A stretch of DNA of 24,355 bases from a virus. Both the position numbers and the translations under genes were made by a program. Position 1 is the stretch's first letter; every line of letters starts with the position of its first letter. The stretch is taken from IMG/VR virus record IMGVR_UViG_3300045049_000056, positions 64,001 to 88,355 of that record; one strand, written 5' to 3'. Below the pieces are notes generated by a model. The model had not been told where the DNA came from. It was given only the letters and a program-made list of their open reading frames with translations, and did no database searches. Positions 1 through 24,355 of the stretch are shown here, piece by piece.

Positions 1-23
1 GTAATATTAATAAATTTACTCAT
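1..23 (-). CDS. 5' end of a minus-strand gene cut by the window edge
   Basis: An ATG on the minus strand at 23-21 opens MSKFINI and runs off the window. It is preceded at good distance by the Shine-Dalgarno-like CGGAGATAAA. The start lies downstream of a leftward terminator (114-144) and of the hairpin at 49-99, which would sit in its 5' leader. Too little is visible to name a product. Confidence 0.55.
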
Positions 24-48
24 TTTATCTCCGTAATAGATTAATAGA

Positions 49-99
49 TGTGGCTATCTGCGATTACGGCGCAGAAGGATAGCTAGTCCGTTCGCCACA
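49..99. other. Nested stem-loop upstream of the left-edge gene
   Basis: TGTGGC (49-54) pairs with GCCACA (94-99). Inside it TATC pairs with GATA (78-81) and TGCG with CGCA (70-73) around an ATTACGG loop. All pairs are Watson-Crick, so strand cannot be decided. In the leftward transcript it would be a structured 5' leader just before the ribosome site of the edge gene. Confidence 0.4.
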
Positions 100-113
100 A
101 AACTTGAAACAAC

Positions 114-144
114 AAAAAGCCACACAGCATCCCTGCCGTGCAGC
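114..144 (-). terminator. Leftward terminator of the tRNA unit
   Basis: Read leftward, GCTGCAC (144-138) pairs with GTGTGGC (125-119), including two G-U wobbles, and is followed directly by TTTTT (118-114). It would end the leftward tRNA transcript before the edge gene. Confidence 0.5.
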
Positions 145-336
145 CTCCTAAATTCGGTGTCACAGCGCCACGCAACCATGCCTGTGAGCTTTAGCAACCT
201 TGTAGCTGCCCTCTCCACTAACCCGCCTTAGCGGGGTATGCCCTGTCGGAGCAACGTCCATTAGAGCAAATTTATTACGTGTATTAGAGTCGCCCCACGG
301 TGGGCTTTTGACCTTCCGACAAAGATGCTGCAACCA

Positions 337-397
337 GAAGATGTGAATTCGTGCCGTCTTTCCGGCTGTCAACCTGTGCAAGCAGGATTTGATCTTC
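337..397. ncRNA. Three-way-junction-like RNA element
   Basis: GAAGAT (337-342) pairs with ATCTTC (392-397). Within it GCCG (353-356) pairs with CGGC (363-366) and CCTG (373-376) pairs with CAGG (383-386). The result is a closed element with two hairpins, about 20 bases from tRNA-Pro. It lacks a canonical T-arm and is too short for a full tRNA, so it may be a decayed tRNA or a processing structure. Confidence 0.3.
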
Positions 398-417
398 AGG
401 TAGCGACCTTCAGACTC

Positions 418-495
418 TGGTCCGAGTACAAGGAGTCGAACCTTGGACCTCTTGCTCCCAAAGCAAGCGCTCTACACTGGCTGAGCTACACTCGG
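418..495 (-). tRNA. tRNA-Pro (anticodon TGG)
   Basis: The leftward strand folds as a complete cloverleaf. The acceptor CCGAGTG pairs with TACTCGG (one G-U pair), discriminator A is followed by an encoded CCA, and the D-arm starts TAGCTCAG. The anticodon stem CTTGC/GCAAG closes loop TTTGGGA, giving TGG, and the T-loop is TTCGACT. It would read CCA and other proline codons. It shares the leftward unit with tRNA-Thr 80 bases upstream. Confidence 0.93.
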
Positions 496-575
496 ATTGT
501 AAGTGCACTTTCTCGGCAAGAACGGACTCTATTGACCCGGTGCGGTTTACTCGTGCGTAGACGTAAAATACTTTC

Positions 576-647
576 TGCTGGATGTAGGACTCAAACCCAC
601 ATTGTCTTTATTACAAGTAAAGTGCCTAATCTTTCAGCCAATCCAGC
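576..647 (-). tRNA. tRNA-Thr (anticodon TGT)
   Basis: Acceptor GCTGGAT pairs perfectly with ATCCAGC. The anticodon stem CTTTA/TAAAG closes loop CTTGTAA, giving TGT for ACA codons, and the T-arm carries the GTTTGAGTC loop region. The D-arm is short (GCT/GGC). The discriminator is A and no CCA is encoded, unlike the neighbouring tRNA-Pro, so CCA would be added by the host nucleotidyltransferase. Confidence 0.9.
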
Positions 648-707
648 AGGAAATACTCTATTTCGCTTTTGTCGGCCTTCGACCACAGATAGCTTAGAAT
701 GAGGAGG

Positions 708-763
708 GGCAATCAAGCTAAAGGGGAAGGCTCACAAAAACCGCCTCGTGAGAAGCGATTGCC
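708..763. ncRNA. Small stem-closed RNA element in the tRNA unit
   Basis: GGCAATC (708-714) pairs perfectly with GATTGCC (757-763), enclosing the hairpin CTCAC (731-735)/GTGAG (748-752). At 56 bases it is too short for a tRNA and shows no anticodon arm. It lies between tRNA-Thr and the larger element at 795-906. Confidence 0.3.
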
Positions 764-794
764 AATTCTGTAAGAGTTGAAGGCATACTCTATA

Positions 795-906
795 TGTTGG
801 GGCCAGTGTTGAACTCTGGCTTTACACCTATGCTTGTGATTCGAACGAGTACCCCCTCACAGGTGTCACCCTCGCCAGTGGCGCATCAACCTACGCATTC
901 CCAACA
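795..906. ncRNA. Cloverleaf-like structured RNA, 112 nt
   Basis: TGTTGGG (795-801) pairs with CCCAACA (900-906). Immediately inside lies GCCAG/CTGGC (802-806 and 816-820) around a loop that reads GTTCAAC leftward, like a T-arm stacked on an acceptor stem. ACACCT/AGGTGT and CGCC/GGCG form further arms. No 5+7+5 anticodon arm is convincing and 112 bases is long even for class II tRNAs. Either strand is possible. It could be a highly diverged tRNA, a tRNA-like RNA or a novel structured RNA. Confidence 0.4.
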
Positions 907-937
907 AGACAAATGATACACGAACTTATTATTCTTG

Positions 938-1297
938 TCAAATCTTATTTACGTTACCCATATCCACTTCCACGAATTCAGGGTTGATGTTGTCAAAATC
1001 CAACGCTGGAGTATCGTCATCGTCAGCCGTACTACCACGCCCGATAAGCCCATTAGCCTTGATATCAAGCAACATGGCCTTAATCTCATCTGCACGCTGA
1101 GCCTCCGCAGCGTCCATGTAGAACTTGATAAGTTTCTCTGCGGCAATCATCCGTACGCGCTCATCCTCGCTCGTAAGCCCTTGCTCCAACACTTCTACAG
1201 CTTTCGCACTAATCTTCTTAAGCTGTCTCACCATCTTGGCAAGCTCATGAGGCTTGCTGAACAGCGGCTTGGAGCTTGCTGGCACCAAATCACTCAT
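938..1297 (-). CDS. Unknown acidic phage protein, first gene of the leftward unit
   Basis: A 119-residue soluble protein of unrecognised family. Residues about 15-70 are predicted helical (KMVRQLKKISAKAVEVLEQG, then a stretch ending RMIAAEKLIKFYMDAAEA). The C-terminal 45 residues are acidic (DDDD near residue 90). The ATG at 1297 follows TAAGGAGCATAAC, a strong ribosome site, and lies about 30 bases below a TTGACA-17-TAACAT promoter. It is the promoter-proximal gene of the leftward unit that includes the tRNAs. A helical head with an acidic tail would also fit a small terminase-like or scaffold-type protein, but nothing specific supports that. Confidence 0.8.
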   Translation of the reverse strand: MSDLVPASSKPLFSKPHELAKMVRQLKKISAKAVEVLEQGLTSEDERVRMIAAEKLIKFYMDAAEAQRADEIKAMLLDIKANGLIGRGSTADDDDTPALDFDNINPEFVEVDMGNVNKI

Positions 1298-1327
1298 GTT
1301 ATGCTCCTTAAAATTCTTAATACGAGA

Positions 1328-1356
1328 ATGTTACTACGACACCACACTCTTGTCAA
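1328..1356 (-). promoter_or_regulatory. Leftward sigma-70 promoter of the 938-1297 gene
   Basis: Read leftward: TTGACA (1356-1351), 17-base spacer, TAACAT (1333-1328). Its -35 lies 14 bases from the -35 of the rightward promoter at 1371, a compact back-to-back pair. ATTCTTAA near 1314 and TTAAGAAT near 1359 form an inverted repeat around it. Confidence 0.75.
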
Positions 1357-1370
1357 TTTTAAGAATGTTG

Positions 1371-1399
1371 TTGACAGCAGCAAACTCGTAAGCTAAGAT
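1371..1399 (+). promoter_or_regulatory. Rightward sigma-70 promoter of the PhoH/ClpP operon
   Basis: TTGACA (1371-1376), exact 17-base spacer, TAAGAT (1394-1399). It drives 1447-3852. The same -35/-10 pair recurs at other promoters of this window (13626-13654). Confidence 0.78.
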
Positions 1400-1446
1400 T
1401 CAACTCATCAGCGCAAACGTTGCCTGAACCCAACAAAGGAGAAGAT

Positions 1447-1620
1447 ATGTTGCAAAATGTGAAGTGCTACTTCAGAGATAAAGGTAAGCTAGCTGTTATC
1501 AATGTTACCGAATGTCACGACTACAAGCATGCTATTTGGTCTGTTCGCAACCAGATTTTAGGAGAACGTGACGCATTTTTTGAAGTTAAGCAACCTGTAA
1601 TGGCCATCGTACAAAAATGA
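1447..1620 (+). CDS. Small phage protein, unknown function
   Basis: 57 residues, opening MLQNVKCYFRDKGKLAVINV. The ATG at 1447 was chosen because AAAGGAGAAGAT sits just upstream; the open frame extends further 5' but without a ribosome site. It is the first gene after the promoter at 1371 and overlaps the next start by ATGA. The alternating hydrophobic pattern suggests a small beta-alpha fold. No family recognised. Confidence 0.8.
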   Translation: MLQNVKCYFRDKGKLAVINVTECHDYKHAIWSVRNQILGERDAFFEVKQPVMAIVQK

Positions 1621-1787
1621 CTGAGATTGACAAAATGATTGACGAATACGAAGCACACGAACAGAATTACATCGACTTTGAAGACCTCCGTTTTGGAGAC
1701 ATCTATCTAGAAAATGAACGTGTTGCCCGTAAAGCTGAAACCAAACGTAAACAACGTAAGATGAAAAAGGAGAAGGATAATGACTGA
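1617..1787 (+). CDS. Small charged helical protein, unknown
   Basis: 56 residues. The N-terminal half is acidic (MTEIDKMIDEYEAHEQNY) and the C-terminal 20 residues are strongly basic (RKAETKRKQRKMKKEK), so it could bind nucleic acid. The ATG overlaps the previous stop (ATGA) and the 3' end overlaps the next gene by 8 bases, implying coupled translation. No family recognised. Confidence 0.75.
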   Translation: MTEIDKMIDEYEAHEQNYIDFEDLRFGDIYLENERVARKAETKRKQRKMKKEKDND

Positions 1788-2151
1788 CGTTCAAGAAACC
1801 ATCACTCAAGAAGGTACGACCGAGTACAAGCAAATCACCTCTCCAAACTTCTTGGAAATCGTGTTTGAGATTGAGAAGCACGTCAACAACGGATGGGCGG
1901 TGTCTCAGGAAGCTTATCCTTTTGCTAATATTATGGGCCTGTACGAAGTCAATTTCTATAAGAATGCTAAGACGATTAACCTTGCAGCGGAACGTGTGCA
2001 AGCTGCTGTAGAAGGTAAGGGTGTCTGGACGAAGGATAAGAAAGTTGAGAACATGAACAAGGCTCGTGAGACTCGTATGGCGAATCTTGAAAAGAAAAAT
2101 CTGGAGAAGAAGAAAGCTGCGGAGGCTAAGAATGAAGGTCAAGTTTGCTAA
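1780..2151 (+). CDS. Phage protein with charged coiled C-terminus, unknown
   Basis: 123 residues. Residues 15-65 look globular (NFLEIVFEIEKHVNNGWAVS, then a Tyr/Phe-rich segment). Residues 85-120 are Lys/Glu/Ala-rich and likely one long helix. The ATG is preceded by AAAAAGGAGAAGGATA. It overlaps both neighbours in the operon. The NNGWxVS segment resembles small phage proteins of unknown function. Confidence 0.82.
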   Translation: MTDVQETITQEGTTEYKQITSPNFLEIVFEIEKHVNNGWAVSQEAYPFANIMGLYEVNFYKNAKTINLAAERVQAAVEGKGVWTKDKKVENMNKARETRMANLEKKNLEKKKAAEAKNEGQVC

Positions 2152-2347
2152 CACTGAGGTGCACATTAAAAAGCTTGTGCAAGGCGCTGTGGTCACGGAA
2201 TTTGAGGGTAAAGGTAAGGAACCATCGATCTATCATATTCACCGTTTCGAGTGTTTTAATGTGGAGGATAATTCTGTTGACTTGGTTATCGCAGATCAGT
2301 GGGGTAAATGGTCTAAAAACTCTGCAAATCTTATCTGGCCTATTTGA
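2132..2347 (+). CDS. Small phage protein, unknown
   Basis: 71 residues, opening MKVKFANTEVHIKKLVQGAV. The start at 2132 is supported by GCGGAGGCTAAG upstream and a 20-base overlap with the preceding gene; an upstream in-frame ATG at 2066 would give an implausible Arg/Trp-rich extension. It ends in Trp-rich QWGKWSKNSANLIWPI. Predicted beta-rich, no family recognised. Confidence 0.78.
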   Translation: MKVKFANTEVHIKKLVQGAVVTEFEGKGKEPSIYHIHRFECFNVEDNSVDLVIADQWGKWSKNSANLIWPI

Positions 2348-2374
2348 CAGGGAACGTTGCTCATGCTAAATTAT

Positions 2375-2406
2375 GGGAATGTCTAGCTTCATCGTTGGGC
2401 ATTCCC
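2375..2406 (+). terminator. Possible attenuator before the PhoH-like gene
   Basis: GGGAATG (2375-2381) pairs with CATTCCC (2400-2406) and is followed by ATTAACTTTTT. The U-tract starts late, so it may be a partial terminator that lowers PhoH/ClpP expression relative to the genes before it. Confidence 0.4.
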
Positions 2407-2429
2407 ATTAACTTTTTACGAGGATTCTT

Positions 2430-3176
2430 ATGCGCAAAACACATCGGGGACGCAACGCCCAACACCCCGCAGAGAAGGAAGAACGTGTTATCAAAGACAA
2501 GTTCAAGGAGCAACGCGCAGAAAAACTAGAAGCGAAGCCAATTTATCCGCTGAATGATCGTCAACGAGAGTATTTTGAAGCTATCCGCACAAAAGACCTT
2601 ATTGTAGCAACTGGCTATGCCGGGACATCGAAAACATTTGTAGCAACGTGCCTTGCAGCAGATGCATTTTACAAGGGCGAATGCCAACGCATTGTCCTTG
2701 CACGTCCTGCTGTGTCCAACTCGCAAAGCTTGGGCTTCTTTGCTGGCGATCTTAACCAAAAGATGTCTGTGTGGCTTATGCCTCTGCTATCCGTGCTGTA
2801 TCAACGCCTTGGGCGAGTTGTTGTTGATCTTGCAATCCAAGAGGGTAACATTGTTATGCAGCCTCTTGAGACGATCAAAGGTATGAGCTACGGAAAAGGC
2901 ACTTGGGTGATTGCTGACGAGGTGGAAGATTGCACGATTGAAGAAATCAAAAGTATTGCAACTCGTAACGGAGGTGCGAAGATGATTCTGTGTGGTGATG
3001 TGTGTCAATCTGCGCTTAAGAGCGATAGCGGGCTTGCAATCTTCGCTGACATTCTCTACAACTCGCGAGCACTACAAGAGCATGCCGCTCTGATTGAGTT
3101 TGATTCTTATGACCACATCGTGCGAGGCAAGCTGTGTAAGAATCTTATCGTAGAATTTGATAAAGCTGGATATTAA
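2430..3176 (+). CDS. phoH: PhoH-like P-loop ATPase
   Basis: 248 residues, the usual length of phage PhoH-like proteins. The ATPase core has Walker A GYAGTSKT at residues 62-69, Walker B WVIADEVED at 159-167 and the ILCGDVCQS segment at 186-194 that matches the family's GD-Q motif. The first 35 residues are basic and probably disordered. The Walker A deviates from the common GxAGTGKT by Ser for the second Gly and Tyr for Pro. Family knowledge: PhoH proteins are cytoplasmic ATPases/putative helicases, widespread in phages and linked to RNA or phosphate-stress metabolism; the phage role is unsettled. It lies 10 bases before the ClpP-like gene in the same operon. Confidence 0.9.
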   Translation: MRKTHRGRNAQHPAEKEERVIKDKFKEQRAEKLEAKPIYPLNDRQREYFEAIRTKDLIVATGYAGTSKTFVATCLAADAFYKGECQRIVLARPAVSNSQSLGFFAGDLNQKMSVWLMPLLSVLYQRLGRVVVDLAIQEGNIVMQPLETIKGMSYGKGTWVIADEVEDCTIEEIKSIATRNGGAKMILCGDVCQSALKSDSGLAIFADILYNSRALQEHAALIEFDSYDHIVRGKLCKNLIVEFDKAGY

Positions 3177-3186
3177 GGAGAACCCC

Positions 3187-3852
3187 ATGTCAGACCTGAT
3201 GAAACTCTTCAAACGTGATGTCGAGCCGTTTGAAGTGAAAGCTGTGCCACTCAATCAACTGTACCAATGCACTATCGATGACGATTTTACGGATGTTCGT
3301 CAGTTCGCACAGCTTGTTGACTATCTAAACAATGCACAAGAAGGTGATATCGCACATATCCGGCTGTCTACCAACGGCGGTGCACTCCATGCCATCATCC
3401 CAACCATTGAAGCTATGCGCAACACGGACGCTCACATTGCGATGCATGTGGAGAGTGACACGGCTTCTGCTGGCACGATTCTTATGATGCTTGCACATGA
3501 AGTGTATGTTAATCCGTACACCACAATTATGATTCATACAGCATCTTACGGGTTCTATGGTCACTCGGGCAACATGGACGCTAACGTTTCGCACAGCACG
3601 AAGGCGATTGAGCGCCTTGTCAACGAAGTGTATGCAGGCTTTCTTACCCCGAATGAGATTGCTCGCGTGCTGGATGGCAAGGAGTTCTACTTGACGGCAG
3701 AAGAAGCTATGGATCGCTTTGCCAAGCGTGACGATGCTATCAAGGCTGCACTTGCAGAGAAGATGAAGCCTCAGAAGAAGCCTCGTAAGCCTCGTAAAGA
3801 AAAGTCTCTTAAAGAGATTGTGGAAGAGTCTGGTATCAGCATTCCTCTGTAG
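3187..3852 (+). CDS. ClpP-like (crotonase-fold) serine protease
   Basis: 221 residues. The fold signature is a Clp protease core: IRLSTNGG near residue 58, nucleophile Ser94 in DTASAGT, His117 in IMIHTASYG, and an Asp candidate at 163 before FYLTAEEAM. The C-terminal tail (about 190-210) is very Lys/Arg-rich (MKPQKKPRKPRKEK), not typical of bacterial ClpP, and may bind nucleic acid or a partner. The start at 3187 follows AAGGAGAACCCC. Last gene of the operon, directly before a strong terminator. Phage ClpP-like proteins act in head maturation or general proteolysis; with no structural genes visible here, a regulatory or host-directed role is as likely. Confidence 0.85.
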   Translation: MSDLMKLFKRDVEPFEVKAVPLNQLYQCTIDDDFTDVRQFAQLVDYLNNAQEGDIAHIRLSTNGGALHAIIPTIEAMRNTDAHIAMHVESDTASAGTILMMLAHEVYVNPYTTIMIHTASYGFYGHSGNMDANVSHSTKAIERLVNEVYAGFLTPNEIARVLDGKEFYLTAEEAMDRFAKRDDAIKAALAEKMKPQKKPRKPRKEKSLKEIVEESGISIPL

Positions 3853-3859
3853 TATTTTC

Positions 3860-3885
3860 GCCTCTGCTTCGGCAGGGGCATTTTT
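3860..3885 (+). terminator. Strong rho-independent terminator, UUCG loop
   Basis: GCCTCTGC (3860-3867) pairs with GCAGGGGC (3872-3879, one G-U) around a TTCG tetraloop, followed by ATTTTTATTT. It closes the 1447-3852 operon. Confidence 0.9.
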
Positions 3886-3900
3886 ATTTGTAGAAGTCGC

Positions 3901-3929
3901 TTGCATTGTTATGAATGTTGAGCTAGACT
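3901..3929 (+). promoter_or_regulatory. Rightward promoter of the 3981-7151 operon
   Basis: TTGCAT (3901-3906), 17-base spacer, TAGACT (3924-3929). The -35 context GCTTGCATTG resembles the leftward promoters at 9167 and 23916. It starts right after the terminator of the preceding operon. Confidence 0.6.
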
Positions 3930-3980
3930 ACGTATGTAGGCTGAAATTATGAAGCTGTCAAAACAAATTTAGGAGGGGTT

Positions 3981-4199
3981 GTGAAAGCGTATATAATCAT
4001 TTGTGAATCTGCGATGAGTGGGAGAAAGACGGTTTGCACTGGTAGAGTGTGGAACTCTTTTTGGTCAGAAAGTTTTCCGTGCCAAGTCTTTGAAGATAAG
4101 AATGTGGCTGAAAGTGAGTTAATTAGGGTGGCACAGGGGGCCAACAAACATAAACAGCACAGTAAAGACAAATACTCTCTTGTAGAGGTAAATCTGTGA
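3981..4199 (+). CDS. Small phage protein, GTG start, unknown
   Basis: 72 residues, opening MKAYIIICESAMSGRKTVCT. The GTG start is supported by AGGAGGGG five bases upstream. The hydrophobic strand followed by a polar loop suggests a compact mixed fold; the segment FPCQVFEDKNVAESEL is typical of small regulator-like phage proteins but gives no family. Overlaps the next gene by GTGA. Confidence 0.75.
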   Translation: MKAYIIICESAMSGRKTVCTGRVWNSFWSESFPCQVFEDKNVAESELIRVAQGANKHKQHSKDKYSLVEVNL

Positions 4200-4714
4200 A
4201 CTCCACATCCATCAGCCTTCTCAAAGGCGGCTTCTTCGATTATCAGAATCCCGAACGAAGCCAATACAGCATCGAGGACATTGCTCGTGGCTTGTCTCAC
4301 ACAGCACGCTTCTCAGGACAGACAGATCGCGTTTACACAGTTGCACAACATTGTGTCCTTGTCAGCAAGCTTGTCCCACAAGAGCATGCACTAGAAGGAC
4401 TCCTGCACGATGGTGTCGAAGCTTTCATGGCAGATGTGCCAAGCCCGCTAAAGCGTATGCTTCCCGGCTACATCGAGCTAGAGCAGCGTGCAGAAGCAGA
4501 CATGTGCAAGCGGTTTGGTATGAAGTTTCCCTTCCACCAAAGCATCAAAGAAGCTGACATTCGTGTGTTTCTTGCAGAACGTAGAGATATGCAACCTTGT
4601 GTGAAGGAAGTGTGTTACGAGGGCTATCAGCCATATCCCAACAGAATCATTGCATGGGACAGCCATATGTCGTATATTTACTTTATGAGAAGGTTTAAGG
4701 AGCTTACAAAATGA
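4196..4714 (+). CDS. HD-domain nucleotidase/phosphohydrolase (YfbR-like)
   Basis: 172 residues. The HD signature is complete: RFSGQTDRVYTVAQH with His52, LLHDGVEAF with His71-Asp72, DVPSPLK at 80-86 and the distal metal ligand candidate Asp121 in KEADIRVFLAE. This arrangement matches the YfbR/HD family, which dephosphorylates deoxynucleoside 5'-monophosphates with a divalent metal. A phage copy would adjust dNMP pools or remove signalling nucleotides. The start is GTG, coupled by GTGA to the previous stop, and it overlaps the next gene by ATGA. Confidence 0.85.
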   Translation: MNSTSISLLKGGFFDYQNPERSQYSIEDIARGLSHTARFSGQTDRVYTVAQHCVLVSKLVPQEHALEGLLHDGVEAFMADVPSPLKRMLPGYIELEQRAEADMCKRFGMKFPFHQSIKEADIRVFLAERRDMQPCVKEVCYEGYQPYPNRIIAWDSHMSYIYFMRRFKELTK

Positions 4715-4803
4715 AAATCTGTGATTTCTTTTATTGTATCATCATTGTTGCTGTTGCGCTCGCTGTAGCAATTGGTTTGCTGCCTGATATGGTGGATGTA
4801 TGA
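4711..4803 (+). CDS. Membrane micropeptide, 30 aa
   Basis: MKICDFFYCIIIVAVALAVA, continuing to residue 30, is one transmembrane helix with a short acidic tail. ATGA overlaps at both ends (with the HD nucleotidase and the A1S_2505-like gene) argue that it is translated. Function unknown; single-pass inner-membrane topology is inferred. Confidence 0.65.
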   Translation: MKICDFFYCIIIVAVALAVAIGLLPDMVDV

Positions 4804-5144
4804 TTTTTGTATTTGGAAGCAATCTGGCAGGCAGGCATGGTAAAGGTGCTGCACTGTTCGCACGACAGAATCATGGCGCTATCTATGGACAAGGTGTGGG
4901 TAGGCAAGGAAACAGTTACGCCATTCCGACTAAAGATCACAACATTCGTACATTGCCACTAGTTGAGATTGCACAGTATGTGGAAAAGTTCTTGCGGTAT
5001 GCAGCCCACTACAAAGAGCTTGAGTTTCAAGTTACACGTATCGGATGTGGGCTTGCAGGGTATAAAGATGAGCAGATTGCACCGATGTTCAAGAATGCTC
5101 CTGTAAACTGTCACTTGCCTGAAGAATGGAAGGAATATTTATGA
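4800..5144 (+). CDS. A1S_2505-like phage non-structural protein
   Basis: 114 residues. It opens with the Gly-rich FGSNLAGRHGKGAA (residues 5-18), then SYAIPTKD and near residue 80 TRIGCGLAGYKDEQIAPMF. This set is characteristic of a family annotated in phages as A1S_2505-type non-structural protein. The Gly-rich loops and GCGxAG-type motif recall nucleotide- or ADP-ribose-binding macro-like folds, which is inference. It sits between two membrane micropeptides and near two other nucleotide-handling proteins in the same operon. Confidence 0.75.
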   Translation: MIFVFGSNLAGRHGKGAALFARQNHGAIYGQGVGRQGNSYAIPTKDHNIRTLPLVEIAQYVEKFLRYAAHYKELEFQVTRIGCGLAGYKDEQIAPMFKNAPVNCHLPEEWKEYL

Positions 5145-5212
5145 ACATCTACACAATGGGCCTTATCATGGGGTATATGATTGGTGTGATTTTGATTGAA
5201 ATTTATTGTTGA
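5141..5212 (+). CDS. Membrane micropeptide, 23 aa
   Basis: A 23-codon frame: the first 20 residues are MNIYTMGLIMGYMIGVILIE, followed by IYC. It is almost entirely one hydrophobic helix. The start overlaps the preceding stop (ATGA) and AAGGAATATTT supplies a ribosome site. The stop runs into TGAGGAGAGAG, the ribosome site of the next gene. Confidence 0.5.
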   Translation: MNIYTMGLIMGYMIGVILIEIYC

Positions 5213-5221
5213 GGAGAGAGC

Positions 5222-5491
5222 ATGGAAATTTCCGTATTGCAGAGTTTGATTGATCGCACGAGTAATGAGATTCGTGGATTTGAACTTGCTATCGAGTTTG
5301 AGAAAAATAGCCGTAAAGGTATCTACTCAGATTTTGAGCTAGAGCAGAGCTATTACACGGAAAAATGGTGCAAGGCTCGTATTCCTAAGCTTGTCAAGAT
5401 TCAGAAGGCGTTGAAGAAGGAGATTGCTACGAAGATCAAACTTCAACGAGGGATCAAAGCGATCACTGCCGCTGCGTTATACAGGAAATGA
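5222..5491 (+). CDS. Small helical protein, unknown
   Basis: 89 residues, helix-rich, with heptad-like spacing in residues 4-30 and a basic C-terminal half (KALKKEIATKIKLQRGIKAI). TGAGGAGAGAGC precedes the ATG. A coiled-coil or DNA-binding role is possible; no family recognised. Confidence 0.8.
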   Translation: MEISVLQSLIDRTSNEIRGFELAIEFEKNSRKGIYSDFELEQSYYTEKWCKARIPKLVKIQKALKKEIATKIKLQRGIKAITAAALYRK

Positions 5492-5495
5492 AAAA

Positions 5496-6050
5496 ATGCT
5501 AACAATCCTTGAACACACATCCAGCAGCTACGCCCCTCGCACATATGCTAACGCTGCAAAGGGAGATGTTACGATTGCTATTGCTGTAGACTACACCACA
5601 GCAGGGGAGAAGCTTACGCACAAAGCTGCTGGGGACAAATATCTTAAGCTTGATCCTAAATCAAGTTGGATTTTTACAGCAAGAGAGTTGTATTCGCACT
5701 TGGCAACTAGAAAACTCAATACACCTGTTATAAATGTTGCCGGAAATGGCATTTACACTCTCGCAAAGCACGGATGTGACCAAAAACATTGTAATCTATA
5801 CGTCTATAACATTCTTGCTAAAGTGCATGAACATTGGCCTATTGGAGAAATCGTCTCGGGAGGACAAACAGGTGTAGACCTAGCAGGAGGAGTTGCAGGG
5901 TATGTCCTTGGCATTCCTACAACAATGCTCCTTCCTAAAGGCTTCAAGCAGCGCTTTGAAGATGGAATTGACATTGTGCAGACGGAACAAAACGTAAGGG
6001 ATAGTGTGGCATTTTGGGCTTATAAACTTAGGAGGGAGATTGGATGTTGA
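5496..6050 (+). CDS. SLOG-superfamily nucleotide-binding protein (YpsA/TOG-like)
   Basis: 184 residues. The C-terminal half carries IVSGGQTGVDLAGG (about residues 122-135) followed by VLGIPTTMLLPKGF, the loop and strand pattern of SLOG/putative-carrier proteins that bind nucleotide ligands. The N-terminal half contains DVTIAIAVDYTTAGEKLT, an additional alpha-beta unit. The start at 5496 is taken from AGGAAATGAAAA upstream; a longer frame overlaps the preceding gene. SLOG domains bind or sense nucleotides such as NAD derivatives; as a phage early protein it could sequester or modify a signalling nucleotide, which is inference. Confidence 0.78.
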   Translation: MLTILEHTSSSYAPRTYANAAKGDVTIAIAVDYTTAGEKLTHKAAGDKYLKLDPKSSWIFTARELYSHLATRKLNTPVINVAGNGIYTLAKHGCDQKHCNLYVYNILAKVHEHWPIGEIVSGGQTGVDLAGGVAGYVLGIPTTMLLPKGFKQRFEDGIDIVQTEQNVRDSVAFWAYKLRREIGC

Positions 6051-6376
6051 GAATGTACGACGAAGTTTTCAAACTTATTACACTCAAGCGGGCAGGCATC
6101 AACGTACAAGTGCCTGAACATCTGCAACAAGAGTTTGATGAGCGATGGGCTGAGTGTGAGACTAATAGGGTAAAAACTGCTAAGTTAAATAAATTAATGA
6201 GCGACCCTCTTTCTGTAGAGACGTATAACATTGCGACTCTTCAGAGAGCACCCGCAGAATATGTTCTGTTTGAGGATTACAAACTTGTTGTAGAGCATTT
6301 GCAAGAGAAGCTTAGCAGGGCACAGAGTGAAGCTAGCGCAGGTAGGCATGATAGTTCAACTTCTTGGAGGGATTGA
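6044..6376 (+). CDS. Phage protein, unknown, helical
   Basis: 110 residues. The ATG at 6044 is preceded by GGAGGGAGATTGG and overlaps the SLOG stop. It is predicted mostly helical, with a C-terminal amphipathic segment (EDYKLVVEHLQEKLSRAQSE) of coiled-coil type and a Ser/Arg-rich tail. No family recognised. Confidence 0.78.
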   Translation: MLRMYDEVFKLITLKRAGINVQVPEHLQQEFDERWAECETNRVKTAKLNKLMSDPLSVETYNIATLQRAPAEYVLFEDYKLVVEHLQEKLSRAQSEASAGRHDSSTSWRD

Positions 6377-6576
6377 TGATTAAGCGACAATATATTGTAG
6401 ACTACGAAGTGTGGCAGAATGGTAAGAACACAGAATGGGGCACACAAACATTTTACACACAGAGTTGGTTTCCTGTGAATGTATCAGATATGTATAAAGA
6501 GTTTGTTAAAGAAGCGGCAGAGTATTCTGATTGCTCCACGGATCAAATTAGGATTGTGGGGGTGTTCAAGCTATGA
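6376..6576 (+). CDS. Small phage protein, unknown
   Basis: 66 residues, opening MIKRQYIVDYEVWQNGKNTE. The start at 6376 overlaps the previous stop (TGATG) with GGAGGGATTG as ribosome site. The aromatic-rich pattern (YEVWQNG, TFYTQSWFPVN) suggests a small beta-sheet protein. Coupled by ATGA to the next gene. Confidence 0.75.
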   Translation: MIKRQYIVDYEVWQNGKNTEWGTQTFYTQSWFPVNVSDMYKEFVKEAAEYSDCSTDQIRIVGVFKL

Positions 6577-6776
6577 AAATGTCCGACTTACCCGTAAGCG
6601 TGAAGCATAAGACAAAGGCGTGCAAATGTAACGAGGATGTTGAAACAGACTACAAACAGCCATTGTCTAAGAAGAAACTAGACGCCGCTGAGAATAAACA
6701 CAATGAGGAAGTGAAGAAGCTTATGCGTGATAACTGGTGTATTCCTGTTGTGTTTGGAGGAATGGGGACGGTATGA
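6573..6776 (+). CDS. Small Lys-rich protein, unknown
   Basis: 67 residues, with a CKC pair near residue 17 and a charged helix (LSKKKLDAAENKHNEEVKKL). ATGA overlaps at both ends. The two close Cys and a third at about residue 56 are not a recognised zinc motif. Confidence 0.7.
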   Translation: MKMSDLPVSVKHKTKACKCNEDVETDYKQPLSKKKLDAAENKHNEEVKKLMRDNWCIPVVFGGMGTV

Positions 6777-6871
6777 AGACTGCCAAGACTTTGTTTAGTA
6801 TCCCTTTTCTCTGGGTTATGTTGTTCATTCTATGGGTAGCCATTAAATGCGGATTTAAAATTAGGTGGTGA
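6773..6871 (+). CDS. Membrane micropeptide, 32 aa
   Basis: One transmembrane helix, FSIPFLWVMLFILWVAIKCG (residues 8-27), flanked by Lys/Arg. The start is coupled by ATGA to the previous gene and the stop lies one base before the next ATG. Positive charges on both sides leave the topology open. Confidence 0.6.
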   Translation: MKTAKTLFSIPFLWVMLFILWVAIKCGFKIRW

Positions 6872-6872
6872 T

Positions 6873-7151
6873 ATGCATGATATTACACGTTACGACGTTG
6901 ACACCCATGGCGAGCTTCCTCTTTCTTATGGCAGGTATGTTCGTTATGAGGATTATGATGAGCATGTGCAGCAGTTGTTGAAAGAGATTGACACTCTGGA
7001 GCATGAGTTAAGGGGCAAGGATACAAGCTATTCTAACGGGTACGAAGACGGACATGATGACGGCTTTCAGTGGGGTAAGCGTGAAGGGCTTGCTAAGCTG
7101 GAGGAGTTTAGAGAAACGCTTAAGGAGATTACGGAAAGTTTACTTGGGTAG
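6873..7151 (+). CDS. Small acidic phage protein, unknown
   Basis: 92 residues, last gene of the operon. It has the motif YSNGYEDGHDDGFQWGKREG (about residues 53-72), a Gly/Asp-spaced amphipathic helix common in small phage proteins of unknown function, plus flanking coiled-coil segments. AGGTGGTGATATG supplies the ribosome site. Followed immediately by a terminator. Confidence 0.78.
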   Translation: MHDITRYDVDTHGELPLSYGRYVRYEDYDEHVQQLLKEIDTLEHELRGKDTSYSNGYEDGHDDGFQWGKREGLAKLEEFRETLKEITESLLG

Positions 7152-7187
7152 CTCGCAGGCTCGCTGACGAAGGTTGGCGGGCTTTTT
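7150..7187 (+). terminator. Terminator of the 3981-7151 operon
   Basis: AGCTCGC (7150-7156) pairs with GCGGGCT (7177-7183, one G-U) and runs into TTTTTG. The stem starts inside the stop codon of the last gene. Confidence 0.65.
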
Positions 7188-7200
7188 GTTTGAAATCCTG

Positions 7201-7230
7201 TTGACAAGACAAACTGTAAAGGTGTACCAT
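7201..7230 (+). promoter_or_regulatory. Promoter of the serine recombinase
   Basis: TTGACA (7201-7206), 18-base spacer, TACCAT (7225-7230). It lies 14 bases after the preceding terminator, giving the recombinase its own transcript. Confidence 0.7.
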
Positions 7231-7260
7231 TCATTCATCAACACAAATAAGGAGAACAAC

Positions 7261-7920
7261 ATGAAAAATATCATTGGCGTATGCCGCGTCTCTACCCGTC
7301 ATCAGGGCGAAACCCGTAATGGCCTTGAGAGTCAACGTGCAGAAATTGAGCGTTGGGCTTCCTATCATGGCTATAATATTATTACCATCATGGATGAGGT
7401 TGCGTCTGGTAGCTTACCTCTCAGTGAGCGTCCTGTGATGTCGGCTGCTCTGGCAATGGCTAAGAAGATGAAAGCTGTTGTTGTGGTGACGAAGACAGAC
7501 CGTTGTAGTCGTGATGCTGAAATCATCCACACACTGATGCAAAAGAAGCAGATCGTCGTGTCTATTGATCTTGGTGTGGCACCTGATGAGTTTGTAGGGC
7601 ACATCTTTGCTGGTTTGGCTCAGAAAGAACGGAAGATGATCGGCATGCGTACAAAAGCTGGCCTTGCCGCTGCCAAGGCTCGTGGCGTCATTCTCGGAAA
7701 CAGAACTAATCTGAAAGAAGCGCAATCTCTTGGGCAACAATCTCAGGCAAAACGTGCTGACTCTTTCGCTCAAAGTATGAAAGTGACGATTCAAGCTTTC
7801 CAAAAATCCGGCATGACGCTGCAACAGATTGCTGATGAACTGAATGCTCGTGAAATTGCCACTGCACGAGGCGGAAATTGGCACACTTCTACGCTGCGGA
7901 ATGTCATCAGCCGCTGGTGA
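7261..7920 (+). CDS. Small serine recombinase (resolvase/invertase family)
   Basis: 219 residues. The catalytic domain opens IIGVCRVSTRHQ with nucleophile Ser11, then QRAEIERWA and TKTDRCSRDAEII, which carries the conserved Arg residues near 81 and 84. Its end is a resolvase-like long helix (AGLAQKERKMIGMRTKAGLA). The C-terminal 45 residues (MTLQQIADELNAREIATARG) form a helix-turn-helix DNA-binding unit. The length suits a resolvase or invertase rather than a large serine integrase. The start at 7261 follows AAGGAGAACAAC. Substrate sites are not identified; the repeat-rich gene-free region just downstream is the obvious place to look. Confidence 0.92.
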   Translation: MKNIIGVCRVSTRHQGETRNGLESQRAEIERWASYHGYNIITIMDEVASGSLPLSERPVMSAALAMAKKMKAVVVVTKTDRCSRDAEIIHTLMQKKQIVVSIDLGVAPDEFVGHIFAGLAQKERKMIGMRTKAGLAAAKARGVILGNRTNLKEAQSLGQQSQAKRADSFAQSMKVTIQAFQKSGMTLQQIADELNAREIATARGGNWHTSTLRNVISRW

Positions 7921-8009
7921 GAAATTTCTTTAAAAATATTTTTCAACATCATGATTCTAAAGAGAAATATGTAGTGTCAAACTGATAAATATCTGTGCAG
8001 GACATCTGT

Positions 8010-8043
8010 AAGGGAGGGCTTCTTTTGAGGCTGCTCCCTTTTT
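8010..8043 (+). terminator. Terminator after the recombinase
   Basis: AAGGGAG (8010-8016) pairs with CTCCCTT (8034-8040) followed by TTTTTGCG. An inner CTTC/GAGG pairing may extend it. It lies about 90 bases after the recombinase stop. Confidence 0.8.
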
Positions 8044-8079
8044 GCGTTTTTAGGTGGCTTTCCTAGATTCGTCACTGAG

Positions 8080-8122
8080 GCGGTTTCGTTGCTTAATGGG
8101 GCCGCCCAGTACGGAAAACCGC
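8080..8122. repeat. Inverted repeat GCGGTTT/AAACCGC
   Basis: Perfect 7-bp arms at 8080-8086 and 8116-8122, separated by 29 bases that include GGGCCGCCC. Located just after the recombinase terminator, it could be a recombination half-site pair or an RNA hairpin. Confidence 0.4.
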
Positions 8123-8136
8123 CCCTCTCTGAGCCC
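8122..8136 (+). repeat. Direct repeat copy 1, CCCCTCTCTGAGCCC
   Basis: An identical 15-base copy lies at 8261-8275. Two exact copies 139 bases apart are unlikely by chance in a window of this size. Confidence 0.6.
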
Positions 8137-8260
8137 TAAAATATCAAGGCAAACTGTATTCGGTCGTATACGGCTTGTCTTTTGCCCTCCTCTAGCCTAC
8201 TCCTCACGCCATCCCATTAGCGCACGCTTGCCCATCGCTACCTAGCTAGCCCCACGCAAT

Positions 8261-8275
8261 CCCCTCTCTGAGCCC
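8261..8275 (+). repeat. Direct repeat copy 2, CCCCTCTCTGAGCCC
   Basis: Second exact copy of the 8122-8136 element. The bases just outside differ (TAAAA after the first copy, CATAG after the second), so the repeat unit is short. Confidence 0.6.
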
Positions 8276-8432
8276 CATAGCGCCCCTCTGCGGCCTTCCT
8301 TTCGCTCGTCCTACGTCTACCTACACAGATCGTCCTCTCACAGCCCTAGCGCCTCGTTAGCTGCTGCCATGCTGCTATACAGGTCTGTCTCGTCACGCTA
8401 TCACGCCGTCCTGTGCGGACATGCTGCAATAG

Positions 8433-8448
8433 ATAACCATTTGGTTAT
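8433..8448. repeat. 16-base palindrome ATAACCA-TT-TGGTTAT
   Basis: Perfect 7-bp arms around a TT centre. It sits 23 bases left of the CRP-like dyad, a spacing that would let one regulator influence the other. It resembles a dimeric repressor operator. Confidence 0.45.
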
Positions 8449-8470
8449 GAATTAGTGCGCTTGTGTGGAA

Positions 8471-8486
8471 TGTGACGTACATCACA
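8471..8486. promoter_or_regulatory. CRP/Vfr-type binding site
   Basis: TGTGACGTACATCACA matches the TGTGA-N6-TCACA consensus exactly in both half-sites, with A/T flanks (AA before, AT after). No clear -10 is placed at the canonical distance on either strand, so it may act through a weak promoter or non-transcriptionally. Confidence 0.55.
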
Positions 8487-8644
8487 ATGCCCTTGTGTTT
8501 GCCCAAGGGTGCGAGGTTTTGAGAGGGAAACGAAGTTTTGCTAAACTACTATGTCCCTATTAAATGCTGCCCAATAGCACTCTGTCCCTAATTAGCCTAT
8601 TTAGCACACTACGCAGCCACACAGAAAAGCGCTCGCACAAAAGG

Positions 8645-8664
8645 AAAAGACCGCATTAGCGGCC
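8645..8664 (-). terminator. Terminator of the 9127-8667 operon
   Basis: Read leftward: GGCCGC (8664-8659), loop TAAT, GCGGTC (8654-8649), then TTTTCCTTTT. The U-tract pattern is shared with the leftward terminator at 24161-24197. Confidence 0.85.
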
Positions 8665-8666
8665 TA

Positions 8667-8861
8667 TTATGTATTACTCTGCAACAAAGATTGCCAATAC
8701 TCTAGCCTAATCTTTTGGTAGGCTAAGTCTTCTATGTAGTTCTTAAGTAATCCTCTTTTACCCTTTTCAGGATGCTGTTGATAGTATGCAATGCTCTTCT
8801 CTGCAATACCTATCTCGTGTTTATGCCATTCAATCATAGCTTGCACATCCACATTAATCAT
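8667..8861 (-). CDS. Small helical protein, unknown
   Basis: 64 residues, opening MINVDVQAMIEWHKHEIGIA. It is predicted to be two long helices, with aromatic and Gln-rich C-terminal residues (QKIRLEYWQSLLQSNT). The start overlaps the upstream stop by ATGA. Last gene before a strong terminator. Confidence 0.78.
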   Translation of the reverse strand: MINVDVQAMIEWHKHEIGIAEKSIAYYQQHPEKGKRGLLKNYIEDLAYQKIRLEYWQSLLQSNT

Positions 8862-9127
8862 TTCAACCCCTTACGCTCAATCGTTGCAACCATATTAGCG
8901 AACGTGCTTTCAAAGGTGATGTCATAGTCGCCACCGAAGCCCACCGTAACAACATGCTCCACAGTCTCCATAGCACCGTCGATGTACAGAGTACCTTTCC
9001 CAAGGAATGCACCGAACATTGCACGTTGCTCTTTAGCAGACAGCTTGCCCTTCCACTTACCGCATACGCTACCTACTTTGTCTTGCAGGAAGAAGGCAAT
9101 GTTTGCTGCGATTTCGTATTTGTTCAT
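8858..9127 (-). CDS. Small phage protein, unknown
   Basis: 89 residues. It starts MNKYEIAANIAFFLQDKVGS and has a Gly-rich middle (GAFLGKGTLYIDGAMETV) suggestive of a beta-hairpin. The ATG follows ACACGGAGCCTAAC and is first after the promoter at 9167-9195. No family recognised. Confidence 0.8.
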   Translation of the reverse strand: MNKYEIAANIAFFLQDKVGSVCGKWKGKLSAKEQRAMFGAFLGKGTLYIDGAMETVEHVVTVGFGGDYDITFESTFANMVATIERKGLK

Positions 9128-9166
9128 GTTAGGCTCCGTGTTTGTTAGTGCTGCGTCGATGTAGTA

Positions 9167-9195
9167 ATCATCTCACAGCTACTTAAGCAATGCAA
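9167..9195 (-). promoter_or_regulatory. Leftward promoter with tandem AAGCA repeats
   Basis: Read leftward: TTGCAT (9195-9190), 17-base spacer, GATGAT (9172-9167). On the + strand the -35 region is TAAGCAATGCAAGCAATT, two AAGCA units 9 bp apart. Confidence 0.6.
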
Positions 9196-9203
9196 GCAAT
9201 TTC

Positions 9204-9578
9204 TTAATCTTTTTTGATGCGTGCTTTGTAGAAGATCGTACCATCCTGCCTAGTGTGTCCGCCGTCATGCATCATCTTCCTAGCTTGCTTGATAGCATCG
9301 TTAGCGTCCCTTGCTATACATTCCCAATCAGAACCGTCTACAGGCTCGTTATAAGACGGATACTTGCTCACAATACGAACGATGTACGTTTTAACGTTCT
9401 CTGCCTTACGAACGCTTACAGGCGCTTTCTGACGCAAGCCAAGGGCAGAATCAAGTGGTTGGCGAATGCCAAGCGCTGATTCGATCTCTTCCAGAGTTCC
9501 CATTACAGGCTCTTGGTTGTATCCGTTGACGTATGCGTAATACGTGCCACTGTTCAGGATTCCGATGCGGTCATCCAT
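9204..9578 (-). CDS. Phage protein, unknown
   Basis: 124 residues. Residues 1-40 are a short module (ILNSGTYYAYVNGYNQEPV). Residues 60-124 look like a separate beta-alpha unit ending in DANDAIKQARKMMHDGG and KARIKKD, a pattern of small phage proteins that attach an alpha helix after WECIARDA. A near-duplicate pair, ALGIRQPLDSALGLRQ, lies at residues 35-50. The start follows AGGAGCTAAAC. Confidence 0.8.
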   Translation of the reverse strand: MDDRIGILNSGTYYAYVNGYNQEPVMGTLEEIESALGIRQPLDSALGLRQKAPVSVRKAENVKTYIVRIVSKYPSYNEPVDGSDWECIARDANDAIKQARKMMHDGGHTRQDGTIFYKARIKKD

Positions 9579-9617
9579 GTTTAGCTCCTGTTGAAGTGTT
9601 ATGTTCCTATGTGAGAC

Positions 9618-9645
9618 ATTCTACAGGAACAAACGGACATGTCAA
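9618..9645 (-). promoter_or_regulatory. Leftward promoter of the 9204-9578 gene
   Basis: Read leftward: TTGACA (9645-9640), 16-base spacer, TAGAAT (9623-9618). The + strand shows GTCAAGCACTTCAAGCAA, two CAAGCA units 9 bp apart. Confidence 0.7.
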
Positions 9646-9664
9646 GCACTTCAAGCAAATAAAT

Positions 9665-9838
9665 TCACTTAACAACAATCTCCACCTCAATCAGCCTATG
9701 CTCAAAAGCATGATGTTTGTATTTCTCATACTCTCTTTCCGCCTCTTCTCTGAAGAGAAACACTTGCAAGGTTGATTTATGTACATCTCCTACGCAAGTA
9801 GACCACCCTAGCGCACTTTTAAACTGAATTGCCCACAT
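9665..9838 (-). CDS. Small phage protein, unknown (57 aa)
   Basis: 57 residues, opening MWAIQFKSALGWSTCVGDVH and containing the charged segment FREEAEREYEKYKHHAFEHR. CAGGGCTGCT provides a ribosome site eight bases from the ATG. It is the only good leftward frame here. The Trp-rich start and amphipathic helix with a final beta strand (IEVEIVV) look authentic. Confidence 0.65.
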   Translation of the reverse strand: MWAIQFKSALGWSTCVGDVHKSTLQVFLFREEAEREYEKYKHHAFEHRLIEVEIVVK

Positions 9839-9871
9839 AGCAGCCCTGACGAATGTAAAGAATTAGGGAGG

Positions 9872-10043
9872 CTATACACGCCTCAACACAGGTTCGCACT
9901 TCGTAGAATAAAGGGTACATTTCTGTTCATGTCCTACCCAGCCAACTTGTGAGTGGAACGAGCAAGGCAGACTGCTTGTCAGGCTGCACCCATGCAGGAA
10001 CCTCGTATTCCTTGTCAAGGAATGTGATTGTTTTCATGTTCAT
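9872..10043 (-). pseudogene. Short or frameshifted phage gene (MKTITFLDKEYEVPAW type)
   Basis: The intact frame from ATG 10043 (or 10037) reads MNMKTITFLDKEYEVPAW, a start typical of small phage proteins of 60 or more residues, but it stops after 38 codons at 9927. In the +1 frame the sequence stays open to TAG at 9872, adding segments such as VGWVGHEQKCTLYSTKCEPV. The 172-base span is one base over a multiple of three. Either the gene is simply short or it carries a one-base insertion. A GAGGC/GCCTC hairpin follows. Confidence 0.4.
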
Positions 10044-10053
10044 TGCATAAGCC

Positions 10054-10206
10054 TCACTTCAGCCTGACTACTGGAATAGAATCATCGTCATCATAAGACG
10101 ATTGCTCAAGCATACTCACTTGTATATCGCCCCATCGTTCGTCATCAAACACAACCTCAACATCAGGTCCCTCTAGAAGCTTCTTAGCTAGTTCATGTGC
10201 TGTCAT
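10054..10206 (-). CDS. Small acidic phage protein, 50 aa
   Basis: MTAHELAKKLLEGPDVEVVF followed by DDERWGDI matches the layout of a widespread small phage family (short helix, then DAEVVF-type strand). The acidic run SSYDDDDS lies near residue 38. The ATG overlaps the ribosome site region GGAGGAATGAC, two bases after the upstream stop. Function unknown. Confidence 0.7.
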   Translation of the reverse strand: MTAHELAKKLLEGPDVEVVFDDERWGDIQVSMLEQSSYDDDDSIPVVRLK

Positions 10207-10207
10207 G

Positions 10208-10393
10208 TCATTCCTCCAAAAGCAATCTTACCAACATCTTCTCTGTCGGCACCATGATATGGTCGCTAGACCTGCCGTCTTTATAAGTGATCTTGTGAAT
10301 ACTGTAATGACCTTCAGGATTCAACGTAAATTCATGTTTTGTTTCATTGTCATCTACAACGGTTAGAGACTTTGATTTCTTTGTAATTTTCAT
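10208..10393 (-). CDS. Small phage protein, unknown
   Basis: 61 residues, opening MKITKKSKSLTVVDDNETKH. The ATG at 10393 is preferred over the in-frame GTG at 10396 because GAGG lies eight bases upstream. The fold looks beta-rich with a closing helix (EKMLVRLLLEE). The next gene starts two bases after its stop. Confidence 0.72.
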   Translation of the reverse strand: MKITKKSKSLTVVDDNETKHEFTLNPEGHYSIHKITYKDGRSSDHIMVPTEKMLVRLLLEE

Positions 10394-10402
10394 CACTCAT
10401 CC

Positions 10403-10600
10403 TCAGAACCACTTAAGATCACAAACAGTAATGCGGTAATCCATTGTAGCATCATCCTTCCGCTTATGCTCTAGCTCCTCCTCTGCATCCTGTTGGAAGA
10501 TGTAAGCACATGGACAAGATTTCCCGTCACATGTCTTGTCGAAGCACATAGCCCAAATGGCGTAGATGTTGTTCTTTGGTTTGCTTTGAATGGTGTACAT
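10403..10600 (-). CDS. Small Cys-containing phage protein
   Basis: 65 residues, opening MYTIQSKPKNNIYAIWAMCF. It includes CFDKTCDGKSCPCAYIF (about residues 19-35), four Cys that could bind a metal, and a charged helix EEELEHKRKDD. The start at 10600 follows GGGAGGAATAGTC, which is also the 3' end of the upstream micro-gene. Zinc binding is inferred. Confidence 0.75.
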   Translation of the reverse strand: MYTIQSKPKNNIYAIWAMCFDKTCDGKSCPCAYIFQQDAEEELEHKRKDDATMDYRITVCDLKWF

Positions 10601-10602
10601 GA

Positions 10603-10701
10603 CTATTCCTCCCAAGCTTGTTGGTGCATCCGGCTAAGCATTTGCCAAAAGCAAGACATAACGTTATCCACTTCGTCCTCTGGAATGTTGAATTCGTTCA
10701 T
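10603..10701 (-). CDS. Micro-gene, 32 aa
   Basis: MNEFNIPEDEVDNVMSCFWQ continues as MLSRMHQQAWEE, an amphipathic helix with Trp and Met. It overlaps the upstream stop (ATGA) and ends two bases before the next ATG, so it fits translationally coupled expression. Function unknown. Confidence 0.6.
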   Translation of the reverse strand: MNEFNIPEDEVDNVMSCFWQMLSRMHQQAWEE

Positions 10702-10946
10702 TTATGCAACTCCCCGTGTAATGGATCACGCTCCATAGCACGATGCATCTTGTTGATACCTGAGTTCTCATCCAACAAAGCTGTAAACACTGTACCAATG
10801 ATTTCTACATGCCCTTGCGACATTTTATTAGAATGCTCTGCCCACATCTCATACATTTCTTTATAGTGCTTAGCTTGCCTCTTCCAATAGTCCCGTTCCT
10901 CTGCAAGCTCAATGATTTCATAAGCCATGTTTACGATGTTCATCAT
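10698..10946 (-). CDS. Small helical protein, unknown
   Basis: 82 residues; tandem ATGs open MMNIVNMAYEIIELAEERDY. The first 45 residues form an extended coiled-coil-like helix (YWKRQAKHYKEMYEMWAEHS). ATGA overlap with the upstream gene. Resembles small phage proteins with a single long helix; no named family. Confidence 0.78.
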   Translation of the reverse strand: MMNIVNMAYEIIELAEERDYWKRQAKHYKEMYEMWAEHSNKMSQGHVEIIGTVFTALLDENSGINKMHRAMERDPLHGELHK

Positions 10947-11137
10947 TTCTTCTCCACAGAGAACATGCCGATTGGATAATGTGGACCTTTCTCAATCGCA
11001 TTATAAGCAACAAATCTGCCCTCTTCAAACTGTTGTGCAAGATGACGAAGCACTCTAGCTGCTACATCTCGTTGACTATCGCCCATCTCATCAAAGCTAT
11101 CGTTGATGTCTGTATCGAATTCGATTTTAACTTTCAT
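10943..11137 (-). CDS. Small phage protein, unknown
   Basis: 64 residues. The start MKVKIEFDTDINDSFDEMGD is followed by a helix (RDVAARVLRHLAQQFEEG) and a closing loop GPHYPIGMFSVEKK. The ATG at 11137 follows TAGGAGAACAAT. The pattern fits a small beta-strand plus helix protein common in phage early operons. Confidence 0.78.
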   Translation of the reverse strand: MKVKIEFDTDINDSFDEMGDSQRDVAARVLRHLAQQFEEGRFVAYNAIEKGPHYPIGMFSVEKK

Positions 11138-11146
11138 ATTGTTCTC

Positions 11147-11212
11147 CTAGTAATCATCATCACTTGCGAGCGTAAACGAGCAAGGAAGACTGTGCGAAGC
11201 AACAGGCTTCAT
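11147..11212 (-). CDS. Possible micro-gene, 21 aa
   Basis: The frame starts MKPVASHSLPCSFTLASDDD and ends in Tyr. It begins at the ATGA overlap with the exported-protein gene, with AGAAGGATGA as ribosome site, and stops just before the next ribosome site. An 18-base stretch inside it recurs with one mismatch at 9957-9974. Confidence 0.35.
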   Translation of the reverse strand: MKPVASHSLPCSFTLASDDDY

Positions 11213-11604
11213 TCATCCTTCTCAATTGTAGAGCTAACATTCCCATAGCTGTCTTCCCACACAACAGCCTTACCCTTTGCACCAACACTATCATCTTTAA
11301 ATACTAACATCAATCCGCTGTCGCTTACAAGTTGTTTATAAGCATAGCTGTGTTTATTCATGTTAATACGCTCTACAAGCTGTTTGATGATGTCTTTCTT
11401 AACTCCTACTTTACCGGAGCCATGTCCCACTTTACAGCCGATGTCTTCTAGCGGCTTATCCTCATACCGCTGCATATCAATGCAATATTGCATTTTAAGC
11501 TGTAGCCCATCCATAGGGTGACTGGAAGCGTAAGACTTGGAAGATTGGACGCAACCAAGCATTACAACGAGAGTGAGGATGCAGAGGGGGAGGAGCTTGT
11601 TCAT
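11209..11604 (-). CDS. Exported protein, probable lipoprotein
   Basis: 131 residues. The N-terminus MNKLLPLCILTLVVMLGCVQ has a basic residue, a hydrophobic core and Cys18 in MLGC, a near-lipobox, so signal peptidase II processing and membrane anchoring are likely but not certain. The mature part has three further Cys-containing or charged segments (YCIDMQRYEDKPLEDIGCKV) and no recognised fold. A phage lipoprotein can act in superinfection exclusion or lysis; neither is proven. The start follows GAGGAATAAATAAC and lies six bases after the upstream stop. Confidence 0.78.
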   Translation of the reverse strand: MNKLLPLCILTLVVMLGCVQSSKSYASSHPMDGLQLKMQYCIDMQRYEDKPLEDIGCKVGHGSGKVGVKKDIIKQLVERINMNKHSYAYKQLVSDSGLMLVFKDDSVGAKGKAVVWEDSYGNVSSTIEKDE

Positions 11605-11609
11605 GTTAT

Positions 11610-11870
11610 TTATTCCTCGTCGTAAAAGCCATAAGAGATGATTTCAACAACATCATTGTAAGCTTTCTGCCAATCAACCTTGTTACCTTTAGTGTTGATG
11701 TATCCATGCCCTGTGATGCCACTGTCGATAGAGCATCCAGAGGATTTAAATGTTTTTCCTTCAGGAGCTTCTAACGTTATTTCCCATGTGGAGCCAGAGT
11801 CATCGATTTCTAGAGAGCAACCATGTTGCTCTGCATATGCAATCATCTTGTTTTGGATGGCTTTGCTCAT
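11610..11870 (-). CDS. Small phage protein, unknown
   Basis: 86 residues, opening MSKAIQNKMIAYAEQHGCSL. The ATG at 11870 is set by AAGGAGAACATC; the frame extends 24 codons upstream across the promoter leader and is not likely translated. Beta-rich core with SGSTWEITLEAPEGK and TGHGYINTKG. First gene after the promoter at 11914-11942. Confidence 0.8.
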   Translation of the reverse strand: MSKAIQNKMIAYAEQHGCSLEIDDSGSTWEITLEAPEGKTFKSSGCSIDSGITGHGYINTKGNKVDWQKAYNDVVEIISYGFYDEE

Positions 11871-11913
11871 GATGTTCTCCTTGACGTTGTTATTCGTGCT
11901 GCCCATGAAGAAC

Positions 11914-11942
11914 ATCTTACAGACTCCTCCCAAGCATGTCAA
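11914..11942 (-). promoter_or_regulatory. Leftward promoter with tandem AAGCA repeats
   Basis: Read leftward: TTGACA (11942-11937), exact 17-base spacer, TAAGAT (11919-11914). The bases 11930-11950 are identical to 17241-17261. It overlaps the stop codon of the upstream gene. Confidence 0.82.
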
Positions 11943-12295
11943 GCACTATTCTTAGCTTTCTTAGCAACCAAGTCTTCTTCGAGACAACAAAGCATCCAAT
12001 CAATCCATTGTAGGCGATATTTGCGCAAGCTGTCAGCATCCAGTTCAAGATTAAGTCGCTTATTGTTAGTTTTCACCCAATCTTGATAATAAGCATGACG
12101 ACCCAATGCTTTGCTAATATAGTCAGTCAATTTTTCATAAACACCCCATTTAAGAATACTCCAATCCATACTTCTAGCAGCAGAGCTTAAAGCGTAGCAA
12201 ATGTATTTTTGATCTTTTCTGCTGATGATTTTTCTTGCCTCTTTAAGCAATCTAATTTTCATGTCCAACACTTCAACGCTGTCTTTCTTAGCCAT
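11939..12295 (-). CDS. Phage protein, unknown, basic/helical
   Basis: 118 residues, mostly helical and rich in Lys/Arg/Trp (MAKKDSVEVLDMKIRLLKEA, and IDWMLCCLEEDLVAKKAKNS at the end). The ATG at 12295 lies two bases after the upstream micropeptide stop; the only upstream purines, AAGGACTACAAATA, are a weak ribosome site. No family. Confidence 0.8.
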   Translation of the reverse strand: MAKKDSVEVLDMKIRLLKEARKIISRKDQKYICYALSSAARSMDWSILKWGVYEKLTDYISKALGRHAYYQDWVKTNNKRLNLELDADSLRKYRLQWIDWMLCCLEEDLVAKKAKNSA

Positions 12296-12297
12296 GA

Positions 12298-12411
12298 TTA
12301 TTTGTAGTCCTTCGTAATGATGTAAATTAAATACCCTACGACAACAACACTGATGATGTAGGTTAGGATTGTGAGGATTGCATCATAAGATGCGCTGTCG
12401 TCGTAGCTCAT
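12298..12411 (-). CDS. Membrane micropeptide, 37 aa
   Basis: A single transmembrane helix (ILTILTYIISVVVVGYLIYI) preceded by the acidic MSYDDSASYDA and followed by Lys/Asp/Tyr/Lys. The start lies one base after the upstream stop and the stop is two bases before the next ATG, so it is embedded in the operon. The negative N-terminus and positive C-terminus favour a periplasmic N-terminus. Confidence 0.65.
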   Translation of the reverse strand: MSYDDSASYDAILTILTYIISVVVVGYLIYIITKDYK

Positions 12412-12412
12412 G

Positions 12413-12649
12413 TTAGTAATCGCTATCCTCATGCCAGTCAATCACACCCGCTTGCAAACCCTCTTGCATCATTTCAATACACCATTTCTTAGGATCAGCA
12501 TCAATAAACCATGTGCGACTATCATTCATCCACTGTTTTGCATGTTCGATTGCATCCTCTTCATTCTCAGCAATCACTGTCACGTTTTGAAGGTATGCGG
12601 AAAAGTAACTTCCACACTCAGAACGACAAGAGATATTATAGATGTTCAT
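12413..12649 (-). CDS. Small phage protein, unknown
   Basis: 78 residues. The ATG at 12649 opens MNIYNISCRSECGSYFSAYL; an upstream in-frame extension runs through a hydrophobic region belonging to another gene. It contains VTVIAENEEDAIEHAKQWM, a strand plus helix typical of small phage proteins that end in a helix after a beta sheet. GGGATTCTATG supplies a ribosome site. Confidence 0.75.
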   Translation of the reverse strand: MNIYNISCRSECGSYFSAYLQNVTVIAENEEDAIEHAKQWMNDSRTWFIDADPKKWCIEMMQEGLQAGVIDWHEDSDY

Positions 12650-12650
12650 G

Positions 12651-12776
12651 TCATAGAATCCCAGCTTTATGAAAATCGTAATATACAGCGAATGGCAAGC
12701 TAAACAGAGCAAGAGCCATCAGCACTAACCAAGCTACAAAGCATGCTGTGTGGATGCGTTCAAAGAGGGTGTTCAT
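12651..12776 (-). CDS. Membrane micropeptide, 41 aa
   Basis: 41 residues with one hydrophobic helix (CFVAWLVLMALALFSLPFAV, residues 12-31) after a short polar start MNTLFERIHTA. It overlaps the upstream gene by 17 bases and ends two bases before the next ATG. Lys/His near the C-terminus. Confidence 0.6.
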   Translation of the reverse strand: MNTLFERIHTACFVAWLVLMALALFSLPFAVYYDFHKAGIL

Positions 12777-12972
12777 TGCACACACTGTATATCAAAGCAA
12801 AACGTTTCTTTTCATACTGCATTATCTTACCATTAGCTCTTTCAACCCAAATCCAATCGGAGTGCGGGTATTTGTTAAGAGTAACTATCTCCCCTAGAGA
12901 CAATCCACCATCGCACTCTGAACCGTCTTCCATTTTGACATCTATTGTCAAAAGTTTATCTCCTATTTTCAT
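12760..12972 (-). CDS. Small phage protein, unknown
   Basis: 70 residues, opening MKIGDKLLTIDVKMEDGSEC. The pattern GEIVTLNKYPHSDWIWVERA resembles an SH3-like small beta barrel. The ATG at 12972 follows GGGGTGTAAG. Overlaps the downstream micropeptide gene by 17 bases. Confidence 0.78.
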   Translation of the reverse strand: MKIGDKLLTIDVKMEDGSECDGGLSLGEIVTLNKYPHSDWIWVERANGKIMQYEKKRFALIYSVCNEHPL

Positions 12973-12982
12973 CTTACACCCC

Positions 12983-13180
12983 TTAGTTGTTTTCTGCACG
13001 ATGTTGAAAGTACACAGCAAGGATAACACACACCAGCATAGGAAGAGGCATCGTCACAATGCTATTGCTCATGAAAGGCTCCAGAGCTACAGCCAAATCG
13101 AAGCCAGCAAAGAATGCCGGGAGAGTGCTAATCATGCACAGGAAGGAAAGAGCGATGTAGAGGAAAGAAGAGGATTTCAT
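12983..13180 (-). CDS. Small membrane protein, two TM segments
   Basis: 65 residues with two predicted transmembrane helices (about 6-26, FLYIALSFLCMISTLPAFFA, and about 40-58, VTMPLPMLVCVILAVYF). The ATG at 13180 follows ACGGAGCAACAA. It is the first gene after the promoter at 13214-13242. Small two-pass proteins in phage early regions can be holin-like or superinfection proteins; no lysis enzyme is adjacent, so this stays open. Confidence 0.72.
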   Translation of the reverse strand: MKSSSFLYIALSFLCMISTLPAFFAGFDLAVALEPFMSNSIVTMPLPMLVCVILAVYFQHRAENN

Positions 13181-13213
13181 TTGTTGCTCCGTGTTTGTTG
13201 AGTCAGTAGAGAC

Positions 13214-13242
13214 AGTGTACGCAAGATTCTTAAGCTTTGCAA
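13214..13242 (-). promoter_or_regulatory. Leftward promoter with tandem AAGCA-type repeats
   Basis: Read leftward: TTGCAA (13242-13237), 17-base spacer, TACACT (13219-13214). On the + strand TAAGCTTTGCAAGCAC shows the 9-bp-spaced units. It lies just downstream of the 13252 gene stop. Confidence 0.62.
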
Positions 13243-13251
13243 GCACTGTTC

Positions 13252-13464
13252 TTAAGAAATCTTACTGTTCTTACGAAGCAACACTTCCAGAAGATTTAGA
13301 GCATTGTCTATACACTCTGTCTTAGTATCGCCGCAAACAGGGCCGGAGTACACTGTCATTCCAAGGCTAGGATGTTCTAACACTTGCGGACTGTAGATTT
13401 CCCTTCCTTCAGAATCTACTAGCCGCCAAGGCTGACGGCTGTAACTCAATTTTTCAATCTTCAT
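13252..13464 (-). CDS. Small phage protein, unknown
   Basis: 70 residues. MKIEKLSYSRQPWRLVDSEG and the segment YSGPVCGDTKTECIDNAL suggest a small beta-hairpin plus helix. The ATG at 13464 overlaps the upstream stop (ATGA); the frame opens earlier with GTG but that lies inside the upstream gene. Confidence 0.75.
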   Translation of the reverse strand: MKIEKLSYSRQPWRLVDSEGREIYSPQVLEHPSLGMTVYSGPVCGDTKTECIDNALNLLEVLLRKNSKIS

Positions 13465-13592
13465 TTTTCCCACACCTCGTAGCAGCCAGCAGAAACAGGA
13501 ACAACGTAGAAGAAACGACCGTTAGCGGTAAAGTTTGCAATACGGCAGAACAGGTTGGCATCGGATTCGGTGTTGTAGGTTGCGTATTTCAT
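13461..13592 (-). CDS. Small phage protein, 43 aa
   Basis: MKYATYNTESDANLFCRIAN, then FTANGRFFYVVPVSAGCYEV: a beta-rich 43-residue product. The ATG at 13592 follows ACGGAGCAGCGAAC and is first after the strong promoter at 13626-13654. Function unknown. Confidence 0.72.
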   Translation of the reverse strand: MKYATYNTESDANLFCRIANFTANGRFFYVVPVSAGCYEVWEK

Positions 13593-13625
13593 GTTCGCTG
13601 CTCCGTTGTTTGAGTTGATGTGCTT

Positions 13626-13654
13626 ATCTTACTTGCGCTATCTGTCAGTGTCAA
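13626..13654 (-). promoter_or_regulatory. Leftward sigma-70 promoter, divergent from 13728
   Basis: Read leftward: TTGACA (13654-13649), 17-base spacer, TAAGAT (13631-13626). It lacks the second AAGCA unit seen at other leftward promoters. Paired back-to-back with the consensus rightward promoter 74 bases away. Confidence 0.8.
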
Positions 13655-13689
13655 CAACTTTCTTGTTTATTTTTGTGTTTGTTAGGCGA

Positions 13690-13705
13690 CATGGCGCTAG
13701 CCATG
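13690..13705. promoter_or_regulatory. Dyad between divergent promoters (possible operator)
   Basis: CATGGC-GCTA-GCCATG, a perfect 6-bp dyad lying midway between the leftward promoter at 13626-13654 and the rightward promoter at 13728. Position and symmetry fit a dimeric regulator site; an RNA hairpin is the alternative. Confidence 0.45.
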
Positions 13706-13727
13706 CTTGTACGCCTTAAATCAATAA

Positions 13728-13756
13728 TTGACAAGAATCACTTTGTACTATATAAT
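13728..13756 (+). promoter_or_regulatory. Perfect consensus sigma-70 promoter
   Basis: TTGACA (13728-13733), exact 17-base spacer, TATAAT (13751-13756). It is the only fully consensus promoter in the window and drives the rightward island 13801-15215 against the surrounding leftward operons. Confidence 0.92.
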
Positions 13757-13800
13757 TCTATAGTTGTGCAATACTTTTATCTACTTCTAGAGGAACCACT

Positions 13801-13998
13801 ATGCCACGTAAGAATTTTAGTTATGCAAATGCCACTGTAGCACAGATTTTTGAACACTTCAAGACATCATCTGCTCAAGCTATCCATCTTGCTAGGAAGA
13901 CATGGAAGACTGACGAGGAAGTGTCTAACCGTGTTGAGGATGCATATCGACAGTACAAGATGTACAAGTTAGAGGAAAAGTTGTCTGTGCGGGGCTAA
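13801..13998 (+). CDS. Small basic protein, unknown
   Basis: 65 residues. MPRKNFSYANATVAQIFEHF, then a helical basic segment (AQAIHLARKTWKTDEEVSNR) and a basic tail. The AxxIxxHFxTS and helical spacing could be a helix-turn-helix or RNA-binding unit, not proven. Preceded by TAGAGGAACCACT and the perfect promoter at 13728, so it should be strongly expressed. First gene of the rightward island. Confidence 0.78.
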   Translation: MPRKNFSYANATVAQIFEHFKTSSAQAIHLARKTWKTDEEVSNRVEDAYRQYKMYKLEEKLSVRG

Positions 13999-14050
13999 GA
14001 TTCGGAATGCTTTTATATAAGACACTTTTTGCTAAATCTGTGGATAACTC

Positions 14051-14635
14051 ATGACTCAACGAAAACCTAGCAAGTACATTCGCACGATGATGCGCCTAGA
14101 CAGTGGTGATTACGTTACAGCACGCATCAACAAAGAGACAGGCGAGATTCGGCCGTTCAAGTACAAGACGAAGAAAAAACCACCTGTGCCGACGTTTAAA
14201 GCGGTCCCTACGGGCCTTCCTCCGTTTTGGGTAGGCATGCCGATAGCTGGCACAGAACGCATGCGTACAGGCTCTATCGAGTCGTCCAAAGCTATCGAAA
14301 ACCCATTCTTTGGGATGCTGGATCAGTACGACGTTTACGAAGTTCGTAACGGTGGCGTAGGCAACATGGTTAGTGCGGATAGCGAACTAAGCGAAGACGA
14401 ACTAGACGATGCTATCACATCTCTTGCCGACAACATGCCGTTCCTAGACAACTATTTTGTCGGGATTGCAAATCTTGGGGAAAGTAATCCGTTGAGCAAG
14501 AATGTTATGTTCCACCTGTTGCGATCCTTACCAGAGATTAGCAGCAACACGATTTATCAAGCAACACACTATAGCCCTAACTACTGCCAACGACTGGCAA
14601 CAGCTTTGCGAGTGTTTATAAAACTAACAACATGA
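14051..14635 (+). CDS. Unknown 194-aa protein of the rightward island
   Basis: 194 residues, no recognised family. The first 55 residues are basic (MTQRKPSKYIRTMMRLDSGD, then KYKTKKKPP), the middle is Gly/Pro-rich and the C-terminus is helical with several Arg/Tyr. The segment SADSELSEDELDDAITSLAD (about 110-129) is acidic. No convincing ribosome site is visible before the ATG, so translation may depend on the upstream gene. It lies 16 bases before the GIY-YIG-like gene and may act with it. Confidence 0.8.
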   Translation: MTQRKPSKYIRTMMRLDSGDYVTARINKETGEIRPFKYKTKKKPPVPTFKAVPTGLPPFWVGMPIAGTERMRTGSIESSKAIENPFFGMLDQYDVYEVRNGGVGNMVSADSELSEDELDDAITSLADNMPFLDNYFVGIANLGESNPLSKNVMFHLLRSLPEISSNTIYQATHYSPNYCQRLATALRVFIKLTT

Positions 14636-14651
14636 AAGAGATATAATATTT

Positions 14652-15215
14652 ATGAATGATACTATTAAACGTGTGGAAGTTGAAAGAATTACAAAGATAA
14701 CAATTGATGAGATAGACGCGCTGCCGGGAATCTATGTGGTGCACTGTCCTAAAACCGGATACACCAAGTTTGGGCGTGCAATGAAGATGCGCGATAGGTT
14801 GCAGAACTACGAATCAATGTGCTTAAACGGCGGCGGGGTTGTAATTCTCGCTAAAACTATGTCACCTAAGATGATAACAGTTGCGGAAGACGTGTTGTTG
14901 TCTATCGCAACGACAAGACTTAAACATATTGACAAACACGAATATTTCTTGTGTGAATCTGAAGAAGTAGCGAGAAAGATTCTTGAGGATAGTATCTTGT
15001 ACTTGACTAAATATTATGTGCAGATTCGCGACATACTACGCCCTCTGCTAGATGAAATGTGGACTGTAGGAAATGAGTCACAAAGTACCGAAGAGTTCCA
15101 GCGAAAAGCAAGCGAAGTTTATGAAAAGATTTGGGGTTGCGCTGCTAAAATTAAGCACGCTGAACACATGGAAGTTTACTATCTTACACACCAATCAGCA
15201 ATTGTTGAGGAATAG
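14652..15215 (+). CDS. GIY-YIG/T5orf172-like domain protein
   Basis: 187 residues. Residues 25-50 carry GIYVVHCPKTGYTKFGRAMK, a GIY strand, a YxKFG-type second strand and Arg49, then Glu79 (AEDVLLSI) and HEYFLCESEE near residue 96. This is the layout of the T5 orf172/MUG113 branch of GIY-YIG nucleases, found in phage DNA-binding and endonuclease-like proteins. The C-terminal 80 residues are helical and unassigned. The second Tyr of YIG is replaced by Phe, so nuclease activity is uncertain. It ends 20 bases before a shared terminator. Confidence 0.72.
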   Translation: MNDTIKRVEVERITKITIDEIDALPGIYVVHCPKTGYTKFGRAMKMRDRLQNYESMCLNGGGVVILAKTMSPKMITVAEDVLLSIATTRLKHIDKHEYFLCESEEVARKILEDSILYLTKYYVQIRDILRPLLDEMWTVGNESQSTEEFQRKASEVYEKIWGCAAKIKHAEHMEVYYLTHQSAIVEE

Positions 15216-15233
15216 ACGCGTAAGCCACACCCC

Positions 15234-15251
15234 AAAAGGCGCTTGTGCGCC
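15234..15251 (-). terminator. Convergent terminator
   Basis: GGCGC (15238-15242) pairs with GCGCC (15247-15251) around TTGT. Read leftward it is followed by TTTTGGGG and ends the 15285-15500 transcript. Read rightward the U-run is weak (CTTGT), but it may still limit read-through from the island. Confidence 0.7.
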
Positions 15252-15284
15252 CTTGTCTGGAATTGTCCTGACGGAATGTTGCTG

Positions 15285-15500
15285 TCAATTCCCGTCCACA
15301 TCTTCCGAATCATCATCCTCATACGGGTCATGTTCTTTAGCATCAGTTTCGACAATCCGATGTTCCCTTGCTTTCTCTTGTGCAATCTTTTCAGTAATGG
15401 TGCGTTGAAACTTTGCTTCCTCTTCCTGAGACAATACGGGGTTGCGGAATCCGTCAAGGCTTTCCGCCTCCATCTCTGCCAGTGTTTGAATCTTTTGCAT
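15285..15500 (-). CDS. Small acidic phage protein, unknown
   Basis: 71 residues. MQKIQTLAEMEAESLDGFRN, then a charged helix (EEEAKFQRTITEKIAQEKAR) and an acidic tail (DPYEDDDSEDVDGN). The ATG at 15500 follows GGGAGGGTGATATC; the longer frame upstream would cover the promoter. An acidic low-complexity tail may mimic DNA or bind a host protein. Confidence 0.75.
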   Translation of the reverse strand: MQKIQTLAEMEAESLDGFRNPVLSQEEEAKFQRTITEKIAQEKAREHRIVETDAKEHDPYEDDDSEDVDGN

Positions 15501-15553
15501 GATATCACCCTCCCAAATCATCCAGCCTCGCCCTGTGCTTAGCCCTTGTGTGT

Positions 15554-15583
15554 ATAGTAGACCACGCAAGAGGCGCATGTCAA
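15554..15583 (-). promoter_or_regulatory. Leftward promoter with tandem AAGCA-type repeats
   Basis: Read leftward: TTGACA (15583-15578), 18-base spacer, TACTAT (15559-15554). On the + strand GTCAAGCATGTTAAGCACG carries the two units 9 bp apart. It lies at the 3' end of the gene 15598-15786. Confidence 0.72.
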
Positions 15584-15597
15584 GCATGTTAAGCACG

Positions 15598-15786
15598 TTA
15601 TTTTCTAAGCTTCTTCAACATCTTGTCTTGCTCAGGAACCACAAAGGAATAGCCGTACCCTCCATGTGTAGCATTCTCAGAGTTGAAATTCACATGCTCT
15701 AACATCTTTTGCAAGTCATCAATATAACGTTCATCCGTGCACCAAAACACCAAGTCAATTCTAATCTTGCGTTCAAAGTCTTTCAT
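15598..15786 (-). CDS. Small phage protein, unknown
   Basis: 62 residues, opening MKDFERKIRIDLVFWCTDER. It is a strand-helix unit closing with a Gly/Tyr hairpin (THGGYGYSFVVPEQDKMLKK), reminiscent of small beta-alpha phage proteins. The ATG directly abuts the upstream stop (TAAATG) and AAGGAGATGAATAA supplies the ribosome site. Last gene of the operon starting at 17193. Confidence 0.75.
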   Translation of the reverse strand: MKDFERKIRIDLVFWCTDERYIDDLQKMLEHVNFNSENATHGGYGYSFVVPEQDKMLKKLRK

Positions 15787-15924
15787 TTATTCATCTCCTT
15801 CCTTTTGTTTTTCCTTAGCCTCTTTAACTCTCTGTGCTCTAAGCTCGTCGCATTCCTTGCAATTGGCAATTTTACCAAGTGCACGGCAAATGCTGCAAAT
15901 AGGATAACGATGGTATTTGCTCAT
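15787..15924 (-). CDS. Small zinc-ribbon-like protein, 45 aa
   Basis: MSKYHRYPICSICRALGKIA followed by NCKECDELR: two CxxC pairs 12 residues apart, a credible zinc ribbon, then a basic/acidic helix. ATGA overlap upstream, direct abutment downstream. The size fits a small nucleic-acid or protein-binding finger; no family named. Confidence 0.75.
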   Translation of the reverse strand: MSKYHRYPICSICRALGKIANCKECDELRAQRVKEAKEKQKEGDE

Positions 15925-16298
15925 TCATTCATCTCCTTCGCCACCGTATCAGCACTCACAACAGCCAATGTTTCCAACCTCTCAATCTCAGCCGTCAACA
16001 TAGCGTTAGCGTCCCTTTCGCTCTGCAACGTATTCCTAGCTTCGTCGTAGCCTTTACGGCACTCTTGCAATGCTTCGGAAAGATGTTTGATATGCTGCTC
16101 TTGGGTCTTCACAAAGGATTGATAGACACGCATAATCCTTTCTGTATGTGCCGACGTATCAATCTCAATCGTTCCCACGCTATCGCCCTCTAAATGCGTC
16201 CCTGTGTAAACAACCGTCCGCACATCATCAGGGCCGGGGACAATGGCAACAATCGTTGTCGCATCACATTGGTGTGATACTGCTAATTGAATAATCAT
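15921..16298 (-). CDS. Phage protein with C-terminal coiled coil
   Basis: 125 residues. Residues 1-45 form a beta unit (MIIQLAVSHQCDATTIVAIV). Residues 50-122 are a long heptad-rich helix (TQEQHIKHLSEALQECRKGY, then ERDANAMLTAEIERLETLAV). Layout of a two-part phage protein with an oligomerising tail. ATGA overlaps at both ends. Confidence 0.78.
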   Translation of the reverse strand: MIIQLAVSHQCDATTIVAIVPGPDDVRTVVYTGTHLEGDSVGTIEIDTSAHTERIMRVYQSFVKTQEQHIKHLSEALQECRKGYDEARNTLQSERDANAMLTAEIERLETLAVVSADTVAKEMNE

Positions 16299-16483
16299 CC
16301 TTCACACTCCGGTAATCCGGGCATCCATTGCCAGTGTGTAATCTTATCATCTTCTACGCACTCTACCGGATGAGTACTGACATAATATTGCTCAACAATT
16401 CGTCTGTTGTTCTTCGTCCTAGCAACTAAAACAGTTTGACATGGTGGTAGCATCCTATCTATAACCTTAAACCATTTCATCAT
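16295..16483 (-). CDS. DUF551-like small phage protein
   Basis: 62 residues. It opens MMKWFKVIDRMLPPCQTVLV, then ends ITHWQWMPGLPECEG. The WFxVxDRxPP start, VLVAR strand and final THWxxMPxLPE are the hallmark of the DUF551 family, common in phages and of unknown function. The start overlaps the stop of the upstream gene only if that gene is read in its shifted frame (see 16480-16694). Confidence 0.78.
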   Translation of the reverse strand: MMKWFKVIDRMLPPCQTVLVARTKNNRRIVEQYYVSTHPVECVEDDKITHWQWMPGLPECEG

Positions 16484-16694
16484 TCCTCCCTCTGCCAATT
16501 TGTTGCCTCAAAAGAACACAATACAGCGTCTTTAAGGCCTTCGTATGGCCCACAGCAGCCATTATACCATTCTTTGGCCCATTCCGCCGTTCCGAAGATA
16601 CAGCATTGCACAAGGAATTCATAGCAACAGGCGTTGTGCCAGCTTCCCCGATGTATTTGTCTCTGGGGAGTTCATAATAATATAGGCGTGTCAT
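16480..16694 (-). pseudogene. Small Cys/Trp phage gene with apparent one-base frameshift
   Basis: From ATG 16694 the frame gives MTRLYYYELPRDKYIG, then at GGGG (16649-16646) loses sense. One additional G there would continue as GSWHNACYEFLVQCCIFGTA, then EWAKEWYNGCCGPYEGLKDA, ending in TGA at 16482-16480, which overlaps the next gene's ATG as ATGA, like its neighbours. The 215-base span is one short of a multiple of three. The unshifted frame reads 75 residues to 16467 with poor composition and overruns the next start. Either a real mutation, a sequencing error in the G run or a frameshifting site. Product unknown; about 71 residues if repaired. Confidence 0.65.
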
Positions 16695-16837
16695 TTGTCC
16701 ACCACTGTTTCTTTCCTAGCTTTCAAACTGTACAGAGCATCAAGGAAGTCGCGAGCGTCAATGTATGGCTGACCACCGTAAGGGTAATACATTGACTCTT
16801 TTACAGCTTCGATTAACTCTTCAATTTCGATTGTCAT
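16691..16837 (-). CDS. Small phage protein, 48 aa
   Basis: MTIEIEELIEAVKESMYYPY, then GGQPYIDARDFLDALYSLKA: two helices joined by a Gly/Pro turn. ATGA overlaps at both ends place it firmly in the operon, and GGGAGAAATACAA is its ribosome site. Function unknown. Confidence 0.75.
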   Translation of the reverse strand: MTIEIEELIEAVKESMYYPYGGQPYIDARDFLDALYSLKARKETVVDK

Positions 16838-17193
16838 TTGTATTTCTCCCTAGCTTCAGCTAACAGTGATTCATATTTGACAATCATCTTAGTGCAACGG
16901 TCGATACCTTCCAAATTATCTCTGCTGATATGTTTAAGTTTTGCTGCCTCGTAAATCTTGATTTCATTGCTGTACTTTACCTCAAGCTGTGCAAGAATCT
17001 CTTGATTCGTCATCGGAACATCGTATGTCAAGCATGCTGTCACGTTGCAACCGTGCGTATCGCCTTCTAGGCCGTATGACAAGGTGTGTTCAGGGTTTAG
17101 CGTGTGCAGGTATTCGATTGCTGCTGCAACGCTCATGCCATCGACAGCGTCCAGCCAATTTGTGTCAACTGTGATTTGTTTGATGTAGCTCAC
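16834..17193 (-). CDS. Phage protein with coiled C-terminus, GTG start
   Basis: 119 residues from GTG (17193), chosen because GGAGGGGCAAT sits directly upstream; the ATG at 17195 in another frame is followed at once by TGA. N-terminal half: YIKQITVDTNWLDAVDGMSV and EYLHTLNPEHTLSYGLEGDT. C-terminal half is a charged helix (YSNEIKIYEAAKLKHISRDN). First gene after the promoter at 17225-17253. No family. Confidence 0.75.
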   Translation of the reverse strand: MSYIKQITVDTNWLDAVDGMSVAAAIEYLHTLNPEHTLSYGLEGDTHGCNVTACLTYDVPMTNQEILAQLEVKYSNEIKIYEAAKLKHISRDNLEGIDRCTKMIVKYESLLAEAREKYK

Positions 17194-17224
17194 ATTGCCC
17201 CTCCATTCGTTATCGTATAAGCAC

Positions 17225-17253
17225 ATGGTACAGAAGCCATCCAAGCATGTCAA
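17225..17253 (-). promoter_or_regulatory. Leftward promoter with tandem AAGCA repeats
   Basis: Read leftward: TTGACA (17253-17248), 17-base spacer, TACCAT (17230-17225). The -35 flank is identical to that of the promoter at 11914-11942 over 21 bases (17241-17261). Confidence 0.78.
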
Positions 17254-17260
17254 GCACTAT

Positions 17261-17596
17261 TTAATATCCGTTCATATCTTTTGCAGACGTGGCGAGAAAC
17301 ACACCTTCTGAGTCAATAGAAATCCCTGTCACCCACAACCCACATGAGCCATAATTGGCAACAAACAATTCTGTATCAAGGTTCATCAAAAACTCGCCGC
17401 CCTTATACCCTGTATATGTTTTTCCGATCTGCTTTCTAAGCACTTTCTTGAACTCTTTTACAGTGACTTCTTTCGTATTGCAGATTGCAAGATGTTCGTA
17501 ATATCCACGGTATGAACAAAACTCTGTTCCGGCATTACGGATGACGCAATCGTTACTGACGTAAGAAAGCGCAGTAATCATTTCTCCAATGTTCAT
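17261..17596 (-). CDS. Phage protein, SYRGYY-type family, unknown
   Basis: 111 residues. FCSYRGYYEHLAICNTKEVT (about 27-46) followed by GKTYTGYKGGEFLMNLDTEL (about 58-77) and VANYGSCGLWVTG match a small phage family recognisable by its SYRGYY and GYKGG motifs, whose function is unknown. The start overlaps the upstream stop (ATGA). Last gene before the promoter of the next operon. Confidence 0.8.
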   Translation of the reverse strand: MNIGEMITALSYVSNDCVIRNAGTEFCSYRGYYEHLAICNTKEVTVKEFKKVLRKQIGKTYTGYKGGEFLMNLDTELFVANYGSCGLWVTGISIDSEGVFLATSAKDMNGY

Positions 17597-17778
17597 TCAA
17601 GCCCCCATTCACCCTCGCCAAAGTAATAATCAAGGAATCTATGCACTGATGTGATTGAATTTACATACTTGCTTTTCAACGTCACATCTTGAGGAAATAC
17701 AATCTCATATCCTTGCGCATTTTTGACGATACAGCATTGATAGACATTATCTCTGTCATAAACTTTTGTTGTAGTCAT
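17593..17778 (-). CDS. Small phage protein, unknown
   Basis: 61 residues, opening MTTTKVYDRDNVYQCCIVKN. Strand-rich first half, a helix near the end (SVHRFLDYYFGEGEWGLE). ATGA overlaps at both ends. No family recognised. Confidence 0.75.
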   Translation of the reverse strand: MTTTKVYDRDNVYQCCIVKNAQGYEIVFPQDVTLKSKYVNSITSVHRFLDYYFGEGEWGLE

Positions 17779-18008
17779 CTCAAAGTAATCCTATCATTGA
17801 CATAAAACGGAGGAACACTAATCGTATTCTCTCCATCATAGAGCATTGCCATTCCGCCCTTAGTAAGCTTCAGCAGCACCCACGGCTTAGAGACATCATA
17901 GTTAGGACCGTATTGTTTACCTTCTGCTGTGTTTACACTGCCCATGAAAGGCCACGATGTAAGATATACAGTTGAGCCTGTCCATTCTTCGATTTGTCGT
18001 CGGTTCAT
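17775..18008 (-). CDS. Small phage protein, unknown
   Basis: 77 residues, opening MNRRQIEEWTGSTVYLTSWP. Beta-rich with Gly and Pro turns (GGMAMLYDGENTISVPPFYV). ATGA overlaps at both ends, part of a contiguous chain 17261-18886. Confidence 0.75.
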   Translation of the reverse strand: MNRRQIEEWTGSTVYLTSWPFMGSVNTAEGKQYGPNYDVSKPWVLLKLTKGGMAMLYDGENTISVPPFYVNDRITLR

Positions 18009-18268
18009 AACCTAACATTCCCATTCTCATCAATATTACCACTCTCAAAAGCTTCTTTGACAAGGTGTATTGCAGCTTCAATAACCCCGTTCCCTGTCAT
18101 CCATTGAATGAGAGCATGTTGCGTTGAAAAGTCTTGCAAGCCCATTTCGTCATAAGCATCTAGCCACAAATCAATCAAATCAATGTGCGGCATATGAGGA
18201 TTCGTAAGCGTGAAGATTGCCTCTTGCAGGCGCTTACGGGTTTCGGGGGATTTCCAATTTAGGTTCAT
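18005..18268 (-). CDS. Small helical phage protein, unknown
   Basis: 87 residues, helical throughout (ETRKRLQEAIFTLTNPHMPH, then IEAAIHLVKEAFESGN). The ATG at 18268 overlaps the stop of a 9-codon minigene and is 20 bases from the upstream full-length gene. GGGG in the minigene may serve as its ribosome site. Confidence 0.75.
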   Translation of the reverse strand: MNLNWKSPETRKRLQEAIFTLTNPHMPHIDLIDLWLDAYDEMGLQDFSTQHALIQWMTGNGVIEAAIHLVKEAFESGNIDENGNVRL

Positions 18269-18294
18269 TTGTCGTTATACCCCAAATTGTTCAT
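18265..18294 (-). CDS. Possible 9-codon minigene MNNLGYNDK
   Basis: ATG at 18294 overlaps the upstream stop as ATGA, and its own TGA at 18267-18265 overlaps the next ATG as ATGA. Thus ribosomes could step through without leaving the message. A 9-codon product is probably a coupling device rather than a functional peptide. Confidence 0.35.
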   Translation of the reverse strand: MNNLGYNDK

Positions 18295-18470
18295 TGTTTT
18301 ACCTTAGCTTCATATGTAAATATACCACCCCATGACGTAACGAAATAACCACAGTCCGCCGTACCAACAATAGTTGTGTATTCTTCGGTATCGCCAACGT
18401 TGTATTGTTTCAGCATGTTACCCTCACAATCCCTAAAGACAACAGGTTGTGTAAATTCGATAAGTTTCAT
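18291..18470 (-). CDS. Small phage protein, unknown
   Basis: 59 residues, opening MKLIEFTQPVVFRDCEGNML and ending in YFVTSWGGIFTYEAKVKQ: a short beta sheet. The ATG at 18470 is preferred to the in-frame TTG at 18476, with AAGGGAT upstream. Confidence 0.75.
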   Translation of the reverse strand: MKLIEFTQPVVFRDCEGNMLKQYNVGDTEEYTTIVGTADCGYFVTSWGGIFTYEAKVKQ

Positions 18471-18472
18471 TG

Positions 18473-18886
18473 TCAATCCCTTATGCTAAGATAACCAAAC
18501 GTTCCCGGTGCTCCGTCGTTATCGTTTTTACTTTTATTTTCCAATGACGGGTACTTGACAACCTGAAGAATATTCTTTGCATAAATCACTAACACATCAT
18601 CACGTTGAATATAATCTTCTACGTCAAGTTTAAACTTCTTCCCGTCGAGTGTCCAAGCGTCACGATGATATTCGGATGCTTCGTCAAGTGTGGCGCGTTC
18701 CTCTAACGAGTAATTCTCTCCGCAGCAATCGCAAGCAATTTCATACGGGTGATGGCCGAAGCGTTCCTCAAAATACTTGATTGCTTCAGCTTCGGGCAAT
18801 TCGATATAGATTTTCGATTTCTCTTTGCCGTCAATCTCAACTTTAACACTGCCACCGCTGTGCATATCCCAAAACAGAGTCCACAT
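18473..18886 (-). CDS. Phage protein with WDMHSGG and CxCCGxxY motifs
   Basis: 137 residues. The N-terminus MWTLFWDMHSGGSVKVEIDG, the segment ELPEAEAIKYFEERFGHHPY and the cysteine cluster ACDCCGENYSLEE (about 71-83) form a recognisable phage-wide family; the three Cys probably hold a metal. Function unknown. The ATG at 18886 follows AAAGGAACATTAAAC; the upstream extension lies in the intergenic region. Confidence 0.82.
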   Translation of the reverse strand: MWTLFWDMHSGGSVKVEIDGKEKSKIYIELPEAEAIKYFEERFGHHPYEIACDCCGENYSLEERATLDEASEYHRDAWTLDGKKFKLDVEDYIQRDDVLVIYAKNILQVVKYPSLENKSKNDNDGAPGTFGYLSIRD

Positions 18887-18909
18887 GTTTAATGTTCCTT
18901 TCAAGTTAA

Positions 18910-19065
18910 TTACATCGGTTCCGACGTGTAAGAAGTGCCCCAATCATCTACCCATGCATATTGAATTTCACCTGTCTCTTTGTGCGTACGAGTGCTCAGG
19001 TCCGTGCTGTACGTCCATTTGCTTTCAAACATGCGCGCGAAGAACGATTTCAGTTGTTTTGCCAT
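18910..19065 (-). CDS. Small basic-to-Trp-rich phage protein
   Basis: 51 residues. MAKQLKSFFARMFESKWTYS with a basic amphipathic start, then YAWVDDWGTSYTSEPM. Its ATG at 19065 follows CCGGAGTAATC and is first after the promoter at 19111-19139. Membrane or nucleic-acid association is possible, not shown. Confidence 0.7.
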   Translation of the reverse strand: MAKQLKSFFARMFESKWTYSTDLSTRTHKETGEIQYAWVDDWGTSYTSEPM

Positions 19066-19110
19066 GATTACTCCGGTTGTTTGCCTGTCGGCGGTTAGCT
19101 CATGTGTTGA

Positions 19111-19139
19111 AGCATACCATAGCGATTCAAGGTTTACAA
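19111..19139 (-). promoter_or_regulatory. Leftward promoter with tandem AAGCA-type repeats
   Basis: Read leftward: TTGTAA (19139-19134), 17-base spacer, TATGCT (19116-19111). On the + strand CAAGGTTTACAAGCAC is the degenerate tandem unit. It overlaps the last codons of the amber-extended HD frame. Confidence 0.62.
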
Positions 19140-19244
19140 GCACAATTTATATTGCATAGGACGCTCTATACGTTGCGCAGAACGTCGGACAACATTCGCA
19201 ATGTCTTCGTCTAGATCGTGGCGTAGTGGGCCGTTAAATGCTTC

Positions 19245-19793
19245 CTAGGGGTATTCCTGACGTGAAAGCGAATGCAACCCATCTGTAGCAAGCTGGAAGG
19301 CGATTACACGAAGACTATGATCGGCTTTTGTCAACACACCTAACAGCATTTGCTTTTCTTGCAAGTACACCTTAGCAAAATCCGGGTCATGCTGCACAAT
19401 GCTAGACGTGTTGCTAATCAGGTCGGCACATTTGATTGTCTGAATCCATCCCGGCGCATTAGCTAGGCGTTCTCGTGACAGGCGCTTACGGGTTGCTCTG
19501 TTGCCTTCTTCTAGGTCGGACAGGAGCATGACACCTTCCGTTACGATGGGGCCAAACTTCTGTAACAGAAACTCCTTGCTAACATTCTGATCCTCTACAC
19601 AGTCATGCAGATATGCCACTGCTAAGATATATTCGATATCACTTCGTCCGCCCGATATATCTGGCAACAGGCTAGACACAATTCCGGCAACCTCTGCAAG
19701 ATGATCGAAATACGGTGCATTGGTGTATTTTCTGCGCTGGTCTTTATGCACTTCTCGTGCGAATACCATTGCTTGATATGCTAGGTTCATCAT
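19245..19793 (-). CDS. MESH1-like HD hydrolase (possible alarmone hydrolase)
   Basis: 182 residues. HD signature in order: REVHKDQRRK, YFDHLAEVA with His31, AYLHDCVEDQ with His63-Asp64 and Glu67-Asp68, then ECxxT-like spacing to TIKCADLISNTSSI with Asp124 and Asn128. This is the SpoT/RelA-type hydrolase core; MESH1-like enzymes cleave (p)ppGpp or NADPH with Mn. No synthetase domain. Start coupled by ATGA to the upstream gene. The frame ends at TAG (19247-19245), but 36 more codons stay open to TAA at 19134 with good composition, so the product may originally be longer. Substrate is inferred. Confidence 0.82.
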   Translation of the reverse strand: MMNLAYQAMVFAREVHKDQRRKYTNAPYFDHLAEVAGIVSSLLPDISGGRSDIEYILAVAYLHDCVEDQNVSKEFLLQKFGPIVTEGVMLLSDLEEGNRATRKRLSRERLANAPGWIQTIKCADLISNTSSIVQHDPDFAKVYLQEKQMLLGVLTKADHSLRVIAFQLATDGLHSLSRQEYP

Positions 19794-20086
19794 TTGTCCT
19801 TAAAAGCTGGAAATTCAGAGAGAAATGGCGCAGTGTCGACCAACTTCTGTTTGTATTCAGAAAGCAATTCTCTTTGCTTTCTTTGATATTCTAGTTCCAA
19901 AATTTTAATCTTGTCATACTGTGTAAATCCCTCGAAGAAATCGCATAGATGAGATGCCCTCATTGCGCCAAATCCCTCTGCAAATACGATGGGATCACCA
20001 TTATTTAGGTTACCTTTTCCACTTACAGCGGCGCCGCGCACATACCGGAAAAGATCATACGGCCAGAATGCATATTCTTCAGTCAT
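19790..20086 (-). CDS. Phage protein, unknown
   Basis: 98 residues. MTEEYAFWPYDLFRYVRGAA, then KGNLNNGDPIVFAEGFGAMR (about 24-43) and a long C-terminal helix (YDKIKILELEYQRKQRELLS). The ATG at 20086 overlaps the upstream stop; a GTG or ATG further upstream would lie inside the preceding micro-gene. It is coupled by ATGA to the alarmone hydrolase gene. Confidence 0.75.
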   Translation of the reverse strand: MTEEYAFWPYDLFRYVRGAAVSGKGNLNNGDPIVFAEGFGAMRASHLCDFFEGFTQYDKIKILELEYQRKQRELLSEYKQKLVDTAPFLSEFPAFKDK

Positions 20087-20253
20087 CACGAATTCCCCTG
20101 TGCCCATTCAATGCAAAACGTTTTCGTCCCTGAAAACTGCACACGTTCAAAATTGCTGCACAAGACGACAACCCACGTTGCGCCCTTGCGGATGACGGCG
20201 TAGAGTTCGGATTGATATACAGGTTTCACTACCGTATGTTTGATTGGTTTCAT
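20086..20253 (-). CDS. Small phage protein, 55 aa
   Basis: MKPIKHTVVKPVYQSELYAV followed by IRKGATWVVVLCSNFERVQF: a strand-rich product. ATGA overlap upstream and TGATG overlap downstream; AGGAGAACGAAG is its ribosome site. Function unknown. Confidence 0.75.
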   Translation of the reverse strand: MKPIKHTVVKPVYQSELYAVIRKGATWVVVLCSNFERVQFSGTKTFCIEWAQGNS

Positions 20254-20543
20254 TCTTCGTTCTCCTGAATATATTTCTTCACCGCTGCATCAGCAATGTG
20301 GCGTGCTGTATGAATTGGTTTAAGACTTCTTGTAAATTCAATCAGGTTGCACAACTCGTCATCCGACAAACTACTCTTCGGATATTCCCGTTCAGGTTTG
20401 ATGCGGTATTCCCTGATTACGTCAGTCGGTGGAGTGTTCTTTTCCAAGTCTTGCCATTCGTAAGAGTCATCTAGACGCCATTGAATTAACGTCCCGTTGG
20501 CCCATGCGACGATTATATCTTTGTGGCGATGTGGTTTGTTCAT
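20250..20543 (-). CDS. Phage protein, AWANGxxIQWR-type family
   Basis: 97 residues. HKDIIVAWANGTLIQWRLDD (about 7-26) with EWQDL and YRIKPE near residue 53 is a recurrent phage signature of unknown function, often described only as hypothetical. The ATG at 20543 follows AAGGATTTTTGAT. C-terminal helix near residues 60-95. Confidence 0.78.
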   Translation of the reverse strand: MNKPHRHKDIIVAWANGTLIQWRLDDSYEWQDLEKNTPPTDVIREYRIKPEREYPKSSLSDDELCNLIEFTRSLKPIHTARHIADAAVKKYIQENEE

Positions 20544-20544
20544 A

Positions 20545-20739
20545 TCAAAAATCCTTTGTCCAAACAAAACTATCGTTATCAGAATTGTATTCAAGCTTGA
20601 AAGACTCTACTTTGTTTCCTTCCTCATTGAATACGTCTAGGTAGGCATTCGACCATTCCGCTCCATCTGCGAAGGCTGTAGCTTCGTTGAAGAATAGCTT
20701 TATTGGTTCTTCACCTTGTGACAGGACATAGTATTTCAT
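20545..20739 (-). CDS. Small phage protein, unknown
   Basis: 64 residues, opening MKYYVLSQGEEPIKLFFNEA. Sheet-rich with acidic turns (YLDVFNEEGNKVESFKLEYN). ATGA overlap with the upstream gene. No family recognised. Confidence 0.75.
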   Translation of the reverse strand: MKYYVLSQGEEPIKLFFNEATAFADGAEWSNAYLDVFNEEGNKVESFKLEYNSDNDSFVWTKDF

Positions 20740-21032
20740 TCTCCCGTCGCTTTCTTAATTGCTGCGCGTGCGTTAATGTATTCTGGAGTGCTTCGGCACC
20801 CCTCGTCAGTGTCGTACAGGTCTGCGATAGCCTGCAAAGCACTCAACAATTCCGGCGCTGCTGCCATCAATCGGGCATTTGCTTCTAGTTCTTCTTGCGG
20901 AGTGCTGCGATAACCATACACATGTGCCCAAAAGCGATTGCGCATTTGCTCTTTGCCACGAAAGAAACTGTCGAATTCTAGAGCATACACAGTTGTGTCT
21001 TCGACAAGCCATTCTTCTTTGGTGTGTTTCAT
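20736..21032 (-). CDS. Phage protein, NARLMAAAPELL-type family
   Basis: 98 residues. ANARLMAAAPELLSALQAIA (about 51-70) is the signature of a very common phage family of unknown function, usually found at the C-terminus of small early proteins. The N-terminal 45 residues (EEWLVEDTTVYALEFDSFFR) are specific to this copy. Start abuts the upstream stop (TAAATG). Confidence 0.85.
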   Translation of the reverse strand: MKHTKEEWLVEDTTVYALEFDSFFRGKEQMRNRFWAHVYGYRSTPQEELEANARLMAAAPELLSALQAIADLYDTDEGCRSTPEYINARAAIKKATGE

Positions 21033-21209
21033 TTATTTCTCCGTAACTAAGCTATCTAACAGTTTGTAAACTTCCTCGCGTGCCCTATCTCTTTCGGACA
21101 ACGCCACGTCTAAGCTCGATTGCTTATTCTTCGCATGTTCAAGCATAGCAGACTTTTCCGCGAACAATGCAATCTTAAGCTTTAGCGTGTGGGCTTGTTG
21201 TTTGTTCAT
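21033..21209 (-). CDS. Small helical protein, 58 aa
   Basis: MNKQQAHTLKLKIALFAEKS, then KNKQSSLDVALSERDRAREE: one long amphipathic helix, likely a coiled coil. ATGA overlap upstream and direct abutment downstream. Function unknown. Confidence 0.75.
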   Translation of the reverse strand: MNKQQAHTLKLKIALFAEKSAMLEHAKNKQSSLDVALSERDRAREEVYKLLDSLVTEK

Positions 21210-21442
21210 AGCTCGTCACTTTCCAATTCGTTAAGAATGTCTCTGGCTTTCGACAACCATGCTGGCTCTACGTAAGGTTCAAACCCTCCCTCGTCATCTG
21301 CCCATTCCTTTCCGCACTGACTGCATATCGTCCAGACTGAGCCGCTTCTATATGTTTCGTCGTGCTGGCAAATGTTACTGTCCACTTCCTTAATCAGCGA
21401 TCGCATAGCCTGTGCAACATCAATTTTCTTAACCATTTTCAT
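21206..21442 (-). CDS. Small zinc-motif phage protein
   Basis: 78 residues. Cys25 and His27 in NICQHDETYRSG plus CSQCGKEWADDEGG (about 40-53) form a plausible C-H-C-C zinc site, flanked by helices. Start at 21442 overlaps the upstream stop (ATGA); a second in-frame ATG is at 21436. Function unknown. Confidence 0.78.
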   Translation of the reverse strand: MKMVKKIDVAQAMRSLIKEVDSNICQHDETYRSGSVWTICSQCGKEWADDEGGFEPYVEPAWLSKARDILNELESDEL

Positions 21443-21726
21443 TTCCCCTTCTCAAACAATGCGCCAATGGCTAGGCGTGTTTCAAACTTAACAGGATCAC
21501 GGCGGTATTCGATACGTATTTGGCCGTTAACACTTCGTGTCACAATCGCGTGTAGCTCGCCTGTGTTGTCGTCGTACACTTCCGCGCTAGATGCCTGATA
21601 ATGATTTACTTGCATATGGGCCACACATTTAGCAACAGCCCAATTGGCATCGCTAGAACTGTTCACCTGTACGGGATCGTGGTAGCGTTTCCCGCGATAA
21701 AATTTTGTCCTAATTGTCCTTTTCAT
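21439..21726 (-). CDS. Phage protein, unknown
   Basis: 95 residues, opening MKRTIRTKFYRGKRYHDPVQ, strongly basic at the N-terminus, then a sheet with VYDDNTGELHAIVTRSVNGQ. The ATG at 21726 overlaps the endonuclease stop (ATGA), so it is translated from the same message. The upstream extension belongs to the endonuclease frame. Confidence 0.78.
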   Translation of the reverse strand: MKRTIRTKFYRGKRYHDPVQVNSSSDANWAVAKCVAHMQVNHYQASSAEVYDDNTGELHAIVTRSVNGQIRIEYRRDPVKFETRLAIGALFEKGK

Positions 21727-22541
21727 GCTGCGTCCTTTGGTTCGATATTGATACAGAATTCTTCGTATGACCACAGAAAACCGTAAGCACATTTCAAAAT
21801 TGTACTATTAGAAAGCCTTCGCCTGATAGTTGCAATATTCGCATCAGGAAACCCGTTTTGCCTTAACCACGTTTCAGCCTTTTTCACACTTTCAAATTTC
21901 ATACCGTTGGAACAAAATATGTTTCGTATTGTTTTTGTTTTGTATTTGATTGGTTCATCTATTGCGCAATCGTGATTTGTCTCATCAATCACGCCGTTAA
22001 TGATATATCTCCACCTAAATCCTGCGCATGTATCAAGACGACCACTGCAACAGTTTTGAATTCCACCTTTATTAATTTTCACAAAACCTTGACTTTTCAC
22101 CCATTCAGTGGCAGCAGTAATACTATCAAAAGACATTCCGTTAGAGCATACAACAGGAGTTTTCGGCCTGTTCTCACTCATCTTTCTTCGTGTCTCCTCG
22201 GATTGCACATGCCCCATTTTTGCGGCGCTAATTCGTTTGCAGTGTTCTTCAGTTCTCACAAGACCGCTAATTCCTTCTCCACCGTCAGTTAAGTTTGTCA
22301 AAGGATGCCCGGCCTCACGATAGAATTTGATCAATTCAATCTCTAAATCGAATGCATCACTCTCGGTTAGTTCTTTTTCCACATACTCTATAATCACGCC
22401 ATGTTTCTTGGCTGTCCGCTGCCAATATTCGTTGCGTTTGGTTGACTGAGATGCCCTTGGTCCGGCGCCTTTCCCGACGTAAAACACTTCGTTATCTGTT
22501 GCACGACGGTGGAGATACACATAAAAATCTTTTCGTTCCAT
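21723..22541 (-). CDS. Freestanding GIY-YIG homing-type endonuclease with NUMOD repeats
   Basis: 272 residues. GIY-YIG module: DFYVYLHR (5-12), VFYVGKG (19-25), catalytic Glu near 67-69 in DLEIELIKFY. A NUMOD3-type unit follows (HCKRISAAKMGHVQSEETRR, 100-119), then two NUMOD1-like repeats, VVCSNGMSFDSITAATEWVK (130-149) and NIFCSNGMKFESVKKAETWL (207-226), which bind DNA. This is the architecture of phage homing endonucleases that nick or cut intronless alleles. It has its own promoter with a 130-base leader carrying repeats (22610-22664), and downstream genes are ATGA-coupled to it, so it may drive them. Confidence 0.92.
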   Translation of the reverse strand: MERKDFYVYLHRRATDNEVFYVGKGAGPRASQSTKRNEYWQRTAKKHGVIIEYVEKELTESDAFDLEIELIKFYREAGHPLTNLTDGGEGISGLVRTEEHCKRISAAKMGHVQSEETRRKMSENRPKTPVVCSNGMSFDSITAATEWVKSQGFVKINKGGIQNCCSGRLDTCAGFRWRYIINGVIDETNHDCAIDEPIKYKTKTIRNIFCSNGMKFESVKKAETWLRQNGFPDANIATIRRRLSNSTILKCAYGFLWSYEEFCINIEPKDAA

Positions 22542-22609
22542 ACAAGCTCCCTAAAGATTTAATCTTAACATTTGATAAGATTTTTGTCTGTAGGTAACTT
22601 GATGTTTTT

Positions 22610-22664
22610 ACAATGCATTTTGTCTTACGAACTCTGTAGGTGTTTGTCTTACAAGATGCATTGT
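22610..22664 (-). repeat. Inverted repeat with internal direct repeat in the endonuclease leader
   Basis: ACAATGCAT (22610-22618) and ATGCATTGT (22656-22664) are perfect 9-bp arms. Just inside lie two copies of the 10-mer TTTGTCTTAC (22619-22628 and 22643-22652). It is transcribed between the promoter and the ATG, so it could form a regulatory RNA structure or be a protein or insertion target. Confidence 0.6.
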
Positions 22665-22675
22665 TGTATGCATCC

Positions 22676-22704
22676 ATTATGCCCGCGTCACACAAGCACG
22701 TCAA
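22676..22704 (-). promoter_or_regulatory. Leftward promoter with tandem AAGCA repeats
   Basis: Read leftward: TTGACG (22704-22699), 17-base spacer, CATAAT (22681-22676). On the + strand CAAGCACGTCAAGCAC shows two identical CAAGCAC units 9 bp apart. Confidence 0.75.
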
Positions 22705-22712
22705 GCACTTTC

Positions 22713-22898
22713 TTACACGTCGTCGTCTTTCTTTTCCCACTTAATGACAAGAATGTCGCCCATCCACAATTCCACCCGCTGAATATTGTGTTCCAGCACT
22801 TTGAGACGATACATTTGCCCCATCTGTGCAGAATCGTGAGAATGAAAATCGTAATACACCCCTGACGAATACCACCACTTGAGCACTGTATCAGCCAT
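22713..22898 (-). CDS. Small phage protein, unknown
   Basis: 61 residues, opening MADTVLKWWYSSGVYYDFHS. Beta-rich with Trp and Met (LWMGDILVIKWEKKDDDV), like small SH3-type folds. The ATG at 22898 is two bases from the upstream stop (TAGCCATGG); the frame extension lies inside the neighbour. Confidence 0.72.
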   Translation of the reverse strand: MADTVLKWWYSSGVYYDFHSHDSAQMGQMYRLKVLEHNIQRVELWMGDILVIKWEKKDDDV

Positions 22899-22900
22899 GG

Positions 22901-23149
22901 CTAGCCCTTTGTCAGAATCGCCTGAATAACATCTACAGGGACAGATGATTTTCGTAGTTGCTCTACCAGTTCCGCTCGCTCGTTGCAATGTGGCCATTTG
23001 CGAAGCCACCGTAAAGGCTGCGAGCGTTCGCTATAAATGCGCGCTACAGTGTCGCCCGCCAGATTGCGCACAGTGACAGAGGCTTTTTGGCTTCCTTTTT
23101 TGCTGGCGTTTGAAGAGTAGACGAGAAAATTTCCGTGTTGTTCAGCCAT
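22901..23149 (-). CDS. Basic phage protein, unknown
   Basis: 82 residues with many Arg/Lys and a likely small fold (VRNLAGDTVARIYSERSQPL, then helix ERAELVEQLRKSSVPVDVIQ). Start overlaps the upstream stop by eight bases; GGAAGAG is the ribosome site. Family unknown. Confidence 0.75.
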   Translation of the reverse strand: MAEQHGNFLVYSSNASKKGSQKASVTVRNLAGDTVARIYSERSQPLRWLRKWPHCNERAELVEQLRKSSVPVDVIQAILTKG

Positions 23150-23321
23150 GATTCTCTTCCTTCACTTCCGTAAATTTATAACCTCGGATGTGCTCGTATT
23201 TTTTATAAAGCTCAATCAATGCTTTTTCTTCGTTCTCAGCTTTAACTTTGGCTGTCATGTGGTAAGTAATACCGATTGCACCGACGGGACGGCCGTGAAA
23301 TTCTGCAATGTAAGTTTTCAT
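23142..23321 (-). CDS. Small phage protein, unknown
   Basis: 59 residues. MKTYIAEFHGRPVGAIGITY, then a helix (VKAENEEKALIELYKKYEHI) and a closing strand YKFTEV, a compact beta-alpha-beta unit typical of early phage proteins. The ATG at 23321 is two bases after the upstream stop. Confidence 0.75.
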   Translation of the reverse strand: MKTYIAEFHGRPVGAIGITYHMTAKVKAENEEKALIELYKKYEHIRGYKFTEVKEENHG

Positions 23322-23323
23322 AA

Positions 23324-23488
23324 TTAAGCACGCTCCCAAGTGATCCAATGTTGGTAGGTGAAGCTGTTACGTTCCTGCTCAGTCATAATCGCCCACTGAG
23401 GATTTTTATAGCCCATCGGAAGAGTCATAATCCATTCGCCCGGTTTTGCTTTTTCGCGGGCTTCTTGCAGAGTTTCGGTCTTGGTCAT
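23324..23488 (-). CDS. Small phage protein, 54 aa
   Basis: MTKTETLQEAREKAKPGEWI, then MTLPMGYKNPQWAIMTEQER: an amphipathic helix followed by a beta unit. ACGGAGTACAAA precedes the ATG and it is the first gene after the promoter at 23516-23544. Function unknown. Confidence 0.75.
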   Translation of the reverse strand: MTKTETLQEAREKAKPGEWIMTLPMGYKNPQWAIMTEQERNSFTYQHWITWERA

Positions 23489-23515
23489 TTTGTACTCCGT
23501 TGTTCGTATGTGCTT

Positions 23516-23544
23516 AGTCTGCTGTGTTTGCTTTGCTGTGTCAA
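23516..23544 (-). promoter_or_regulatory. Leftward promoter, weak -10
   Basis: Read leftward: TTGACA (23544-23539), 17-base spacer, CAGACT (23521-23516). Only one AAGC unit is present (GTCAAGCTTT). The -10 is poor, so confidence rests on the -35 and its position before 23488. Confidence 0.5.
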
Positions 23545-23551
23545 GCTTTAT

Positions 23552-23866
23552 TTAAACAGGAACACGCTTGTGCACAATGCGGTGTTGCCCAATGGTTCCG
23601 GCGTTCTCTCGGTATTCTTTGAGACGTTCCTTAGCTTCCGTACGTGTTTCTTCGGTGCACTCAACGTCCCAACCATGGCCATAGTTGCCCTGAATCTGGA
23701 ACTCATCTTTCATCTTACGGCGCACCTTGGTAACGTAGCAATCATCCGGCATTTCTCCGCGCGCTTTAAGTGCCTTCTCTACGTCTGCCGCAGTATCTTT
23801 AGGGAAGTCGTTGTAAAACACAGTGTCGATGATCTTACGGCCACGTTTGATATTGAATGCTTGCAT
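23552..23866 (-). CDS. Phage protein, unknown, basic C-terminus
   Basis: 104 residues. The ATG at 23866 follows CAAGGAGAACATC; the longer frame crosses the promoter. MQAFNIKRGRKIIDTVFYND leads into a helix (KDTAADVEKALKARGEMPDD) and a strand-rich middle (FQIQGNYGHGWDVECTEETR), then TEAKERLKEYRENAG. A DUF-like small phage protein with no named family. Confidence 0.78.
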   Translation of the reverse strand: MQAFNIKRGRKIIDTVFYNDFPKDTAADVEKALKARGEMPDDCYVTKVRRKMKDEFQIQGNYGHGWDVECTEETRTEAKERLKEYRENAGTIGQHRIVHKRVPV

Positions 23867-23915
23867 GATGTTCTCCTTGTGTTGTTTAGCGCCCGTTGCG
23901 CTTTCCATGTAGATC

Positions 23916-23944
23916 ATTGTGCACCAGCTTTTCAGGCAATGCAA
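23916..23944 (-). promoter_or_regulatory. Leftward promoter of the 23552-23866 gene
   Basis: Read leftward: TTGCAT (23944-23939), 17-base spacer, CACAAT (23921-23916). On the + strand CAGGCAATGCAAGCAC carries the degenerate tandem unit. Confidence 0.62.
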
Positions 23945-24112
23945 GCACTTTTTAGCAGGACAAGCACAAATAGTTTGGACCGGCACTGTCAGACAGATTT
24001 AGGAGCAATGCAGCGCTCTATATAGCATGTCTCTAGCACCTATACAGCTAAACCACGAATAGCTGCTATGGCGATAATCTCTATCGACGTATCTCTTATT
24101 ACGATAAGTAAT

Positions 24113-24155
24113 CTGGAAAACACGCTACTCCTGCTTTCTCAAACGTGTTTTCCAG
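24113..24155. repeat. Perfect 12-bp inverted repeat / hairpin
   Basis: CTGGAAAACACG (24113-24124) and CGTGTTTTCCAG (24144-24155) are exact reverse complements, with a 19-base pyrimidine-rich loop. No U-tract follows on either side, so a simple terminator is unlikely; a protein site, recombination site or structured leader is more plausible. Confidence 0.7.
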
Positions 24156-24160
24156 CCCCA

Positions 24161-24197
24161 CAAAAAGGAAAAGCCCTGACACATTGCTGTGTAGGGC
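24161..24197 (-). terminator. Leftward terminator for genes entering from the right
   Basis: Read leftward: GCCCT+ACACA (24197-24188) pair with TGTGT and AGGGC (24183-24173) around GCAA with one bulge, followed by TTTTCCTTTTTG. The U-tract matches the terminator at 8645-8664. Confidence 0.85.
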
Positions 24198-24263
24198 CAA
24201 ATTTGGGAGAGGGGGTCGTTGATCCCAAGGGTGCATGATTCTGGCTCGCTGACGAGTTTTTAC

Positions 24264-24355
24264 TTATGAAATCGGTCCAAAATCCAAATTGATTTCCTTG
24301 TGCCACTCATCAAACATTTCTACAGCACGCTTTGCGCTATCAAAAATGTCTTGCA
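24264..24355 (-). CDS. 3' end of a minus-strand gene cut by the window edge
   Basis: The frame entering from the right edge reads QDIFDSAKRAVEMFDEWHKE, then INLDFGPIS and TAA at 24266-24264. It is a charged helix with a short tail, ending before the terminator at 24161-24197. Too little is visible to name it. Confidence 0.55.
   Translation of the reverse strand, partial: QDIFDSAKRAVEMFDEWHKEINLDFGPIS

Follow-up and report, generated by a model that had tools for sequence, protein, structure and literature searches.

Rho-loading (rut) sites are described as unstructured, ribosome-free stretches in which C exceeds G over 70–80 nt and a C recurs every 11–13 nt (PMC6407284). Strong strand skews of this kind are also found at places where operons of known phages converge. 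Felix O1 (NC_005282) has a 1.6-kb gene-free convergent gap at 12306–13927 that holds both genome extremes of C minus G, the highest in its left part and the lowest in its right, so that RNA leaving either operon is C-over-G. Erwinia phage M7 (NC_041978) has a similar large gene-free convergent gap, running from about 83684 to 876 across the record ends, from which C-over-G RNA likewise leaves both operons and whose C-side value ranks third in the genome; by eye, the two ends of the record share a repeat of about 444 nt within the gap. The Felix O1 and M7 gaps show opposite strand skews and quasi-repeats about 10–11 nt apart (CTTAACA, CTTCTAA). The convergent gap of KPP10 is shorter and moderately C-rich, and is not a genome extreme.

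The stretch analysed here (the window) comprises 24,355 nt, positions 64001–88355 of an 88,355-base IMG/VR virus record. Its terminase, ribonucleotide reductase and PhoH have best identities of 42%, 49–53% and 48%, respectively, to KPP10/PAK_P5, Felix O1-type and similar myoviruses, and by this measure the source phage is a distant relative of these phages. A search of INPHARED returned no similar DNA, no DNA in common with any named phage was found (the sole two matches of one search are a tRNA), and the open PMC papers searched include none on the element described below. Because such genomes are gene-packed, an untranslated stretch of 500–750 bases that is kept in them is likely to be under selection.

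Anatomy and conservation of the gene-free segment

The segment lies between two intrinsic terminators where operons converge. Its features and the flanking genes, with positions in the window, are:

7261–7920, + strand: small serine recombinase, 219 aa, with a Resolvase domain; last gene of the + strand operon
7921–8011, no strand: AT-rich left flank, co-evolving with the recombinase gene; AAATATC motif at 7987
8012–8043, + strand: intrinsic terminator of the recombinase operon, a GC-rich hairpin (about 8012–8038) and T tract (sequence and scan)
8071–8148, + strand: conserved landmark H1, of GCTTAATRGGGCC or GTCTAACAGTGCCC type, ending in AAAATATC (alignment of 14 members)
8122–8136, + strand: exact 15-base repeat, first copy
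8185–8411, + strand: C-rich, G-poor core, rut-like (C 0.44, G 0.17)
8261–8275, + strand: exact 15-base repeat, second copy
8428–8453, no strand: inverted repeat, 12+2+12, 83% complementary
8471–8486, no strand: second dyad, TGTGA-N6-TCACA, seen in the sequence (spacer of 4 or 6 in relatives)
8488–8541, + strand: conserved 3′ block (GATGCCCAAGGTTGTGCGATTACCGAAC type in several relatives), then TTTTG
8548–8590, + strand: two ACTvTGTCCCTA copies, 31 bases apart, the only two occurrences in the record
8648–8665, − strand: intrinsic terminator of the converging operon (scan; alignment-fold z −4.5 on the − strand)
8667–8861, − strand: nearest gene on the converging side, 64 aa, function unknown

The element as a whole runs in this left-to-right order: AT-rich flank, + terminator, H1, AAAATATC, C-rich core, dyads, 3′ block, short repeats and − terminator. 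Not all parts are present in every member, and L009 and L011 are the most diverged.

A first-pass annotation had described 7921–8666 as a gene-free segment of unusual, C-rich composition, bounded by terminators and holding an exact 15-base repeat, an inverted repeat and a 16-base palindrome, and all of this is borne out except the last item, which stands in part. The main ORF within the segment (63 aa, 8054–8245, + strand) is not kept in relatives, and the longest ORFs of 16 members differ in frame, place and length; a protein-coding gene in an unusual place was rejected on this lack of ORF conservation. Nowhere in the 88,355-base record does C exceed G as strongly as in this segment, where C minus G reaches +48 per 150 nt at window position 8197 (record position 72197) against a next highest value of +34 and a record mean of −1.3 (sd 11.9); over 8100–8420 the fractions of C and G are 0.396 and 0.190. 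Both terminators were found and are kept in relatives, the + strand one with alignment-fold z of −5.4 and −6.3 (window plus L003). The exact repeat has a length reached in none of 500 dinucleotide shuffles of the region, and at the position of the inverted repeat a dyad is kept in relatives, but its sequence is not and its spacer length varies. The reported palindrome, ATAACCATTTGGTTAT at 8433–8448, is present as a dyad but is not perfect, its two 7-base arms flanking an unpaired TT (7+2+7). No perfect palindrome in the region exceeds 12 bases, a length that 88 of 500 shuffles reach, and the palindrome alone is thus not beyond chance.

The second dyad, TGTGACGTACATCACA at 8471–8486, matches the CRP pattern, TGTGA-N6-TCACA, but this is probably due to chance, since the spacing of the two halves in relatives is either 4 or 6 bases. 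Two other ideas were rejected: a phage-wide promoter function for AAATATC (the record has 12 copies, with no general role seen) and the element as a genome terminus (it sits inside contigs, not at fixed ends).

Loci L002–L014 were obtained by recombinase searches, and L045, L047/L032, L056, L065, L078/L079/L082 and L084 by matching DNA patterns taken from the element. A third search, which used terminase and neither recombinase nor element, gave 29 loci, and the nine on long contigs were followed (eight new ones plus L096, which is the L007 record). L007, whose contig ends inside the recombinase, was dropped, as were L008 and L014 (recombinase only, no element seen) and DNA-pattern matches without a convincing blast match to elements; the count of extra members omits L012, almost identical to L011, and L078/L079, which represent the same phage as L082. 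The final set had 16 members at first, to which L122, L124 and L126 were added later.

The comparison across related phages that the first-pass annotation had suggested finds the segment in the same place, with no conserved gene in it, and by these alignments the element is not a one-off but is kept in a group of Felix O1/KPP10-like phages. Landmarks are conserved across members, and the core stays C-rich even where its sequence does not align: C-richness is seen in all 13 members examined, with skews of −0.38 to −0.60 that include non-aligning cores, and in 14 of 16 members, all but L004 and L011, the locus reaches its C-minus-G maximum within the element. R1, a profile of the H1 sequence alone made from 14 members, has one match each in 15 of 23 records, among them four (G018, G019, G023 and G024) that are outside the model and were found by the terminase search. 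R1 has no match in G009, G010 and G013, whose elements are too diverged, or in G020, G021, G022, G025 and G026; G026 ends in the recombinase, the G022 fragment shows no recombinase, and in G020, G021 and G025, the most distant by terminase (63–71%), no element was seen beside the recombinase. One member, L065, looks mosaic, its left part and recombinase being like those of L056 and its core and 3′ part like those of L010.

Recombinase and HNH genes beside the element

The recombinase matches Pfam PF00239 (E 8.9e-24) and phrog_125 ‘DNA invertase’ (E 1.2e-31). Its link with a special gene-free segment, noticed in the first-pass annotation, holds across relatives: in each of 18 records a Resolvase-family gene lies no more than about 2 kb from the element (17 have one, and one has two). 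Such a gene is nearby in all seven records found via element DNA, two of which are the same phage, and in the four R1-positive records found by terminase. It is inverted with respect to the element, reading away from it, in L045, L122 and L124, and in L082 and L084 it is of another type and is separated from the element by a 72–74-aa gene and an HNH gene. Absence of the recombinase from L045, L047/L032 and L082/L084 was considered and ruled out, the gene being inverted or up to about 2 kb away.

This constant proximity, kept even where the recombinase is inverted or of a different type, would favour the element as a target of its neighbouring enzymes, that is, a resolvase-type or homing site for serine recombinases and HNH proteins that share a DNA-binding end. 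Against this, in 55 pairs of 11 members (the 11 of 16 that were parsed; pairs are not independent) recombinase identity has Spearman correlations of 0.65 with the left flank and 0.44 with the core, but of 0.18 with H1 and −0.07 with the 3′ block. Since the left flank tracks the recombinase and H1 and the 3′ block do not, the recombinase and its terminator behave, on these correlations, as a cassette that is exchanged next to an element with its own inheritance. Serine recombinase sites such as res, hix and gix have dyads with a fixed half-site and spacer length, common to recombinases of one type. In the element the dyad spacer and sequence vary and show no co-variation with the recombinase, and no second inversion site was found in the record, where the best other match to the 26-bp inverted repeat is 19/26. 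The res or inversion site suggested in the first-pass annotation is thus weak, there being no second copy, a variable repeat and no tracking of the recombinase by H1 and the 3′ block; more generally, a recombination or inversion site is weakly supported because the recombinase varies in type, distance and orientation beside a constant element, whose landmarks do not follow recombinase similarity. The Felix O1 and M7 gaps have no annotated recombinase beside them, and three distant relatives have a recombinase with no recognisable element alongside. We regard an enzyme target as quite improbable, more so than any other role considered here.

In several relatives short HNH proteins are encoded upstream of the recombinase (relative to the element, at −1203 in L002, −1186 in L004, −1270 in L006, and others), and in a blastp grouping their C-terminal half resembles the recombinase DNA-binding end. 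These are possibly homing enzymes that share the recombinase target. A 272-aa ORF at 21723–22541 (− strand) of the window has a start that reads, by eye, like a GIY-YIG endonuclease.

Termination, origin and RNA readings of the element

Transcription termination, which was absent from the first-pass annotation, fits the composition and place of the segment better than its three guesses (a res or inversion site, an origin, an undescribed RNA). Our preferred reading, held tentatively and somewhat short of probable, is of a conserved zone of transcription exit, untranslated and set where two operons converge, with a candidate Rho-loading (rut-like) core behind an intrinsic terminator. RNA polymerase passing the first terminator would make C-rich, G-poor, ribosome-free RNA; host Rho could load on this C-rich RNA as on a rut site; and read-through would be halted before running antisense into the opposing operon.

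Both operons end in intrinsic terminators, and in the + direction the stretch between them is C-over-G, folds weakly and is kept in place and composition. The layout of the Felix O1 and M7 gaps, with C-over-G RNA on both outgoing sides, also speaks for this reading. The published description of rut fits the window at 8185–8189, where C/G is 3.8 and C minus G is the largest among all such matches in the record, although these criteria are unspecific, 3158 of the 3868 spaced-C matches in the record having C/G above 1. The window + strand core also has the weak structure looked for in Rho-dependent terminator RNA (−0.172 kcal/mol per nt against a mean of −0.222, sd 0.040, for random 227-nt windows), and its z of +0.45 against shuffles indicates that the weak folding is due to composition only. 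Evidence from YC spacing is weak because the lag set (10–13 and 21–23 nt) was chosen after an earlier look at spacing: values above shuffles occur in the window core (p 0.007), on both sides of M7 (p 0.012, 0.003) and on the right side of Felix O1 (p 0.001) and in none of four control stretches; seven of 11 element cores and the Felix O1 left side are not significant, and a YC spectral test is significant only in L013. Against an exit zone stand the C-richness of only one outgoing direction in the window, the intrinsic terminator already present, the exceptions L004 and L011 to the locus maximum, the KPP10 gap, which is no genome extreme, the third rank of the M7 gap on the C side, and conserved blocks that exceed Rho's needs. 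An exit zone would account for the place, the orientation, the composition without fixed sequence and the absent fold, but not for these blocks; because Rho loading alone does not explain them, a further role is probable for H1, the dyads and the 3′ block, whether protein binding, a short RNA or initiation.

A replication origin or DNA-initiation region, in which dyads, short repeats and strand asymmetry would form a cis site for an initiator and the right-end binding-site cassettes would be exchangeable, accounts for the dyads, for the presence of just one copy and for the DnaA boxes seen in two lineages, yet leaves the window itself unexplained. Every R1-positive record has a single R1 match, and each near-complete record a single strong match to the element. 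At the place of the ACTvTGTCCCTA copies, where other lineages have different short direct repeats, three exact DnaA boxes (TGTGGATAA) lie in about 65 bp in the L082/L078/L079 phage (L082:7352–7416) and again in L124 (reverse complement, about 2612–2680); in the 12 records searched, a set without L124, no other pair of exact boxes lies within 30 bp. In Felix O1 the gap holds 24 YTGTTA on one strand, of 175 genome-wide on both strands. However, 14 of 16 members, including the window, have no DnaA box with up to one mismatch (L011 and L082 are the exceptions), so that for the origin proposed in the first-pass annotation the boxes of two lineages stand against their absence from the window and the majority of relatives. 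The core is rich in GC rather than AT, no initiator gene was recognised, and neither an AT-rich unwinding stretch nor a genome skew switch was found at the element, the AT-rich left flank going with the recombinase gene. Cumulative GC skew, a check put forward in that annotation, has no minimum here but a local maximum explained by gene direction, the record minimum being at about 2–5 kb. The ICP1 early origin maps near 60 kb (PMC7145576), and the annotated ICP1 record is gene-dense there, with no such gap. Because an origin leaves the window itself unexplained and the ICP1 early origin is not in such a gap, we prefer the exit zone and consider an origin unlikely, if still the strongest of its rivals. 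Less likely again is a hub role, in which the element would serve a group of Felix O1/KPP10-like phages for both replication initiation and recombination: present in single copy, it would carry exchangeable initiator-binding cassettes and be the target of swapped recombinases and HNH enzymes; were this true, DnaA boxes or other repeats would be lineage-specific cassettes, and enzymes with matching DNA-binding ends would have been repeatedly swapped there.

We give a similarly low probability to an untranslated RNA gene, either a + strand element transcript or a short RNA from a right-end promoter, acting as a regulator or sponge. The conserved blocks do lie in untranslated DNA, the related phage PAK_P3 makes abundant late small RNAs, though elsewhere in its genome (PMC4933390), and a sigma70-like + strand site at the 3′ block scores 14.0 in L084, 11.6 in C1094 and 9.8 in L005, L010 and L065, but the window has a score of just 7.1. 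In none of 16 members is the folding of either core strand clearly stronger than that of shuffles (for the + strand against dinucleotide shuffles, z runs from −1.2 to +0.8 in all 16), and alignment folding gives a clear signal solely at both terminators, with core z about 0 on both strands (in the 12-member alignment-fold set, extreme z at gap-rich ends is not meaningful). H1 and the 3′ block have mean z of −0.54 and −0.25; hairpins with compensating changes, seen there by eye in H1 and at the 3′ end, were rejected, as the stem register shifts between members and shuffles are unsupportive. No Rfam family reaches its gathering score, the best weak match in the window element having 19.9 bits against a cutoff of 50. 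With no conserved core fold and no Rfam match, the undescribed RNA of the first-pass annotation is weak as a structured RNA.

Comparison with known systems

The exit zone that we prefer resembles a Rho-dependent terminator in its excess of C over G along more than 78 nt, its spaced C, its weak folding and its untranslated position after an operon's last gene. It is unlike one in being much longer, in lying behind an intrinsic terminator and in its conserved sequence blocks, and its Rho dependence is predicted. The PLE satellite origin (Vibrio cholerae) is, like the element, noncoding, with short repeats and dyads, whereas no initiator gene was found for the element (PMC7145576). The late small RNAs of PAK_P3, a member of a distantly related phage group, are likewise intergenic, but are about 100 nt long and lie between other genes and between tRNAs (PMC4933390).

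The Felix O1 and M7 gaps share with the element a large gene-free junction of converging operons and strongly skewed strands. They differ from it in that they have no recognised sequence similarity to it, are AT-rich, are skewed in both outgoing directions, are built of short quasi-repeats and have no recombinase annotated alongside. The element is a defined, testable DNA unit in a group of lytic phages about whose origins, terminators and recombinases little is known, and it draws attention, in the model phage Felix O1, to a comparable gap that with a laboratory strain is open to deletion and assay.
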